Source: an uncultured Lachnospiraceae bacterium (GTDB lineage Bacteria; Bacillota; Clostridia; Lachnospirales; Lachnospiraceae). Taken from it: a stretch of 64,000 nt of DNA. The position numbers and the translations under genes were made by a program. This document shows positions 1 to 64,000 of this stretch, piece after piece (within the stretch, counting starts at the first letter, position 1; each line of letters starts with the position of its first letter). The stretch spans positions 20,686 through 84,685 of the forward strand of contig CADBEN010000007.1 of the NCBI GenBank assembly GCA_902793685.1, written 5' to 3'. The notes under the pieces were generated by a model. It saw only the letters and a program-made list of their open reading frames with translations. It did not search any database and was not told where the DNA came from.

Positions 1-2
1 TG

Positions 3-32
3 GATGAAGTGCTCGCGCTGATGACCCGTTAA
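3..32 (+). CDS. 3' end of an upstream gene (partial)
   Basis: The first bases read in frame as DEVLALMTR followed by a TAA stop, and the stop is followed immediately by a strong inverted repeat. This fits the C-terminus of a plus-strand gene that begins before the window. Only nine residues are visible, so the product cannot be named and the call could be chance. Confidence 0.35.
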   Translation, partial: DEVLALMTR

Positions 33-94
33 CCGCCGGCTCCGGGCCGCATCGCGGGCAGGAAAACTATTTGTGCGCGGCCCGGAGCCGGCGG
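33..94. terminator. Inverted repeat between convergent genes, overlapping the tadA 3' end
   Basis: An 18-bp perfect inverted repeat has arms at 33-50 and 77-94 (arm CCGCCGGCTCCGGGCCGC) around a 26-nt loop. It lies between the end of the upstream plus-strand gene and tadA, and its right arm is inside the last codons of tadA. It could end transcription from the left (a short A/T stretch follows at 95-99), but the loop is long and there is no good T-tract. Confidence 0.45.
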
Positions 95-543
95 AAAAAC
101 GCGCTCATCATCTCCGCGCACTCTTCCCCGAGTACGCCCTCCGTGCACTCCACCTGATGGTTGAAGCCGCCGACATGGAGCAGGTCCAGGACCGAGCCCG
201 CGCACCCCGCCTTGGGGTTCCGGGCAGCGAAGACCACCCGCGGGATCCGCGCCTGCACAATAGCGCCGGCGCACATGGGACAGGGCTCCAGCGTCACATA
301 GAGGGTGCAGTCCTCCAGCCGCCAGTCCCCTGCCTTTCTGCAGGCCTTCCGGATCGCCGTGATCTCCGCATGGGCCAGCGTATTCTTGTCCGTCATCCGC
401 CGGTTGTAGCCCCGGGCGATGACCTTCCCTTCCCGCACGATCACACAGCCGATCGGCACCTCGCCGATCGACTCTGCTTTCTGCGCCTGCTTTACCGCTG
501 CCTTCATGTATTTTCTGTCCAGCAGTTCCTGCTCTACCGACAT
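67..543 (-). CDS. tadA: tRNA-specific adenosine deaminase TadA
   Basis: A cytosolic zinc enzyme that deaminates A34 of tRNA-Arg(ACG) to inosine. The 158-residue protein has the full cytidine/deoxycytidylate deaminase signature: H58-A59-E60 (zinc ligand and proton-shuttling glutamate) and P87-C88-x-x-C91 (zinc ligands). Length is normal for the family. The ATG at 543 is preceded by GAGG at good spacing. It is convergent with the partial gene at the left edge and divergent from the two-component system that follows. Family assignment is firm; TadA is distinguished from free-base deaminases by the VTLEPCPMCAGA context and the Arg/Lys-rich C-terminus. Confidence 0.95.
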   Translation of the reverse strand: MSVEQELLDRKYMKAAVKQAQKAESIGEVPIGCVIVREGKVIARGYNRRMTDKNTLAHAEITAIRKACRKAGDWRLEDCTLYVTLEPCPMCAGAIVQARIPRVVFAARNPKAGCAGSVLDLLHVGGFNHQVECTEGVLGEECAEMMSAFFRRLRAAHK

Positions 544-808
544 CTTCCGACCTCACAAAAAACCTTTTATGGTATATTATATTGTAAGTTATTCCACACG
601 CATATCTTAATGATGTGCCTTTATTATTGTAACCGTCAGAAACTTGTTTGTACAATGCCCGATACAGCTTCGCTGCGGGACCGGATCCCGGCTGCGGAGA
701 GCCTTCCGGGCTTACGCAGCATCCTGAACACTCCCGCCGCTTCAGAAGCGGGGGTATTCTCGCCAGATAATGATAAACCCCGATACCAATAATTATGTGA
801 GGTGAAAA
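544..808. promoter_or_regulatory. Divergent intergenic region with inverted repeats
   Basis: This 265-base gap separates divergent tadA and the response regulator gene. It contains imperfect inverted repeats around 673-720 (GCTGCG near 691 pairing with CGCAGC near 715) and a CCCGC/GCGGG-type hairpin at about 730-755. A GAGGTG ribosome binding site stands ahead of the ATG at 809. I see no unambiguous sigma-A promoter and no known riboswitch. Confidence 0.35.
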
Positions 809-1507
809 ATGCAGAAAATCCTTGTATGTGACGACGACCACGAGATTGTGGAAGCCATCAGTATCTATCTCTCCGGCGAGGGCTTTGAAGTCCTGAAGGC
901 CTATGACGGTCTGGAGGCGCTGAAGGTCATGGAGCAGACACCGGTGGATCTCCTGATCGTCGATGTCATGATGCCCGGTCTCGACGGCATCCGCACCACT
1001 CTGAAGGTCCGCGAGACCAGCACCATCCCGATCATCATCCTCTCCGCGAAATCCGAGGACAACGACAAGATTCTCGGCCTGAACATCGGCGCGGATGATT
1101 ATCTCACGAAGCCCTTCAATCCGCTGGAGCTTGTGGCCCGGGTGAAGAGCCAGCTGCGCCGCTATACCGAGCTCGGAAACCTGACCGCGGAGGACAATTC
1201 CCATATCTTCTCCGTCGGCGACCTGGTGATCGACGATGAGACAAAGGAGGTCAAGGTCTCCGGAAATCCCGTGAAGCTCACGCCCATCGAGTACAACATA
1301 CTCCTTCTCCTGGTGCGGAACGCGGGCAAGGTCTTCTCCATCGATGATATCTATGAGAAGATCTGGAACGAAGAAGCTATAGGCGCGGACAATACAGTCG
1401 CGGTCCACATCCGCCACATCCGTGAAAAGATCGAGATCAACCCCAGGGAGCCGCGGTATCTGAAGGTCGTCTGGGGCGTCGGATATAAGGTCGAAAAACA
1501 GCCATGA
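809..1507 (+). CDS. OmpR/PhoB-family response regulator (VanR-like)
   Basis: A two-domain DNA-binding response regulator of 232 residues. The receiver domain (about 1-120) has the acidic pocket D8-D10, phospho-acceptor D52 in VDVMMPG and K101 in the conserved KPF. The C-terminal part (about 130-230) is a winged helix of the Trans_reg_C type, ending in the usual WGVGYKVE. It overlaps the next gene by four bases (ATGA), so the kinase is translationally coupled and is its cognate partner. Targets cannot be read from the sequence; the VanR/VanS type often responds to cell-envelope conditions. Confidence 0.93.
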   Translation: MQKILVCDDDHEIVEAISIYLSGEGFEVLKAYDGLEALKVMEQTPVDLLIVDVMMPGLDGIRTTLKVRETSTIPIIILSAKSEDNDKILGLNIGADDYLTKPFNPLELVARVKSQLRRYTELGNLTAEDNSHIFSVGDLVIDDETKEVKVSGNPVKLTPIEYNILLLLVRNAGKVFSIDDIYEKIWNEEAIGADNTVAVHIRHIREKIEINPREPRYLKVVWGVGYKVEKQP

Positions 1508-3858
1508 GCGGATACTCGATTCGAAAGGGCCTGGTCCTCGTCCTGCATCTGATCGTCTTCAGCATTTTTGTCGCAGGCGTCTCGATCATCTACTGCAACG
1601 ACAACTTCAAAAAAGGCCTCGGCTGGATCAACGCGGAGGCCTACGAGGACAGTCCCGCTTTCACTGCACAGCTCACGGAGAGCGCGGAGGAGATCCTGCG
1701 CTATGTGCGCTACAGGGACGTATTTGACATCGGCGGCGAGGTGGATCCCGACAATGAGGTCTTTGCCTTCAACACCGGCGACGGCGGCGAGGAGATCTGG
1801 ATCCTGAACGATGTCCTGGAATATGCCGCGGCCCACGGTTACTCCTTTGACAACGATTATCATCTGGTACATGACGAGAACGCTCCGCCGGATGACGGAC
1901 AGACTTTTCCCGTGACATGGCGTGCTTACCGTCAGGAAACCGCCAGGAAAGGCCCGGGCGATGCTTTTGTCACGCTGGAAGATCTTGTCGTCGAGGTCAT
2001 GACCTGCCTCGGAGATTACTACCGGGCTGACGCAAAATATAATTCCGGCAATTCGAATCTATTCTATGATATTGAGATCGAGGGGCGCCGGAACTACACC
2101 AACACCACAAATCTGACGCCGGAGAAAGCCCGCACCTACGGAAAGTACGTGATCCTCAGCTCCGATACCCTGGTGCCGGACAACAATCTTCCGGAGACCC
2201 CGGAAAAGCTCCGTGAGATGCTCCTGACCGAGATCGGCGGGGGCGAGGTGGACTACGGCACGACCCAGTATCAGGCTGTGTTCGCCGTCGATACAGATTT
2301 TCCGTTCCGGGACGCATTCTATGACGGTCTCGGAAAATACGCCGGGCAGCGCGACATTTACTTTATCGGTGTCGTCCTGATGCTGAGCGGCGCGCTCCTC
2401 ATGCTTCTGACCTTCCTCGTCCTTGCAGCCATGTCCGGCCGCACTGCGCCGAAATCCGTCTCGGGAGAGATCCATCTGACCAGCTTCGACCGGAAGATGC
2501 CGGAGATGAACGCCCTTTTTCTTGCGGCAGCATGCATCATCCTCGTCTTTCTTGCCGATCTGACGGTGAAGCGGCTCATGCATATGCTGGTTCCGGAGGA
2601 ATACTGGGTCTTCGCGGAAAAAATGATCGTATACGTGATCATTTATCTCTGCGCCCTGCCCATGGTCTTCTCCCTGATCCGCTGCTGGAAGGCGCATAAG
2701 CTCTGGGAAGTCAGCTTCCTGCGCCGGCTTGCGGAGACCCTTGCGGAGTTTGCCCGCAACATTACCTATGCCCGGCGCCTGTTCATTTACTTTGCAGCCT
2801 TCCTGATCATGAATCTGGCCGGGGCGGGATGGATCGCCTGGACCTTCGCAAAAGGCGGAACGCTGCAGTCCTACTTTATCGCCTTCGGCGGCGCCGTTGT
2901 CCTGCTCTTCGCGGACGGGTGGTTTTTCCGGAAGTTCTACCTGAAACGCGTGGAAGCCGACCGTCTGGCGGATGCCATCCGGCAGCTGGATTCCGGTGAG
3001 GAAACACATCTGGATCTGGCAGACTTCGAGGGCAGAGAAGCCTCCCTTGCAGCCACGATCAACAACGTGAGCAACGGACTTCAGAAAGCGCTGAATGACC
3101 AGGTCCGCAGCGAACGCATGAAGGCTGAGCTGATCACGAACGTCTCCCACGACATCAAGACCCCGCTCACCTCCATCATCAACTACGTGGACCTGCTGCG
3201 CCGCGCCGATCCGGGGGATCCGAAGATCCAGGATTATATCAATGTTCTGGACCAGAAATCCCAGCACCTGAAAACGCTGATCTCCGACCTGGTAGAGGCC
3301 AGCAAAGCTTCCACCGGAAACGTGCAGATCAACGCTATCGACCTCGACTACGTGGAACTGGTCGAGCAGACGAACGGAGAATTTGAGGAGCGCTTCGAAG
3401 AGCGGCAGATGCAGCTCATCGCGAACCTTCCGAAGGAATCCATCATGATCCACGCGGACGGCCAGCACCTGTGGCGCGTTCTCGAAAACCTTTATAACAA
3501 CGCCGTCAAGTACGCGGCACCGAACTCCCGCGTCTATGTGGACATGAAAAAGGATGCCGCGGAGGAAAAGGTCTTCTTTACCATCAAGAACATCTCCGCA
3601 AACCCGCTGAACATCAGTCCCGAAGAGCTGACAGAACGGTTCGTCCGGGGCGATGTCTCCCGCACCACCGAGGGCAGCGGTCTGGGCCTCTCCATCGCCC
3701 AGTCTCTGACCGAACTGCAGCAGGGAATCTTCAAAATCGAGATCGACGGAGACTATTTCAAGGCGTCCGTCGGATTCGATATCCTGAAGCCTGAGGCGCA
3801 GGTCATGGCCGAAGACGCGGCTGCAGACAGCACGGCGCCGGACAGTACAGGCTCCTGA
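1504..3858 (+). CDS. Multi-span sensor histidine kinase (VanS-like)
   Basis: A 784-residue membrane kinase. One N-terminal membrane segment (about 10-30) is followed by an extracytoplasmic sensor region (about 31-283), four or five more membrane segments between 285 and 477, then a dimerisation domain with phospho-acceptor H549 in NVSHDIKTPL and a C-terminal ATPase domain with the N-box NLYNNAVKYA and the GSGLGLSIA glycine box. The cluster of extra membrane segments between sensor and kinase core makes it longer than classical VanS. It starts inside the stop codon of the response regulator. The ligand is unknown. Confidence 0.92.
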   Translation: MSGYSIRKGLVLVLHLIVFSIFVAGVSIIYCNDNFKKGLGWINAEAYEDSPAFTAQLTESAEEILRYVRYRDVFDIGGEVDPDNEVFAFNTGDGGEEIWILNDVLEYAAAHGYSFDNDYHLVHDENAPPDDGQTFPVTWRAYRQETARKGPGDAFVTLEDLVVEVMTCLGDYYRADAKYNSGNSNLFYDIEIEGRRNYTNTTNLTPEKARTYGKYVILSSDTLVPDNNLPETPEKLREMLLTEIGGGEVDYGTTQYQAVFAVDTDFPFRDAFYDGLGKYAGQRDIYFIGVVLMLSGALLMLLTFLVLAAMSGRTAPKSVSGEIHLTSFDRKMPEMNALFLAAACIILVFLADLTVKRLMHMLVPEEYWVFAEKMIVYVIIYLCALPMVFSLIRCWKAHKLWEVSFLRRLAETLAEFARNITYARRLFIYFAAFLIMNLAGAGWIAWTFAKGGTLQSYFIAFGGAVVLLFADGWFFRKFYLKRVEADRLADAIRQLDSGEETHLDLADFEGREASLAATINNVSNGLQKALNDQVRSERMKAELITNVSHDIKTPLTSIINYVDLLRRADPGDPKIQDYINVLDQKSQHLKTLISDLVEASKASTGNVQINAIDLDYVELVEQTNGEFEERFEERQMQLIANLPKESIMIHADGQHLWRVLENLYNNAVKYAAPNSRVYVDMKKDAAEEKVFFTIKNISANPLNISPEELTERFVRGDVSRTTEGSGLGLSIAQSLTELQQGIFKIEIDGDYFKASVGFDILKPEAQVMAEDAAADSTAPDSTGS

Positions 3859-3917
3859 GACACCCGGAAACAGCGGAAACCTCCGGTTCATCCACAGTAT
3901 GAGTTCCATCGACAAAA

Positions 3918-3972
3918 AGCGGTACAGCCGCCGGCAGTCAATCACTTGCCGGGAGCTGTACCGCTCGTTTTT
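3918..3972 (+). terminator. Rho-independent terminator after the two-component operon
   Basis: An 11-bp stem (AGCGGTACAGC at 3918-3928 with GCTGTACCGCT at 3955-3965), extended inward by further pairing, is followed by CGTTTTT. It may also serve the convergent gene ending at 4005. Confidence 0.85.
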
Positions 3973-4004
3973 ATCTCAGTTCCTGTCAGAGCCGCAGGCC
4001 CTTG

Positions 4005-5033
4005 TTACACTGCCGGACTCCACAGCGGGACTCCGTCCTCATTTTCTTTGCTGACGACCAGGCCGCGCCGCTCCAGGAACGCGAGGCACGCATAGGTCTT
4101 CATCCATATCAGAATGAACTGCTGCCGCATGGCAGGGCTGATCTCCTTCCCGAACTGCCCGTAGGCCCGGCGGGACACGCCCCACACGCAGAGCGGCTTT
4201 TCGGCATTCTTCAGGCAGTCCTGGATGATCCGGAGCTTTTCCGTATAATTCCCGACGACCTTGTCGATGTCCGCTCCCGGATTCCGGAAGGGAACGCCGT
4301 GGCCCGGGATGAACAGACAGTCCGAGTACTCATGCTTTACCGCCCGCATGGAAGTGAAATAGTCCTCCAGCGCGTCCGGATAGTTTCCGCTGTCCCGGAC
4401 GATGGACGCGACGCCGTTAAGCAGCTGGTCCCCGCTGAAGATCAGCTTTTTCTCCCGATCCAGGAGTCCCATCTGTCCGCGGGTATGTCCCGGCAGCGGC
4501 ACCAGTTCGAAGGTGTAATCCCCGTAGGAGACCGTCTCTCCCGGGGACAGGGGTTCCCAGGAAAACTCCCAGCAGTGCTCAAATCCGCGGATAAAGAAGT
4601 CGCCCGCCTTCCAGAATTCCTCGTAGATCTCCGGCGCGGACATCTTCAGCCCCAGCCTCCGGTAGAACGCTTCCCGGCGCTCCTGATCCATGAAATCAAA
4701 TTCCATGATCTCCCGGGTCTGCATGTCCACCGGGTTTACGAAGACCCGGGCGCCCTTCTCATTCAGGATGTGGGCCAGTCCCACGTGGTCCCGGTGCGCG
4801 TGCGTGATGATGCAGTCCAGGTCCTGCCAGCGGATCCCCAGTTCCTCCAGATCCCTGCTCATCAGGCTCAGCCCGTCGGGGGAGACCCCCTCCGGCATGC
4901 CTGCGTCCACCATCAGGCTGCGGCCGCTGCCCGGAATATAGCTGTAGTTCAGCTGCGGCACCGCATACCATCCGGTCCGGAAATCCCGTATAAAGACTCC
5001 GGGGCAGACCTCTTTCAACATCGCTTCGCCCAT
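4005..5033 (-). CDS. MBL-fold metallo-hydrolase
   Basis: A 342-residue metallo-beta-lactamase-fold hydrolase. The metal-binding motif H78-x-H80-x-D82-H83 (THAHRDHVG) is intact, with later ligands in LPGHTRGQ and FSGDQL, matching the glyoxalase II-like branch of the fold. An added C-terminal region (about 250-342) carries a helical, winged-helix-like segment seen in many stand-alone clostridial members. The start at 5033 has GAAGGTG upstream. It is followed downstream by a shared terminator, and the ROK kinase gene lies upstream on the same strand. The substrate cannot be deduced. Confidence 0.85.
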   Translation of the reverse strand: MGEAMLKEVCPGVFIRDFRTGWYAVPQLNYSYIPGSGRSLMVDAGMPEGVSPDGLSLMSRDLEELGIRWQDLDCIITHAHRDHVGLAHILNEKGARVFVNPVDMQTREIMEFDFMDQERREAFYRRLGLKMSAPEIYEEFWKAGDFFIRGFEHCWEFSWEPLSPGETVSYGDYTFELVPLPGHTRGQMGLLDREKKLIFSGDQLLNGVASIVRDSGNYPDALEDYFTSMRAVKHEYSDCLFIPGHGVPFRNPGADIDKVVGNYTEKLRIIQDCLKNAEKPLCVWGVSRRAYGQFGKEISPAMRQQFILIWMKTYACLAFLERRGLVVSKENEDGVPLWSPAV

Positions 5034-5075
5034 GACAGCACCTTCTTCACAGCATTCTTTTTTATATCATTCTAT

Positions 5076-6023
5076 TTACAGCACCATCTTCACGGCGCCG
5101 TAGATCCCCGCATCGTTCCCGAGAGAAGCCAGCACAACACGTCCCCGGTTCTTCGAGATCGGGGTGAAGGAATCGTAATACTTCCGGATCTTGTCCAGGA
5201 GATAATCGCCGGCCCGGGAGACGCCGCCGCCGATGATGAACACGTCCGGGTCCACCGTCAGCGCGATCGTGGAAACCGCAAGGCCAAGGTACCGCGCCAC
5301 CGTCTCTATCGTCTCGTCCGCCAGGGCATCGCCCGATTTCCCGAGATCACAGATGGTCCGGCAGGAGATCTGGTCTCCGTACTCCCGCATTCCGGAAGGC
5401 TCCGTGCTCTTCTGCATCATCCGCTTTGCCTCGCGGACGATGCCGGTGGCGCTCGCCACCTGCTCAAGACAGCCGTAGCCGCCGCAGTTGCACTGCTCCG
5501 GCTCTCCGTCCCGCACATGGATGTGTCCGATCTCGCCGCCGAGGCCGTGCCGTCCGGCGACGATCTTTCCGTGATGGATGACGCCGCCGCCGACACCGGT
5601 GCCCAGCGTCACCATGACCGCATCCTCCGCGCCTTCTCCGCCGCCCTTCCAGGCTTCGCCGAGGGCAGCGACGTTGGCGTCATTTCCAAGCTCCACCGGC
5701 ACGCCGCCCATAAGGTCTGACAGCTGTCTCGCCGGATAAAGGTCATGCCAGTGAAGATTGACGCAGACCTCCACATATCCGTCCGGCTGGACCGGCCCCG
5801 GCACGCCCATACCGATCCCGATCAGGTCGTCTTCCCTGATCTCTTCCTTCTCCATCTCGCCGCGCAGACTCCGGGCAATGTCCGGGATCACGTTCACACA
5901 GTCGTCCGTCCGGTCTGTGGGGATCTCCCACTTCCGGATCAGTTCTCCTTCCGAGGTAAAAAATCCCAGCTTTACGGAAGTTCCTCCCAGATCTACTCCG
6001 AATGCATATTTCCCTTTTTTCAT
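5076..6023 (-). CDS. glcK: ROK-family glucokinase
   Basis: ATP-dependent sugar kinase, most likely glucokinase, 315 residues. It opens with the phosphate-binding loop FGVDLGGTSVKLG, has GNDANVAALGE in the sugar-binding region and the ROK zinc motif CNCGGYGCLEQVAS. I start it at 6023 (MKKGKYAF) because AGGGGG stands just upstream; the frame stays open for 31 more codons but that part is low-complexity and lacks a ribosome site. It sits between the MBL hydrolase and the DUF5711 gene, all on the minus strand. GlcK is inferred from family; N-acetylmannosamine or fructose kinase activity is not excluded. Confidence 0.85.
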   Translation of the reverse strand: MKKGKYAFGVDLGGTSVKLGFFTSEGELIRKWEIPTDRTDDCVNVIPDIARSLRGEMEKEEIREDDLIGIGMGVPGPVQPDGYVEVCVNLHWHDLYPARQLSDLMGGVPVELGNDANVAALGEAWKGGGEGAEDAVMVTLGTGVGGGVIHHGKIVAGRHGLGGEIGHIHVRDGEPEQCNCGGYGCLEQVASATGIVREAKRMMQKSTEPSGMREYGDQISCRTICDLGKSGDALADETIETVARYLGLAVSTIALTVDPDVFIIGGGVSRAGDYLLDKIRKYYDSFTPISKNRGRVVLASLGNDAGIYGAVKMVL

Positions 6024-6134
6024 GGTTTCCCCCTGTACCGTTCTTTCCGCAGCCTTTTCAATGCGCCGCCGTCTCCCGCAGGCACTCCGCCTGACGCCAA
6101 GAGTTTCCGCAGGCACTCCGTCTGCCGCCGACAG

Positions 6135-7376
6135 TTACCGCAGACGCACTCCCTTCACGTTGGAAGTGCCTGCCATGATAAACTCTCCCGGCACAGAACC
6201 GGTCCGCATCTGCGCCACCGGGAAATCCAGATCGCCGTGGAATTTTTCTGTCCCCGCCATGTTGACGATCATCGCCTCGTTGGAAGAGAACAGGAAAACA
6301 TAATCCCCGCTGACCGATGCGGCGGAATAGTTCATGCTGAACTCTTTTGAAAGCACCTGCGACCCGTCCGGTTTATACACCTCCAGGCGGTAACGCTCGG
6401 CGGAGGCGGAATTGTTCAGGACCACGCAGACATACTCATTATTGTAGAACAGCGTCCGGATCTCATCTGCCTCGTCCACCTGCTTCACAAGTTCCGGGGA
6501 AGTACGGTTCCGGCGGGAGAAAAAGCTGAGTCCCGCGGTGGATGCCGCAAAGCACCAGGTGCCGTCCATACAGCAGACGTCCGCGATCAGGCTGCCGGTA
6601 AAGGGCTCGTCGAACCCTCCCACCAGACGGTTCGGAATGTTCTTTCCCACCTCGGAGAAATCATAGAAAACCACACGCCCGGATAATTCCCCGCCGCTCA
6701 GGTACTGATACCCGACCATCAGGCCTGTACCGTCCGGCGAAAGCGAAAGGTCCGTCGGATAGCCGTCGCCGGCAAGGATCGATTTGATGGTGATGTCAAG
6801 CTCCGTGCCGTTCTTGTCGTAAAAACAGATATAGCTTGCGGTGGAATCCTCCTCGATCACCGCCACAGTCCCGTTCCCGGAGACTGCCGCGCGGGTCAGG
6901 GGCCGGAGCGTTTCCGCGGAGCCGGTCCGTCCGGCAACGCTGTAGATCCGCACGCTGATTCCCTGCCGGTCCGCGATCACCGCGCATTCCCCGCTGATGT
7001 CGATCATGGGGTTCTTCATTTCATAGGTATCGACCCAGAGCTCATCTCCCTTGCCGGAGATGAAAGTGACGCCGTCCTTGGAGTACTTCAGCAGTCCGCC
7101 GCTGAAGGGCTCGTACCCCACCAGGCTTCCCTGGCTCACATCCTTCTGCCACTCTACGGAATAAGTGGTGTAGGAAGCGTATCTCCGGAGAAGCAGGATC
7201 ACTGCCGCGCCGAGGAGAACGAAAAGAAGCACGGCAAGGATCGCTCTCCGCCGTGTTCTTCTGACCCGTTTCTGTTCCGCCCGGATCTCACCCTCGTCCG
7301 CGGCGTCTTCCTCCGCGAAGCGGCGTCCGGCCGGAACAGACCGGATATTTGACTGCTGCCATCTTCTGTCTGCCAT
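6135..7376 (-). CDS. DUF5711-type single-pass membrane protein
   Basis: A protein of about 413 residues with a basic cytoplasmic N-terminus, one membrane segment (RAILAVLLFVLLGAAVILLLRR) and a large extracytoplasmic part of repeated short beta-strand blocks (for example SGDYVFLFSS, VSGNGTVAVIEE), which suggests a beta-propeller. It fits the DUF5711 family of Clostridia, with no known function. The start at 7376 (MADRRWQQ) is preferred; a second ATG at 7418 lies inside the upstream gene and lacks a clear ribosome site. It directly follows the coiled-coil membrane protein gene, so the two are probably co-expressed. Confidence 0.65.
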   Translation of the reverse strand: MADRRWQQSNIRSVPAGRRFAEEDAADEGEIRAEQKRVRRTRRRAILAVLLFVLLGAAVILLLRRYASYTTYSVEWQKDVSQGSLVGYEPFSGGLLKYSKDGVTFISGKGDELWVDTYEMKNPMIDISGECAVIADRQGISVRIYSVAGRTGSAETLRPLTRAAVSGNGTVAVIEEDSTASYICFYDKNGTELDITIKSILAGDGYPTDLSLSPDGTGLMVGYQYLSGGELSGRVVFYDFSEVGKNIPNRLVGGFDEPFTGSLIADVCCMDGTWCFAASTAGLSFFSRRNRTSPELVKQVDEADEIRTLFYNNEYVCVVLNNSASAERYRLEVYKPDGSQVLSKEFSMNYSAASVSGDYVFLFSSNEAMIVNMAGTEKFHGDLDFPVAQMRTGSVPGEFIMAGTSNVKGVRLR

Positions 7377-7386
7377 GAATTCTCTG

Positions 7387-8499
7387 TCAGCCCTTCTGCT
7401 GTCTCTTTCTGTACTCATCCACCGCTTCGCTGATGTTCCGGACCTGTCCCTCCGCCATGATGTCGGAAAGCGCCTGGAGGCGTTCCCGCGTCATGTTTTC
7501 CTTACCGAGGTAGACCTCGTAATCGTCAGCCATGGCAAGCGTCCTGGTCTGACGTTCGGAACTCACCTCCTGCAGCCGGCGGGCCGCCACCGCGTGGTCG
7601 CTGCTCAGCTGCTCGATCCTCGGACGAGCGTTCTGCGTCAGTTCATCTGTGATGATGTTGCGGTTCACGGTCTCAAAGTTCGTGAGGGCTTCCTGTTTCT
7701 TTCTGCTCGCCTCGTTCAGACGCTGGGTGATCTGGGCGATCTCGTCGTCATAGACCGCCAGATCATAGGCCCCGTCATCCGTCTCGTTCGCGATGTTCTG
7801 TTCGATCCGCTTCGCGGTCTTCCGGGCTGCCCGGATCTCGTCCCAGGTATCCCTGCCCATGCGGAGCATCTCCATATGGCCGGGCGGTGTCTTAGTGGCG
7901 TTGCTGATGCCGATGTAGATCCCGCCGAACAGAAGGATCGCCGCCACATAGATTCCCGCCATGACCACCGGGATCTGCCACTTTTCCGGCACCGCCAGGA
8001 AATAGACCGCGCAGGGAACCGCGATAAAGCAGATCACGATCAGAAATACGAGCAGCAGGAAATCCTTGAACCGGTGGGGCATGAACAGGGAATAGTAAAG
8101 CCGCGTGGTGGTAAAGGCGGGCATGTGCTGCTTGCGGAAGGCTTCCTTCATGTTCCTGAGCTTTTCCGCCGCCTCGTCCAGAGGTCCCTTCGTCTCCTCG
8201 GCGATCCGGGCCTTCACGCTCTGGTTCCGCGCCTTCTCGCGCTTTGCCTGCGCCCTTTTCAGTTCATCCTTCGCCTTCGAGATCTCCCCGTCATAGGTCC
8301 GGTTGATCTCATTCAGGCGCTCTTTGATGCTGCGGTCAATATCCGCCTTAAGTTTTTTCTCTTCCGCCTCCAGCTCGGTGCGCGTCCGCGCCTCCTCGCT
8401 CCGAAGCTGGTCCTCCTCCTGCTTCAGGTTCGCGGTGTCTTCGATCGCCTGCAGGGCTCCGCTGAAAAAACTCTGATAATCAGTGATCGGCTGTGACAT
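7387..8499 (-). CDS. Coiled-coil protein with two central membrane segments
   Basis: A 370-residue protein of unknown function. Residues about 20-120 are highly charged Glu/Lys/Arg helix (coiled coil), two adjacent membrane segments follow (LLLVFLIVICFIAVPCAVYFL and PVVMAGIYVAAILLFGGIYI), and the C-terminal part (about 225-370) is again a charged coiled coil. Both helices should face the cytoplasm in a hairpin-like arrangement. The start at 8499 has GAAAGGAGA upstream. The stop is ten bases before the DUF5711 start, which implies a functional pair, perhaps envelope-associated. I do not recognise a named family. Confidence 0.7.
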   Translation of the reverse strand: MSQPITDYQSFFSGALQAIEDTANLKQEEDQLRSEEARTRTELEAEEKKLKADIDRSIKERLNEINRTYDGEISKAKDELKRAQAKREKARNQSVKARIAEETKGPLDEAAEKLRNMKEAFRKQHMPAFTTTRLYYSLFMPHRFKDFLLLVFLIVICFIAVPCAVYFLAVPEKWQIPVVMAGIYVAAILLFGGIYIGISNATKTPPGHMEMLRMGRDTWDEIRAARKTAKRIEQNIANETDDGAYDLAVYDDEIAQITQRLNEASRKKQEALTNFETVNRNIITDELTQNARPRIEQLSSDHAVAARRLQEVSSERQTRTLAMADDYEVYLGKENMTRERLQALSDIMAEGQVRNISEAVDEYRKRQQKG

Positions 8500-8616
8500 G
8501 CTTCTGTTTCTCCTTTCTCAAAGAAAGACAGGAAAAAGAAAGTCTGTGATATAATGAACGCACACCCGGCGGCCCTGCCCCGGGCAGGATCCCAGCCAGA
8601 ATTCCGGGAGGTGCTT

Positions 8617-8883
8617 ATGTTCCGACTTTGGGGAAAATGTATCCGAAACAATCATCCGGTCCGCGACATTGTGGTGTGCGACGGCGATTATTCCAAAAAC
8701 CGCACCCGCATGGTCCTGGACGGACTGACCGCAGTCTGCCGCGCCTTCGATCTCGCCGAGCCCATCTGGCTCGAATCGAACATCGAGGAGTTCCGGCGTC
8801 TTTCCCGCACCCGTTTCCATCAGGACAGCTTTATCGAAACGCTGGATTTTGATTATCTGGAAATACGGGTAATTGAGGAATAA
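8617..8883 (+). CDS. Conserved small protein of unknown function
   Basis: An 88-residue acidic protein without membrane segments or cysteine motifs that I recognise as a recurring hypothetical in Clostridia (pattern FRLWGK...RDIVVCD...LDFDYLEIRVIEE). I start it at 8617 because GGGAGGTGCTT precedes that ATG; the longer reading from 8554 lacks a ribosome site. It is divergent from the coiled-coil gene and convergent with mtnN. Function unknown. Confidence 0.7.
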   Translation: MFRLWGKCIRNNHPVRDIVVCDGDYSKNRTRMVLDGLTAVCRAFDLAEPIWLESNIEEFRRLSRTRFHQDSFIETLDFDYLEIRVIEE

Positions 8884-8899
8884 TTACAATATACCATAC

Positions 8900-9613
8900 T
8901 CAAAGCCGTTTCACCATTGCAAGCGTAAGGCGCAGGAAGTGTTTTATCGCCTCATCCTGAAACTTGTCATAAGTCTCCGCCGCCGTGCCGTCGGCGCGGT
9001 CGGAAATCGCGCGGATGATCAGCCACGGAATGCGGTTGATGTGGGCGACCTGGGCGATCGACGCGCCCTCCATCTCACAGCACCATCCGTCAAAGATCTT
9101 CAGGATCTCCGCCTTTTTCTCCGCACTGGAAACGAACACGTCGCCGCTGGCGACTCTGCCGCGGAACACGCCTGTCTCCGGATTCACCGCACGGCAGCAC
9201 TCCTCCGCCAGATCAAGAAGTTCCGGATCCGCCCTGAAAACACTGGTGTCCATCCGCGGGATCACACCCAGGGGATAACCGAAGCCCACGCAGTCAAAAT
9301 CATGCTGGACCGCATCGACTGAGAGGACGATGTCGCCGATCCCCACCTCTTCCCGGAGGCTCCCTGCGATTCCCGTGTTCATGATCGCGTCCACCTGCCA
9401 GCGGTCCGCGAGGATCTGGGCGCAGGCTGCGGCATTGACTTTACCGATGCCGGAGCAGACCACCACTGCGTCCTTACCGGCCAGCTTTCCTTCGTAAAAG
9501 GTCATCCCGGCGCGGATCTCGGTGCGGACCTCCGCCATGCTTTCCTTAAGCCCTGAGACCTCTTCTTCCATGGCTCCGATGATTCCGATCCTGCTTAAGA
9601 CTCTGTCGCTCAT
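8900..9613 (-). CDS. mtnN: 5'-methylthioadenosine/S-adenosylhomocysteine nucleosidase
   Basis: Cytosolic hydrolase that cleaves adenine from S-adenosylhomocysteine and 5'-methylthioadenosine, recycling the products of SAM-dependent reactions. The 237-residue protein shows the family signatures: GIIGAMEEEV at the N-terminus with a catalytic glutamate, GIGKVNAA, NTGIAGSL and, near the C-terminus, AISDRADG containing the catalytic aspartate. Length is typical. It is monocistronic, ends 16 bases from the convergent small gene and is divergent from murG. Confidence 0.92.
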   Translation of the reverse strand: MSDRVLSRIGIIGAMEEEVSGLKESMAEVRTEIRAGMTFYEGKLAGKDAVVVCSGIGKVNAAACAQILADRWQVDAIMNTGIAGSLREEVGIGDIVLSVDAVQHDFDCVGFGYPLGVIPRMDTSVFRADPELLDLAEECCRAVNPETGVFRGRVASGDVFVSSAEKKAEILKIFDGWCCEMEGASIAQVAHINRIPWLIIRAISDRADGTAAETYDKFQDEAIKHFLRLTLAMVKRL

Positions 9614-9665
9614 TGCTTTTTTTCCCTCATGCTTTTATGATGATGTCAAGGTAAGATTTTTTTAT

Positions 9666-9685
9666 GTGGGAGCGACAGCTCCCAC
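9666..9685. other. Hairpin in the mtnN-murG divergent region
   Basis: A perfect 8-bp inverted repeat (GTGGGAGC, GACA, GCTCCCAC) lies between the divergent starts. On neither strand is it followed by a T-tract in the sense needed for termination, so it could be an operator or a 5'-UTR hairpin. Confidence 0.35.
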
Positions 9686-9727
9686 TGACATAATATAACA
9701 CAGAACAGCTGCAGTGGAGGTTATTCC

Positions 9728-10924
9728 ATGCCGAAAATCATCCTTACCGGCGGCGGTACTGCCGGCCACGTCACACCGAACATCGCCCTCCTTCCCGGTC
9801 TTAAGGAAGCAGGGTTTGAGATCCTCTATATCGGCTCCTACGAAGGTATCGAAAAGCGTCTGATCGAGCGCGAGGGGATCGAATACCGCGGCATTTCCAC
9901 CGGAAAGCTGCGCAGATACTTTGACGTGAAGAACTTCACCGACCCCTTCCGGGTCCTGATGGGCTTCCGCGAGGCGTCGAAGATCATCAAAGAATTCCAG
10001 CCGGACGTCGTCTTCTCCAAGGGCGGCTATGTTTCCGTGCCCGTGGTCCGGGCCGCCGGCATGAGGCACATCCCGGTGGTGATCCACGAGTCCGACATGA
10101 CGCCGGGCCTGGCCAACAAGCTCTCCTACGGGGCTGCGAAGACCATCTGCTGCAATTTCCCGGAGACCGTCCAGTATCTCCCGGCGGACAAGGCGCTGGT
10201 GACCGGCTCCCCGATCCGCGCGGAACTGCTGTCCGGCTCAAAAGAGCGGGGCTATGAGCTGACCGGGGTCGCCAAAGACCGTCCGGTGCTCATGGTCATC
10301 GGGGGAAGCCTCGGCTCCCGCGCCGTGAACGAAGCCGTGCGCGCCGCCCTGCCGGAGCTCCTGAAGGAATTCTCCGTGGTGCATCTCTGCGGCAAGGGGA
10401 ACATCGATGAGAGCCTGAATGACATCGAAAACTATCACCAGTATGAGTACGTCTCCGACGACCTGAAGGATCTTTTCGCCCTGGCGGACATCATGATCAG
10501 CCGCGCCGGCGCGAACTCCATCTGCGAGATCCTGGAACTGAAAAAACCCAACGTCCTGATCCCCCTCTCCGCCGCCGCAAGCCGCGGAGACCAGATCCTG
10601 AATGCCATGTCCTTTGAAAAGCAGGGCTACTCCTGCCTCCTCGAGGAGGAAGATATGACCCCGGAGACGCTGATCGAGGCGGTGAACGAGACCTGGGCAA
10701 AGAGGGATGAATATATTGCCGCCATGGAGCAGAGCCCTGCGGGCAACGCGGTCTCCACGATCCTGGATCTCCTGATCCGCACCGCCGCCGGAGAAACGGA
10801 GGAAGATGCGGAAACTGCCGGAGATCCGGATGACACCGCGGAAGAGGCTTTGGAAGGTACAGATGTCGCCGCGGAAGAGGAAGCAGAAGCGCCGGCTGAC
10901 AACGAGGAGGACGCCGAATCCTGA
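9728..10924 (+). CDS. murG: UDP-GlcNAc:lipid I glycosyltransferase MurG with acidic C-terminal tail
   Basis: Peripheral membrane GT28 enzyme that adds GlcNAc to lipid I to make lipid II. The N-terminal glycine-rich loop GGGTAGHVTPN (8-18), the membrane-facing region with VFSKGGYVSVPV, and the C-terminal donor motifs GGSLGSRAVNE and SRAGANSICE are all present. The fold ends near residue 350; the last 45 or so residues are almost entirely Glu, Asp, Ala and Thr, which is unusual. It is not in a division/cell-wall cluster: the neighbours are a metallopeptidase and a transporter. Essential MurG or a paralogue cannot be settled from this window. Confidence 0.88.
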   Translation: MPKIILTGGGTAGHVTPNIALLPGLKEAGFEILYIGSYEGIEKRLIEREGIEYRGISTGKLRRYFDVKNFTDPFRVLMGFREASKIIKEFQPDVVFSKGGYVSVPVVRAAGMRHIPVVIHESDMTPGLANKLSYGAAKTICCNFPETVQYLPADKALVTGSPIRAELLSGSKERGYELTGVAKDRPVLMVIGGSLGSRAVNEAVRAALPELLKEFSVVHLCGKGNIDESLNDIENYHQYEYVSDDLKDLFALADIMISRAGANSICEILELKKPNVLIPLSAAASRGDQILNAMSFEKQGYSCLLEEEDMTPETLIEAVNETWAKRDEYIAAMEQSPAGNAVSTILDLLIRTAAGETEEDAETAGDPDDTAEEALEGTDVAAEEEAEAPADNEEDAES

Positions 10925-10927
10925 TCC

Positions 10928-11494
10928 ATGGAAGAGAAATTATACATCACCGTCATCCGCAGCCGGCGGAAGACCATGGCCCTCGAGATCACCCGGGACC
11001 GGAAGGTTCTGGTCCGGATCCCGATGGGCGCTCCGCACCGGGAGGTCGAAGCCTTTGTCCGGTCCAGAGAAGACTGGATCCGGAAGACGCTGCTGAGACT
11101 GGAAATGCAGGAAGCCGCGGAGCCTGCCGGAGAACAGCTCAGCATGGAAGAGATCCGGGATCTGGCTTCCCGGGCCCTGGAATGGTTTCCCGGACGGGTC
11201 GCTTTCTATGCGCCCCTGGTGGGCGTCTCCTACGGACGGATCACGGTCCGGAACCAGAAGACCCGCTGGGGCAGCTGTTCCGGCGCCGGGAATCTGAATT
11301 TCAACTGTCTTCTCATGCTCGCCCCGGAGGAAGTACGGGATTACGTCATTGTCCACGAGCTCTGCCACCGGCTGGAAATGAACCACTCCGCCCGCTTCTG
11401 GCGGGAGGTCGGCCGGGTCCTCCCGGACTGGAAGGAGTGGAAAAAGTGGCTGACTGAGCACGGCACGGCGCTGATGCGGCGGATGACAGGCTAA
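10928..11494 (+). CDS. YgjP/M48-like zinc metallopeptidase domain protein
   Basis: A 188-residue protein of the YgjP family (DUF45). The zinc site is H143-E144-x-x-H147 (VHELCHRLEMNH), with downstream H153 as a likely third ligand, and the family motif KTRWGSCS (about 111-118) is present. It begins three bases after the murG stop and is probably co-transcribed. Family members are linked to proteolysis or DNA repair without firm assignment; the substrate here is unknown. Confidence 0.85.
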   Translation: MEEKLYITVIRSRRKTMALEITRDRKVLVRIPMGAPHREVEAFVRSREDWIRKTLLRLEMQEAAEPAGEQLSMEEIRDLASRALEWFPGRVAFYAPLVGVSYGRITVRNQKTRWGSCSGAGNLNFNCLLMLAPEEVRDYVIVHELCHRLEMNHSARFWREVGRVLPDWKEWKKWLTEHGTALMRRMTG

Positions 11495-11515
11495 AACAGG
11501 AAAGAAGGACTGAAC

Positions 11516-12826
11516 ATGTCGGGAAGCAGCCGTACAGATAAAAACAGCGGAAACGCGGGAATCAGGGAATTCAAAGTCGCCGGATTCCCGCTTCCTTTAT
11601 ACCTCGGGATCCTGGCTGTGACCATCGGCTGTATGTATACCGGCTGTATCCCGAAGGGGCTGGTGGGCGGCATGCTGCTCCTCATGGTCTTCGGCGAAGG
11701 GCTGAACACCATCGGAAACACGGTACCGGTGGTGAAGACCTACCTCGGCGGCTCCGTCCTCTGCATTCTGGGCGCGGCAGTGCTCCGGGCTGTGGGTTTC
11801 TTCCCCGCGGATGCGCTGGAGATCATGGACGACTTCGTGAACCGCAATGATTTCCTGGTGTTCTACATCGCGGCCCTGATCTGCGGCAGCCTCTTCAACA
11901 TCGACCGCGACCTTCTCATCCGGGCAACAGTGCGCATCCTGCCGACGGCAGTGCTTGCGATTGCTGCAGGCGCCGTGGTGACCGGCCTTCTCGGCATGCT
12001 TCTCGGAAACACCTTTCTGGAAAGCCTGCTCTACATGTATATCCCCATGACCAGCGGCGGCATGACCGCAGGCGCGGTCCCCCTTTCCGCCATGTATTCC
12101 TCCGTTCTGGGCACGGACCCGGGGGAAGTGCTGACCCGGATCGCGCCGGCCACCGTGCTGGGGAATGTGATCGCCATCATCCTCGGCGGCCTTGCCAACA
12201 ATCTGGGGGAGCGCCGGCCTGAGCTCACCGGAAACGGCCGTCTGGTGAACGACGGGAAACCCGTTCCCGCCCGGCCGCCCATGAAACCTACCTTCCAGAG
12301 CCTTTTCACCGGTCTCATCATCTCCCTCGCCTTCTATCAGCTGGGCGCCCTCTTCCACCACTTCATCCGCATCGTTCCGACCTACGCCTGGATGATCATC
12401 CTGGTGGTCCTGGTCAAGGGAACCGGGATCCTCTCTGAAGCGCTGGAGGACGCGGCCCGGGAATGGGGCCAGTTTGCGATCAAAGCCTGGACCGCCGCAG
12501 CACTGGCCGGCATCGGCGCGACTCTCATTGACCTTGCGACCATCATGAAGACCATGACGCCCCTCTATTTCCTGATCGTCGTCATCGGCGTCCTGACCAT
12601 CACCCTGACTGCCGCTTTCATCGGCAGTAAGTTCATGGGCTTTTATCCCCTGGAAGCGTCCATCGCCGCGGGGATGTGCACCACCAACATGGGCGGTTCC
12701 GGCAATGTCGCCGTTCTCTCCAGCGCCCACCGCATGGAGCTTCTGCCCTTCGCGCAGATCGTGACCCGCTCCTGCGGCGCCCTGATGCTGACCCTCGGCG
12801 GGATCCTGATCCAGCTGCTGGCATAG
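11516..12826 (+). CDS. 2-hydroxycarboxylate transporter family protein (CitS-like)
   Basis: A 436-residue secondary transporter with about eleven membrane segments. The two reentrant-loop signatures of the 2HCT family are visible: TSGGMTAGAVPLS in the first half and NMGGSGNVAVLSS in the second. Characterised relatives move citrate, malate or lactate, usually with Na+ or by exchange. There is no citrate lyase or malolactic gene next to it, so the substrate cannot be fixed; citrate or malate is the likely range. The start at 11516 has AGAAGGA upstream. Confidence 0.87.
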   Translation: MSGSSRTDKNSGNAGIREFKVAGFPLPLYLGILAVTIGCMYTGCIPKGLVGGMLLLMVFGEGLNTIGNTVPVVKTYLGGSVLCILGAAVLRAVGFFPADALEIMDDFVNRNDFLVFYIAALICGSLFNIDRDLLIRATVRILPTAVLAIAAGAVVTGLLGMLLGNTFLESLLYMYIPMTSGGMTAGAVPLSAMYSSVLGTDPGEVLTRIAPATVLGNVIAIILGGLANNLGERRPELTGNGRLVNDGKPVPARPPMKPTFQSLFTGLIISLAFYQLGALFHHFIRIVPTYAWMIILVVLVKGTGILSEALEDAAREWGQFAIKAWTAAALAGIGATLIDLATIMKTMTPLYFLIVVIGVLTITLTAAFIGSKFMGFYPLEASIAAGMCTTNMGGSGNVAVLSSAHRMELLPFAQIVTRSCGALMLTLGGILIQLLA

Positions 12827-12903
12827 AAACGAACTGCCCGGCACCTGCACCCGCGCTGTCCGAAACGGTGCTCACCGCCCGTATACCCCTCCCGGAGGAC
12901 TCC

Positions 12904-13548
12904 ATGGCAAAGCTCTATATCTCCGACATGCACTTCTTCCACGACAATCTGAACCACCGCATGGACTGCCGCGGTTTCAAAAATGCCGAGGAACTGAACG
13001 CCCACATGATCCGGCAGTGGAACAGCCGGGTCACGGACAAGGACGAGGTCTTTCTCCTCGGCGATTTCTCCGCAGGCTACTGCATCGGCACCACCCACGT
13101 GCTGGAAAAGCTGAACGGAAAGCTGCACCTGATCCTGGGAAACCACGACGGCTTTCTCGAGGATAAGCGCTTTGACCGCTCCCGCTTTGTCTGGATCAAA
13201 GAGTACGCGGAGATCCGGGACAACAAGCGGAAGGTCATCCTCTGCCACTACCCTGTTTTCTGCTACAACGGCCAGTACCGCCGCAACGCGGAGGAGGTCT
13301 TCTACACCTACATGCTCTACGGCCATGTCCACAATTCCATGGACGAAATGCTGGTGGACCGCTTCATCAAAGAAACGCGGCAGGCACGCCGCGTCATACG
13401 CGAGGGCCATGCGCCGGAGCCGGTCCCCTGTCAGATGATCAACTGTTTCTGTATGTTTTCCGACTACATCCCCCTTACGCTGGATGAGTGGATCGCGGTC
13501 GATGCTGACCGCCGCGCAAAGCTGCCGCAGTACGAAGTACAGTCGTAA
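12904..13548 (+). CDS. Metallophosphoesterase
   Basis: A 214-residue calcineurin-like phosphoesterase. Metal-binding motifs occur in order: D8-x-H10 (YISDMHFFHD), GDF, GNHDG, CHYP and GHVHNS. The ATG at 12904 is chosen for the CCCGGAGGACT ribosome site; the upstream open frame overlaps the transporter gene. This subgroup is common in Firmicutes as a stand-alone phosphodiesterase or phosphatase of unknown substrate. Confidence 0.85.
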   Translation: MAKLYISDMHFFHDNLNHRMDCRGFKNAEELNAHMIRQWNSRVTDKDEVFLLGDFSAGYCIGTTHVLEKLNGKLHLILGNHDGFLEDKRFDRSRFVWIKEYAEIRDNKRKVILCHYPVFCYNGQYRRNAEEVFYTYMLYGHVHNSMDEMLVDRFIKETRQARRVIREGHAPEPVPCQMINCFCMFSDYIPLTLDEWIAVDADRRAKLPQYEVQS

Positions 13549-13592
13549 AAAACCCCTGAGCACAGGCTGATATGCCGGGCTCCGGGGTTTTT
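13547..13592. terminator. Bidirectional terminator
   Basis: A-run, AACCCCTGAGC / GCTCCGGGGTT stem and T-run between convergent genes; it can end the phosphoesterase transcript and the phosphatase transcript coming from the right. Confidence 0.8.
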
Positions 13593-13664
13593 CCTTTACT
13601 TTTCTTCCGTTTCTCTCTTGTTCTGATCTTCCGGCTCGGTTTTCCGGGCCGGTTCCGGCAGGAC

Positions 13665-14405
13665 TCACTCCGGATCCTTCTCAAAGCCTTCCGGGTCATC
13701 GCCGAAGCACTCCACATAGCGGGCGCGGCGGGACACCTCCTGCCCTCCCAGAAGAAGATGGGCGGTGGATCCGAATTCGTTGATCCGGAAATTCGCGATC
13801 CCCTGCTGCCGTTCCTCCGTGAACATGCTGGTGACGCCGGTGGGCGCGCAGCAGAAGCCGTGCCAGAGAAGCATGGGAGAGATGCCGGTCAGGTGCCCCA
13901 GCAGGATGCACTCGATCCCGAAATGACACACAAAGGCGACGGTGTCGTGATTCGGCCGTTCCGCCCGGTAGATGTGTCCGTCCCGGACGTACCCGTGGGT
14001 CGCGATCAGCGCGTCCAGAGAAGCGCAGACCTTGTCGGCCAGTTCTTTGATATGGTTTTCCCGGAAGCAGGGAATATCCGTCCAGGTATCGATAGAGTAT
14101 GCCTCGGGATACTTCGTCCAGTCCGCGGGAAACCAGTCCCAGACAATGGAAGGATTTTTTCTCCCCGGCCGCAGGATCCGCGGCGGGAATTCCTGAAGCC
14201 AGTCGCAGGTCACCGCCGTCTTTCCGGTCTTTTCCAGCAGAAAAGACGCGGTTCTCTGCGCTCTTCCCAGGGGAGACACGTAAAAATGCGTTATGTCAAA
14301 GCGCCCTGTACTCTCTGCAAGCAGAGACGCCTCGCGGTCACCGCGGGGCGTCAGAGAGTCATTTGCGTAATCGGGATCGCCGTGACGGATCATCAGGATC
14401 CGCAT
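13665..14405 (-). CDS. Histidine phosphatase superfamily protein
   Basis: A 246-residue phosphoglycerate-mutase-like phosphatase. The RHG signature is near the N-terminus (MIRHGDPDY), with SPLGRAQRTA carrying the conserved Arg and VCHFGIE supplying the second histidine in place of the usual SHG. Length is at the upper end for the branch. The gene downstream of the repeat-protein gene on the same strand starts only four bases after it, so the two may share a transcript. Substrate unknown. Confidence 0.85.
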   Translation of the reverse strand: MRILMIRHGDPDYANDSLTPRGDREASLLAESTGRFDITHFYVSPLGRAQRTASFLLEKTGKTAVTCDWLQEFPPRILRPGRKNPSIVWDWFPADWTKYPEAYSIDTWTDIPCFRENHIKELADKVCASLDALIATHGYVRDGHIYRAERPNHDTVAFVCHFGIECILLGHLTGISPMLLWHGFCCAPTGVTSMFTEERQQGIANFRINEFGSTAHLLLGGQEVSRRARYVECFGDDPEGFEKDPE

Positions 14406-14409
14406 TGAC

Positions 14410-15129
14410 TCAGAACCCGAACCAGGCAGCCGCCGCGTTCAGAGCGCTGGTGATGTCGTCCTGGGTGATCCCGGTCTGATCCATCGCCTGCTGTGCTGCG
14501 CCTGCCGCGTCGGCGATACTCTGATTGATCTGCTCTTCGGTGATTCCTGCATCAGCCGCAGCCTGCTGCGCCTGCGTGACGCCTTCATTGACCATCTGGT
14601 TTACATCGTTTTCAGTAAGGCTTGAGGCTGCTTCCTGCGCCGCCTGCATGATCTGGTTCACGTCATTTTCCGTCAGGCCGGAGGCCGCTTCCTGCGCCTG
14701 GCTCAGGATCTCCTGCCCCTGGGCTGCCGCCGCGTCGATGTCTGCCTGGGTGATGCCGGCCTGGTCCATGGCCTGCTGTGCCAGTGCTGCCGCGTCAGAA
14801 GCCGCCTGGCTGATCTGCTCTTCCGTGATGCCGGCCTGGTCCATGGCCTGCTGTGCCTGCCGGGCAATATTCTCGACCCATGCGCCGTCAGCACCTACCG
14901 TGTATCCGTCCGGGGTGATTCCGTTCTCAAGCATGATGCCGTTCTCATTGAAGTAATACCATGCGCCGTTGATCTGCTCCCAGGTATTGGCTGCAAAGGA
15001 GCCGTCTGTCAGCTGGTACACCCATCCTGCAGGACTGTTCTCCCATCCTGCCGCAAAACTGCTCATGCACATTCCGGCTGCCAGAACTGCCGCAATACCG
15101 ACTGCTGCGATCTTCTTCAATAATCTCAT
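14410..15129 (-). CDS. Secreted protein with cell-wall-binding-like module and Ala/Gln-rich repeats
   Basis: A 239-residue exported protein. It has a signal peptide (MRLLKKIAAVGIAAVLAAG, cleavage after SSFA), one module resembling choline-binding/glucan-binding repeats (GWVYQLTDGSF...NGAWYYFNENGIM, about 30-80), and then about 145 residues built from variants of AQQAMDQAGIT-EEQISQAA and AQEAASGLTENDVNQ. The repeats are helical in composition with no charge clusters. I do not know a named family. It may be a surface or wall-associated spacer. It is preceded by a good promoter at 15225-15253. Confidence 0.7.
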   Translation of the reverse strand: MRLLKKIAAVGIAAVLAAGMCMSSFAAGWENSPAGWVYQLTDGSFAANTWEQINGAWYYFNENGIMLENGITPDGYTVGADGAWVENIARQAQQAMDQAGITEEQISQAASDAAALAQQAMDQAGITQADIDAAAAQGQEILSQAQEAASGLTENDVNQIMQAAQEAASSLTENDVNQMVNEGVTQAQQAAADAGITEEQINQSIADAAGAAQQAMDQTGITQDDITSALNAAAAWFGF

Positions 15130-15224
15130 CCTTCTGCCTGCCTTTCTGAATCAGTTGCTGTTTGCGCAAAAAGCTGCCGGCCCGCCGGCGGATTCAGCTT
15201 CCGGCGAATGCTTTCCGTATTATC

Positions 15225-15253
15225 AGTATATCTTTTTTACTTTCCCTGTACAA
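15225..15253 (-). promoter_or_regulatory. Predicted promoter of the repeat-protein gene with palindrome over the -35
   Basis: On the minus strand, -35 TTGTAC (15248-15253), a 17-nt spacer and -10 TATACT (15225-15230). The palindrome TGTACATTGTACA (15248-15260) covers the -35, which suggests a repressor site. Confidence 0.6.
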
Positions 15254-15265
15254 TGTACATTCCGG

Positions 15266-15445
15266 TCATTTCGCCACGAACTGGCGGCTGCTTTCGCTGT
15301 AGGTAAAACCGATATCCGACAGCACTTCCCGGAGTTCTTCTTCCGAAGCGTCCAGGTCCGCGGCGACGTCTGCGACCGTCAGACTGGTGTCCCGGAGTTT
15401 CATGTTGACCATGCTTAAAAGAATAAACGGATTTCCGATATTCAT
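15266..15445 (-). CDS. DUF4250 domain protein
   Basis: A 59-residue protein, MNIGNPFILLSMVNMKLRD... with the DUF4250 pattern: N-terminal PFxLLSxVNMKLRD, an acidic helix (DLDASEEELREVLSDIGF) and an aromatic ending (YSESSRQFVAK). The ATG overlaps the TGA of the upstream methyltransferase gene in an ATGA arrangement, so it is translated by coupling. The family is widespread in Clostridia and has no known function. It lies close behind the methyltransferase and just before the promoter of the repeat protein. Confidence 0.8.
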   Translation of the reverse strand: MNIGNPFILLSMVNMKLRDTSLTVADVAADLDASEEELREVLSDIGFTYSESSRQFVAK

Positions 15446-16350
15446 TCCGATTCCTCCTTTCTTACCCCCGGGCGGCTTCCGAGCTGCCAGAATGCCACTG
15501 CGGAAGCCGCAGCCACATTCAGAGAGTCCACGCCGTGGCTCATGGGGATCATGATGGTATAGTCGCAGGACGCGATGGTCCGGGCGGCAAGGCCGTCCCC
15601 CTCCGTCCCGAGGAAGACCGCGAGCCGCGGCTCCTGAAGGACTGCCGGATCGTCGATCCGGACAGAGCGTTCCTCCAGCGCCATGGCTGCAGTCCGGAAG
15701 CCCAGCGCCTGCAGCTGTTCCACGCTGTTCCCGGCTGCGGGATTCCGCTGTACGCTGTTTCCGGTTCCGGCTGAAGAGTCTTCCCCCACGCCGGCTCCCG
15801 GGCGCTCCCTGATATAGGTCCAGGGGATCTGGAACACCGTTCCCATACTCACACGGGCCGCGCGGCGGTAATAAGGATCGCTGCAGCCTTCCGTGAGCAG
15901 CACCGCGTCCAGGTTCAGCGCGGCGGCAGAGCGGAAGATCGCTCCGACGTTCGTGGGATTCACCACGTTCTCCAGCACCGCCACCGTCCGCGCGTTTTCG
16001 CAGATCTTTTCTGCAGAAGGCAGTTCCCTCCGCCGCATGGCGCAGAGCATTCCCCGGGTCAGCTGAAAACCGGTCAGCCGGGTCAGGATCTCCGGCGCTG
16101 CGGTGTAGACCGGTGTGTCCGGGAAACGGGCAAGAAGCGCCGCGGCCTCTGTTTTGCAGAGCATCTCCGGTGCCGCGAGAAAAGACTCCGGCATATGGCC
16201 GGCATCCGCCGCGCGGGTGATGACCTTGGGGCTTTCCGCAATAAAAAGTCCGGGCGCCGGTTCGTAATAATGCAGAAGCTGCGCCTCGTTCAGCCGGGCG
16301 TAAACGTCCAGTTCAGGCGCGGCAAAATCAGTGATGGTGATCCGGTTCAT
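15442..16350 (-). CDS. TrmH/SpoU-family RNA 2'-O-methyltransferase
   Basis: A 302-residue SPOUT methyltransferase that uses SAM to methylate ribose in rRNA or tRNA. The three SpoU motifs are present: NVVNPTNVGAIFRSAAAL (motif 1), LGTEGDGL (motif 2) and IPMSHGVDSLNVAAASAV (motif 3, knot). The N-terminal part is the substrate-binding extension. I start at 16350 (MNRITITDF) since GGAGGAAGC precedes it. A Gly/Ser/Ala-rich insertion of about 25 residues (PGAGVGEDSSAGTGNSVQ) interrupts the domain before motif 2. The exact RNA target is not evident. The DUF4250 gene overlaps its end. Confidence 0.87.
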   Translation of the reverse strand: MNRITITDFAAPELDVYARLNEAQLLHYYEPAPGLFIAESPKVITRAADAGHMPESFLAAPEMLCKTEAAALLARFPDTPVYTAAPEILTRLTGFQLTRGMLCAMRRRELPSAEKICENARTVAVLENVVNPTNVGAIFRSAAALNLDAVLLTEGCSDPYYRRAARVSMGTVFQIPWTYIRERPGAGVGEDSSAGTGNSVQRNPAAGNSVEQLQALGFRTAAMALEERSVRIDDPAVLQEPRLAVFLGTEGDGLAARTIASCDYTIMIPMSHGVDSLNVAAASAVAFWQLGSRPGVRKEESE

Positions 16351-16571
16351 CCGGTGCTTCCTCCGTCTGCCAGTCTGCGTTCCTTTTCCGGCGAAAAGCG
16401 GCCTGGCGCCTTTGTCTGCCGGAAACCGGCACAGTTTCTTCCGGCCCGGAACGGTATCATCATAGCAGAATTCTCCCGGGCGCGAAAGGTTGACAAATAG
16501 AGTAAAATGGTTAGGTAAGTTTGGAACAACCGGCATTGATAACTCAAAGTTTTCAGGAGTAAACAGAAATC

Positions 16572-17378
16572 ATGATCACATACAAAAAAACGATGAAGCA
16601 TCACTTTGCAGTTCCGGGAAAAGTGCTTGCGGCCATTTTGACGGCGGCTTCTCTCTCCCTGACTGCCTGCGGCGGCAGTACTCCCGCGCAGTCCACGGCG
16701 GCAGAGTCCACGGCGGCAGAGACTGCGTCGGCTGCTCCGGCAGCGCAGGAGACCACCGCAGCCCCGGAAACCACCGCAATCCGGGAGACCGCTGCGGCTC
16801 CGGCGGAATCCGCCGCGGAAACCGCCTCTGAAACCGCTGCTGTTCCGGAAGAAACCGTCGCCCTCGACACTCTCACGCCGGATCCGGCGTACGACTTCTG
16901 GAACGGCGACTGGTTCGGCTGGTGGGAAGCGACAGATCCCCAGGGCGACTGGGTACAGCTGAAGGATCTGAAGATCGCCCTTCTTTGCCAGATCCGGGTC
17001 GCGAAGAACGGCCGGGGCGTCCTCATGCTGTGGGACAACAATCTGCCGCGGACCGACGCCATCTGTGAGATCAACCTTACCGTAGATAAAGACAAAGGCG
17101 CCCACGGCGTCGCGACCTCCGGCGAAGGCTATTTTATCTCCTCCGACGTCCTGGAAGGGGACTGGGTCATCGACCCCGAACAGTCGGGGCATGACGGAAT
17201 GATCCGCATCGACGGCACCTGCATCGAAGACGGCGTAAAGCAGTTTGACTACCACGTTTACCTGATGAAATGGGGCGCCGACTGGAGCGCCGTCGACGAG
17301 ATCGATCAGCCTCCGCTGATGGAATGGTACAATGTTTACCGGGACAATGGTTTTGAAATGCCCCACGAACTCCCGTAA
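16572..17378 (+). CDS. Lipoprotein of unknown function
   Basis: A 268-residue lipoprotein: signal peptide ending in the lipobox LTAC (C about 34), a Thr/Ala/Glu-rich linker (about 36-98) and a globular domain beginning DPAYDFWNGDWFGWWEATDPQG. The Trp-rich opening is a pattern seen in clostridial surface lipoproteins of unknown role. TTGACA at 16490-16495 could be the -35 of its promoter, although no good -10 follows. A shorter start at the second Met (MKHHF) is equally possible. Function unknown. Confidence 0.75.
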   Translation: MITYKKTMKHHFAVPGKVLAAILTAASLSLTACGGSTPAQSTAAESTAAETASAAPAAQETTAAPETTAIRETAAAPAESAAETASETAAVPEETVALDTLTPDPAYDFWNGDWFGWWEATDPQGDWVQLKDLKIALLCQIRVAKNGRGVLMLWDNNLPRTDAICEINLTVDKDKGAHGVATSGEGYFISSDVLEGDWVIDPEQSGHDGMIRIDGTCIEDGVKQFDYHVYLMKWGADWSAVDEIDQPPLMEWYNVYRDNGFEMPHELP

Positions 17379-17428
17379 ACCTCTCCCGGAATGAACCGCC
17401 GGATACACGCTGAAATACATTTTCACGC

Positions 17429-17491
17429 AAAAAACTGCCGCAGCTGCAAAGGGTATGTATCATACCCGCCAGCAGCTGCGGCAGTTTTTTT
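17429..17491. terminator. Bidirectional terminator
   Basis: AAAAAACTGCCGCAGCTGC pairs with GCAGCTGCGGCAGTTTTTTT around a short inner hairpin (GGGTATG/CATACCC). It serves both convergent lipoprotein genes. Confidence 0.9.
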
Positions 17492-17493
17492 CT

Positions 17494-19149
17494 TCACTTC
17501 AGCGCTTCCGGCTTTTCGACGGCATAGTCGCTGAAGCTCGTGGCGGCCGACGCGCCGGAAAGATCCGCGCTGTCGGAATAGTTCTTTACGGTAATCGTGT
17601 ATCCGGAGGTCCCTTCGACAAGGACCGTTCCGTCCGCGGTCTGCACCGTCACGGTCCGGCCTGCATCGTCCGCGATGGTTCCTGCGTTGTAAAGGTTCGT
17701 GAGGACGCTGTCGCCGGTCACGGTCCAGGTGCTGTCCTTGCTGATATACAGGTTTGCCTGGCCGTCGCCGCCCTCGCCCGCTGCGCTCTCGTCATCGATG
17801 AATGCGCCCTTCAGGGTGCTGCCTTCGGTCATGTAAAAATCGAGCCGGGAGATGCTGTCCCAGATCACATTGCCTTCCATATCCTGGCTGATGGCCGTGA
17901 ATAGGGTGTCCGCGCCGTTCGCGCCTTCGGAGCCCCAGCCGCGCTGGTTCGCGTTTCCGGTGACCTTCAGGAAGAATTCGCTGTCCTCCGCGTAAGTGAT
18001 GTCCACATCCTTCAGAATAAAGGTGGACTCGGTGTTGGTGGAGTAGAACATTCCGCCGTTCTTCGCTGTCAGGGTGCCGCCGTTCATTTCAAAGGTACTG
18101 TTTCCGACCTTGGAATCCCCGGACATGCTCTGATAGAGGATCACGTTCCAGGTGCAGTCATTCTGAGACTGGTCCGGCATGTTTCCGGTCAGGTCCGAAT
18201 CAAAGAGCCGGATGGAATTCAGGCCTTCGATGCAGATCGCTTCGGAGTTGCCGGCAGTCAGCTTCGCGTTGTTCACGGCAATGTCCGCCGTGGAGTAAAT
18301 GGCCGGGGAGCCGTCTCCGTTGGAAGTGTAGGTCCCGCCGTCCACCACCATGGTTCCGCCGCCGCGGTCGCTGCGGATCGCAGCGGAGGATCCGCCGTCG
18401 GTCTCTGCCGTCACGTCCCAGGCATACAGTGTTCCGCCGCCTGCCGCGTGAATGCCGCCGGAGGTGCCCTGTTTCGTCGCGATCTCCGTATCCGCGACAT
18501 AGACGACACCGTCGTCGTAGGCAAACACGCCCGCGCCGCCCTTGGCGTCGGTATCGATGGTCAGATTCTTAAGGTACGTGGTGCCGCCCTTGCCAAGGAC
18601 CGCCGCGCCGACGCCGTAGAAGCTGGAGGCGTCCCCGCCGGTACTGTCCGCGGAGCTGCGGATGACTTTGGTGTCTTTCACTGTGACCGTGATATCGCCG
18701 TCCACCAGGATAGCTTCCTCGTCGGTGCCGGTGGATGTGTACTCTCCGTTCGTGGTCGTCACATTGTCTGCGGGGGCATAGACCGCCGTGTATTCAATGT
18801 CCTTCGCGCTCTGGCCCGGTGCGCCTCCCGGCATGCCGCCGGGACCGCCTTTGCCGCCTTCCGGCCTGCCTTCACTGTTTTTCCCTTTGCCGCCTTCCGG
18901 CCTGCTTTCATCGTTTTTCCCTTTGCCGCCTTCCGGCCTGCCTTCACCGTTTTTCCCTTTGCCGCCTTCCGGCTTTTCTCCGTTCTCCGGCTTTTCTTCG
19001 TTCTGCGGCTTCTCCGCCGGTGTTCCGGCTTCCGCCGGGGACGGTGCGGCCGGCGCCGGCTGTGTTCCTGTGGTGCTGCCTCCGCAGCCGCTCATCATCA
19101 TGGATGCCGCCAGACCTGCGGCAAGAAGTTTCGCAAAGTTTTTTCTCAT
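17494..19149 (-). CDS. Lipoprotein with predicted right-handed beta-helix
   Basis: A 551-residue exported lipoprotein: signal peptide with lipobox MSGC (C22), a Pro/Glu linker, four tandem copies of a 12-residue unit based on RPEGGKGKNxEx (about 58-105), a Gly-rich stretch, and then about 420 residues of short beta-strand repeats (TTTNGEYTSTGTDEEAILV, GGTMVVDGGTYTSNGDGSPAIYS, STFEMNGGTLTAKNGGMF) typical of a parallel beta-helix. Such proteins act as adhesins or polysaccharide-binding or lyase scaffolds; no catalytic residues could be picked out. The gene stands alone between two terminator/promoter regions. Confidence 0.75.
   Translation of the reverse strand: MRKNFAKLLAAGLAASMMMSGCGGSTTGTQPAPAAPSPAEAGTPAEKPQNEEKPENGEKPEGGKGKNGEGRPEGGKGKNDESRPEGGKGKNSEGRPEGGKGGPGGMPGGAPGQSAKDIEYTAVYAPADNVTTTNGEYTSTGTDEEAILVDGDITVTVKDTKVIRSSADSTGGDASSFYGVGAAVLGKGGTTYLKNLTIDTDAKGGAGVFAYDDGVVYVADTEIATKQGTSGGIHAAGGGTLYAWDVTAETDGGSSAAIRSDRGGGTMVVDGGTYTSNGDGSPAIYSTADIAVNNAKLTAGNSEAICIEGLNSIRLFDSDLTGNMPDQSQNDCTWNVILYQSMSGDSKVGNSTFEMNGGTLTAKNGGMFYSTNTESTFILKDVDITYAEDSEFFLKVTGNANQRGWGSEGANGADTLFTAISQDMEGNVIWDSISRLDFYMTEGSTLKGAFIDDESAAGEGGDGQANLYISKDSTWTVTGDSVLTNLYNAGTIADDAGRTVTVQTADGTVLVEGTSGYTITVKNYSDSADLSGASAATSFSDYAVEKPEALK
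18845..18972 (-). repeat. 36-bp tandem repeat in the beta-helix lipoprotein gene
   Basis: About three and a half copies of a 36-bp unit encoding RPEGGKGKN plus three variable residues. The copies are nearly identical at DNA level (each contains GCCGCCTTCCGGCCTGC), which suggests recent expansion or contraction. Confidence 0.75.
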
Positions 19150-19282
19150 CCTGTACTCCTCTGTAAAATGTTTCTTATGCCGCGAAGTATACGGACCGAA
19201 TCTGAAATTACTTTGAAAGCATTGAAGATTTTTCCCGCCGGGGAAAACATGATATGATAAAAATACAGGAGATCAAACGACC

Positions 19283-20242
19283 ATGAACCTCAGAAAACTA
19301 TTATCCTCCGGACGCCCGGTCCTGATGGAAGGAGCCCTCGGAGAACGGCTGAAAACTGAATACCGGCTCACCCCCGACGCAAATGTGGCCCTGGCCCGCT
19401 TTGTCTACCAGGTCCGCGGCATGGACGCGCTCTCAAAGCTCTGGAACGAATATTATCAGATCGCTGCAGACCACGGCCTGCCCTTCCTCGCGACGACCCC
19501 GACCCGGCGGGCAGGACGGGATTTCGTCCTTGCCTCTGCCTGGAGCTCCGATATCATCGCGGACAATGTAAAACTGCTCCGGCACTGTCTACAGGAAAGA
19601 CCCGGCGCGCCGCGCTTTCTGGGCGGGCTCATGGGCTGCCGGGGCGACGCCTACACCGGCGAGGGGGCTCTGACTGAGTCGGAAGCCCGGAAATACCACA
19701 GCTGGCAGGCAGAGCTCTTCCGCAAGTCGGACGTCGATTTTCTCTTTGCGGGGATCATGCCGACTCTGCCGGAAGCAAAGGGAATGGCCCAGGCCATGGC
19801 TGCCACCGGCCTTCCCTATATCATCAGCTTCACGATCCGGAAGGACGGACGGCTGATCGACGGGACCACCATTCATGACGCCATCGTCAGCATCGACCGC
19901 GGATTCTATCAGAAACCGCTGTGCTATATGACGAACTGTGTGCACCCGGCCATCGTCTTCGAAGCCCTGTCCCAGCCCTTCAACCGGACAGATGTGGTGC
20001 GGGAGCGCTTTCTCGGCGTACAGGGAAACACCTCGCCCCTCTCCTACGAGGAACTGGACCATGCCCTCCCCGGCGCAAACCTGAAGAGCTCCGCACCGGA
20101 GCGGTTCGCGGAGGACATGCTGCGGCTCCGGAAGGAGTTCGGGCTTCAGATCTTCGGCGGCTGCTGCGGCACGGACGGGAGATATCTGGAAGAGACCGCA
20201 AAGCGGATCGCGGAGACAGACCCGGAAAAGACAAAGAAATGA
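19283..20242 (+). CDS. Homocysteine S-methyltransferase-like protein
   Basis: A 319-residue protein of the betaine/homocysteine methyltransferase domain family. Zinc ligands are visible as the cysteine in MTNCVHP and the pair in FGGCCGTDG. Known relatives transfer a methyl group from S-methylmethionine or SAM to homocysteine. The N-terminal DGA[T]-like motif reads MEGALGERL, which departs from MmuM (DGAMG), so the methyl donor is uncertain. It is followed 81 bases later by the GH32 gene on the same strand, with no terminator between. Confidence 0.78.
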   Translation: MNLRKLLSSGRPVLMEGALGERLKTEYRLTPDANVALARFVYQVRGMDALSKLWNEYYQIAADHGLPFLATTPTRRAGRDFVLASAWSSDIIADNVKLLRHCLQERPGAPRFLGGLMGCRGDAYTGEGALTESEARKYHSWQAELFRKSDVDFLFAGIMPTLPEAKGMAQAMAATGLPYIISFTIRKDGRLIDGTTIHDAIVSIDRGFYQKPLCYMTNCVHPAIVFEALSQPFNRTDVVRERFLGVQGNTSPLSYEELDHALPGANLKSSAPERFAEDMLRLRKEFGLQIFGGCCGTDGRYLEETAKRIAETDPEKTKK

Positions 20243-20323
20243 CCTGGGGATAAACACCGGAAAAAGCAAAAAACACCTGCAGTTGAACACCGGAAACGAC
20301 AAGAACAGAAAAGGAGGAACAGC

Positions 20324-21808
20324 ATGCGTACCTGGACCACGGAAGAGCGCTACCGCGTTCTGCACAGTGCGGACGAGATCATCGGCCTGCACGAAAAGAT
20401 CGTCTCTTCGGAATACCGGCAGAAATTCCATGTTCAGCCCATCACCGGGCTGTCCAGTGATCCGAACGGCTTCGTGTACCACAAGGGCACCTGGCATCTG
20501 TATTATCAGTACTGCCCCTGGGGCGCCGTCCACGGACTCAAATTCTGGTACCATGTGACTTCCACAGATCTGGTCCACTGGACCAACGCCGGGATCGGCA
20601 TGTGGCCGGACACCTTCTTTGACAACAAGGGCTGCCATTCCGGCTCCGCCTTCTCCGCGGGCGATGATCTCTACCTCTTCTACACCGGCAATCACCGGGA
20701 CGAGAACTGGGTCCGGACGCCCTATACCTGCGCGGCGAAGCTCGGGCCGGACGGAAAACCGGTGAAGCTGCCGGAGCCGCTGTTCGGGCCCCGTCCGGAT
20801 TACAGTGAGCACCAGCGCGACCCGAAGATCGTCTACGTGCCGGAGCAGAAAAAGTACTTCATCTTCATCGGCGCCCAGTCCATGGACAAGAAGGGGCGGG
20901 CACTGATCTACACCTCCGAAAGCCTGCTGGAGGGCTGGAAGTTCGCCGGCGAGCTGAAGGTGCCGGGCTTCGAGGACTTCGGCGGCATGTGGGAATGCCC
21001 GTGCATTGTCCGCATCAGCGGAAAGGACATCCTGATCTTCTCCCCGCAGTACACGAAGCTTCCGGGCCGCGCGGAGAGCACGAACCACAACATTTACATG
21101 ATCGGATCCATGGACTATGAGACCCTGACCTTTACCCCGGACGATACTTACCACTACCTGGATTTCGGCTTCGATTTCTACGCGGCGCAGTTCGCGGCCA
21201 ATGTGAACGATCCGGAGATGGCGGTGCTGATCGGATGGATCGGCCTCCCGGACAACCACTATCCCACTGAGGAAGAGGACTGGGAGGGCAGCATGTCCGT
21301 GCCGCGGGAGCTCCGGCTGGTCAACGGACGGCTGGTACAGTCTCCGCCTGCCGCTTTCGGAAGGATCCTGAAGGATGCCGTCCCCGGCGACGGAAAGCTT
21401 CTGAAGACCTGCCAGGTGGAGATCCGCCTGCCGGAGGGTGAGAATCCCTCCGAAGACTTCACGCTTAAGCTTTTCACAAAAGCGGACGGCAGCGGCGGCA
21501 TGTCCTTCGCCTACGACGCCGCGTCAAAGATCATCACTGCCGACAAGACGGGCATGGATCTCCGGTACAACCAGCAGGTGGGCGAGGTCCTTCCGGTGCC
21601 GCTGGACGATGCGCTGAAAAAGATCAGGATCCTGATCGACAGCTGCTCCGCCGAGCTCTTCCTGAACGACGGCGCCGCCACCTTCACGACCCACGTTTAT
21701 CCCACTGCCGGGGAGCACTTCTACACCCTGACAGGGCCCGGCGCTGCCGGCGCCATCGTGACGGTCCGGGAGATCCTTCCGTCCGTGAAGGACGACTTTG
21801 TCGTGTGA
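20324..21808 (+). CDS. Glycoside hydrolase family 32 (sucrose/fructan hydrolase)
   Basis: A 494-residue GH32 enzyme that cleaves beta-fructosyl bonds in sucrose, sucrose 6-phosphate or fructo-oligosaccharides. The three catalytic positions are present: nucleophile D46 in SSDPNGF, stabiliser D166 in QRDPK, and acid/base E224 in WECP. A five-bladed propeller is followed by a C-terminal beta-sandwich (about 340-494). There is no signal peptide, so it acts inside the cell on imported sugar. AGGAGGAACAGC precedes the ATG. No PTS or sugar permease is adjacent, which leaves the exact substrate open. Confidence 0.9.
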   Translation: MRTWTTEERYRVLHSADEIIGLHEKIVSSEYRQKFHVQPITGLSSDPNGFVYHKGTWHLYYQYCPWGAVHGLKFWYHVTSTDLVHWTNAGIGMWPDTFFDNKGCHSGSAFSAGDDLYLFYTGNHRDENWVRTPYTCAAKLGPDGKPVKLPEPLFGPRPDYSEHQRDPKIVYVPEQKKYFIFIGAQSMDKKGRALIYTSESLLEGWKFAGELKVPGFEDFGGMWECPCIVRISGKDILIFSPQYTKLPGRAESTNHNIYMIGSMDYETLTFTPDDTYHYLDFGFDFYAAQFAANVNDPEMAVLIGWIGLPDNHYPTEEEDWEGSMSVPRELRLVNGRLVQSPPAAFGRILKDAVPGDGKLLKTCQVEIRLPEGENPSEDFTLKLFTKADGSGGMSFAYDAASKIITADKTGMDLRYNQQVGEVLPVPLDDALKKIRILIDSCSAELFLNDGAATFTTHVYPTAGEHFYTLTGPGAAGAIVTVREILPSVKDDFVV

Positions 21809-21875
21809 CCGACTGACCTGTTGACCTCTGTCGAAAAAGACGCAGCATCTTCCTGCGAAACTGCTGCGGAAATAT

Positions 21876-21936
21876 AAGGCGGGCCGCCGCATTAAGAAAA
21901 ATGTTCCTTAATGCGGCAGCCCGCTTTGTTTTGTCT
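21876..21936. terminator. Rho-independent terminator
   Basis: A long stem pairs AAGGCGGGCCGCCGCATTAAG with CTTAATGCGGCAGCCCGCTT, then TGTTTTGTCTTT. It ends the GH32 transcript. Confidence 0.85.
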
Positions 21937-22010
21937 TTATCCATAATACCGCAGAATACCCCTGCCTCTTAGCATACGCGAAGGCGGTGGGTTAATTCAC
22001 TTCTGTCCCG

Positions 22011-22757
22011 TTATTTCAGGAGCATCCCGATGCCGCTGAGCAGCATCACGATATAGATGGATTTCAGTATGACCTTGTCCGGGAGATGGGGGGCCAGGAT
22101 CCCGCCCAGAAGATTCCCGAGAAGCATACCCGGCGCCGCCCCGAGGATTCCCAGCAGTACCATGGGCGAATACTGCCCGTTCAGGATCCGGATCGCGCTG
22201 GCATAAATGTTGTTGAATGCAAAATAGGTCTGGATCGTCGCGAAATACGCGGCGTGGGTCGCTGTAGCCCCCAGAAAGAAGACCACCACCGGCGGCCCGC
22301 CCGTGGCGAACAGGCCGTTCATTATACCGCCGAGTCCGCCCGCAATGACTCCATTCCGCACCTTCGGCTGAATGGTGATCTTCTTGCTGAGGAACAGGAA
22401 CCACAGCGACATGAGGATCAGCATCACGGCAAGAAGGATCCGCAGAGTATCCAGGGACGCCCCTCTGGAAAACCGCACCGACAGGAAGGTCATGACAAAG
22501 CTTCCGCAGAGCACCGGGGGCACCAGGCGCACCACCGCGTCCTTCCGGTATTTGACGGCCAGGTAAGAAGCGCTGAAGGCGGAGCACGCGTTGGTGACGG
22601 CGGCCGGCAGCGAATAGGACGGGATCATCAGCGGCAGCAGAAGGATTGCCACGATCCCCATGCCGAACCCGCAGACCCGCTGTACAAAGGTCGAAAGGGT
22701 ATATACCGCGAAACAGCACAGAAGAACGTAGATGATCTCAGACTGCGTCATATCCAT
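22011..22757 (-). CDS. TauE/SafE-family membrane transporter
   Basis: A 248-residue integral membrane protein with about seven to eight helices arranged in two homologous halves; both halves carry the conserved glycine-rich starts (QRVCGFGMGIVAILLLP and VIAGGLGGIMNGLFATGGPP). The family exports sulfite or organosulfur anions, but substrates vary. It overlaps the GNAT gene: ATG codons at 22757 and 22751 both fall at the GNAT stop, the second forming ATGA, so the two are translationally coupled. Confidence 0.85.
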   Translation of the reverse strand: MDMTQSEIIYVLLCCFAVYTLSTFVQRVCGFGMGIVAILLLPLMIPSYSLPAAVTNACSAFSASYLAVKYRKDAVVRLVPPVLCGSFVMTFLSVRFSRGASLDTLRILLAVMLILMSLWFLFLSKKITIQPKVRNGVIAGGLGGIMNGLFATGGPPVVVFFLGATATHAAYFATIQTYFAFNNIYASAIRILNGQYSPMVLLGILGAAPGMLLGNLLGGILAPHLPDKVILKSIYIVMLLSGIGMLLK

Positions 22758-23536
22758 GGATCAGTTTCCTCACATATTTCAGGGAACGGGACTACCGGCT
22801 TCACCTCAGTCTCCTGCGGAACCAGGAATTTTTCCATCCAGCACATGTCGTACCAGCGGCCGAACTTGTACCCGCAGCGCCGGAATGTGCCGCAGAGCCG
22901 GTAGCCCATCCGCTCGTGGAAGCGGACACTGTCGTGGTTCAGGTATTCATCGTCCGCTTCAGGGACCCCGATGCAGGCATACAGATTCCGCATGCCCATG
23001 GCTGCCAGGCACAGCTCCAGGGCCTCGTAAAGCCTGCGGCCGATGCCGTCCCGCTTCCTGTCTTCCCTGACGTAAATACTGACCTCGCAGGCCCAGTCGT
23101 AAGCCGCCCGCGTCTTGAAATACCCGGCGTAGGCGTAGCCCAGGATTTCGTACTCTTCCATGGAAGACTCCGGACTTCTGTCCGCCGCATTCTGTCTGTC
23201 TGCGCCTGAGGCGGGCTGCTCCTCTGCACATGCGGCAGGCTGCTCCTCTGCGCCTGCGGCAGACTGTTTTTCTGCGCCTGCGGCAGCCTTCCGGTAAGCC
23301 ACGAGATAGGGGAAGCGTTTCAGTGTCCGTCCGATCCGCCCGCGGAACTCGTCTTCTGTCGGCACTTCGTATTCAAAGGTGATGGCAGTCTTCCGGACAT
23401 AGGGTGCGTAGATGGCAAGCAGAGCGGGCGCATCGTCCGCTGCGGCCTGCCGGATCAGGATCTCCTCCGGCCGGACCGGGTATTTTCCCTGCCGGGTCAG
23501 GACCTCTTTCTTCCGGATCGGGACTTCATGACTCAA
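22748..23536 (-). CDS. GNAT-family N-acetyltransferase with internal tandem repeat
   Basis: A 262-residue acetyl-CoA-dependent N-acetyltransferase, closest in pattern to the phosphinothricin acetyltransferase-type branch (IRQAAADDAPALLAIYAPYV, ITFEYEVPTEDEFR, DRKRDGIGRRLYEAL with the acetyl-CoA loop, GVPEADDEYLNHDSVRFHERMGY). I place the start at a TTG (23536) because GGAGGAGACATACC stands right before it; an ATG-initiated longer form lacks such a site. The fold is interrupted by four units of an 8-residue Ala/Glu/Gln repeat (about 83-120). Substrate unknown. Confidence 0.8.
   Translation of the reverse strand: MSHEVPIRKKEVLTRQGKYPVRPEEILIRQAAADDAPALLAIYAPYVRKTAITFEYEVPTEDEFRGRIGRTLKRFPYLVAYRKAAAGAEKQSAAGAEEQPAACAEEQPASGADRQNAADRSPESSMEEYEILGYAYAGYFKTRAAYDWACEVSIYVREDRKRDGIGRRLYEALELCLAAMGMRNLYACIGVPEADDEYLNHDSVRFHERMGYRLCGTFRRCGYKFGRWYDMCWMEKFLVPQETEVKPVVPFPEICEETDPWI
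23186..23286 (-). repeat. 24-bp tandem repeat inside the GNAT gene
   Basis: About four copies of a 24-bp unit (for example CAGGCTGCTCCTCTGCGCCT plus GCGG on the plus strand) encode AAGAEEQP and variants. The inner copies are almost identical, the outer ones more diverged. Unit length is a multiple of three, so the frame is kept whatever the copy number. Confidence 0.75.
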
Positions 23537-23680
23537 GGTATGTCTCCTCCGTCTGACAGATCTGCACTCATGTTTCTTTGTCTTCCCGCAAGTATACCAC
23601 CGGAATGCCCGCTCCGTACAGGGTTTCACCGGGTTCTGCCGGCGCTTTCCCGCCGGACGCAGTTCCGGCCTCTCAGGCAG

Positions 23681-23721
23681 AAAAGGTCCCCATCCTGATC
23701 TTCCGACCAGCGATGGGGACC
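23681..23721 (-). terminator. Terminator of a short transcript
   Basis: On the minus strand a perfect 10-bp stem GGTCCCCATC/GATGGGGACC is followed by TTTT. It lies just after the 21-codon frame at 23740-23805. Confidence 0.75.
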
Positions 23722-23739
23722 TGTTTCATTGTCCACTGC

Positions 23740-23805
23740 TTATTTTGCGAAGCTGTCATAATACTCTTCCAGGAACATCTCGATGCTTTCAAGCAGCTTT
23801 TTCAT
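23740..23805 (-). CDS. Candidate 21-residue small protein
   Basis: The frame reads MKKLLESIEMFLEEYYDSFAK. It has a near-perfect ribosome site (AGGAGGAGACC directly before ATG) and is followed by its own intrinsic terminator. The peptide is an acidic amphipathic helix with aromatic residues, no signal peptide and no cysteine. I do not recognise a family. The combination of signals makes expression likely, but codon evidence from 21 residues is thin. Confidence 0.5.
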   Translation of the reverse strand: MKKLLESIEMFLEEYYDSFAK

Positions 23806-24181
23806 GGTCTCCTCCTTCCGGGCCCTTCCGGTCCTGATGAAATAATCTTTCGTTCCTTCTTGTTCTGTCCAGTATATAGTTTTCTGGTTATTTTTATTTA
23901 TTTCTTTATTTGTCTGTTTCCTTCTGACAACTATATGCTACACCCGCTTTTACTCTATGTAAAATACCGGTATTGCAGGGTGAGCCATACCTTTCAGGTA
24001 TGCCGGATGGCTGCAGGCGCACTCTCAGGTATGGCGTCCGGGGGTGTTCTGTTATTGACTTTTGTCTTTCTTTCCCGAAATGCTCTGTACATTTTACGAG
24101 GTTATAATGTACAATCTCTAGTTAGAAGTTTCTAACCATAAGGTCAGACAGAGATTACGGCAGACAGGGAGCGAATGACCT
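23806..24181. promoter_or_regulatory. AT-rich regulatory region upstream of the AraC-type gene
   Basis: This 376-base region is more AT-rich than its surroundings. Near 23975-24030 it repeats the word CAGGTATG/CATACCT three times. At 24086-24113 an 8-bp palindrome (TGTACATT and AATGTACA, 12-nt gap) overlaps a consensus -10 TATAAT (24103-24108). This looks like an operator-controlled promoter reading rightwards into the AraC-type gene. Promoter signals for the small minus-strand frame (TATACT near 23873) may also be here. Confidence 0.5.
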
Positions 24182-24598
24182 ATGACCAGAGAATCATGCC
24201 ATACCATCACAGCCTGCGGCAGCGGCGGCTGCCGTCCCGGTCCGTGCCGCCCGAAAGACGTCAAGGCAGAGCTGGTGCGGTCCGCGGAGGTCCTGATCCG
24301 GGAACACTACATGGACAAATTCTCTCTGAAGCTTCTCTCCGATGCCCTGCATGTGGACAAATCCTACCTGCTGCGGACCTTCCATGAGCGCACGGGACTA
24401 ACCCTTCTGGAGTACCATAACCAGATACGCATCGAGGCCGCGCAGGAACTTCTGATGCGGCCGGAGATCCCGGTGGCCTCCATAGCGCACCGGACCGGCT
24501 TCGTGTCAGCGTCCCATTTTCCCCAGGTATTCCGGCGGCACACCGGACAGACGCCGTCCGAATACCGGAATCAGCATCTCACATATCCGGAAAACTGA
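24182..24598 (+). CDS. Short AraC-family transcriptional regulator
   Basis: A 138-residue regulator made up almost entirely of the AraC-type double helix-turn-helix (about 28-132): FSLKLLSDALHVDKSYLLRTF, then IPVASIAHRTGFVSASHFPQVFRRHTGQTPSEYR. There is no N-terminal sensor domain; the first 25 residues contain four cysteines (CHTITACGSGGCRPGPC), which could bind metal or sense redox. The start is uncertain by a few codons. It lies upstream of the MATE pump gene but is separated from it by a terminator. Confidence 0.82.
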   Translation: MTRESCHTITACGSGGCRPGPCRPKDVKAELVRSAEVLIREHYMDKFSLKLLSDALHVDKSYLLRTFHERTGLTLLEYHNQIRIEAAQELLMRPEIPVASIAHRTGFVSASHFPQVFRRHTGQTPSEYRNQHLTYPEN

Positions 24599-24617
24599 AA
24601 TCTTCAGAAAAAATGGC

Positions 24618-24648
24618 GGAGAGCAGTGTACTGCTCTCCTTATTTTTA
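24618..24648 (+). terminator. Rho-independent terminator
   Basis: GGAGAGCAG / CTGCTCTCC stem with TGTA loop, followed by TTATTTTT; ends the AraC-type transcript. Confidence 0.85.
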
Positions 24649-24754
24649 TACAGATTCGTCGGATTCCCTGTCCCGGCCTTCTGTGCTAAAATATGATAAT
24701 GTATACATTACAGTGAACAGTGATCGTATTTTCAGGGCAGGCAGCAGTTTTATT

Positions 24755-26125
24755 ATGATGAGACAGAAACAGATAGATTTTGAACACGGGAACCCCTTCA
24801 GCGTGATCATCCAGGCAGGGGTTCCGATGCTGGTGGGGCAGGTGCTGAACCTTCTTTACAGTATCGTCGACCGGATGTACATCGGCCGTATTCCGGAGGT
24901 CGGGACCCTGGCCCTCGGAGGCATCGGTCTCTGTTTCCCCGTGATCCTGATGATCATGGCCTTCGCGAACCTTTACGGCTTCGGCGGCGCGCCTCTCTGC
25001 GCTATGGCCCGCGGCTGCGGGGACCGGGAGCGGGCGGAGTACATCATGAATTCCGCGGCTACCATCCTGCTGGCGCTGGGCATCGGCCTCTGTCTTCTCG
25101 GCTATCTGACCGCCGAGCCGGTGCTGCGGGCTCTGGGCGCTTCGGAAAACACGCTGCCCTTCGCCATGGCCTATCTGCAGATCTACCTGATCGGCACCAT
25201 CCCCTTCATGTTCTCCACCGGCCTGAACCCCTACATCAATGCCCAGGGCTTCGCCCAGACAGGAATGATGACCGTGTTCATCGGCGCGGCCGCCAACATC
25301 ATCCTCGACCCGGTCTTCATCTTTCTTTTCGGGATGGGGATCCGCGGAGCGGCGGTGGCCACCGTGATCTCCCAGTTTCTGTCCGCGGCCTTCGCCATCG
25401 GCTTTCTCCGGAGTCCCGGTTCTGAGCTTCACCTTAGGTTTCTCCCCCTGAACCGGCTGGATCTGCCTCTGGTCGGGGAGATGACGGGCCTCGGCCTCGT
25501 GAACTTCATCATGACCTTCACCAACAGCCTCGTGGCGATCGTCTGCAATACCACCCTCGCCGCCTTCGGCGGAGATCTGGCAGTCTCGGTCTACACCATC
25601 ATCTCCTCCGTCCGCTCCATCGTGGATGTCCCGCTCCTGGCCTTCGCCAACGGAGCCGGTCCCGCGCTGAGCTATTCCTACGGCGGAAAGCAGTTTGACC
25701 GGCTGAAAAGCCTGATCTGGATCGTCCTGACCCTCTGCTGCTCTTTCTCCCTGATCCTGTGGGTCCTGATCTTCTTCTTTCCTCAGGCCTTTATCCGGGT
25801 CTTTACCTCGGATTCCGCGCTGATGACCGCCGCGATTCCGGGACTGCACATCTATTTCTTTGCCTTTGTGTTCCAGTCCTTCCAGACCGTCGCGCAGAAC
25901 GTCTTCAAGGCCCTGGGGAAAAAGCGGCGGGCCATTTTCTTCTCCCTCTTCCGGAAGGTGATCATGGTCGTCCCGCTGACTCTGATCCTGCCCCATATCG
26001 CAGGACTCGGCGTCAAAGGCGTCTACATGGCGGAGCCCATTTCCAACGTCATCGGCGGCATGGCAAGCTTCACCACCATGATGCTGACCATCTATTTCCG
26101 GCTTGGAAAAGACGAAAATGTATGA
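24755..26125 (+). CDS. MATE-family efflux transporter
   Basis: A 456-residue cation-coupled multidrug/toxin extrusion protein with about twelve membrane segments in two related halves (GGIGLCFPVILMIMAFANLYGFGGAPL and NSLVAIVCNTTLAAFGGDLAVSVYTI). The start is placed at the ATG pair at 24755/24758 because the frame before it overlaps the terminator and is low quality; the ribosome site is weak (GGCAGG). A TATGAT box at about 24691 may be its -10. Substrate unknown. Confidence 0.85.
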   Translation: MMRQKQIDFEHGNPFSVIIQAGVPMLVGQVLNLLYSIVDRMYIGRIPEVGTLALGGIGLCFPVILMIMAFANLYGFGGAPLCAMARGCGDRERAEYIMNSAATILLALGIGLCLLGYLTAEPVLRALGASENTLPFAMAYLQIYLIGTIPFMFSTGLNPYINAQGFAQTGMMTVFIGAAANIILDPVFIFLFGMGIRGAAVATVISQFLSAAFAIGFLRSPGSELHLRFLPLNRLDLPLVGEMTGLGLVNFIMTFTNSLVAIVCNTTLAAFGGDLAVSVYTIISSVRSIVDVPLLAFANGAGPALSYSYGGKQFDRLKSLIWIVLTLCCSFSLILWVLIFFFPQAFIRVFTSDSALMTAAIPGLHIYFFAFVFQSFQTVAQNVFKALGKKRRAIFFSLFRKVIMVVPLTLILPHIAGLGVKGVYMAEPISNVIGGMASFTTMMLTIYFRLGKDENV

Positions 26126-26223
26126 TCCTCATCTGCGCCGGCAGCAGAACATGCCGGCGTTTTACTGTCAGAAACAATCAGTTTTTCAATATCAAAAACA
26201 ATCAGTAATACAGGAGGCCTCTT

Positions 26224-27129
26224 ATGTTTGCAGGCATGACTATCTATAACCTTCTCTGGTTCTTTTTTCTCTACTCTGTCCTCGGCTGGATCGTCGAAGT
26301 CATATACCACGTGGTGGCCTGCGGCAAGATCGTGAACCGCGGTTTCCTGAACGGCCCGGTCTGCCCTATCTACGGCTTCGGCATGATCGGTGTCCTCTGG
26401 ATGGTTTTTCTGATCACACCGGAAGGGCAGGATCACCCCGGTCTCGTTTCTCTGTTCCTGGGCGGTATGCTGCTCACCACCGCCATTGAGCTCTTCGGCG
26501 GGTGGGCTCTGGACAAACTGTTCCACATGCAGTGGTGGGATTACAGTGACCTCCCCTTCAACTTCCACGGCTATATCTGCCTGAAGTTCAGCATCCTGTG
26601 GGGCATCGGTGTGGTCCTGGTGGTAACGGTCCTCCACCCGATCGTGTCGCTCTGGCCCTTCATCCTCTTTGAGAGTCCTGTGAGCTGGATCATCCTGGCC
26701 TGTGTCTATGTGATCTTTGCGGCAGACCTGGTCATCACCGTCCTGACCGTCCGCGGCCTGGCGAAGGATCTCGCGGAGATCGAGCGGCTCGGCAAGGCGC
26801 TCCATTCTGTCAGCGACAACATGACAGTGCAGATCGGGGAAGGTACCCTCAAAGCGCAGGAAAGGATCGAGAGCCAGCAGGTGCAGGCAGCCCTCGCGAA
26901 AGCCGAGATGCGCGACCGGATGGAAACTGCCCGTACAAACGCGGAGAAGCGCCGCGCAGAAATGAAGGCGCAGCTTGCGATCGTCCAAAGCCGTGCAGCT
27001 TCCGGAAAACTCTTCGGCAAGGGCCGTCTCCTGACTGCCTTCCCGGAACTGAAATCCCGGAATCATGAAAAGCTGATGGAAGATCTGAAGGAGTTCCTCT
27101 GGACCCAGGAATGGCCGGAAAGAGACTAA
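26224..27129 (+). CDS. Putative ABC transporter permease-type membrane protein (CmpB-like) with coiled-coil tail
   Basis: A 301-residue protein: five to six membrane helices in the first 175 residues (FFFLYSVLGWIVEVIYH, VCPIYGFGMIGVLWMVF, LSIFL-type segments) matching the family annotated as putative ABC transporter permease, then a charged helical C-terminal tail (about 185-265) and a short end. GLPN-like and QWWDYSDLPFNFHGYICL motifs are typical. No ATPase is nearby and the ABC link is doubtful. CAGGAGGCCTCTT precedes the ATG. Confidence 0.8.
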   Translation: MFAGMTIYNLLWFFFLYSVLGWIVEVIYHVVACGKIVNRGFLNGPVCPIYGFGMIGVLWMVFLITPEGQDHPGLVSLFLGGMLLTTAIELFGGWALDKLFHMQWWDYSDLPFNFHGYICLKFSILWGIGVVLVVTVLHPIVSLWPFILFESPVSWIILACVYVIFAADLVITVLTVRGLAKDLAEIERLGKALHSVSDNMTVQIGEGTLKAQERIESQQVQAALAKAEMRDRMETARTNAEKRRAEMKAQLAIVQSRAASGKLFGKGRLLTAFPELKSRNHEKLMEDLKEFLWTQEWPERD

Positions 27130-27165
27130 GGTTTTATCTCAGTCCAATGGAAATTTCCGGGCAGA

Positions 27166-27211
27166 CAAAACTGCCCTGCTAAGGCGATTGCCTTAACAGG
27201 GCAGTTTTTTG
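27166..27211. terminator. Bidirectional terminator
   Basis: AAAACTGCCCTG...CAGGGCAGTTTTTT with an inner AAGGC/GCCTT stem; lies between two convergent genes. Confidence 0.9.
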
Positions 27212-27231
27212 TTCTTCAGTATCTCAGGAGG

Positions 27232-27495
27232 TCACTCCTGCTTTCCGTCAACAGCTTCCGGGACAGGAATAAGGCCCAGGAACTCGTTCACGTAGGTGCA
27301 GACCTCTTCCGGGTTCATCCCGTGGACCATGCTTGCATCCTCCAGGGACTCTCCCTGGGAAGCCGGGCAGCTGATGCAGCCCATGCCGCACTGCATCAGT
27401 GCGAAAGCAGCATCCGGGTATTCCTTGATGATATCGCCCACCAGCATGTCTGTGGTGACCAGTCTCTTCTCTTCCATCTTCTTCTCTTCCGCCAT
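27232..27495 (-). CDS. DUF1858 hybrid-cluster-associated redox disulfide protein
   Basis: An 87-residue cytosolic protein with a DUF1858 domain: TDMLVGDIIKEYPDAAFALMQCGMGCISCPASQGESLEDAS. The closely spaced cysteines (CGMGCISC) are the family's redox pair and often sit near hybrid-cluster protein or nitrosative-stress genes. The start at 27495 has GAAAGGAGA upstream. The gene stands alone. Biochemical role not established. Confidence 0.87.
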   Translation of the reverse strand: MAEEKKMEEKRLVTTDMLVGDIIKEYPDAAFALMQCGMGCISCPASQGESLEDASMVHGMNPEEVCTYVNEFLGLIPVPEAVDGKQE

Positions 27496-27596
27496 GATTG
27501 TTTCTCCTTTCAAGCAGCGGCCTTTCACCGCAAAAACTTCTGTTGAGGCCGGGTTCTTCTCCGGCCGTAATTATTTTCTGAACAGCGTCACCGATG

Positions 27597-27625
27597 ATTA
27601 TACACTCTCTGTCAACTTTGGACAA
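27597..27625 (-). promoter_or_regulatory. Predicted sigma-A promoter of the DUF1858 gene
   Basis: On the minus strand, -35 TTGTCC (27620-27625), 17-nt spacer, consensus -10 TATAAT (27597-27602). It implies a leader of about 95 nt. Confidence 0.65.
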
Positions 27626-27770
27626 GCAGACATCGTCCGCAAGGGCAGCCTTCGGAATGCAGGCATCTGCAGGGATGTCCATATGTGCAGGAATTACGTG
27701 TGCAGGATTATAGAGCCGGGGTAATGTCAGGGACCGGAGAATAAGGTAAAATAGAGGTAACTGCCCAGAA

Positions 27771-27803
27771 CCCCAGACCCGGGGCGCTTTGCATCCCGCG
27801 TTG
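27771..27803 (-). repeat. Partial copy of the structured dispersed repeat
   Basis: Read on the minus strand, 25 of 33 bases match the second half of the repeat at 56829-56896, without gaps, including the GGGATGC...GC...CC hairpin core and the GTCTGGGG end. It lies in the 297-base gap before the glycogen debranching gene, which otherwise shows only the DUF1858 promoter and a GAAAGGAG ribosome site. Confidence 0.5.
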
Positions 27804-27825
27804 TCAGTGTCCGAAAGGAGCCGGC

Positions 27826-30039
<2,214 letters not shown>

Positions 30040-30057
30040 TGCCCTGCGGTTTCTGTT

Positions 30058-31434
30058 TTACCGCTTCAGAGTGAGGCCTCTCTGCCGGTCGCCCTTCGGG
30101 TTGACACCGAACTCATAGTCATTGCCCGGAAGGACAGCGTTGAGGATCACGCCGACAATCGCTGCGATGGCAAGGCTGGTCAGGGTGATGCTGGTGCCGC
30201 CGATCTCAAAGGTCAGGCCGCTGGAGAAGCCCAGGCCGCAGACCAGGATGCATGCCGCGACGATCAGGTTGCGGCTGTTGGCAAAATCCACCTTGTTCTC
30301 CACCACGTTCCGGATACCGATGGCGGAGATCATTCCGTAAAGGATGAAGCTGACGCCGCCGATGATGGCAGCCGGCAGGGAAGAAATGACCTGCGCGAAC
30401 TTCGGGATGAAGGAAAGGACCATTGCGTAGACTGCCGCCAGACGGATGACTCTCGGATCATAAACTCTGGAGAGCTCCAGAACACCGGTGTTCTCGCCGT
30501 AGGTGGTGTTCGCGGGGCCGCCGAACATCGCGGAGATGGCGGTGGCGAGGCCGTCGCCGACGAGGGTGCGGTGAAGGCCCGGGTTCTCGATGAAGTTCTC
30601 GCCCACCGTAGCGGAGATCGCGGACATGTCGCCGATATGCTCCATCATGGTCGCGATGGCGATCGGAGCCATGACCAGGATCGCGGTAAGGTCGAACTTG
30701 CAGATCTGGAAATCCGGAACGCCGATCCAGGAAGCAGAGGCGACGCTGGCAAAATTAAGCACTGCGGAGCCGTCCGGATTCGGAACGCCCGTGATCATCA
30801 TGATCAGTGCCACAACGTAAGAGATCACGACACCCATCAGGATCGGGATGATCTTGAAGAGGCCCTTGCCCCAGATGTTGAAGATGATGATGACCGACAG
30901 TGCGATCAGCGCCAGGAACCAGTTGGCGTTCGCGTTGCTGATTGCGGAGCCTGCCAGGGAAAGTCCGATGCAGATGATGATCGGTCCGGTGACCACCGGC
31001 GGCAGGAACTTCATGACGCGCTTCACGCCCACAAGCTTGATGACCAGCGCGAGAAGCAGGTACGTGAGCCCTGCCACGACGATGCCGCCGCAGGCGTAGG
31101 GAAGCTTCTCCCCGTAGGTCATATTTGCGTAGATCCCGGAATTCAGCTCAGCCACCGTCGCGAATCCGCCAAGGAACGCGAATGACGAGCCGAGGAATGC
31201 CGGGACCTTTCTTTTGGAAACAAAATGGAAAAATAAAGTACCAAACCCTGCGAAGAACAGCGTCACCTGAACGGAAAGTCCTTCCCCGTGGAAGTAGCTG
31301 TTGACCAGGATCGGTACAAGGATCGTCGCGCCAAACATCGCGAACATGTGCTGAAGTCCGAGCAGAAGCATCTTCGCCGTTCCGAGTGTTCTGGCGTCGT
31401 AGATACCGTCAGCCTTCTTTTCATACTGCTGCAC
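30058..31434 (-). CDS. NCS2-family uracil/xanthine permease
   Basis: A 458-residue nucleobase:cation symporter with about fourteen membrane segments. Family signatures are present: LGLQHMFAMFGATILVP at the start, GLSLAGSAIS, ATMMEHIGDMSAIS and GGPANTTYGENTGVL, which fits the UraA (uracil) branch more than xanthine. The likely start is a GTG at 31434, eight bases after GGGGG. A promoter fits at about 31531-31559 (minus strand TGGACT, 17 nt, TATTAT). The leader repeats CAGACCATC twice and can fold, but it matches no riboswitch I know. Confidence 0.88.
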   Translation of the reverse strand: MQQYEKKADGIYDARTLGTAKMLLLGLQHMFAMFGATILVPILVNSYFHGEGLSVQVTLFFAGFGTLFFHFVSKRKVPAFLGSSFAFLGGFATVAELNSGIYANMTYGEKLPYACGGIVVAGLTYLLLALVIKLVGVKRVMKFLPPVVTGPIIICIGLSLAGSAISNANANWFLALIALSVIIIFNIWGKGLFKIIPILMGVVISYVVALIMMITGVPNPDGSAVLNFASVASASWIGVPDFQICKFDLTAILVMAPIAIATMMEHIGDMSAISATVGENFIENPGLHRTLVGDGLATAISAMFGGPANTTYGENTGVLELSRVYDPRVIRLAAVYAMVLSFIPKFAQVISSLPAAIIGGVSFILYGMISAIGIRNVVENKVDFANSRNLIVAACILVCGLGFSSGLTFEIGGTSITLTSLAIAAIVGVILNAVLPGNDYEFGVNPKGDRQRGLTLKR

Positions 31435-31530
31435 TGGTTTTACCCCCTTTTCGAATCAAAGGCCATCCTCCGTGGGATACGATGGTCTGTTTTCCCCGGT
31501 CAGATGGTCTGCCTGAAATTTATCTTGAAA

Positions 31531-31560
31531 ATAATATCTCATATCAGGCAAAAAGTCCAG
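31531..31560 (-). promoter_or_regulatory. Predicted promoter of the nucleobase permease gene
   Basis: Minus-strand TGGACT, 17-nt spacer, TATTAT, followed by a leader of about 95 nt with two CAGACCATC direct repeats and a GACCATC/GATGGCC hairpin. Coordinates are accurate to a few bases. Confidence 0.5.
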
Positions 31561-31587
31561 TGCTTTCATTTTGGATTTCAGTATGTG

Positions 31588-31624
31588 AAAACGCACTGCC
31601 GGACCGCAAGCGCTCCGGCAGTGC
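31588..31624 (-). terminator. Terminator of the CbiK-type gene
   Basis: Minus-strand stem GCACTGCCGGA/TCCGGCAGTGC followed by GTTTTC, shortly after the stop at 31650. Confidence 0.7.
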
Positions 31625-31649
31625 TGCCATGCTCGTTTCATTTATGGAT

Positions 31650-32705
31650 TTATTTCACGGACTGAATTGCCTCTTCCGCGTGCTGTACATAGATCTTCCG
31701 GATCTCCCCGATCTCTCCGAGGCCCCGGAGCACGCATGCCACTTCATATCCCGCCTTTTCAAACTCTGATTTCCAGCTTCCTTCCTCGTCGCCGGCCATG
31801 TCGTTGTTGGCGTGATCGCCCGCCACGACCATCAGCGGCTCCAGGACCACCTTCTTATAGCTTCCGCCGGCGACTCCTGCGAGGACATCCTCCAGGTCCG
31901 GTTTTGCTTCGACGGTGCCGATAAAATAATTCTTCATTCCCTTATCCGTCAGGATATCCTGCATCTTCGCATAGACTCCGTTGGACTCCGCTTCCGTTCC
32001 GTGTCCCATGAAGCAGATAGCGGTCTCCCCGTCGTCATAGTCCTCCGTCGCCTTCACGATGGCGTCAGCCACCGCGCTGAAATCCTCGTCCGTGGTGAGC
32101 AGCGGCTTTCCGATCACGATCTGTTCAAAGCCGTCGGCGTACTGTGCGATCTCGTTCTCCAGATCCGTGTACTCCAGTCCGTTCATCAGGTGGGTCGGCT
32201 GGACCACCAGGGTCTTCACGCCGTTCTTCACTGCGCGGTCCAGAGCCTGGCCCACGTTGTCAATAACTTCCCCGTCCCGCTTTTCCACGTGGTCGATGAT
32301 GATCTGGCTGGTGAATGCGCGGCGGACGCTCCAGTCCGGGAATGCTTCCTGCAGGGCTTCCTCGATGGCGCCGATGGTCTCCCGGCGGCTGTCGTTGAAG
32401 CTGGTTCCGAAGCTCACCACCAGCAGTTCCTTTTCCCCGATGTCATCCCCGTTCCGCGGATCGTCCAGGGAAGCATCGCCGGTATCGTAGTTTTCTTCTT
32501 CCTCTTCTTCCGCCGTGGCCGCCTCGCCAGTGGTCTCTTCAACTGTGGTCTCCGCCGCTGTGGTCTCCGCTGCTGTAGTCTCAGAAGCCGGAGTTTGTGT
32601 CGTCTCCGCCGGAGCTGCCGTAGCTGCCGGCGCCGCACTGCCGCCGCATGCTGTCAGAAGTCCCAGGGCTGTCAGAAACACAATAGCTGTCAGATTCTTT
32701 TTCAT
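31650..32705 (-). CDS. cbiK: Lipoprotein sirohydrochlorin cobaltochelatase (CbiK-type)
   Basis: A 351-residue exported form of the anaerobic cobalt chelatase CbiK. It has a lipoprotein signal (LLTAC, C20), a Thr/Glu-rich linker (about 22-90) and a complete CbiK domain starting ELLVVSFGTSFNDSR. Metal and catalytic histidines are in QPTHLMNG (H172), FMGHGTEAE (H235) and AGDHANNDM. Cytosolic CbiK inserts Co2+ into sirohydrochlorin, but membrane-anchored homologues outside the cytoplasm are known and their role is less clear. AGGAGGAGAGATACT precedes the ATG. A cobalamin riboswitch and terminator lie upstream. Confidence 0.87.
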   Translation of the reverse strand: MKKNLTAIVFLTALGLLTACGGSAAPAATAAPAETTQTPASETTAAETTAAETTVEETTGEAATAEEEEEENYDTGDASLDDPRNGDDIGEKELLVVSFGTSFNDSRRETIGAIEEALQEAFPDWSVRRAFTSQIIIDHVEKRDGEVIDNVGQALDRAVKNGVKTLVVQPTHLMNGLEYTDLENEIAQYADGFEQIVIGKPLLTTDEDFSAVADAIVKATEDYDDGETAICFMGHGTEAESNGVYAKMQDILTDKGMKNYFIGTVEAKPDLEDVLAGVAGGSYKKVVLEPLMVVAGDHANNDMAGDEEGSWKSEFEKAGYEVACVLRGLGEIGEIRKIYVQHAEEAIQSVK

Positions 32706-32726
32706 AGTATCTCTCCTCCTTGATTC

Positions 32727-32768
32727 TAAAAAAATCAGCCCTTTTCCGATATTCCCGGAAAAGGGCTG
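32727..32768 (-). terminator. Riboswitch expression-platform terminator
   Basis: Minus-strand CAGCCCTTTTCCG / CGGAAAAGGGCTG hairpin followed by ATTTTTTTAG, between the cobalamin aptamer and the cbiK ribosome site. B12 binding would be expected to favour it and switch the gene off. Confidence 0.85.
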
Positions 32769-32885
32769 CCGCGCAGGCTTCCGCCTGCTGCATATCCACT
32801 GTAGCCGAAGCATCCGCAGGGAGATCTCCTCTCTGCAGACAGCTTCCCGGTACGGCCAGATCCGCGTGGCCCTCATCCGTTCTCT

Positions 32886-33085
32886 TCCGGCAGGTTTCCT
32901 GGCTTATGGATCAATGCGGAGCACAGCCTTCCCGGACAGAACACCCTGCGCTGCCGCGCGGATATTCCGGTCCAGTGACTGTGCGGTGCACGTTGTGCTC
33001 CGCTCCCCAAATACAGTGACGGGTTCGTACAGGATTCGCACCTGTTTCTCTTTTACCCTCTGCCGCAGCAGAGGCACCGGAAGAA
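32886..33085 (-). ncRNA. Cobalamin riboswitch
   Basis: Read on the minus strand, the conserved cobalamin aptamer blocks come in order: GGTGCGAATCC, CCCGTCACTGTA, GTCACTGG and the B12 box AAGCCAGGAAACCTGCC at 32889-32905. Flanking GC-rich stems fit the class. It precedes a terminator and the CbiK-type gene. Small departures (GTCACTGT for GCAACTGT) are within normal variation. Exact ends are approximate. Confidence 0.92.
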
Positions 33086-33189
33086 CAAAGTATTCAATTA
33101 ATAATCAATTCTATCGCAGAATCAGTTCCTCTGCAAGTGATACAGGGGAAGCGTGATCCCGCGTACTTCACATTTGCCGCATCCGTTGA

Positions 33190-35280
33190 TCAGTTTCCTT
33201 CGCAGGCATTGACCCATGCGATGAAGTTTTCCGTAGACCCGCCGGTACGCTCCGCCATGGTGTGTCCCTGTCCCCAGACCGTCTCGAAATCAACTGCATG
33301 ATCTGAGCCCAGGCTCATGAGGGCCAGCGCGAGATCCGTCTCCGTGCAGAGAGCCGTATCTCCCTGGCAGATGCCGGTGCGGATGCGCCAGTACTTCGCC
33401 GGGGTGCTGCTTCCTGCACCACCATAGTAGTCACAGAGATAATACATGGGATTATACATATCCACACGGGTACTGACCGGCATCCCGAGGGCATCTTTCT
33501 TCTGAAGGTCCTCCGCGAAAGCCTCTTCATACTCCGTTCCCTTCACCAGCTCCGCCAGCACCGGGTCAAAGTGAGCTCCTTCACCGTCCCCGTATCCGAA
33601 CAGTGTATTTTCGCCCTGCCCCGCATCCAGCTGGTCAAAGGCCCCCAGGGACTTGGATGCGGATTTCATGGCTTTGCTGAAGTCCGCAAGGCTCGTGATC
33701 TTCACTTTGCCGTTCGCCGAATTATAACTGACCCACTCGAAAGACGCATTCAGGGCAGCAATGTAGTCTTCCTTCGAATCATAAGTTCCGGAGAGAGAGA
33801 CCGCGGACGACGCACCCGCTTTCCGCTGAATGTTGTCTCTTGAAGCGTAATCTTCCGGCGCCTCGATGGAAGCAGTACCGTTCACCGGCTCGCTGCCCGG
33901 GCCTCCCTCCAGACCTTCCGGAAGACCGCTGTGCAGCACATCGCTGTCCTTTCCTTCCGGTCCGGCGATGCTGGCCGCCGTACCGCCCGTACCGCCGGGA
34001 CCGCCAAATCCGCCGGGAGCGGCCATGCCGCCATGGCCTCCCATGCCTCCGGGGCCTCCCATGCCGCGGGAAGACGCAGCATCCGCGTCATAGGGGAATA
34101 CTGTGTCCTTCAGGAAATGCTCCAGCGAGGTCTCGACGACACCGGTCAGATAGTCATAATAGCTGCCCGCCTGCCAGATTCCTTCTTCGGTTTCTTTCAG
34201 CGTCAGGATCTTCCCGTGCCCGTCCTCCAGTCCAAGTTCATTGATATAGGCTGCAAAGGCTTCCGCCATGCCGTCGGAAAGCTTCTGTTCTTCCTCCGTA
34301 AGACCTGTGCGGGAAGGGCCGAGATTCCACTCATAGGCCCAGTCCGCGACGTCCAGATTCGTGATCGGGCACCAGCACATGGACCCCTGGACCGCATCGC
34401 TCACGCCGCTGACCGCGCCGATCTCCTCCAGATACGGATCATAGAGGGGGCTGTCGCCGGAAGCGCCGAGGATCGCGCTCTGTGCTCCGCCGCCGCTCAT
34501 GCCGACGCTGTAGATATTCGCCGCCGCGCCCGGAAGGATCTCCCGGTTATAGCGGATATAGCGGACTGCCGCCTTCAGATCCGTTACGCCGAGGGGAGCG
34601 CCGTGATTCCGTCCTCTGCACCCTGCAAAAGCAATGACCATGCCTTCCTTCGTGTAGTCTGTGACTGTGCCGTAGCCGAAGGAACTGTCATAATCCGTGG
34701 GCGCCGCCATAGCGGAATAGCCCGGCGTGTTGACAGGAAGAATGACCGGAGCCTTGTCGGCAGTGTAGTTTCCGACTCTTCCCGCCGGATCGATCTCACA
34801 GGTGAAGGTTCCGTCGCCGTTGTCCTCGGCGATGAAATAACCGCCCGGCACAAAGAACCCCATGGTCTCATAGACCTCGTCCGCCGGTTTCTCACAGTAA
34901 GAGATCCCGGTCTGGTAGTAGACGTCATCGTCCGCGTTGTACTGCCACTTCGCCATATCGACCAGAGGCAGCTTCGCCGCCGACGCATCTTGCTCCGCTT
35001 TCTCAGAAGCCGCTTCTGTCTGGGCAGAACTGTCCGTCCGGGAAGCATTTTCCGTCTGGGCGCTGCTCTCCTTTTCTGCAGAATTATCCGGCTGAACGGC
35101 ATTTTCCGCCCCGGCGCTGTCCGCATTTCCGGTGTCTTCCGTCCTGCTTTCTTCCTGTGCTGCCGGAGTCCCTGTCTGTGGGGCTGCAGTACTCTGCCCC
35201 GCACTGCCGCAGGCCGAGAGCGCAAAGACTGCACTGATTGCAAGAATCAGGGCTTTTCCGCTGAAGTTCCGTAACATCAT
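33190..35280 (-). CDS. Secreted tannase-like serine hydrolase (lipoprotein)
   Basis: A 696-residue exported alpha/beta hydrolase. The lipobox is LSAC (C24), followed by an 80-residue Ser/Glu/Ala-rich linker and the hydrolase region. The nucleophile is S262 in YSVGMSGGGAQSAILG, and a C-terminal histidine lies in VWGQGHTMAERTG, matching the order in bacterial tannases, where a long lid domain separates them. A glycine/methionine-rich insert (GMGGPGGMGGHGG..., about 385-420) interrupts the lid. The start is placed at 35280 since GGAGGAG lies just before it. Galloyl, feruloyl or related plant ester cleavage is an inference. Confidence 0.72.
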   Translation of the reverse strand: MMLRNFSGKALILAISAVFALSACGSAGQSTAAPQTGTPAAQEESRTEDTGNADSAGAENAVQPDNSAEKESSAQTENASRTDSSAQTEAASEKAEQDASAAKLPLVDMAKWQYNADDDVYYQTGISYCEKPADEVYETMGFFVPGGYFIAEDNGDGTFTCEIDPAGRVGNYTADKAPVILPVNTPGYSAMAAPTDYDSSFGYGTVTDYTKEGMVIAFAGCRGRNHGAPLGVTDLKAAVRYIRYNREILPGAAANIYSVGMSGGGAQSAILGASGDSPLYDPYLEEIGAVSGVSDAVQGSMCWCPITNLDVADWAYEWNLGPSRTGLTEEEQKLSDGMAEAFAAYINELGLEDGHGKILTLKETEEGIWQAGSYYDYLTGVVETSLEHFLKDTVFPYDADAASSRGMGGPGGMGGHGGMAAPGGFGGPGGTGGTAASIAGPEGKDSDVLHSGLPEGLEGGPGSEPVNGTASIEAPEDYASRDNIQRKAGASSAVSLSGTYDSKEDYIAALNASFEWVSYNSANGKVKITSLADFSKAMKSASKSLGAFDQLDAGQGENTLFGYGDGEGAHFDPVLAELVKGTEYEEAFAEDLQKKDALGMPVSTRVDMYNPMYYLCDYYGGAGSSTPAKYWRIRTGICQGDTALCTETDLALALMSLGSDHAVDFETVWGQGHTMAERTGGSTENFIAWVNACEGN

Positions 35281-35374
35281 AGGCATCTCCTCCGATCATG
35301 ATCATTTATTATTCAGTTTAACACTTTTTTCCAGGGTTTTTACGAAAGCAGTTCAAAACTATCACAGTCGGAAG

Positions 35375-35409
35375 AAAAAACCCGTCTCCTTCAGGGAAAC
35401 GGGTTTTTT
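35375..35409. terminator. Terminator after the arabinose kinase gene
   Basis: AAAAAACCCGT / ACGGGTTTTTT stem; symmetrical, it ends the kinase transcript and insulates the esterase gene. Confidence 0.88.
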
Positions 35410-35464
35410 CTTACTAGGACTCAGCGGGGGAAGCCCCCTCTTTTTCAGGCTGCGTGAGCAGCAG

Positions 35465-37054
35465 TTATTTCATGGATTCGACGGCTGCGCGCTCCACCGG
35501 CAGCGCCGCGCGGTACAGCTCCATGAACTTCTCAAAGCCTTCGCTCTGCTCTGCCTTCGGCTCCGCGGTGTGGCCCTGCATTCCGGGGAAGATCTTCGCG
35601 TTCAGGAACTCCGGAAGGGTCTCCTTCTCTTCTCTGACTGCCATGAATGCCGCCAGGACCGCGATGCCCCAGGCACCGCCCTCACCGGCAGTATCCAGGA
35701 CCGTGACCGGTGCGTGGATCGCGTCAGCAAGATACTGCTCAGCGACACCCTCGGTCTTGAAGAGTCCGCCGTGGCCCACCATACGGTCCACAGCCACGCC
35801 TTCCTCTGCGAGGATGTCCATGCCGACCTTCAGGGCGCCCATGGAGGAATAGACCACGGAGCGCATGAAGTTCGCCAGATTGAATTCACAGTCCGTGGTG
35901 CGTGCGAACAGCGGACGGCCCTCGCTGAATCCGGTCAGGAATTCGCCGGAATAATAGCCGTAGGGGATCAGGCCTGCGCCGTCTGCCCGGCCTTCCAGAG
36001 ACTTCTTAAACAGCTTCGTGTAAAGATCTCCGGTGCCGACCTTGGCGCCGAAGGTCTCCAGAACTTCCTTGAACAGGGAGACCCAGGCATTGATGTCGGA
36101 GGTGCAGTTGTTTGCGTGTGCCATGGCGCAGGGCAGACCGTCCGGCGTGGTGACCATGTCGATCTCGCGGTACAGCTTTGCCAGCGGCTTCTCGAGGACG
36201 ACCATCGCGAAAGCGCTGGTGCCTGCGGAGACGTTGCCGGTGCGGACGCCGACAGAGTTCGTCGCGGTCATGCCGGTTCCTGCGTCACCCTCCGGCGGGC
36301 AGAAGGGAACGCCTGCCTCCAGAGTCCCGGTGGGATCCAGGAATGCGGCGCCGGCAGCCGTCAGAACGCCGGCAGCATCGCCCGCGCAGAGGACCTTCGG
36401 CAGGACCTCCTTCGCGGTCCAGGAGAACTTCCGGTCCGCGATCTTCTGCTCAAACTTCTCCATCATCCCCGCGTCATACTGCTTCGTCACGGAGTCGATG
36501 GGGAACACGCCCGACGCGTCGCCGACGCCCAGCACCTTTTCGCCGGTCAGCTTCCAGTGCACGAAGCCCGCCAGGGTGGTGACAAAGCGGATGCTGTCAA
36601 CGTGAGGTTCCCCGTTCAGGATCGCCTGGTAGAGGTGGGCGATGGTCCAGCGCTCCGGGATATTGAAGTCGAAGAGCTCCGTCAGCTCCGCTGCGGCCGG
36701 GCCCGTGATATTGTTTCTCCAGGTGCGGAAGGGAACCAGCAGCTCATCCTTCTCATTGAAGGCGAGATAGCCGTGCATCATGGCGCTGATGCCGATGGCG
36801 CCGAGCTTCTTCAGCGGGACGCCGTATTCCTTCTGCACTGCCGCGGCAAGGCTTCTGTAGGTGTCCTGCAGGCCTTCCGTGATGTCCTCCATGCTGTAGG
36901 TCCAGACACCGTTCTCAAGACGATTCTCCCAGTCATGGGTGCCGATGGCAAGGACTTCGCCGTCCTTGTCGATCAGGACCCCTTTGATCCTTGTGGAGCC
37001 GAATTCGATTCCGAGATATGCCTTGCCTTCCTGAATGCAGGTCTTGCGATCCAT
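35465..37054 (-). CDS. FGGY-family carbohydrate kinase, probable L-ribulokinase
   Basis: A 529-residue sugar kinase. It opens with the phosphate-binding YLGIEFGSTRIKGVLID, contains the sugar-site region AIGISAMMHGYLAF and a C-terminal ATPase glycine motif (VGHGGLFKTEGVAEQYLAD, TAGEGGAWGIAVLAAF). It differs from classical AraB, but the position directly after araA implies that it phosphorylates L-ribulose to L-ribulose 5-phosphate. Xylulose is an alternative substrate. TAGGAGGGAAATT precedes the ATG. No epimerase gene (araD) is seen in the window. Confidence 0.85.
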   Translation of the reverse strand: MDRKTCIQEGKAYLGIEFGSTRIKGVLIDKDGEVLAIGTHDWENRLENGVWTYSMEDITEGLQDTYRSLAAAVQKEYGVPLKKLGAIGISAMMHGYLAFNEKDELLVPFRTWRNNITGPAAAELTELFDFNIPERWTIAHLYQAILNGEPHVDSIRFVTTLAGFVHWKLTGEKVLGVGDASGVFPIDSVTKQYDAGMMEKFEQKIADRKFSWTAKEVLPKVLCAGDAAGVLTAAGAAFLDPTGTLEAGVPFCPPEGDAGTGMTATNSVGVRTGNVSAGTSAFAMVVLEKPLAKLYREIDMVTTPDGLPCAMAHANNCTSDINAWVSLFKEVLETFGAKVGTGDLYTKLFKKSLEGRADGAGLIPYGYYSGEFLTGFSEGRPLFARTTDCEFNLANFMRSVVYSSMGALKVGMDILAEEGVAVDRMVGHGGLFKTEGVAEQYLADAIHAPVTVLDTAGEGGAWGIAVLAAFMAVREEKETLPEFLNAKIFPGMQGHTAEPKAEQSEGFEKFMELYRAALPVERAAVESMK

Positions 37055-37123
37055 AATTTCCCTCCTAAGTCGGTCAAAAATCGGTCAGATCATCTGTCAA
37101 ATATACCGATCATCTTCAAGTCT

Positions 37124-37161
37124 GAAAAAAACTGCCGCATTCCTTATATGGAATGCGGCAA
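37124..37161 (-). terminator. Terminator between araA and the kinase gene
   Basis: Minus-strand TTGCCGCATTCC...GGAATGCGGCAGTTTTTTT. Lying inside the presumed operon, it should lower kinase expression relative to the isomerase or mark the operon end. Confidence 0.85.
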
Positions 37162-37174
37162 GGTTAGATCATAT

Positions 37175-38662
37175 TTATCTGTAGCTTGCAGCGTTCCAGC
37201 GAAGCTCGTTCTTCAGGCCGCGGATCGTGGTATCCGAGTCGATGACGACTGCCTCGATGCCCATCGCGTCTGCCCAGTCGACCATCTGCTCGGTGGTCAG
37301 GTCATAGGTGAATGCGGTGTGGTGTGCGCCGCCGCAGATGATCCAGCTCTCGGCACCGGTCTGCAGGTTGGGCCGCGGCGTCCAGAATGCGGTCGCCACC
37401 GGAAGCTTCGGCATGGGCTTCTCGTTCTTCTTGCAGTCCACTTCGTTGATGATCAGACGGAATCTGTGACCCAGGTCGATCAGCGAGCAGGCGATTCCGG
37501 TGCCGGTCTTGGAGGTGAACACCAGACGTGCCGGATCCTCGCGGTTGCCCATGGACAGCGGGACGACCTTGATGCTGATGTCGCCGTCCGCGACGGTGGG
37601 GCAGACCTCCAGCATGTGGGCTTCCAGGATGCCTTCCTTGCCCGGGACCAGATTGTAGGTGTAATCCTCATAGAAGCTGGTGCCCTTGGCGCCCTTCATG
37701 CCCTCGGTCATGATCTTCATCAGGCGGACCATACCTGCGGTCTTCCAGTCGCCCTCGGCGCCGAAGCCGTAGCCCTTCTGCATCAGGCGCTGGATCGCAA
37801 GACCCGGCAGCTGCTGCAGGGATCCCAGATCGCCGAAGTGGGTGACGATGGCCTGATAATCCTTCTCCTTCAGGAAGCGCTCGAAGCCGATCTCGATCTT
37901 CGCCTGCGCCTCGACGTGACGGCGGAACTCATCCGCATCCCGGCCCTCCAGGAGGATCTTGTAGGTGTCGTAGTACTCGTCGGTCAGAGCCTTGACTTCC
38001 GCGTCAGTGACAGCATCGACTGCCTTGCAGATCTGGTTGACCGGGTAAGCATCGACCTCCCAGCCGAACTTGATCTGTGCTTCGACCTTATCGCCCTCGG
38101 TGACGGCGACGTTTCTCATGTTGTCAGCGATACGCATGATGCGGATGTGGCTGGACTCCATGACGCCGACTGCGGTGCGCATCCAGGAAGCGAGACGGCC
38201 AAGGACCTTCTCGTCCTTCCAGTAACCCATGATGACCTTCCGCTCGATGCCCATGCGGGTCACGATGTGGCCGTACTCACGGTCGCCGTGTGCGGACTGG
38301 TGCTCATTCATGTAGTCCATGTCGATGGTGTCGTAGGGAATCTCCTGCAGATACTGCGTATGCAGGTGGCACAGGGGCTTCTTATACTCCTGCAGGCCGA
38401 GGATCCAGGACTTTGCCGGGGAGAAGGTGTGCATCCAGGTGATCACGCCTGCGCAGTTCTCATCGGCGTTCGCGTCGTTGAAGGTCTTGCGGATCAGAGC
38501 GTTGTCGATCAGGGTGGGCTTCCACACGACTTCATAGGGCAGGATGCCGGAAGCGTTCATGTAAGCGACCATCTCTCTGGAATGTTCCGCAACGTGGCTC
38601 AGGCACTCATCGCCGTACAGATCCTGGGAACCTGTGCAAAACCAGAAGCAATAATTTTTCAT
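37175..38662 (-). CDS. araA: L-arabinose isomerase
   Basis: A 495-residue cytosolic Mn2+-dependent isomerase converting L-arabinose to L-ribulose. Typical family blocks occur: FWFCTGSQDLYGDE at the start, WMHTFSPAKSWILGL, HLHTQYLQEIPYDTIDMDYMN, GYGFGAEGDWKTAGMVRLMK (metal-binding Glu), and GGAHHTAFTYDL near the end. Length is normal. The ATG at 38662 is chosen over upstream codons that read into the preceding gene. It lies between the small membrane-protein gene and the kinase gene, downstream of araR. Confidence 0.96.
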   Translation of the reverse strand: MKNYCFWFCTGSQDLYGDECLSHVAEHSREMVAYMNASGILPYEVVWKPTLIDNALIRKTFNDANADENCAGVITWMHTFSPAKSWILGLQEYKKPLCHLHTQYLQEIPYDTIDMDYMNEHQSAHGDREYGHIVTRMGIERKVIMGYWKDEKVLGRLASWMRTAVGVMESSHIRIMRIADNMRNVAVTEGDKVEAQIKFGWEVDAYPVNQICKAVDAVTDAEVKALTDEYYDTYKILLEGRDADEFRRHVEAQAKIEIGFERFLKEKDYQAIVTHFGDLGSLQQLPGLAIQRLMQKGYGFGAEGDWKTAGMVRLMKIMTEGMKGAKGTSFYEDYTYNLVPGKEGILEAHMLEVCPTVADGDISIKVVPLSMGNREDPARLVFTSKTGTGIACSLIDLGHRFRLIINEVDCKKNEKPMPKLPVATAFWTPRPNLQTGAESWIICGGAHHTAFTYDLTTEQMVDWADAMGIEAVVIDSDTTIRGLKNELRWNAASYR

Positions 38663-38705
38663 AACTATTACGATCCTTTCCGGGGACTGCGGTTTCCTCC
38701 GCAGT

Positions 38706-39050
38706 TCATCCCTTATCAGCGTCCGGAGCATTTTCCTCCGGAGCATTTGCTTCGGACGCGGCGGAGCCTTCCGCCTCATCCGTGATTTCCTCATCTGTCA
38801 GATCCTCTGAACCCGGCAGCAGGAATTCCCGCCGCTGGTACTTGATCAGAGAGAATACCGCCAGCGCGCCGCCGACTGCGATGAACAGGATCATGGCAGC
38901 AAGCATGGGAAGAGAACCTTCTTTTCCGCTCAGTGCGGTCTTTCTGAGGCCCCAGCCCAGCCAGACCAGGTAACACCCGATCAGGCCGCGAAAAAAAAGC
39001 AGTGTGACCGGGATCCGGCCCGCGCCCTTTTTCTTTTTCTCTTCCGCCAT
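38706..39050 (-). CDS. Small membrane protein of unknown function
   Basis: A 114-residue protein with a Lys-rich start (MAEEKKKKGAGR), two membrane segments (VTLLFFRGLIGCYLVWLGWGL and LPMLAAMILFIAVGGALAVFSLI) and an acidic C-terminal tail (about 85-114, Glu/Asp/Ala). The start at 39050 has GGAGGAGAGAG upstream. It lies between araR and araA and may be translated from the same mRNA. I do not recognise a family. Confidence 0.65.
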   Translation of the reverse strand: MAEEKKKKGAGRIPVTLLFFRGLIGCYLVWLGWGLRKTALSGKEGSLPMLAAMILFIAVGGALAVFSLIKYQRREFLLPGSEDLTDEEITDEAEGSAASEANAPEENAPDADKG

Positions 39051-39082
39051 GTTTCTCTCTCCTCCGCAGCTCCTTTTTGAAA

Positions 39083-39112
39083 GGAAACTGCCCGGGAGAC
39101 CGGGCAGTTTCC
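39083..39112 (-). terminator. Hairpin after araR
   Basis: A perfect 13-bp stem GGAAACTGCCCGG with a GAGA loop, just after the araR stop. On the minus strand it is followed by TTTCAAAAAGG, so termination is partial at best. Confidence 0.5.
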
Positions 39113-39137
39113 TCCGGATGCGCATTTTTTAACTCTT

Positions 39138-40265
39138 TTAAGCTGTATCGATCTTCGGAAGGATCAGCGGCTTCACGGAATCACGCTCGCAGACCTCCGT
39201 CTCAAACAGATAGTTTCCGTCCGCCGTCGGATCATCGATCATTTTCAGAAGGTTTTCCGCGGCTTTCTTCCCAAGATCGAACTTGGGATGCGGGAATGTG
39301 GTGATCGGCACCTCCGCCATGGCGGCGATGTCAGCATCATCCATTCCGATCAGGGAAATGTCTTCCGGAACCCGGATCCCGTGTTTTTTCAGTACCGCCG
39401 TCAGAGCATAGGCTACCTGGTCGTTATAGCAGACCACTGCGGTGCATCCATGGATCCTCTCCAGAAGGTACGGAGCGAACTTTTCTATTTCCTGCATCGC
39501 CACTGTGTCGATCCAGAACACGGAACGCTCGTCGACGCCCCGGCCAATGGTCCGCATACACTCTGCGTAGCCCTGATAGCGGAGCCGTCCCTGTCCGTCG
39601 TCCGCCTTGAAGATCCCCGCGATCTTCCTGTGTCCGCGGTCCACCAGATACTGTGTCGCCTTGAAGGCCATGCGCGGATCATTCAGCGAGACCAGCGGAT
39701 ACGGGAGTCCCGGATAAGCTGCATTGATGAACAGGATCGGGACTCCAAGGCCGGAAAGCCTTGAAAAATATCTGAAATTCGGATTCGGAAGCGCGCTCTT
39801 CACAGCCTCGACGATCAGTCCGTCGATCCGGTCCGAGCTCACCATCTTTTCAAGCAGTTCCCGCTCCCTGTGGATCTTGTTGCCGGTAAAACAAAGCTGC
39901 ATGACATAACCGCTGCGGACCAGCACCTGTTCAATGCCCCGCACCGTGTTCGGAAAGATGTATCCGTCCACATAGGTGCTCATGACGGCAATGGTTCCGT
40001 GATGCCGGTTCCTTCCGGGATGAAGCCCGGTGCCCGCGGTCCTTCCGCCGACCGGCCCGATATAGGTGCCGCTGCCGCGGACCCTGGAAACCAGCCGGTC
40101 CGCCGCCAGGACGTCAATGGCATGACGCGCTGTCTGACGGCTGACGCGGAATTTCTCTGCAAGTTCATTCTCGGACGGGAGGCGGTCGCCTGCCTTCAGC
40201 TTTCCCTCGGCAAGCTCTGCCTTGATCCAGTCGACAATATCGAGGTATTTCAACTGTTGTTTCAA
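39138..40265 (-). CDS. araR: AraR-type transcriptional repressor (GntR head, LacI-type sensor)
   Basis: A 375-residue regulator with a GntR winged helix (about 1-75; LPSENELAEKFRVSRQTARHAIDVL) and a LacI/periplasmic-binding-type ligand domain (about 85-375; MSTYVDGYIFPNTVRGIEQVL, LVSLNDPRMAFKATQYLVDRGHRKI, VVCYNDQVAYALTAVL). This architecture is that of AraR of Bacilli and Clostridia, which releases DNA on binding L-arabinose. The start appears to be TTG, seven bases after AAAGGCGGG. It lies between the transporter and araA. Candidate operators lie at 44391-44596. Confidence 0.9.
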   Translation of the reverse strand: MKQQLKYLDIVDWIKAELAEGKLKAGDRLPSENELAEKFRVSRQTARHAIDVLAADRLVSRVRGSGTYIGPVGGRTAGTGLHPGRNRHHGTIAVMSTYVDGYIFPNTVRGIEQVLVRSGYVMQLCFTGNKIHRERELLEKMVSSDRIDGLIVEAVKSALPNPNFRYFSRLSGLGVPILFINAAYPGLPYPLVSLNDPRMAFKATQYLVDRGHRKIAGIFKADDGQGRLRYQGYAECMRTIGRGVDERSVFWIDTVAMQEIEKFAPYLLERIHGCTAVVCYNDQVAYALTAVLKKHGIRVPEDISLIGMDDADIAAMAEVPITTFPHPKFDLGKKAAENLLKMIDDPTADGNYLFETEVCERDSVKPLILPKIDTA

Positions 40266-40310
40266 AATGATACCCGCCTTTCCGGAAAACTCCGGCCGGT
40301 CTGAGCGTGA

Positions 40311-41477
40311 TTACTTCTTGCGCTTGGAAACAAGGTCCGCAGTAACTGCGCCCAGAAGAACTGCGCCTTTGACGATCTTCTGGATATCAGTTGACCAGCC
40401 GTACAGAGACATACCGTTGTTCAGGATACCCATGATGAATGCACCGACGACTGCACCGATGATGGTTCCGATACCGCCGCTGGTTGCCGCGCCGCCGATG
40501 TAGCAGGATGCGATTGCGTCCATCTCGAATCCGTCACCGGCCTTCGGGGTGGAGGAAGCGTTTCTTGCGGAAAGGACGATGCCGGCGATCGCAGACAGGA
40601 CACCCATGTTCGTGTAGACCCAGAAGAAGACCTTCTCGGTGTTGATACCGGAAAGCTTTGCAGCCTTCGCGTTGCCGCCGAGGGCGTAGATCTGGCGTCC
40701 GGCGACCGTCTTGCTGGTCAGGAAGTGATAGAATCCGACCAGGATGGCCATGATCAGAAGAACGAAGGGCAGGCCGTTGTAGCGTGCCAGCTTGTAGAAG
40801 AAGAACCAGACGACAAAGAGGATAACTGCGTTCTTCGCAATGATCTGCCATGTCGGGTTCTGGGCGAAGCCGTACTTCTTCTTGGTGGCGATGTCTCTCA
40901 GCTCAGCCATGACGATGAGAACGGAAATAACCGCCGCAACAATGATGCAGATCAGGTCCAGCGTACCGCCGCCGAAGGGGATCTTGATGGTGGGCAGGAA
41001 TCCGGAACCGATGAAAGTATATTCCTTGGGCAGCGGGCCCTTGGTCTGTGCTTTCAGCAGGGTGTAGGTCAGGCCGCGGAACATCAGCATGGTGGCCAGG
41101 GTGACGATGAAGGGCGGGATCGCAAGCTTGGAAACGAAGAATCCGACGAATGCGCCTGCCGCAAGGCCGATGGCCAGAGCTGCGATGATAGCGACGAACA
41201 TGTTCATCTTGTAGTCGACCATCATGATGCCTGCGACTGCACCGGTGCAGGCAACGACGGAACCGACGCCCAGGTCGATGTTACCGGTCAGGACGCAGAG
41301 GAGCATACCGACTGCAAGGATGACGACGTATCCGTTCTGCATGATCAGGTTGTTGATGTTTGCCGGGGAGGTATTCTTTCCGCCGGTCAGGATCGCGAAG
41401 ATGACGAACACCGCGACCAGGGCAATGACCATGCCGTACTGCTTCATATCAAGATTGACTGTCTTTTTGTTTTCCAT
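40311..41477 (-). CDS. Sugar ABC transporter permease (MmsB/XylH/GguB-type)
   Basis: A 388-residue permease of the BPD_transp_2 family with about ten membrane segments (VVILAVGMLLCVLTGNIDLGVGSVVA near the N-terminus and SGGIGTIIGAVVGAFIMGILNNGMSL near the end, both hallmarks). It forms the translocation channel with the ATPase encoded just upstream and the binding protein before that. It ends 45 bases before araR. Confidence 0.92.
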   Translation of the reverse strand: MENKKTVNLDMKQYGMVIALVAVFVIFAILTGGKNTSPANINNLIMQNGYVVILAVGMLLCVLTGNIDLGVGSVVACTGAVAGIMMVDYKMNMFVAIIAALAIGLAAGAFVGFFVSKLAIPPFIVTLATMLMFRGLTYTLLKAQTKGPLPKEYTFIGSGFLPTIKIPFGGGTLDLICIIVAAVISVLIVMAELRDIATKKKYGFAQNPTWQIIAKNAVILFVVWFFFYKLARYNGLPFVLLIMAILVGFYHFLTSKTVAGRQIYALGGNAKAAKLSGINTEKVFFWVYTNMGVLSAIAGIVLSARNASSTPKAGDGFEMDAIASCYIGGAATSGGIGTIIGAVVGAFIMGILNNGMSLYGWSTDIQKIVKGAVLLGAVTADLVSKRKK

Positions 41478-41497
41478 GATTTCTTCCTTTCCCTGGC

Positions 41498-43060
41498 TCA
41501 GGCATTCTGGCCGCTCGCCGCATTATCTGCCATGATGAACTTCATGATGCCTTCCTGCGAAACATTCTCACTGTCGACCTCGCCCGCGATGTGTCCGTTG
41601 TTGATAACGTAGACACGGTCGCAGGTACCGATGATCTCGGGAAGTTCGGAGGAAATGACGATCACTGCCTTGCCTGCCTTGGCAAGCTCATTGATGACAC
41701 AGTAGATCTCATACTTCGCGCCGACGTCGATGCCTCGGGTCGGCTCATCCAGAATCAGGACATCCGGCTGTGTAAGCATCCACTTTGCCAGGAAAACCTT
41801 CTGCTGGTTTCCACCGGAAAGGGATCCGACAGCCAGGTTGATCGATGCCGTCTTGACGTTGATGCGCTTTCTGTACTCTTCCGCCGCAATAACTTCGTCG
41901 TTTGCGTTCACGACACCGTTCTTGGAGAAGAAATCCGACAGAGCTGCCAGCGTCATGTTCCTCTTCACGGAATCGATGAGGATCAGTCCGTACTCCTTAC
42001 GGCTCTCGGACACGTACGCCAGCTTCGCCTCGATGGCCTGGCGCACATTGTTCATGTGCACTTCCTTGCCGTTGATGAAGGTCTGGCCGGAGATCTTCTG
42101 TCCCCAGCTGTGGCCGAAGAGGCTCATGGCGAGCTCGGTGCGGCCGGCGCCCATCAGTCCCGCGAGGCCGACGACCTCGCCCTTGCGGACCTGCAGGTTG
42201 ACGTTCTGGATGAAGTGACGCTCCGGATCCTCGGGGTGATAGACGTTCCAGTCCTTGACCTCGAAGATGACATCGCCGATGGGGCAGTCCTCGCGCTTCG
42301 GATAACGGTTGGTGAGCTCACGTCCGACCATGCCCTTGATGATGCGGTCTTCGTTGATCTCGCCGCGCTCCTTGTCCAGCGTCTCGATGGACTGGCCGTC
42401 GCGGATGACCGTGATGCGGTCCGCAACGTAGCTGATCTCGTTCAGCTTATGGGAGATAATGATGCAGGTAACGCCCTGCTTCTTGAGCTCAAGCATGATG
42501 TCAAGCAGATGCTTTGACTCTTCATCGTTCAGTGCCGCGGTGGGCTCGTCCAGGATCAGAAGCTCGACCTTCTTTGCCAGAGCCTTCGCGATCTCGATGA
42601 GCTGCTGCTTGCCGACACCCAGGGTGTTGACGGGAGCGTCGATGTGCTCGTGGGGAAGTCCGACCTCCGCCAGCATTTCCTGGGCTCTCTGACGGGTCTT
42701 CGTCCAGTCGATCACGCCCTTGGCGCTGCACTGTTCATTTCCGAGGAAAACATTCTCCGCGATGGAGAGGTAGGGGCTCAGCGCCAGCTCCTGGTGGATG
42801 ATAACGATACCCTTCGCCTCACTGTCCTTCAGGTTGTGGAACTGACAGACTTCGCCTTTGTAGACGACATCACCCGTGTAGGTTCCGTAGGGCCAGACAC
42901 CGGACAGAACATTCATCAGTGTGGATTTTCCGGCGCCGTTTTCTCCGCAGAGGGCGTGGATCTCTCCCTTTCTCACCTTGATGTTGACATCGTTCAGTGC
43001 CTTGACGCCGGAGAATTCCTTGGTGATGTGATTCATTTCCAGAATATACTCTTCGGCCAT
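41498..43060 (-). CDS. Sugar ABC transporter ATPase with two ABC domains (MmsA/GguA-type)
   Basis: A 520-residue fused ATPase. Domain 1 has an intact Walker A (GENGAGKS, 39-46) and Walker B ([11 protein letters not shown]) but a degenerate signature ([16 protein letters not shown]). Domain 2 has a degenerate Walker A ([10 protein letters not shown]) but an intact signature ([14 protein letters not shown]). This split of functional motifs is normal for the monosaccharide CUT2 class. It is the energising subunit of the arabinose/galactose-type importer of this operon. Confidence 0.94.
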
Positions 43061-43096
43061 GCTTTTACTCCTTTACTGTGCTTTATCATGAAAAAC

Positions 43097-43125
43097 CGGG
43101 GCGGCGGCCTTCTGCCGCCGCCCCG
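43097..43125 (-). terminator. Stem-loop between binding-protein and ATPase genes
   Basis: A very stable 11-bp stem CGGGGCGGCGG/CCGCCGCCCCG with a 7-nt loop; on the minus strand GTTTTTC follows. It probably acts as a partial terminator or mRNA 3' protector, so that binding protein is made in excess, as is common in such operons. Confidence 0.7.
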
Positions 43126-43161
43126 CTGATTCATAGCGTTTCAGATGCTGCTTTCGGATAA

Positions 43162-44370
43162 TTACTGAGCGAGCTGATCTGCGGTGTAGTATCCGCCGTC
43201 AACGATGATCTCCTGCAGGTTGTCCTTGTCGACTGCGACCGGAGTGCAGAGGTAGGACGGAACAACGATCTTGCCGTTGTTGTATTGTTCGGTGTCGTTG
43301 ATCTCCGGCTCGGAACCGGTCATGACTGCGTCAACCATGGTAACGCACTTGGAAGCCAGCAGTCTGGTGTCCTTATAGATGGAAGCTGCCTGAGTTCCGG
43401 CAAGGATGTTCTTGCAGGCCATCAGCTCTGCGTCCTGTCCGGTGACCAGCGGCCAGTTCTCTGCGGTGTAGCCTGCGCCCTCAAGAGCAGCCTTGCAGCC
43501 GTATGCGAAGCCGTCGAATGCGGATGCGCAGATGTCGAGATCTTCGTCAGCATAGAAGCCGGTGAGGTAGTTCTCGCAGTTCTGCTGAGCGGTCTCCTGG
43601 GACCATCTCAGGATGCAGGTGTCCTCGAAGGAGGTTCTGCCGGACTTGCAGACCAGGGTTCCGTCATCCAGGTAGGGCTGAAGGACTTCCATCAGGCCGT
43701 TGTACAGGAACAGAGCGTTGTTGTCATCCGGGGAGCCCATGAAGAACTCGATGGTGTAGCTCTCGCCCTTGGACTTTGCGTTCGGAAGATCCTTTGCCTT
43801 CTCGATGTACTGGCCGATCGCGGTGCCGACACCCTTGTTGTCGAAGGTTGCATAGTAGGAAACAGCGTCGGTATCCATCAGCAGACGGTCATAAGCGATG
43901 ATCGGGATGCCTGCCTGCTTAGCCTGCTCCTCGACATTGACCAGCGTGGAAGAGTCGATAGCTGCGATAACGAGGCAGTTGACGCCGGAAGCGATCATGT
44001 TCTCGATCTGGGAGACCTGCATCTGGACATCGTCCTCAGCGTACTGAAGGTCGACCTCATAGCCCTTCTCCTCAAGCTGCTTCTTCATGTTTGCGCCGTC
44101 GTTGATCCAACGCTCGGAAGACTGGGTCGGCATTGCGACACCGATCTTCTTGCCTTCGCCGGTAGCTGCTGCCGCTGCCTCGGTAGCTGCCGCGTCAGCC
44201 TTGGTCTCCTCAGCCTTGGTCTCCTCAGCCTTGGTCTCAGCCGCAGCTGCTGCAGTGGTCTCTGCCGGAGCTGCCGGAGCTGCCGTGGTAGCCGGAGCGG
44301 AAGATCCGCCGCAAGCTGCAAGCGAGAATGCCATGGTGGCTGCCAGAAGTACGCTTAATGCTTTTTTCAT
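43162..44370 (-). CDS. Sugar ABC transporter substrate-binding lipoprotein (ChvE-type)
   Basis: A 402-residue extracytoplasmic binding lipoprotein. It has lipobox LAAC (C20), a linker of Ala/Thr/Glu/Lys with three EETKA units (about 22-72), and a periplasmic-binding-protein type I domain (KIGVAMPTQSSERWINDGANM onward) with the ChvE/multiple-monosaccharide pattern, including CLVIAAIDSSTL and PIIAYDRLLMDTD. Relatives bind L-arabinose, galactose, glucose or xylose. AAGGAGGAAAAC precedes the ATG at 44370. Nearby araR/araA points to L-arabinose, with galactose also possible given the gal genes. Confidence 0.92.
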   Translation of the reverse strand: MKKALSVLLAATMAFSLAACGGSSAPATTAAPAAPAETTAAAAAETKAEETKAEETKADAAATEAAAAATGEGKKIGVAMPTQSSERWINDGANMKKQLEEKGYEVDLQYAEDDVQMQVSQIENMIASGVNCLVIAAIDSSTLVNVEEQAKQAGIPIIAYDRLLMDTDAVSYYATFDNKGVGTAIGQYIEKAKDLPNAKSKGESYTIEFFMGSPDDNNALFLYNGLMEVLQPYLDDGTLVCKSGRTSFEDTCILRWSQETAQQNCENYLTGFYADEDLDICASAFDGFAYGCKAALEGAGYTAENWPLVTGQDAELMACKNILAGTQAASIYKDTRLLASKCVTMVDAVMTGSEPEINDTEQYNNGKIVVPSYLCTPVAVDKDNLQEIIVDGGYYTADQLAQ

Positions 44371-44390
44371 AACTTGTTTTCCTCCTTGAT

Positions 44391-44402
44391 TTGTACATAC
44401 AT
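44391..44402. promoter_or_regulatory. Candidate AraR operator 1
   Basis: TTGTACATACAT, identical to the word at 44585-44596, lies between the promoter and the ribosome site of the binding-protein gene, where a repressor would block transcription. The core resembles the known AraR operator word (TTGTACG/ATACAA). Confidence 0.55.
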
Positions 44403-44518
44403 TTCTGATGCCTGTTGTGTAAAACACCTTCGGAACGGGAGCCGTTTCCGGAATTTCCGGACCGTTTTATGGAAACTTGCCCTGAAAATCTGAATCTGGT
44501 CTCCGCTTTCCGTTATTT

Positions 44519-44547
44519 ATGATACAACCGGCTGTACAACCTGTCAA
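44519..44547 (-). promoter_or_regulatory. Strong sigma-A promoter of the sugar transporter operon
   Basis: Minus strand: -35 TTGACA (44542-44547), 17-nt spacer, -10 TATCAT (44519-44524). A GTTGTACA word lies in the spacer and AATTTGTACAT just upstream of the -35, so repressor binding would cover the promoter. The leader is about 145 nt. Confidence 0.75.
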
Positions 44548-44554
44548 AATGTAA

Positions 44555-44596
44555 TTATGTACAAATTTTGAAGCTGTTTTTTAGTTGTACATACAT
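44555..44596. promoter_or_regulatory. Candidate AraR operator 2 and a half site
   Basis: TTGTACATACAT at 44585-44596 and ATGTACAAAT at 44557-44566 lie upstream of the promoter, about 190 bases from operator 1. The spacing allows looping between sites. Confidence 0.5.
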
Positions 44597-44601
44597 GTGT
44601 G

Positions 44602-44635
44602 AAAAAGCAGTCATCTCCGGGCCGGCGATGACTGC
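44602..44635 (-). terminator. Terminator of the galTK operon
   Basis: Minus-strand GCAGTCATC / GATGACTGC stem followed by TTTTTCAC, 22 bases after the galK stop. It separates the gal and ara transcripts. Confidence 0.85.
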
Positions 44636-44656
44636 AGTTCTCTTTCCGCTCTTCCT

Positions 44657-45832
44657 TCAGATCTCCCGGGGACCTCCGCCCACAGAGACCACATAGAAGC
44701 TGGCCGTGAGACCTGTACGGTCTGTATAGTGCTTTCCGACGGTCTCGATGAAGTTGTCTACCGCGCTGTCCTTCACGATGTTCACGGTGCAGCCGCCGAA
44801 GCCGCCCCCTGTGATCCGCGCTCCGAGAACGCCCGGAATGGCCCAGGCCTCCTCCGCCAGCACGTCTGTCTCAAAACAGGAGGTCTCGAAATCATCCCGG
44901 AGAGAGACATGGGAACCGTTCATCAGCTTCCCGAAGCCCTCCAGGTCGCCGTTGTCCAGAAGCTGTACGGCCTTCACGGTCCGGGCCTCCTCCGTCACCG
45001 CATGACGCGCGCGGCGCAGACAGACATCGTTCCGGATGACATCCTTCACCTTCTCAAATTCCTCCGGCGTCAGCTCGCAGAGAGCTTTGATGTCCCGGAC
45101 CTTCTGAAGATCCTCAAGGGCTTCCTCGCACTCCCTGCGGCGGTCATTGTAAGCGGAGGTGGTCAGTTCATGCGGCTTGTTGGAGTTTACGATGACCAGC
45201 TTCGCGTCTCCCAGCTCCACCGGCGCGTACTGGTAATCCAGCGTCGCCGTGTTCAGGAAGATGGCGCTGTCCTTCTTCCCCATGGCCGAAGCGAACTGGT
45301 CCATGATCCCGCAGTTCATTCCGACGAACCTGTTCTCCGCGTACTGCCCGTACAGGGCGTTCTTCACCTGGTCCGTGCCGAAGCTGTACAGGGAGATCAG
45401 GATCTGCCCGGTCAGCACCTCCAGGGACGCGCTGGAGGAAAGGCCGGACTTGTTCGGGATGGTCCCGACGCAGACAAAATCAAAGCCGCAGTCCGCCTTG
45501 AACCCGTGTTCCTCAAAGGCCCAGATCACGCCCTTCACATAGTTCGCCCAGTTGTCTTCCTCCTTATAAATAAGATCGTCCAGGGAAGATTCGATCACGC
45601 CCGCTTCCGGGAAGCTGACCGAGAAGAAGCGGAGCTTCCGGTCATCTCTCTTCCGGACCGCTGCGTAGGTTCCCAGGGTCAGCGCGCAGGGGAAGACATG
45701 TCCCCCGTTGTAGTCAATATGCTCTCCGATCAGATTCACCCTTCCGGGCGCGAAAAAGATCCGGCAGTCGCCCCCGCCGTACACGCGGTCAAAGGCCTCC
45801 TTCAGTTCCAGGATCACCTGTGCTTCCGACAT
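44657..45832 (-). CDS. galK: Galactokinase
   Basis: A 391-residue GHMP kinase that phosphorylates alpha-D-galactose at C1 (Leloir pathway). The galactose signature is FFAPGRVNLIGEHIDYNGG, the ATP loop is NKSGLSSSASLEVLTG, the catalytic Asp lies in MNCGIMDQFASAMG, and GARITGGGFGGCTVNIV is the C-terminal motif 3. Length is normal. GAAAGGAGGAGACAG precedes the ATG. It is 13 bases downstream of galT in one operon. Confidence 0.96.
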   Translation of the reverse strand: MSEAQVILELKEAFDRVYGGGDCRIFFAPGRVNLIGEHIDYNGGHVFPCALTLGTYAAVRKRDDRKLRFFSVSFPEAGVIESSLDDLIYKEEDNWANYVKGVIWAFEEHGFKADCGFDFVCVGTIPNKSGLSSSASLEVLTGQILISLYSFGTDQVKNALYGQYAENRFVGMNCGIMDQFASAMGKKDSAIFLNTATLDYQYAPVELGDAKLVIVNSNKPHELTTSAYNDRRRECEEALEDLQKVRDIKALCELTPEEFEKVKDVIRNDVCLRRARHAVTEEARTVKAVQLLDNGDLEGFGKLMNGSHVSLRDDFETSCFETDVLAEEAWAIPGVLGARITGGGFGGCTVNIVKDSAVDNFIETVGKHYTDRTGLTASFYVVSVGGGPREI

Positions 45833-45845
45833 CTGTCTCCTCCTT

Positions 45846-47396
45846 TCATTTCACCGACTCCGCGAATTTCCGGAACTGCTTCCGTCCGGCTTCCGTGTCT
45901 TTGAATACGCCCGCATGCTCCAGCACCTCGGAGAAGGCAATGCCGATCTCCTTTTTCAGGATCTCTCTGATGCTTCCGGCATCCACCGCGCCGTACTTCT
46001 TCATGATCTTCTCCGCCCAGTCCGCGTGGGCAGCAGTTTTCGGATCCGCCCTGAGGTCCGCGCCTTCGATGATCCCCCCGGCCAGCGCGTCCATCTCGTC
46101 CAGCAGCCGCGGCGGCAGGATGGCAAGGCCCATCACCTCGATCAGACCGATGTTTTCCTTCTTAATATGATGGAGCTCCTGGTGCGGGTGGAAGATGCCC
46201 AGCGGATACTCCTCTGTGGTCCGGTTGTTCCGGAGCGCCAGATCCAGCTCAAACATGCCGTCCCGCATACGTGCGATCGGCGAGATGGTGTTGTGGGGGG
46301 TTCCGTCCGTCTCCGCCAGCACCTCCGCCTCCGGATCGCTGTAGCCGCGCCACGCGGTCAGGATCCGGTCCGCCAGCTCCTCAAGCCGTGCCGGGTCCGG
46401 TCCGTCCAGACGGATCACCGACATGGGCCAGTTCACGATCCCTGCCTTGATGTCTTCAAATCCCGGGAAGGTCAGGCTCTCCCGGATCCCCGCCCGCTCC
46501 ATGGCGAAGGTGTAGTGCCCGCCCTGGAAGTGCTCGTGGGTCAGGATGGAGCCGCCGACGATCGGCAGGTCCGCGTTGGAGCCGATGGTGTAGTGCGGGA
46601 ACATCTGCACGAACTCCAGCAGCCGCCGGAAGGTCAGCCGTTCGATCTTCATGGGCTTGTGCTCACCGGACAGGACTATACAGTGCTCGTTGTAGTAGAC
46701 ATAGGGCGAATACTGCATGTACCACTGCTCACCGCCCAGCATCATCGGGATCTGGCGCAGATTCTGACGCGCCGGGTGGTCGAGGCGTCCCGCGTAGCCC
46801 TCGTTCTCGTGGCACAGAAGGCATTTCGGGTAGGAGCTCTGCTTCTTCAGGAGCGCCGCGGCGATGGCCTTCGGATCCTTCTCCGGCTTCGACAGGTTGA
46901 TGGTGATGTCAAAGGCGCCGTATTTCGTCGGGGCGGTCCACTTCCGGTCCCGGCGGATGCGGTAGCGGCGGATGTAGTCGGAGTCACAGCTCATCTTATA
47001 GAACCAGTCCGTCGCCTTCTGCGGTGAATCTTTGTACAGTTCATTGAAAGTCCGGATAGTCTCCGCCGGCCGGGGCGTGAGACAGCTCATGAGCTTCGTG
47101 TCGAAGAGATCCCGCTCCGCGATGCCGCTGCCGATCACGCCGCGGGCCTCCGCGTCGTCCAGCAGGACCTTCAGAAGGCCCTCGAGGACGTCAGCCTCGT
47201 CATTTCCGTCCGGACCGTCTGCGCAGCAGCTTCCTTCCGCGGCCGATGCAGGCAGCTCTCCGGGGAATTCCCCTTCCGGCTCCAGCTTCATCATCTCAAG
47301 GAGCCGGTTCATCGTATAGACGGCATCGTCCGCGCCGATGAGTCCCGTCCGAAGTCCGTAAACGGCAAGTCCCTTCACTGCTTCCTGTGCGTTCAT
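45846..47396 (-). CDS. galT: UDP-glucose--hexose-1-phosphate uridylyltransferase, class II
   Basis: A 516-residue enzyme of the second GalT family found in Firmicutes, which moves UMP between UDP-glucose and galactose 1-phosphate. Recognised from the N-terminal INRLL-like helix (YTMNRLLEMM), PRPAETIRTFNELY, CHENEGYAGRLDHPARQNLRQIP and the active-site region SILTHEHFQGGHYTFAME. Residues about 56-70 (PASAAEGSCCADGPDG) are a variable insertion. GGAGGGAATAA precedes the ATG. First gene of the galTK operon and divergent from galM. Confidence 0.95.
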   Translation of the reverse strand: MNAQEAVKGLAVYGLRTGLIGADDAVYTMNRLLEMMKLEPEGEFPGELPASAAEGSCCADGPDGNDEADVLEGLLKVLLDDAEARGVIGSGIAERDLFDTKLMSCLTPRPAETIRTFNELYKDSPQKATDWFYKMSCDSDYIRRYRIRRDRKWTAPTKYGAFDITINLSKPEKDPKAIAAALLKKQSSYPKCLLCHENEGYAGRLDHPARQNLRQIPMMLGGEQWYMQYSPYVYYNEHCIVLSGEHKPMKIERLTFRRLLEFVQMFPHYTIGSNADLPIVGGSILTHEHFQGGHYTFAMERAGIRESLTFPGFEDIKAGIVNWPMSVIRLDGPDPARLEELADRILTAWRGYSDPEAEVLAETDGTPHNTISPIARMRDGMFELDLALRNNRTTEEYPLGIFHPHQELHHIKKENIGLIEVMGLAILPPRLLDEMDALAGGIIEGADLRADPKTAAHADWAEKIMKKYGAVDAGSIREILKKEIGIAFSEVLEHAGVFKDTEAGRKQFRKFAESVK

Positions 47397-47534
47397 TTAT
47401 TCCCTCCTTCGCCGGCTCTGCTCCCGGCCTGTCTTTTCCATTATGTCATATTTTTGCGTCCCGGAACACACTGTGCAGAAAAAAAGAATGTATACTGGAA
47501 ATATAGAATCCATAAGTGCAGATAGGAGGTATTC
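47397..47534. promoter_or_regulatory. galT-galM divergent promoter region
   Basis: A 138-base AT-rich gap with TATACT at about 47490 for rightward reading and TATATT/TACATT boxes for leftward reading. No clear -35 or operator could be fixed. Confidence 0.4.
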
Positions 47535-48578
47535 ATGAGCATCACCAGTTTTTCTTTCGGGCAGCTTAAGGACGGCACAGACGTGACTGCATACCGCATT
47601 GAAAACAGTATCGGGGCTTCCGTGACCCTGATCGACTACGGCGCGACGATTCAATCCCTCAAAGTTCCGGACTGCACCGGGAAACTGACCGACGTGGTAC
47701 TCGGCTACGACACCGCGGCGGAGTATGAAGACGGCGACGGCTTCCTTGGCGCGACGATAGGCCGCGTCGGGAACCGCATCGGCGGCGCGCAGTTCTCCCT
47801 GAACGGAAAGACCTACCGCCTCGCGGACAACGACAACGGCAACTGCCTCCACGGCGGCGTCCGGGGCTTTGACAAATGCCTCTGGAAGGGCGAAGCTGTT
47901 CCGGCGAAGGCCGGAGTCCTCGGAGATTCCGTTGTCTTCACCCGTCTCTCTCCGGACGGAGAAGAAAACTTCCCCGGAAACCTGACGGTCCGCGTCACCT
48001 TCACCCTGACCACGGACAATGCCCTCCGCATCCGCTACGATGCGGACACCGACAAGGACACCCTGGTCTGCCTGACGAACCATGCCTACTTCAATCTGGA
48101 AGGCAAAGGCTCCGTCCTGGATCATCTTCTGACTGTCCATGCGGACCGTTTCTGCGAGAACGATCCTCACTGCCTGCCCACCGGAAAGCTGCTTCCGGTG
48201 GAAGGAACGCCCTTCGATTTCCGGACGGAAAAAGCCATCGGCCGGGATATTAAGGCGGACGATGTCCAGCTCCGCAATGGCGGCGGCTACGACCACTGCT
48301 ACGTCCTGTCCGGACTGAAGGCCGCTGTCCTCACTGCGCCGGGCACCGGCATCCGCATGCAGGTCTTCACCGATCTGCCCGGCATGCAGCTCTACTCGGG
48401 CAACTTCCTGACCACCCGGAAGGGCCACGGCGGCCAGGTCTTCGGCTACCGCGACGCCGTCGCCCTGGAGACCCAGCTCTTCCCCAACGGCATGAACTGC
48501 TACGGCTTCCCGTCCCCGGTGCTCCGCGCCGGCCGGCATCTGGAAAGCGAGACCATCTACGCCTTTGACTGTGTGTAA
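47535..48578 (+). CDS. galM: Aldose 1-epimerase (mutarotase)
   Basis: A 347-residue cytosolic enzyme that interconverts alpha and beta anomers of galactose and glucose, feeding galK. Visible family motifs are YGATIQSLKVPD, GATIGRVGNRIGGAQF, NCLHGGVRGFDKCLW with a substrate histidine, and LTNHAYFNLEGKGSVLDH with the catalytic histidine; PGMQLYSGNF is near the end. ATAGGAGGTATTC precedes the ATG. Divergent from galTK. Confidence 0.94.
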   Translation: MSITSFSFGQLKDGTDVTAYRIENSIGASVTLIDYGATIQSLKVPDCTGKLTDVVLGYDTAAEYEDGDGFLGATIGRVGNRIGGAQFSLNGKTYRLADNDNGNCLHGGVRGFDKCLWKGEAVPAKAGVLGDSVVFTRLSPDGEENFPGNLTVRVTFTLTTDNALRIRYDADTDKDTLVCLTNHAYFNLEGKGSVLDHLLTVHADRFCENDPHCLPTGKLLPVEGTPFDFRTEKAIGRDIKADDVQLRNGGGYDHCYVLSGLKAAVLTAPGTGIRMQVFTDLPGMQLYSGNFLTTRKGHGGQVFGYRDAVALETQLFPNGMNCYGFPSPVLRAGRHLESETIYAFDCV

Positions 48579-48593
48579 CAACTGCAGATTTGA

Positions 48594-48629
48594 CGAAGAA
48601 TGCCGCCGGATTTCCGGCGGCATTCTTCT
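48594..48629. terminator. Bidirectional terminator
   Basis: GAAGAATGCCGCCGG / CCGGCGGCATTCTTC perfect stem with ATTT loop between convergent galM and the radical SAM gene. Confidence 0.75.
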
Positions 48630-48674
48630 GTCAAAAGTATCTTTTCCTCAGCAATTCTCCCGGATGCCTGTACC

Positions 48675-49520
48675 TCAGCAATTCCCCGTATACACGTACT
48701 CCAGAGTCTCCCGGGCCACGTCCGCCAGCCTGTAGACCGTGCGGACCGGCGTCGGGCGGCCGCCCGACATACGGAACCGCGGGAAGAAACGCGTCACATG
48801 CAGCGGGATCTCCCGTCCTGCGCCGCCTGCCAGAGACGCGATCCACCTGCAGGCTTCCCGCATCTCTTCCTCCGCATCGTTCATGCCCGGCACGATCAGG
48901 GTGGTCAGCTCCACATGGCAGTGCTCAGCCTCTGCCGCCAGACGGATAAATTCCTTCACCGTCGGCAGATCTCCTGACAGCACTTCCCGGTAAGCCTTCT
49001 CCGAAAAACACTTGAGATCAACATTCATGGCATCGATATACGGGAGAAACGTCTTCAGCACCTCCGCCCGCACATTTCCGTTGGTCACCAGCACATTTTT
49101 CATGCTCTGCGCCCGGACCAGCTTCGCGGTATCGCGGATGTATTCGTATGCGGTAGTCATTTCATTATAAGTGTACGCGACACCGATGTTCCCCTGCCGC
49201 TTCAGCCGCACCGCGGCCTTTGCCAGCTCCTCCGGGATGACGTACTGAGTCGGGGGGACATCCGCCGGCCGCGCGATCTCATGATTCTGGCAGAATGGAC
49301 AGGCCATGGAGCAACCGTAACTCCCCACAGACAGGATCATGCTGCCCGGGAAGAACCGCGCCAGCGGCTTCTTCTCAATGGGATCCAGAGCGATGGCCGT
49401 CAGCTGTCCGTAAGACTTCGGAATGATCATGCCGCCCCGGTTTTCCCGGGCGCCGCAGAACCCCGTCTGCCCCTCTTCCAGCCGGCACTGCCGGAAACAC
49501 ACCTCACACTGCGCAGTCAT
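48675..49520 (-). CDS. amrS: AmmeMemoRadiSam system radical SAM enzyme
   Basis: A 281-residue radical SAM protein. The [4Fe-4S] cluster motif is C70-x3-C74-x2-C77 (GCSMACPFCQN). N-terminal cysteines (CEVCFRQCRLEEGQTGFCGARE) form the auxiliary metal or cluster region seen in AmrS and pyruvate-formate-lyase-activase-like proteins; MKNVLVTNGN and MNVDLKCFSEKAYREVLSG are also conserved. Its stop is downstream of the MEMO1-AMMECR1 fusion gene, 15 bases apart. The three domains always occur together, but the reaction is not established. Confidence 0.9.
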   Translation of the reverse strand: MTAQCEVCFRQCRLEEGQTGFCGARENRGGMIIPKSYGQLTAIALDPIEKKPLARFFPGSMILSVGSYGCSMACPFCQNHEIARPADVPPTQYVIPEELAKAAVRLKRQGNIGVAYTYNEMTTAYEYIRDTAKLVRAQSMKNVLVTNGNVRAEVLKTFLPYIDAMNVDLKCFSEKAYREVLSGDLPTVKEFIRLAAEAEHCHVELTTLIVPGMNDAEEEMREACRWIASLAGGAGREIPLHVTRFFPRFRMSGGRPTPVRTVYRLADVARETLEYVYTGNC

Positions 49521-49535
49521 CTTTCTCCGCCTTTC

Positions 49536-51050
49536 TCAGTAATGCCGCACCACCTCAAAGCGCTGCAGCCGCACGCGCCGCTCGTGTTCCGGGATCCCCG
49601 CCTTCTGCTTCGCGATCCGGATCTGGTCCGCCACCGTATCCACCCCGTCAAGATTCGGCAGCAGCAGGCCCCGCCGGCCGCCCTTCTCCACGATGACGCC
49701 GTAACGCTTCACATCCAGCTCCTCCGGTCCGGAAATCTCCTCCGCATCTCCGAGGACATCCACCGTGATCTCCAGCAGCGGCAGCTCCTCCGGCCGGATC
49801 GGGGTGAACCGCGGATCCCGGGCGGCGGCGCTGACGCCGTTCCCGATGATCTCCTGCAGAATATTCTTCTTCGTCGCTGCGATGGTGCCGATGCACCCGC
49901 GCAGCTGTCCTTCCTTGTGGATCGACACAAACGTTCCCGCCTGCTGTCCCAGCATCGCGGACGATGCTGCCGGGTCCGCATTGATCTCCGGCACCGCCTG
50001 CAGTGCCTCCGCCTGCGTCAGCACATGGTGATCCCGCACATAGCGCTCCACCGTTGCCCGGGCCAGACGGACCCAGGGATCCTCCGCGGCGCGGGCCTTC
50101 GCAAGCTCCGCATTCTTCTTCTCAAACCAGCGGTCAAGGAATTTCCTCGCCAAATCACATCCGCCAGAGATTCCCTGTTTTCCCGCGGAGACGCCGGCGT
50201 TGCCGCTTCCGGTCGCGGCAGATCCGATGCTGCCGGCATCGTCCGCGCTGTCTTCCATATGATAGAGGACGATACCGTAGCCCACGCCGAAGGTTCCTTC
50301 GTGGGAAAGCATCTCCGGCCGGACCCGGAGCCCGTCCAGAGCACCCGCCATAATGCAGAAGCTCCGGTGGCCGCACTCCGCCGCGCGGTCCAGAAACTCC
50401 GGCGGATAGTCCAAAAGCGCGCCGAAGTCCGCGGCGCCCATGTCCCGCATGATCCGCTCATCGTAGACCGGCCCGTTCTCATCCAGACCGTAGGGTCCCT
50501 CTGCCAGCAGCTTGTGGGAAAGGTCGCCGCTGCCCACGAAGAACACCCGCCTGCCGGTCTCGTCGATGCTCTTCTGGATGAGCTGCCCCAGGCGATAGTG
50601 CTCCGACAGGGAAAAGCCGGAGAGGCCTATGCGGATCAATTTGTAATCTGTATATTTCTTATTGATGAACCACAGCGGGATGAACGTGGCGTGGTCCAGC
50701 TGTGCCTCCCGCTCGCCGAGGGTCCCCGCCGGGAAGTCCATGGCGTGGGCATTCCGGCAGATCACATCCCTGAGCTCCGTGTCATAGGTCACCTGCAGCT
50801 TCGTGCCCGGGGCGCCGAAACGGCGCATATCGCCGGACGCGCGTTTCCCCGGGGAAATATGGAACCAGTCGCTGTACAGGATCACATGGGGCGACGTAAC
50901 GATGATGGTCTCCGGCTTCGTCTCCGCGACGAACTCCGCCGCCCGCTCATAGGCGCGGTACGTCGCGGCGATCTTCTTCTCTTCCCCTCGCCCGACCTCC
51001 GGAAGAATGATCGGGGGATGCGGCACCATACATGCACCGACAATACTCAT
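49536..51050 (-). CDS. AmmeMemoRadiSam system MEMO1-AMMECR1 fusion protein
   Basis: A 504-residue two-domain protein. The N-terminal MEMO1/LigB-like dioxygenase-fold domain (about 1-270) has GACMVPHPPIILPEVG, TSPHVILY, QLDHATFIP and GSGDLSHKL, which hold possible metal-binding histidines. The C-terminal AMMECR1 domain (about 335-500) includes GTFVSIHKEGQLRGCIGTI, a signature of the family. A Gly/Ser-rich linker lies between (about 282-305). AGGAGGACTCC precedes the ATG at 51050. It forms an operon with the radical SAM gene. Function of the system is unknown; RNA or small-molecule modification has been proposed. Confidence 0.9.
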   Translation of the reverse strand: MSIVGACMVPHPPIILPEVGRGEEKKIAATYRAYERAAEFVAETKPETIIVTSPHVILYSDWFHISPGKRASGDMRRFGAPGTKLQVTYDTELRDVICRNAHAMDFPAGTLGEREAQLDHATFIPLWFINKKYTDYKLIRIGLSGFSLSEHYRLGQLIQKSIDETGRRVFFVGSGDLSHKLLAEGPYGLDENGPVYDERIMRDMGAADFGALLDYPPEFLDRAAECGHRSFCIMAGALDGLRVRPEMLSHEGTFGVGYGIVLYHMEDSADDAGSIGSAATGSGNAGVSAGKQGISGGCDLARKFLDRWFEKKNAELAKARAAEDPWVRLARATVERYVRDHHVLTQAEALQAVPEINADPAASSAMLGQQAGTFVSIHKEGQLRGCIGTIAATKKNILQEIIGNGVSAAARDPRFTPIRPEELPLLEITVDVLGDAEEISGPEELDVKRYGVIVEKGGRRGLLLPNLDGVDTVADQIRIAKQKAGIPEHERRVRLQRFEVVRHY

Positions 51051-51234
51051 GGAGTCCTCCTTTTCTGACGTCTGCCAGTCCGTGACAGCTGAAATACACT
51101 GTTTTTCTATGTTTCTATTATATCGCACCCGGGCGGTTTGCAAGCGGCAGCGCAGTCGCGGAATCCGGAACTTTCCACCTTACCGGCGTGCAGCTATAAT
51201 GGTTAATGAAATTCCGTTCTCAGGAGGAAACACT

Positions 51235-52086
51235 ATGAAGCCTCAACACTTTACGATTCACAGTCCTAACGAATATGAGATCTCCTGTATGGAATGGCTG
51301 CCTTCAGCCGCCGCGGCCGGAGCAGATATGCACGGAGCAGCCGCCAAAGAATCCTCCGGGCCGCTTCCCACCCTGCTCTGCCTCCATGGCTTTGCCGGCG
51401 ACAAGTACAGCACCGTGATCGAGGCGGTGGCAAAGGACCGCTGCCGCGCCGGCTTCCGCTGCGTGACCTTCGACTGGCCCGGTCACGGCGACAGCACTGC
51501 GGACAGCTCCATGCTGACCATCGAAAACTGCCTCGCTGACCTGGACGCGGTGGTAAAGCACCTTCGGCCGGCCGCGGCTGCAGTCCCTTCCGGCAGCACT
51601 CCGGCTCCGCTCTTCTGCTTTGCCACGAGCTTCGGCGGCTATCTTGCCATGCTCGACTACCGGCGTCATCCGGAGCACTTTGACCGGATCCTGCTCCGCT
51701 CCCCGGCGCTCCGCATGGGAAAAGTCCTCCGCAGTTTTCTGGAGGAAGATCATATGCGGCGCTTTCAGGGAGGCGAAGCCCTGAACTTCGGGTTTGACCG
51801 GCCCCTGTTCCTGCACTATGACTTCCTGACGGATCTTGAACTGCCGGATCATGATGCATTCCGGCCGCTCGACGGCATCGGCTGCGGTCCTGCATCCGCC
51901 CCCGTCGCCATCATCCACGGAGACGCGGACGATGTGGTCCCCGTGACGGATTCCCTCCGCTTCGCAGAAGACAACCATCTCCCGATCCGGATCGTGAAAG
52001 GCGCGGATCACCGCTACAAAAAGCCAGGCGAGCTGGAGCAGATCATCGATTTCTCCGCGGAGATCTTCCCGGCCGGCGCACGCTGA
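51235..52086 (+). CDS. Alpha/beta hydrolase
   Basis: A 283-residue serine hydrolase-fold protein. LLCLHGFAGDKYS is the oxyanion loop, the nucleophile elbow is FATSFGGY (Ser with Ala/Thr before it instead of the usual Gly), the acid is in IIHGDADDVVPV and the histidine in VKGADHRYKKPGE. An Ala/Gly-rich insertion (AAAAGADMHGAAAKESSG) near residue 25-45 is absent in typical members. The start at 51235 has CAGGAGGAAACACT. Divergent from the AmmeMemoRadiSam genes. Likely a carboxylesterase; substrate unknown. Confidence 0.83.
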   Translation: MKPQHFTIHSPNEYEISCMEWLPSAAAAGADMHGAAAKESSGPLPTLLCLHGFAGDKYSTVIEAVAKDRCRAGFRCVTFDWPGHGDSTADSSMLTIENCLADLDAVVKHLRPAAAAVPSGSTPAPLFCFATSFGGYLAMLDYRRHPEHFDRILLRSPALRMGKVLRSFLEEDHMRRFQGGEALNFGFDRPLFLHYDFLTDLELPDHDAFRPLDGIGCGPASAPVAIIHGDADDVVPVTDSLRFAEDNHLPIRIVKGADHRYKKPGELEQIIDFSAEIFPAGAR

Positions 52087-52150
52087 GTTCCCGGCAGCAG
52101 ACTCTGACTTCGCAGCCGGAAGACATCGGCTTCGCAGCCGAAAGGCACCG

Positions 52151-52192
52151 AAAAAGCCGCCCGGGCGCTGCATTACACAGCCTCCGGGCGGC
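52151..52192 (-). terminator. Terminator of the aminotransferase gene
   Basis: Minus-strand GCCGCCCGGAGG...CGCCCGGGCGGC stem followed by TTTTTCGG. Confidence 0.75.
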
Positions 52193-52238
52193 AAACTTTC
52201 GCTTCTTTTCTTTTTCAGCTTCTTATTCCGCCGCGATG

Positions 52239-53078
52239 TCATTCCGTCGCGCGAATGAATTCCTCATACACGTACTTCCGCAGCTTTTCACGGTTCTCCG
52301 GGTCTTTTCCGCCCACCGGACGGCCATCGACCTCGTTGGCCCAAAAGCAGAAATTGGAAGAACTGGAGACCAGGACTTCATCGGCCGCGTAAAGCTCGTC
52401 CTGGGTGAAGGGCGTCTCGCTGACCGGGATGCCCAGGGCATGGCAGGCCCGGATCAGATGGGCGCGGGCAATGCCGGGCAGGATCAGGTGATCTGTCGGT
52501 GCAGTGCGGAACACGCCATCCTTCAGGATGTGAACGTTGGAGTGGGCGCACTCGGTCACCCGGCCGCCGGGACGGACAAAGATGCACTCCTTGGCGCCGG
52601 CGCGCTTCGCCTTCTCTGACGCCATGACCGACGGGATCAGGTTCAGGGTCTTGATGTCGCAGTGGAAGAACCTCGTGTCCTCGGTGGTCACGAGACGGAC
52701 CGGTTCTGCCCCGTCCTTGATCACAGCAGGCTTCATCATCACCCAGAGGTTGCCCGGTCCTTCCGTGAAAACATGGTCCCGGATCCCGGTGCCGCGGGTC
52801 ACCTGGTAATACACGAACAGTTCCCCGGTATCCACCTTCCGGATCAGGTCATTCAGAAGATCCTTCATCTCCTGCTTCGTGACCGGCATCCGGATCTCCA
52901 GCTTCGCCGCGTTCCCGAAGAAGCGGTCGATGTGTTCATCCAGCGCGAAGATATGGTAATTCCGGCTGGGGCCTGCGTCATAGACTCCGTCCCCGAACCA
53001 GCTGACCCGGTCATTCATGGGAACCATCATCTCCTCCAGCTCCCCGAATTTCCCGTTGTAATAACCCAGATTCTTCAT
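52239..53078 (-). CDS. Class IV aminotransferase, probable D-amino-acid transaminase
   Basis: A 279-residue PLP enzyme. It shows FGDGVYDAGPSRNYHIFALDEHIDRFF (N-terminal active-site loop), VYYQVTRGTGIRDHVF, the PLP lysine in DIKTLNLIPSVMASEKAKRAG, and GRVTECAHSNVHIL and PGIARAHLI, which bind the cofactor phosphate. The YYQVTRG...RDH segment points to the D-alanine transaminase branch rather than to branched-chain IlvE. D-Ala and D-Glu made this way would feed peptidoglycan. The ATG at 53078 has GGAGGACGG upstream. Alternative: branched-chain transaminase or aminodeoxychorismate lyase. Confidence 0.85.
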   Translation of the reverse strand: MKNLGYYNGKFGELEEMMVPMNDRVSWFGDGVYDAGPSRNYHIFALDEHIDRFFGNAAKLEIRMPVTKQEMKDLLNDLIRKVDTGELFVYYQVTRGTGIRDHVFTEGPGNLWVMMKPAVIKDGAEPVRLVTTEDTRFFHCDIKTLNLIPSVMASEKAKRAGAKECIFVRPGGRVTECAHSNVHILKDGVFRTAPTDHLILPGIARAHLIRACHALGIPVSETPFTQDELYAADEVLVSSSSNFCFWANEVDGRPVGGKDPENREKLRKYVYEEFIRATE

Positions 53079-53338
53079 ATCCCGTCCTCCCTTTGCAGAG
53101 ACCGGTCCTTTGCGTGGAAACGCAGACAAAGACCGCGCCCTGAGAATATTGGAAACCCATCTGCTTATTTATGATAGGACCATTTGTCCCGGAAGTAAAG
53201 CTGACGGAATGCCGGAGCCGCAGAAATGCAGAAGGGCAGCCGGTGATGCGAGGCACCGGCCGCCCATTCAGAGGAGGCTGTTATTTCAGAATCAGGAATC
53301 CGCCCGGGAAAAGGGAGCGGTTCCCGGGATGCAGTTGT

Positions 53339-54847
53339 TCACGCCGCTTCCCTTGCCGCGTCGCGCTTCGCCTTCCAGTTCTTGTAGGCGGAGGTCTGCG
53401 TCGCGAACATCACGACGATCATGAGGAACAGGATCAGCGCTACCGGCTCCTTGAAGATGCTGAGGAACAGGCCGCCCACAGTCTTCTGCAGCGTCACTCC
53501 GCGGCGGTAGTTGTTCTCAAGAAGGCCGCAGAGGATGACACCCAGGACGCAGGGTGCTACCGGATAGTCGTACTGCTTCATGATATAGCCCAGGATACCG
53601 AATGCCAGCATCCAGAAGATGTCGAACAGGGACTTTCTCAGCGCGAAGGAACCGACGACCGACAGGATGATGATCAGCGGCATCAGGATGCTCTTTGGGA
53701 CCTCGACGATCTTCGCGAACAGCTTGATTCCGGTCAGACCGAAAACAACGAGGAAGATGCTTGCGAACACCAGCAGGGCAACGATGAGGTAGAACAGGTC
53801 CGGCGTGTTTTTCATGAGGTTCGGGCCCGGCTGCAGACCATGGATCTGCAGAGCGCCCAGCAGAACTGCCGTGACAGCATCGCCCGGGATCCCGAGGGTC
53901 AGCATCGGAATGAAGGCGCCGCCGATGGCCGCATTGTTCGCGGATTCCGGCGCGACGATTCCTTCGATCGCTCCCTCGCCGAACGGGACCTTAGGATTCT
54001 TGACCGTGCGTTTCGCCTGGTCATAGCAGAGCAGAGCCGCGATATCGCCGCCGGCGCCCGGCAGCGCTCCGACGATAACACCGACGATGGAAGAACGGAT
54101 CGTCAGAGGGATGTACTCCCTGATGTCATCCCAGGAGGGGATGATCTTGTCGACCTTCTGCTTCACCGGCTTTACCTCCAGGGAGGTCAGCTGGACCAGC
54201 GCCTCAGAGACACCGAAGAGACCGATCATGGCGACGACGAAGTTGACGCCGGAGTTCAGGTAGCTGATGCCGAAGGTGAAGCGGCGGACTGCCGTCATGG
54301 AATCCATGCCGATGGTGCCCATGAAAAGACCGACGCATGCGGTCAGAAGTCCGCGGAAGATCGATTTCGAGTTCAGGCTTCCGACCATCATCATACCCAT
54401 GACTGCCAGGAGCAGGTAATCGACGGAGGAGAAATTGACCGCGAACCTTGCCACGATGGGGGCTGCGATCGCGAGCACGAAGATGCCGAGCAGGGTACCG
54501 ATGACCGACTGGGTCGTCGCGACACCCATGGCTCTTCCTGCCTCGCCCTTCAGTGCCATCGGATATCCGTCAAGGGATGTGGCGACCGCAGAAGGTGCGC
54601 CGGGGATGTTCAGAAGGATCGCGGAACGGGATCCGCCGTAGACAGTACCGACAAAGATACCGATCATCAGGGCAAAGCTGGCCTGCGTCTCCCAGCCGTA
54701 GGTAAAGCTGACCAGCAGCGAGACTGCCATGGTCGCGGACAGGCCCGGGATCGCGCCGACATAGATTCCCGCAAAGGTTCCCACTGCCACCAGCAGGATC
54801 AGCATGGGATTCTGTACCGGGACAAGTAAATAACTTAATACGTCCAT
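53339..54847 (-). CDS. tctA: Tripartite tricarboxylate-type transporter, large permease TctA
   Basis: A 502-residue permease with about eleven to twelve membrane segments. The family signatures are visible: AIPGLSATMAVSLLVSFTYGW, FVGTVYGGSRSAILLNIPGAPSAVATSLDGYPMALKGEAGRAMG near the N-terminus, and IVGVIVGALPGAGGDIAALLCYDQAKR in the middle. It forms the channel of a binding-protein-dependent, ion-driven importer together with TctB and TctC. Known TTT substrates are carboxylates. It is last in the tctCBA operon. Confidence 0.94.
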   Translation of the reverse strand: MDVLSYLLVPVQNPMLILLVAVGTFAGIYVGAIPGLSATMAVSLLVSFTYGWETQASFALMIGIFVGTVYGGSRSAILLNIPGAPSAVATSLDGYPMALKGEAGRAMGVATTQSVIGTLLGIFVLAIAAPIVARFAVNFSSVDYLLLAVMGMMMVGSLNSKSIFRGLLTACVGLFMGTIGMDSMTAVRRFTFGISYLNSGVNFVVAMIGLFGVSEALVQLTSLEVKPVKQKVDKIIPSWDDIREYIPLTIRSSIVGVIVGALPGAGGDIAALLCYDQAKRTVKNPKVPFGEGAIEGIVAPESANNAAIGGAFIPMLTLGIPGDAVTAVLLGALQIHGLQPGPNLMKNTPDLFYLIVALLVFASIFLVVFGLTGIKLFAKIVEVPKSILMPLIIILSVVGSFALRKSLFDIFWMLAFGILGYIMKQYDYPVAPCVLGVILCGLLENNYRRGVTLQKTVGGLFLSIFKEPVALILFLMIVVMFATQTSAYKNWKAKRDAAREAA

Positions 54848-54862
54848 TGTTCCCTCCTTTGC

Positions 54863-55429
54863 TTACGGAAGCACGACCTTGAACAGGGTGCTGAAAACGA
54901 CGAAGATGAATGCCAGACAGACTGCGGTCCAGAAAAGATTTTGGAAAATGACTTTTCCGAGGATCTTTGTATCGATACTTCCGTTCACGCGGAACTTGGA
55001 ACGGTTGTAGAAGATCATGCTGATCCAGAGGAAAACCAGGGTCGCCGGGTAGAAACCGAGCCGCATGTTGAGGGCGACGCAGTAGAGAAAGATCATGATG
55101 ACCATGAAAAGGACGTCCGGCGCAAACAGGAATCTGAATACGTTGGCTGCCTTTTCGCCTCCCCCGGCTCCGTCGTTTTCACTCGGCGCCTTCCGGTCGG
55201 AAAGGAGGATGAGGACTGAGCAGAGAATGATCGCGCCGGTGCAGAACAGCGGGACCGCGCCTGCCGAGCTTACGCCCGGATGCTTCTGGTAGATCTGCAT
55301 GGAGAAGTAAAAGAATACTGCGCCGATGATCAGCCAGAACACCGCAAATCCTTTTTCTCCGGGTTTATACGGTGCGATCGGCTTCAGTTCAGGTTCACGG
55401 ACCTGGTCTTTTTTCGTGTTTTCTGACAT
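54863..55429 (-). CDS. tctB: Tripartite transporter small permease TctB
   Basis: A 188-residue membrane protein with four helices, typical of TctB (GEKGFAVFWLIIGAVFFYFSMQI at the start and a C-terminal IFQNLFWTAVCLAFIFVVFSTLF). Between the binding-protein and TctA genes in the normal order. AAAGGGGGCTATC precedes the ATG; 15 bases separate it from tctA. Confidence 0.88.
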   Translation of the reverse strand: MSENTKKDQVREPELKPIAPYKPGEKGFAVFWLIIGAVFFYFSMQIYQKHPGVSSAGAVPLFCTGAIILCSVLILLSDRKAPSENDGAGGGEKAANVFRFLFAPDVLFMVIMIFLYCVALNMRLGFYPATLVFLWISMIFYNRSKFRVNGSIDTKILGKVIFQNLFWTAVCLAFIFVVFSTLFKVVLP

Positions 55430-55513
55430 GATAGCCCCCTTTTTGGGTACAGAAAGGGCGGGAGCGGATTGCTCCCGCCGCCTTCATGAAGTTGTTCTGT
55501 TTTGCTGACTGTC

Positions 55514-56575
55514 TTACTGAGCGATGGCGCCGGCCTTGGTCAGAGCGTCGATCGTGTTGGTCTTCCAGCTTTCAAGATACTTCCTGGCATCCTCGCCGGT
55601 GTAGCCCATCGGGTTGATGTTGTAGTTCTTCAGGACTTCCTGGTAGCTAGCATCGTCAAAGCCGGCCTTGAATGCCTCGGAAAGCTTTGCGGTGATGGCC
55701 GGGTCGGTTCCTTCCTTCACGAAGACACCGTAGAACGGGCCCCAGGGCAGATACTGCGCGAAATCCGGATACTCTTCAGTGACCAGCGGGACATCGGGCA
55801 TCTGCTCGACCTTGTCGGTTGCCAGCATGCAGAGGAGCTTCAGGTCGCCGGACTTGTACTCTTCGAGGCAGCTCTGGACCTTGCAGATAGTGAAATCGCA
55901 CTCGCCGCCGAGCACCGCGACTCTTGCGGAAGCATCGGAATCATACTGGACCTGGTTGAAGGTTGCTCCGGTGATGCTGGTGATCAGAGCGCCGACCTCC
56001 CACGGAAGTCCGCCGGTACCGGTGGTTGCCAGGGTGATCTCCTTGCCGCTGTTCGCCGCGTCGCAGATCTCCTTCAGAGAGTGATAGGGGCTGTCCTTGC
56101 CGACTGCAACGCCGGTGGTCTCGTCGCCGATCAGGATGACGCAGTCAAAGTTTTCATAGGTCAGATCCAGGATGTCCAGCGCCTTGTAAAGAGAGGGATT
56201 CTCCGCGCCCATCAGCAGGTTGTAGCCGTCTGCGTCCTGATCATACACGTACTGGGTCGCGATGGATCCTGTGCCGCCGGTCATGTTCTGGACGACGATG
56301 CTCTGGCCGAGCTTGTCCTGGGCCAGCGTTGCCAGCGGACGCATCAGGGAATCGGTTCCGCCGCCTTCACCCCACTGGACAATACCGTTGACGTTCTGGG
56401 TCGGAAAATCGGTGGAGGCCGCTCCGCCTGCCGGTGCTGCCGCCGCTGCCGCCGCAGTGGTGGATGCTGCCGCTGCAGCAGTGGTGGATGCCGGTGCGCT
56501 GCTGCCGCCGCATCCCGTGATGCTGACTGCCGCCATGATTCCCGCTGTCATCAGTGCAAGAACTTTCTTCGTCAT
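55514..56575 (-). CDS. tctC: Tripartite transporter substrate-binding lipoprotein TctC
   Basis: A 353-residue extracytoplasmic binding protein. The lipobox is SITGC (C22), followed by an Ala/Thr linker of about 30 residues. The Bug/TctC fold is shown by IVQWGEGGGTDSLMRPLA (carboxylate-binding loop), VVQNMTGGTGSIATQYVYDQDADGYNLL and GDLKLLCMLATDKVEQMPDVPLVTE. AGGGAGGAAATAACA precedes the ATG. Ligands of this family are usually carboxylates; the shared operator with a dehydroquinate dehydratase gene points to quinate, shikimate or dehydroquinate. Confidence 0.9.
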   Translation of the reverse strand: MTKKVLALMTAGIMAAVSITGCGGSSAPASTTAAAAASTTAAAAAAAPAGGAASTDFPTQNVNGIVQWGEGGGTDSLMRPLATLAQDKLGQSIVVQNMTGGTGSIATQYVYDQDADGYNLLMGAENPSLYKALDILDLTYENFDCVILIGDETTGVAVGKDSPYHSLKEICDAANSGKEITLATTGTGGLPWEVGALITSITGATFNQVQYDSDASARVAVLGGECDFTICKVQSCLEEYKSGDLKLLCMLATDKVEQMPDVPLVTEEYPDFAQYLPWGPFYGVFVKEGTDPAITAKLSEAFKAGFDDASYQEVLKNYNINPMGYTGEDARKYLESWKTNTIDALTKAGAIAQ

Positions 56576-56666
56576 TTGTTATTTCCTCCCTTAATGTAAT
56601 TGGCAGTTCTGAAGCTTCCCGGCCTTTCCGCCCGTCCGGCTACCGGTGTCTTTGTTTCTTTCCGAT

Positions 56667-56695
56667 ATCATAGTATCAGTTGCGCCAATTCACAA
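56667..56695 (-). promoter_or_regulatory. Predicted promoter of tctCBA
   Basis: Minus strand: -35 TTGTGA (56690-56695), 17-nt spacer, -10 TATGAT (56667-56672). The 39-bp motif at 56696-56734 abuts the -35, the place for an activator. Confidence 0.6.
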
Positions 56696-56734
56696 AAACC
56701 GATAATCTTGACCAAAAAGGTGGATATTTTTGAT
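56696..56734. promoter_or_regulatory. Conserved 39-bp regulatory motif, copy 1 (tctC)
   Basis: Aligns without gaps to 63731-63769, with 33 of 39 bases identical; the unbroken shared core is TGACCAAAAAGGTGGA. It sits directly upstream of the predicted -35 of tctC. It is likely the site of a transcription activator, most simply the AraC-type response regulator encoded next door. Confidence 0.65.
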
Positions 56735-56828
56735 ATGATATACTTGCTCAGCACCTCAGGGATTCTGCAGAAAATATGGACGGGGAGCTCGCTCACCGGA
56801 CATGTTTCCTGCAGAATCACGAGGCGGC

Positions 56829-56896
56829 CAAGGCGTGAAACGCCTCTGGCCGCCGGCAACGAGGATTGCGAAGCGATCCGAGTCTGAGGTGCTGAG
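56829..56896 (+). repeat. Structured dispersed repeat, copy A
   Basis: A 68-base element identical to copy B (57012-57079) except at one position. It contains two short hairpins with GAA loops: GGCGT-GAA-ACGCC and GGATTGC-GAA-GCGATCC. The preceding GAGGCGGCC allows further pairing with GGCCGCC. Confidence 0.85.
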
Positions 56897-57011
56897 GGCT
56901 GAGACCCGCCGAACATGAGGAAGCAGCGGTTTTGCGCAGCAAAACCAGCGGATTCCGAATGTTCACAGGATTGCGGGAGCTGCACAGCAGCGAAGCAATC
57001 CGTGGCATTAT
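56897..57011. other. Hairpin-rich spacer between repeat copies
   Basis: No gene. It holds a GGTTTTGC-GCA-GCAAAACC hairpin (about 56932-56951) enclosed by GAACAT/ATGTTC, and a second one, GGATTGC...GCAATCC (about 56970-57000). Together with the two repeat copies it makes the whole divergent region strongly structured. Confidence 0.55.
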
Positions 57012-57079
57012 CAAGGCGTGAAACGCCTCTGGCCGCCGGCAACGAGGATTGCGAAGCGATCCGAGTCTGAGGGGCTGAG
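57012..57079 (+). repeat. Structured dispersed repeat, copy B
   Basis: Same 68-base element as copy A (67/68 identical), in the same orientation, ending 35 bases before the response regulator ATG. Confidence 0.85.
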
Positions 57080-57114
57080 ATGCTGTAAAAATCACTGTTT
57101 AAGGAGATTCTCCT

Positions 57115-58740
57115 ATGCGCGCGCTTCTTGTGGACGACGAGCCGCTGGTCCTTTCAGCGGCAAGAATGCTGGTAGAATGGGAAAAATACGAGATCACGGA
57201 AGTATTTGAAGCAGGCAACGCCGAAGACGCCCTGAACATCCTGAAAAAGGAAAAGCCGGAGATCGTCCTCTCGGATATCCGCATGCCTGGGATGAGCGGC
57301 CTGGAGTTCATCCGTAAGACCAACGACATCGCCCCGGCGACCCAGACCATCCTGATCACTGCATACGGCGACTTTGCCTATGCCCGGGAAGCGGTAAAGC
57401 TGGGATGTGTCGATTATCTTCTGAAACCGCTGGACGAAGAGGACATCAACAAGGCCGTGGCGAAAGCCGTGAGTCAGTACCGCTCGCGGAAGATGCTGGA
57501 GACGGAAAATTCCTCCGGCCGGACCCAGGATCTGCTGGCGCTTTTCCTGGAAAACGGGCAGACGGAGGAACTGTTCGCGCCGATCCGGAAGACCGCGCCC
57601 TTTTTCTCCGATCTCTCTGTCTGCCGTGCCGGCATCATCTGCACCCGGCAGCTCGCCTATGCGGATACGGGCCTCTATGCGCTGGCAAACGAAGCCCACG
57701 ATTTCCTTTACCGCCGGGGGATCGGAGCCGCCGTCATCGGGAGCAGCGGGGACATCACCCTGCTTATCCGCGACCCGGACGGGACGAATGTTTCCGCATG
57801 TACAGAACTCATGCAAAAGCTTTCCGCGAACGGAGCCCCGGAAGTGCACATGGGCCTCAGCGGCTGCGAAGCCTTCCCGGACCGGCTGCAGAATGCCCTG
57901 CAGGAAGCACGAAAAAACGCACTCTCCTACGACCTTCTGGAGCATTCCGTCCGGGTCCACCGGACAGCGCTCCCTGCCGCGCCGACCCTTTCCTATGAAG
58001 AGACGGAAAAAGACTTTTACCGGGCGGTCCTCTCCGGAAAGGAGACCCGGATCCGGGACGCAGTGCTGCGCCTTGCTGCCCTTCTTCCTTATGAAGGGCA
58101 GATCACACTCCGCAGACTGGAAAATTTCCGTTCGATCTACACAGGGCTCCACGGGAAATGGGTCCTGGGCTTTGAGAAGGAACGCGCCTCCAGCGGTGTC
58201 TCTTCCGCTTCCCCGGCGATGCACACCAGGATCTCTTTTTTCCCGGAAAACGGCAGCTTTTCCATGGAATACTTCGTTCACTGCCTCACGGAGGATCTTT
58301 TCTCCTTGAGCCGCCAGTATGTCCGCCCCCGGGAGGATTCCTCCGGCGATCTGGCTGCCCAGGTGAAGCGGTGGATCGACAGCCGTTATGAAGAACCCCT
58401 GACCCTGGAATCCCTGGCTTCCCGCTTTGCCGTGAGCGACGCCCACCTCTCCCGCACCTTCAAAAAAGAATACGGAACCGGCCCCATCGACTACATCGCC
58501 CGCGTCCGGATCCGGGCAGCGAAAAAGCTGATCGCGGAGCAGAAGCTGAAGCTCACGGAGATCGCCGCAGCCGTCGGCTACCCGGACGCAAAATATTTCA
58601 GCCGTGTATTCCGCCGGATCACAGGCGTTTCCCCGGCGGATTACCGGGCGGATGTCCGGAGCTCCGGATCTGACAGCGGCAGGAGCAGGGAAGATCTCCC
58701 CGGGAACGGGATCCTGTCTCCCGGAAAGGAGGATGCATGA
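57115..58740 (+). CDS. YesN-type response regulator with AraC DNA-binding domain
   Basis: A 541-residue response regulator. The receiver domain (about 1-125) has D7-D8, phospho-acceptor D54 in SDIRMPGMSG and K105-type lysine in LLKPLDEED. A long middle region (about 130-420) of unknown fold follows, and the C-terminus (about 425-525) is an AraC double helix-turn-helix (LTLESLASRFAVSDAHLSRTFKKEYG and LTEIAAAVGYPDAKYFSRVFRRITGVSPADYR). The start has AAGGAGATTCTCC. It overlaps the kinase gene by ATGA. It is the best candidate for activating tctCBA and the second aroD. Confidence 0.92.
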   Translation: MRALLVDDEPLVLSAARMLVEWEKYEITEVFEAGNAEDALNILKKEKPEIVLSDIRMPGMSGLEFIRKTNDIAPATQTILITAYGDFAYAREAVKLGCVDYLLKPLDEEDINKAVAKAVSQYRSRKMLETENSSGRTQDLLALFLENGQTEELFAPIRKTAPFFSDLSVCRAGIICTRQLAYADTGLYALANEAHDFLYRRGIGAAVIGSSGDITLLIRDPDGTNVSACTELMQKLSANGAPEVHMGLSGCEAFPDRLQNALQEARKNALSYDLLEHSVRVHRTALPAAPTLSYEETEKDFYRAVLSGKETRIRDAVLRLAALLPYEGQITLRRLENFRSIYTGLHGKWVLGFEKERASSGVSSASPAMHTRISFFPENGSFSMEYFVHCLTEDLFSLSRQYVRPREDSSGDLAAQVKRWIDSRYEEPLTLESLASRFAVSDAHLSRTFKKEYGTGPIDYIARVRIRAAKKLIAEQKLKLTEIAAAVGYPDAKYFSRVFRRITGVSPADYRADVRSSGSDSGRSREDLPGNGILSPGKEDA

Positions 58741-60614
58741 CTCCGGTCTACCGGTCCGGCTTTGTACGCCGGCTTCTGCGGGTCATCGCCCTGATCCTGA
58801 CCGCAGTATTTATCACCGTCACCTGGGTCACCCAGCGCGACACCCGGAACATCCTGCGGCAGAACGCCATCGACACCGGGCTGCAGCGTATTCAGACAGA
58901 GGCCGATTTTCTGGAGCTTTATATGGACCAGCTGTCCCAGCTGTTCAACACGATTTATGCCAGGGCGGACATTTATTCCAAGCTGCATGAAGCGGAGCTG
59001 AACAGTGCCGACAGCTATTCTCTGTTTCTGTTTGTCCGTTCTCTCTATTTTGTCCCCCGGGAGCCGCAGCTTTACCAGATCTACCTGGATCTCTCCACCT
59101 CCGGGCAGAGCTATATCTACCGCGAACAGGGCAGCTCCTTCGGTCCCAGCCGCTATCATGTGACTCTGCCGGAGGGACTTTCCGCGGGGAAGGCTTTCGG
59201 GGACGGCCCCCATCTGTCCAGCAACTACGGCTATTCCCTGAACACCCCGGCCGCGGAAGTCTACTCTCTGCGCTGGAATATCTATAACTCCGTGCACCGG
59301 GAGATCCTCGGCACCATGAGCTTCGACGTCGAAGTCGCAGAGCTTGCGAAGACGGTATTCCGGGACGCGGCCGAGGACGGGAGCGTAAACTACCTGATCT
59401 CCGGCGACGGAACGATCATCTACGCCGGCGGGACGCCTCTGTCACAGCAGGAGATCGCATCTGTTGTTGCGGAATGCAAAGGCCGGGGCTGGGCAGAATA
59501 CCAGAGTGACGCGATCCGCGGCATCGTGTTCACATCGTCCGCGGAGATCAACGGGATCCAGGTCCGCCTGATCCGGGTCATCCCGGAAAAAACACTTTTT
59601 GCGGAACCGGACCGGATCCTCCGGAGGAATATCCTGATCTTCACTGCCGCCCTGCTGATTCTCTGTCTGCTGATCATCCTGAGTGTGCAGAGCATGTTCC
59701 GTCCGGTCCGGGATCTGAGCCGGTATATTTCCGCAGTCGGCCAGCACGGCATCAAGACGCAGATCTCCGACTATGTGCAGTACGACAAGGACGATGAGAT
59801 CGGGCAGCTGGTGAATTACACCGGCGAAATGATGCGGGACATCAACGATCTGTTCGAGAAGCAGGAGCAGCTGAGCCGTGCCCAGCGGACCGCGGAAGCC
59901 AAGCTTCTTCAGGCCCAGATCAACCCGCATTTCCTGTACAACGCCCTGCAGAGCATTGCGGGGCTTTCCCTGCAGCATGGTGACCGGGAGACCTACCGGT
60001 ATATCAGTATGCTGGGGTCCCGGATGCAGTACAGCATGAACCTGGACCAGACTGTGGTGGAACTGAAACGGGAATTCCGGTACGTGGAGAGCTATCTGGC
60101 TCTCCAGAATGTACGTTTCGGAAACGTCCTTACCACCGATATCCGCCTGGACCCGGAAGCGGAGGACATCCCTGTACCGAAGATGATCCTGCAGCCTCTG
60201 GCGGAAAATGCCTTCAAGCACGGGAAACTCTGCCGCGCGCCCGGCGCGTTCTTCCGAATGACCGCGGAACTGGAAGACTCCGGTCCTGAAAACGCCTGCG
60301 CGGGAGACAGCCTGCATCCCGTTCTCAGGATCCTCATGGAAAACAACGGCGGCAGTTGTCCGCCGGAACGCATGGCGGAACTGAATGCCGCCTTCGCGTC
60401 TGTCCGGACGGAACCTGGCAGCTCAGTTTCTGCCTCCGGATCCCCGGACTCCGAAACTCCGGGCTCCGGCGCCGCGGTCTCCGGCATCGGGATGCAGAAT
60501 GTCCTCTACCGTCTCCGCCTGTACTATGGTCCGGATGTTTCCATGCACATGGATGCCCCGGAGAACGGCGGCGTCCGGATCACTGTCCGCATCCCGCTTC
60601 ATGAAAGACACTGA
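58737..60614 (+). CDS. YesM-type sensor histidine kinase
   Basis: A 625-residue membrane kinase of the His_kinase/LytS-like class. Membrane segments lie at about 12-32 and 300-322, flanking an extracytoplasmic sensor (about 33-298, dCache/YesM type). A HAMP domain follows (about 323-375), then the phosphorylation motif QINPHFLYNAL with H398 and a C-terminal ATPase domain with PLAENAFKHG and GIGMQNVLYRL. A variable Ser/Gly/Pro stretch (about 555-585) is inserted between ATPase motifs. The ligand could be the cluster's substrate. It is coupled to the response regulator by overlapping stop and start. Confidence 0.92.
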   Translation: MTPVYRSGFVRRLLRVIALILTAVFITVTWVTQRDTRNILRQNAIDTGLQRIQTEADFLELYMDQLSQLFNTIYARADIYSKLHEAELNSADSYSLFLFVRSLYFVPREPQLYQIYLDLSTSGQSYIYREQGSSFGPSRYHVTLPEGLSAGKAFGDGPHLSSNYGYSLNTPAAEVYSLRWNIYNSVHREILGTMSFDVEVAELAKTVFRDAAEDGSVNYLISGDGTIIYAGGTPLSQQEIASVVAECKGRGWAEYQSDAIRGIVFTSSAEINGIQVRLIRVIPEKTLFAEPDRILRRNILIFTAALLILCLLIILSVQSMFRPVRDLSRYISAVGQHGIKTQISDYVQYDKDDEIGQLVNYTGEMMRDINDLFEKQEQLSRAQRTAEAKLLQAQINPHFLYNALQSIAGLSLQHGDRETYRYISMLGSRMQYSMNLDQTVVELKREFRYVESYLALQNVRFGNVLTTDIRLDPEAEDIPVPKMILQPLAENAFKHGKLCRAPGAFFRMTAELEDSGPENACAGDSLHPVLRILMENNGGSCPPERMAELNAAFASVRTEPGSSVSASGSPDSETPGSGAAVSGIGMQNVLYRLRLYYGPDVSMHMDAPENGGVRITVRIPLHERH

Positions 60615-60673
60615 CCCGCTTTCCCGGCCGTTTTACGAGAAGGTCGCCAACTTATCCTGAGGAGTGAACACCA

Positions 60674-61435
60674 ATGAATACTGTCATGGTCCGGAACCTG
60701 GAGATCGGCGCAGGGGCACCGAAGATCATCGTCCCCATCGTGGCCAAGACCCGGGAAGGAATTCTTGAAAAAGCAGCGGAACTCAAAAACTATACAATGG
60801 ACCTCGTAGAGTGGCGCGTCGACTTCTTTGAGGACGCTCTCGACATCGAAAAGACGGTGGAAACTGCAGAGCTCCTGAACAAAGCCCTCGGCGATACCCC
60901 GCTTCTCTTCACCTTCCGCACCGCCCTTGAGGGTGGAAACAAGGAAATCCCGCCTGCGCATTACACAGCGCTGAACAAAGCCGTGGCGGAAAGCGGCCAG
61001 GTCGACATCATTGACGTCGAGTCGAACACCAACCGCACGGAAGCAGATGAGAATATCCGGAACATCCACGCGGCCCACCTGCCGGTCATCGGCTCCTACC
61101 ACAACTTCTCCGAGACCCCTGACACCAGCGAACTCCTGTACATCATGCGGAACATCCAGCGGCGCGACGCTGACATCGTAAAGGTCGCAGTCATGCCAAG
61201 AACCCGGGCCGATGTCGTCTCCCTTCTGGACGCGACCCAGATCATGTTCACCAAATATGCCATCCGTCCCATCCTCACCATGAGTATGGGACAGCTGGGC
61301 GTCATCTCCCGCGTCACGGGCGATGCCTTCGGTTCCTGTGCCACCTTCGGCGCGGTAGGCCAGACCTCGGCGCCGGGCCAGATTCCGGTAAATGACCTGC
61401 ATACTGTCCTGCGTATTCTGCACGAGGCGAGGTGA
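60674..61435 (+). CDS. aroD: Type I 3-dehydroquinate dehydratase, copy 1
   Basis: A 253-residue Schiff-base enzyme that dehydrates 3-dehydroquinate to 3-dehydroshikimate. The catalytic residues H143 (GSYHNF) and K170 (DIVKVAVMP) fall at the same positions as in the well-studied enterobacterial enzyme; the substrate Arg region is in VEWRVDFF, and the C-terminal GQTSAPGQIP is conserved. TGAGGAGTGAACACC precedes the ATG. It follows the two-component genes by 59 bases on the same strand and may be transcribed with them. Copy 2 is at 62887-63648; the two are clear paralogues. Confidence 0.95.
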   Translation: MNTVMVRNLEIGAGAPKIIVPIVAKTREGILEKAAELKNYTMDLVEWRVDFFEDALDIEKTVETAELLNKALGDTPLLFTFRTALEGGNKEIPPAHYTALNKAVAESGQVDIIDVESNTNRTEADENIRNIHAAHLPVIGSYHNFSETPDTSELLYIMRNIQRRDADIVKVAVMPRTRADVVSLLDATQIMFTKYAIRPILTMSMGQLGVISRVTGDAFGSCATFGAVGQTSAPGQIPVNDLHTVLRILHEAR

Positions 61436-61482
61436 CCTGCTAAGTTTGTTTGGCGGAATGACCGCCGGAAAGGAGTATCCAT

Positions 61483-61630
61483 ATGATGATCGCGGTTCTC
61501 GGGGCAGGAAGAATGGCTCCGGCCTCTCATCTATACCGTCGCCGCCGGGACCATGCGGGCCTACATCGACGGAAACATGGGAGAATTCGCGAGAAAGATC
61601 GCCGAGAAATTCGAAGCCGAAGAATCATAG
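61483..61630 (+). pseudogene. Remnant of a Rossmann-fold oxidoreductase gene
   Basis: A ribosome site (GGAAAGGAG) and ATG open a frame MMIAVLGAGRMAP, the start of an NAD(P)-binding Rossmann protein. After about twelve codons the frame is lost near 61515-61525. A different frame (+1) then gives PLIYTVAAGTMRAYIDG... to EFARKIAEKFEAEES and a TAG at 61628, which looks like the end of a dehydrogenase. The reading suggests a large internal deletion that joined both ends. The original enzyme was probably a cluster dehydrogenase, but its identity is not recoverable. Confidence 0.65.
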
Positions 61631-61660
61631 ACATCGGAACAGCCATGACAGAACAAACGA

Positions 61661-61692
61661 AGAGCGTCCGCGGTGCGAGCCGCGGACGCTCT
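61661..61692. terminator. Hairpin between the remnant gene and aroE
   Basis: AGAGCGTCCGCGG pairs with CCGCGGACGCTCT around a TGCGAG loop. Neither side has a strong T-tract, but it lies between convergent units (plus-strand aroD and minus-strand aroE). Confidence 0.55.
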
Positions 61693-61778
61693 CCTCATCA
61701 GAGAAGGATTTTTATTCCAACGCCGTTTCCGGCGGTCAGAAACACAGAATATGAAAACGTCTTTGTCCGGTGCCGGTC

Positions 61779-62642
61779 TTATGAGAAGAACTTCGCCTTG
61801 ATCTCCTCGGTGGGCATCTTCTTTCCGGTCCAGAGTTCAAAGGAAGCTGCACCCTGGTACAGAAGCATGTACATGCCATTGAAGGTCTTGAGACCTGCTT
61901 CACGCGCCATCTTCAGAAGCTCCGTCTCCTTCGGCTCGTAGATGACGTCCGCCACCACCAGCCCCTCGTGGAAATAGGAGGGATCCGGGATCAGGCAGCC
62001 CGGGATCCGGGACATGCCGACAGGGGTGGTGTTGAGGAGAATGTCTGCGCCCTGCAGGCAGGGCTTCAGCTCATCCATGTTCTTCAGGTCGTGGAGACGG
62101 ACCGTGCACTTTGTCTCCGCGTTCAGCTGCGCGACGATATTCTCGACCCGCGGCCAGAAGCCGTCATGGGCATTGAAGACATCGATCTCCTTCACGCCGT
62201 CGATGGCTGCCTGCACCAGGATCGCGGTGCCCGCGCCGCCGGCGCCGAGCTGGACCATCTTCTTTCCGACCGGGTCTACACCCGCATCCAGGGCGCTGCG
62301 CATCCAGCCGATACCGTCCGTCGTGTGGCCGGTCAGACGGCCGTTGTCGTTCACCACCGTGTTCACTGCGCCGGAGATCTTCGCTGCCGGGGAAAGCTCG
62401 TCCGCCAGAAGCGCCATATCGTTCTTGTCCGGCATGGTCAGGTTGAAACCCCGGACCCCCAGGGTCACAAGACCCCGGACCGCCGTCTCCAGATGGAGCG
62501 GCTTCACGTCAAACGCAAGATACTCATAATCAAGATCAAGGATCCGGCACGCCTCATTGTGCATCTCCGGAGAGATGCTGTGTGCCACCGGGCTGCCCAG
62601 CAGACAGAGAAGGCCGGTGTGACCCGTAACATTTCTGCTCAT
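61779..62642 (-). CDS. aroE: Shikimate/quinate dehydrogenase
   Basis: A 287-residue NAD(P)-dependent oxidoreductase of the AroE/YdiB group. Substrate-binding SPVAHSISPEMHN (S22, S24), catalytic K73 in NLTMPDKND and D109 in TTDGIGW are present, as is the dinucleotide loop LGAGGAG (132-138). It reduces 3-dehydroshikimate to shikimate; the YdiB branch also uses quinate and 3-dehydroquinate, and the catabolic setting here makes that plausible. The coenzyme loop continues VFNAHDGF rather than NR[T/S]xxK, hinting at NAD. AAAGGAGATTAATT precedes the ATG. Confidence 0.9.
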   Translation of the reverse strand: MSRNVTGHTGLLCLLGSPVAHSISPEMHNEACRILDLDYEYLAFDVKPLHLETAVRGLVTLGVRGFNLTMPDKNDMALLADELSPAAKISGAVNTVVNDNGRLTGHTTDGIGWMRSALDAGVDPVGKKMVQLGAGGAGTAILVQAAIDGVKEIDVFNAHDGFWPRVENIVAQLNAETKCTVRLHDLKNMDELKPCLQGADILLNTTPVGMSRIPGCLIPDPSYFHEGLVVADVIYEPKETELLKMAREAGLKTFNGMYMLLYQGAASFELWTGKKMPTEEIKAKFFS

Positions 62643-62740
62643 AATTAATCTCCTTTAAGCAAGCTTCCTGTTCAGGGGGACTGCTTTCTTTAACAGTTTA
62701 TCACACCTGACCCGGAATGCTTCAACGACTGTTCATCACC

Positions 62741-62810
62741 CCTGACTCGGGATGCTTCGCATCCCTCGTTATCGGCGCCCAGAGGCGCTTCGCGCCTTGG
62801 CCGCCTCGGA
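62741..62810 (-). repeat. Structured dispersed repeat, copy C
   Basis: Read on the minus strand this is a diverged copy of the 56829-56896 element: GAGGCGGCCAAGGCG leads into GGCGC-GAA-GCGCC, and GGGATGC-GAA-GCATCCC follows. The stems differ from copies A and B by paired substitutions that keep base pairing. It lies just outside the terminator of the second aroD. Confidence 0.75.
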
Positions 62811-62872
62811 ATCACAGCAAACTCCTGTCCGGGAAGCAAGCTTCCCGTTCCGGGAGTTTGCTGTGATTCCAG
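62809..62872. terminator. Long terminator-like hairpin after the second aroD
   Basis: GGAATCACAGCAAACTCC pairs with GGAGTTTGCTGTGATTCC (18-bp arms) enclosing an inner CCGGGAAGC/GCTTCCCG-type stem. There is no T-tract, but it lies 15 bases from the aroD stop. It also ends where repeat copy C begins. Confidence 0.55.
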
Positions 62873-62886
62873 GGTGATGGGTTTTA

Positions 62887-63648
62887 TTACATGGCTTCGT
62901 GCAGGATCGCCATCTCCGTCTGCAGCTTCTCCACCGGGATCTGGCCCGGGGCGGAGACCTGTCCGACCGCGCCGAAGGTCATCGCGGAACCGAACGCTTC
63001 TCCGGCAATGCGGGTGATGACGCCCATCGGTCCCATGCTCATGGTGATGATCGGCCGGTCCGCATACTTCTCAGCCATCTCGGAAGTTGCCGCAAGGACC
63101 GTCGCCACATCCTGTCTGCAGGTGGGCATCAGAGCGATCTTCGGAAGATCCGCGCCAAGGTCCTGCATCTTCCGCAGGCGGTAAAGGATGTCCGCCTTGT
63201 CCGGGGTCTTGAAGAAATCATGGTTGGAGCCCACGACGACTTTGCCTGCCGCATGGATGTTGGCAATATTCTGAAGGACGACGTCATCGCCGGAGAAAAT
63301 CTCGACATCGACCGCGTCCACATATCCGCTCTCCGCCACCGCCTTGTTCAGCGCAGTGTAAGTCTCCATGTCGATCTCCTTCTCGCCGCCTTCCTTCTTC
63401 GTGCGGAAGGTGAAAAGGATCGGGGTCTCGCCCAGGGCTGCGCGAAGTGCCTTCGCAGTCTCGATGACCTTCGGGATCTCAAAAACGTCGTCATAGAAAT
63501 CGACACGCCATTCGACGACGTCCATCGTGTAATTCTTAAGCTCTGCGCCCTTGGCAGCGATCCCTGCCGCATTCTTCGCGACGATCGGGACAATGACCTT
63601 CGGTGCACCGGTGCCGATCTCAAGGTTTCTCATCATAACAGTCTTCAT
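62887..63648 (-). CDS. aroD: Type I 3-dehydroquinate dehydratase, copy 2
   Basis: A second complete 253-residue type I dehydratase, with H143 (GSNHDF) and K170 (LPKIALMP) in register with copy 1 and no deletions between them. The two share most blocks (NLEIGxGAPKxIVPIVAK, LKNYTMDxVEWRVDF, GQxSAPGQIPVxxL) but differ over the variable loops, so duplication is not recent. CAGGAGGAGATAACT precedes the ATG. It has its own promoter with the 39-bp motif and lies upstream of aroE on the same strand, separated by a terminator-like hairpin. Confidence 0.95.
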   Translation of the reverse strand: MKTVMMRNLEIGTGAPKVIVPIVAKNAAGIAAKGAELKNYTMDVVEWRVDFYDDVFEIPKVIETAKALRAALGETPILFTFRTKKEGGEKEIDMETYTALNKAVAESGYVDAVDVEIFSGDDVVLQNIANIHAAGKVVVGSNHDFFKTPDKADILYRLRKMQDLGADLPKIALMPTCRQDVATVLAATSEMAEKYADRPIITMSMGPMGVITRIAGEAFGSAMTFGAVGQVSAPGQIPVEKLQTEMAILHEAM

Positions 63649-63704
63649 AGTTATCTCCTCCTGATTTTCAATGGCCCGGATTCCCGGAGCGTTTTCATAT
63701 TTTT

Positions 63705-63732
63705 ATCCTATCCGCCTGCCAGACTCCATCAA
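63705..63732 (-). promoter_or_regulatory. Predicted promoter of the second aroD
   Basis: Minus strand: -35 TTGATG (63727-63732), 16-nt spacer, -10 TAGGAT (63705-63710). The -35 overlaps the end of the 39-bp motif by two bases. Confidence 0.55.
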
Positions 63733-63769
63733 ACCGACAAACCTGACCAAAAAGGTGGACGATTTTGAT
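63731..63769. promoter_or_regulatory. Conserved 39-bp regulatory motif, copy 2 (aroD)
   Basis: Same motif as 56696-56734, in the same orientation relative to the gene it precedes (both read leftwards). Six substitutions in 39 bases, none in the central 16. Probable activator site. Confidence 0.65.
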
Positions 63770-63870
63770 TTCTCCGTCCGAAGGCAAACCGCAGACTGCC
63801 ATGGGCATGTCGGGAGATAACGGAAGCTGAAGGCTTCTTTCCCATCGCAGGACGATTCCGCAACTGCATA

Positions 63871-63903
63871 TAAAAAAGAGGCTGCCTCACGACAGCCTCT
63901 TTC
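63871..63903 (-). terminator. Terminator near the right edge
   Basis: Minus-strand AAAGAGGCTGTCG...GGCAGCCTCTTTTTTATATG: stem with T-tract. It would end a transcript coming from beyond the window on the minus strand; no gene is seen between it and the edge. Confidence 0.65.
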
Positions 63904-63914
63904 AGACCGAAGAC

Positions 63915-63952
63915 AAAGCAGCTTTAGGATGCGAATCCTAAAGCTGCTTCGT
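63915..63952. other. Second hairpin and possible gene start at the right edge
   Basis: AAAGCAGCTTTAGGA / ATCCTAAAGCTGCTT around TGCGA forms a strong stem, with TCGTTTTG after it on the plus strand. At 63990-63997 AAGGAGAC resembles a ribosome site whose start codon would lie just outside the window. Confidence 0.4.
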
Positions 63953-64000
63953 CGTTTTGAGATGACATTTCCCATATAAACGCCAAAAATAAGGAGACAA

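Follow-up and report, generated by a model that had tools for sequence, protein, structure and literature searches.

Genes of the locus and two copies of a 39-bp motif

The window, by which we mean the whole 64,000-nt stretch of DNA that was analysed, carries a complete tripartite tricarboxylate transporter, recognized by Pfam as three minus-strand genes: tctC for the solute-binding protein (55514..56575), tctB (54863..55429) and tctA (53339..54847). On the plus strand lie a gene for a YesN-type response regulator (57115..58740), identified by Pfam and protein comparison, and one for a YesM-type histidine kinase (58737..60614; Pfam His_kinase PF06580, E 5.7e-22), which overlaps it by 4 bases. 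The pair has the make-up of a two-component system: in Pfam, YesN combines a receiver (Response_reg, 4-115) with a C-terminal AraC-type helix-turn-helix (HTH_18, 434-512), and its neighbour is a sensor with the His_kinase domain. Behind yesM follows aroD1 (60674..61435, plus strand). The minus strand then carries aroD2 (62887..63648) and, downstream of it, a gene for an AroE-type shikimate (or quinate/shikimate) dehydrogenase (61779..62642) recognized by Pfam. Both AroD proteins are type I 3-dehydroquinate dehydratases by Pfam and NCBIfam, where TIGR01093 names each of them above its cut-off; a search of the own assembly (2.54 Mb, 94.6% complete) with AroD2 found only these two genes of the type. 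AroE stayed below the cut-off of all 17 NCBIfam models listed for it, those of shikimate and quinate/shikimate dehydrogenases among them.

Two genes of the minus strand, tctC (start 56575) and aroD2 (start 63648), are each preceded by a copy of a 39-bp motif, both copies in the same reading direction. On the minus strand the copy before tctC (56696-56734) reads ATCAAAAATATCCACCTTTTTGGTCAAGATTATCGGTTT and that before aroD2 (63731-63769) reads ATCAAAATCGTCCACCTTTTTGGTCAGGTTTGTCGGTTT. The initial annotation had described a gapless alignment with 33/39 identities and both copies facing the same way relative to their genes. Comparison of both strands of the window bore this out, the next best matches of the two copies reaching only 23/39 and 22/39. 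Pairs as good as 33/39 are expected about 3e-6 times per 64 kb at a match probability of 0.232, and about 9e-3 times at 0.30. The upstream region of aroD1 has no such box.

A 29-base pattern of the motif, with up to 3 mismatches allowed, matched the own assembly only at the tctC and aroD2 sites; in this genome it was thus found neither at many unrelated promoters nor inside genes, either of which would have spoken against the initial annotation. In the whole set of 397 genomes from the family, which includes the own one, a single further match was found; it had 3 mismatches and lay inside an ORF of G305, and we attribute it to chance. The 16-base run TGACCAAAAAGGTGGA common to both 39-mers, which had been called an invariant core, is exact in both own copies, but it is partly spacer: its TTTTT is replaced by TCAAA in G053 and TTCGG in G293, genomes of other genera described below. 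With up to 3 mismatches this 16-mer gave 2 matches in the window, both exact. Shuffled windows gave a mean of 0.45, and 10 of 100 shuffles yielded at least 2, so that less weight attaches to the 16-mer by itself than to the 39-mer.

Several other elements lie in the same region. A Clostridiales-1 RNA (Rfam RF01699, 71 bits) occupies 56887-57010 (plus strand) between tctC and yesN, and it is framed by a 68-nt direct repeat whose copies, 56829-56896 and 57012-57079, are 99% identical. The own assembly holds four matches to this RNA, three of them above the cut-off. A relative of part of the 68-nt repeat lies between aroD2 and aroE (62779-62796, minus strand), and an inverted repeat with 28-nt arms, 82% complementary, is found at 56761-56818, just upstream of the tctC site. 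Elsewhere in the window there is a cobalamin riboswitch (32872-33096, minus strand, 102 bits). No Rfam family scored above its gathering threshold at the tctC or the aroD2 site, and we dropped a structured RNA as an explanation of the motif.

The locus and its half-site in related genomes

At E 1e-80 or better, YesN was found in 4 of the 397 genomes searched, namely own, G053, G293 and G310; G169 has a YesN that falls short of this limit. A TctC search at E 1e-90 or better found 6 (own, G053, G169, G293, G310 and G324), and G401, from the same genus as G293 (2 of its 6 genomes), was included in addition. In G053 the genes run yesN-yesM-tctC-tctB-tctA-aroD-aroE, all in one direction; in G293 and G401 they run yesN-yesM-tctCBA-aroD. 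Linkage of transporter and dehydratase thus recurs in several genera, with aroD directly after tctA and lacking a box of its own in all three genomes, and with aroE in addition in G053. In G169, yesN and tctC stand back to back as in the window, with no aroD nearby. In the own genome aroD2-aroE forms a separate unit beyond yesNM-aroD1. Among the 7 genomes of the own genus, G398 alone has a further close homologue of TctC (61%), and the 30 kb examined around its tctCBA contain neither a yesNM nor an aroD match. Taken with the gene orders of the relatives, this means that the yesNM-tctCBA-aroD locus is patchy, yet its make-up is kept across genera.

A search for AroD at E 1e-70 or better found it in 64 of the 397 genomes (own included), and we examined its neighbourhood in 22 of the other 63, in G293 at two places. 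Within these 22 genomes, tct genes together with a yesN match of full length stood beside AroD only in G053 and G293; in G102, G394 and G317 the yesN match there was no more than partial. In a tree of 23 AroD proteins (G124, G145 and G232 left out), own AroD2 fell with the AroD proteins of the module, outside a 16-member group (100/100); its exact place is weakly supported, and AroD1 sits on a long branch. A separate search for YesN relatives gave 8 distant loci with no tct or aroD match and, by the score described below, no site of at least 13/14 (one of 12).

The upstream half of the motif, RTCAAAANNRTCCACCT, is what is kept between genera; the second half is kept more weakly. We observed this half-site before tctC, and in the orientation of tctC, in G053, G293, G401 and G169, which represent three other genera, and in each case beside a similar YesN/YesM pair. 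The sites read GTCAAAAAAGTCCACCTCAAAGGTCAGGTTTGTAGGTTT in G053, ATCAAAATAGTCCACCTTCGGGAAACAAGATATTCGGTTT in G293 (G401 has the same but for one change) and GTCAAAAATGTCCACCTGAAACGGATAAAAAATTAAGTTT in G169. Against the consensus of the two own copies, which fixes 14 of 17 positions, they score 13/14 (G053), 14/14 (G293), 14/14 (G401) and 13/14 (G169), and 0 of 1000 dinucleotide shuffles of each upstream region reached the respective score. Fifteen control regions, comprising those of five tctC genes without this yesNM and regions upstream of aroD, aroE and yesN, scored 7 to 11, none reaching 12/14. The best of them, before aroD of G401, had 11/14, a value attained by 2 of 200 shuffles. In the 40-base flanks of sites from different genera, 6-19 of 40 positions agree. 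G293 and G401 belong to one genus and count as one lineage.

The tctC homologues of G324, G310 (three) and G398 have no box. The box therefore stands before tctC in 5 of 5 genomes in which a similar yesNM adjoins the gene, and before 0 of the 5 examined tctC genes without it.

Direct repeats and promoter layout

Each own site consists of two half-sites on the minus strand. At tctC the upstream one, ATCAAAAATATCCACCT (56718..56734), is the half-site found before tctC in the four relatives, and the downstream one, GTCAAGATTATCGGTTT (56696..56712), repeats it directly at an offset of 22 with 9/12 identities. At aroD2 the corresponding half-sites are ATCAAAATCGTCCACCT (63753..63769) and GTCAGGTTTGTCGGTTT (63731..63747), again at an offset of 22, with 7/12. 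To obtain these values we compared the first 12 bases of each site with the sequence at offsets of 17-27 bases. G053 likewise did best at 22 (6/12), G293 and G401 did so at 23 (9/12 each), and G169 tied at 23 and 24 (7/12). When the downstream sequence was shuffled 5000 times, the best score at offsets 21-23 was reached by 0 shuffles for own tctC, 20 for own aroD2, 9 for G293 and 4 for G401, and by 636 for G053 and 565 for G169. By these counts the direct repeat is clear in four of the six sites (own tctC, own aroD2, G293 and G401) and weak in G053 and G169.

After the repeat, all six promoters share the arrangement [GA]G-TTTnnn, N17, TANNNT. Counted from the start of the site, TANNNT begins at column 59 in own tctC, own aroD2 and G053, and at column 60 in G293, G401 and G169; no pair of columns reached even 5 of 6 promoters in 5000 shuffles. 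The shift of this column from 59 to 60 is in step with the change of repeat offset from 22 to 23 (with the tie of 23 and 24 in G169). In the window the putative -10 elements are TACTAT at tctC (56670..56675, column 59) and TAGGAT at aroD2 (63705..63710), so that aroD2-aroE has its own box at the -10 distance of tctC. The putative weak -35 elements, TTTTTG (56693..56698) and TTTGAT (63728..63733), overlap the ends of the two sites, in agreement with the earlier observation that both copies touch or overlap the -35 box.

In all six promoters the putative -35 hexamers are poor (TTTTTG, TTTGAT, TTTCAT, TTTTAT, TTTTTT and TTTATA). A generic promoter scan, which requires a near-consensus -35, preferred at tctC an overlapping promoter, TTGTGA/TATGAT, three bases further on, and reported none at the putative -35/-10 place of aroD2. 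Given this requirement, both outcomes fit weak -35 elements.

Two direct repeats about two helical turns apart, the downstream one at a weak -35, are what is expected of an AraC-type operator. In the araI1-I2 site of the E. coli ara operon, direct-repeat half-sites lie 21 bp apart; here the spacing is 22-23, and the downstream half-site is likewise at the -35. Unlike in ara, the regulator in our case is a response regulator with a receiver and not the sugar-binding AraC, and the half-site sequence differs. The layout reads as an AraC-type dimer site in a position that would favour activation.

It could be argued that YesN acts at this site as a repressor, or that it both tunes and blocks, since the downstream half-site overlaps the putative -35 and a protein bound there could obstruct the polymerase. 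We consider this quite unlikely: poor -35 hexamers are expected of activator-dependent promoters, and AraC-type regulators mostly activate. The preferred reading is thus one of activation.

The same geometry bears on two other explanations of the paired copies. A recent duplication, or a mobile repeat that has no regulatory role, might be suspected from the other repeats of the intergenic region, such as the 68-nt direct repeat. Yet the assembly holds only two copies, both at promoters, in the same orientation and at the same -10 distance, and the site is kept across genera while its flanks are not. This makes a duplication or mobile element very improbable, as the initial annotation had already argued with respect to recent duplication. 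An even less probable explanation, to which we give hardly any weight, is that A+T-rich promoter segments resemble each other by chance. On its own, a pair of copies in a single genome would still be compatible with this, but chance is at odds with the 33/39 match, the rarity in the assembly, the half-site shuffles, the -10 column test and the recurrence before tctC in four relatives. Judged from these comparisons of sequence, the 39-bp motif is a cis-regulatory site.

The candidate regulator and its proposed regulon

To see how specific the half-site is, one can consider its matches when taken alone. In the own genome, 2 matches are exact and 3 carry one mismatch. The latter three overlap mechanical ORFs; in L143 the ORF concerned is just 156 aa long and lies between longer ORFs, in a gap, in L146 the match falls at the extreme end of the longest ORF at this place, and these two may be outside real genes. 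In ten chosen genomes we found 27 matches with at most one mismatch, compared with 13 for the reversed pattern. Seven were exact, namely the six promoters named above and one inside an ORF in G324, and all 20 one-mismatch matches overlap mechanical ORFs of at least 100 aa. By the same ORF test, the own tctC site itself overlaps a chance ORF of 124 aa.

Across 378 family genomes there were 47 exact half-sites in 41 genomes, compared with 20 for the reversed pattern. Five are at the yesNM-tctC/aroD2 loci and 42 elsewhere. Of the latter, 38 overlap ORFs of at least 100 aa, and nearly all of the excess over the reversed pattern is within ORFs; ten of the 38, with ORFs of 376-379 aa, probably represent one conserved gene. 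The remaining 4 lie outside such ORFs: G111 has two of them, both in the same setting, and G085 and G205 have one each.

The half-site of G205 (L191 7967-7983, plus strand) stands between yesMN and a DctP-DctP-DctQ operon, 77 bases past the last matched base of yesN, which is itself behind yesM. The genes after it, for two DctP-type binding proteins and DctQ, encode a TRAP transporter. A TATAAT starts precisely at column 59, the position of TANNNT in the own promoters. TANNNT was placed at column 59 or 60 by 210 of 5000 shuffles in G205, and among the 42 other half-sites it is found there only in G205 and in one case inside an ORF. The G205 site has no repeat at offsets 22-23 and no TTT at the -35 place; yesM and yesN are each read in two frames, and YesN matches own YesN in pieces, at 31-34% identity. 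We regard this site as fair independent support for the notion that the half-site goes together with YesN regulators and with transporters that use a binding protein.

Compared with own YesN, those of the box genomes show 35-41% identity overall and 43-47% in the DNA-binding domain. This modest identity leaves room for the view that the operator is real and conserved but belongs to a regulator encoded elsewhere, yesNM being a mere neighbour. Against it, the box tracks the adjoining yesNM (present in 5 of 5 genomes with the pair, in 0 of 5 examined tctC genes without), the family-wide match in G205 is again beside yesMN, and the direct repeat fits an AraC-type dimer. We therefore consider control by another regulator unlikely, and YesN the likely binder of the sites.

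Overall, we put at roughly 80% the probability that the YesN-type response regulator encoded next to it uses the 39-bp motif as its operator, in the following way. A hydroaromatic acid outside the cell (quinate, shikimate or 3-dehydroshikimate) would be the signal for YesM, which may have the binding protein TctC as a partner and would phosphorylate YesN. Bound to the direct repeats, two YesN molecules in head-to-tail arrangement would bring RNA polymerase to the weak promoters, so that the importer TctCBA would be made together with AroD2 and AroE. In G053, G293 and G401 one tctC promoter could serve tctCBA-aroD (in G053 also aroE). In the own genome, aroD2-aroE is apart from tctA and would share control through the second copy of the site.

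The conserved locus, the repeat geometry and the fixed -10 distance point to tctC and aroD2 being turned on together by one regulator, and they lend support to the co-control by the adjacent YesN-type regulator that the initial annotation had proposed. The strongest indication that expressing importer and dehydratase jointly would matter to the cell is that the detached aroD2-aroE unit carries the site found at tctC. The compounds handled by AroD and AroE are dehydroquinate, dehydroshikimate and shikimate, which makes a hydroaromatic acid the natural guess for the ligand. The specific proposal that YesNM senses quinate, shikimate or 3-dehydroshikimate, with TctC as the extracellular partner of YesM, and switches on a dedicated importer together with AroD/AroE is tentative, and on balance we lean against it.

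The regulators TctD, BctDE and CitAB belong to other families than YesN. According to a review, they exert two-component control over tctCBA-type citrate transporters, and the binding protein BctC takes part in signalling for citrate (PMC5812351). The likeness to our proposal lies in two-component activation of a tripartite tricarboxylate transporter operon; the difference is that those systems serve citrate, whereas here there is linkage to aroD/aroE. Pairs of an AraC-type response regulator and an adjacent kinase gene are described for XydS/R of Clostridium cellulolyticum (PMC3572039) and for pneumococcal TCS07 and YesNM (PMC11034029). For pneumococcal RR07 a candidate motif 39-60 bases upstream of the start site is given, and for pneumococcal YesN it is stated that no clear repeat motif was identified (PMC11034029). 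Placing these systems in one group with the own one is our own suggestion; their targets are hemicellulases, glycans and redox genes, and their motifs are others. A rumen OTU has been proposed to convert quinate to chorismate (PMC10054779).

It is worth stressing what the proposal would mean if true. The genes would form a regulon for the uptake of hydroaromatic acids to which the literature searched offers no counterpart, and the half-site, also present before a TRAP operon, would be the first readable operator code for a wider YesN group. YesN-type regulators are common in Clostridia and their operators are little known, a gap on which the predicted site bears. The suggested substrate class for one TctCBA branch would be hydroaromatic acids from plant matter. 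In our literature search none of the best-ranked papers combined tripartite tricarboxylate transporter, shikimate and quinate, and among the matches listed no title described the motif or the locus. The predicted site, its spacing, its promoter position and the two target units are precise enough for a direct binding test.

The YesN proteins themselves offer a further comparison. Their second helix-turn-helix contains D[AP]KYFSRVF in the five box genomes and DEKYFSRVF in G310, a genome with a YesN/YesM pair at 35% identity and no tctC box, so that this element does not sharply separate box from non-box YesN. The YesN of G169 (L117 13350-14528, minus strand) is 392 aa long in its mechanical ORF and is without the stretch that separates receiver and HTH in the others. 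The G310 pair adjoins an SBP_bac_5 gene, and before its yesM lies an inverted repeat (L083 15634-15667), each arm of which matches the half-site at 11/14; we take this inverted pair as a half-site look-alike that is suggestive only.

A YesN of another kind is encoded near the tctC of G324 and near one tctC locus of G310. There we observed a different, A-rich box, TCAAAAA(A)ATTTCCACTG (L119 ~190-240; L121 upstream of tctC), and in G324 TTCAAAAA recurs, by eye, 21 bases on. This box is possibly the operator of the other kind of YesN.
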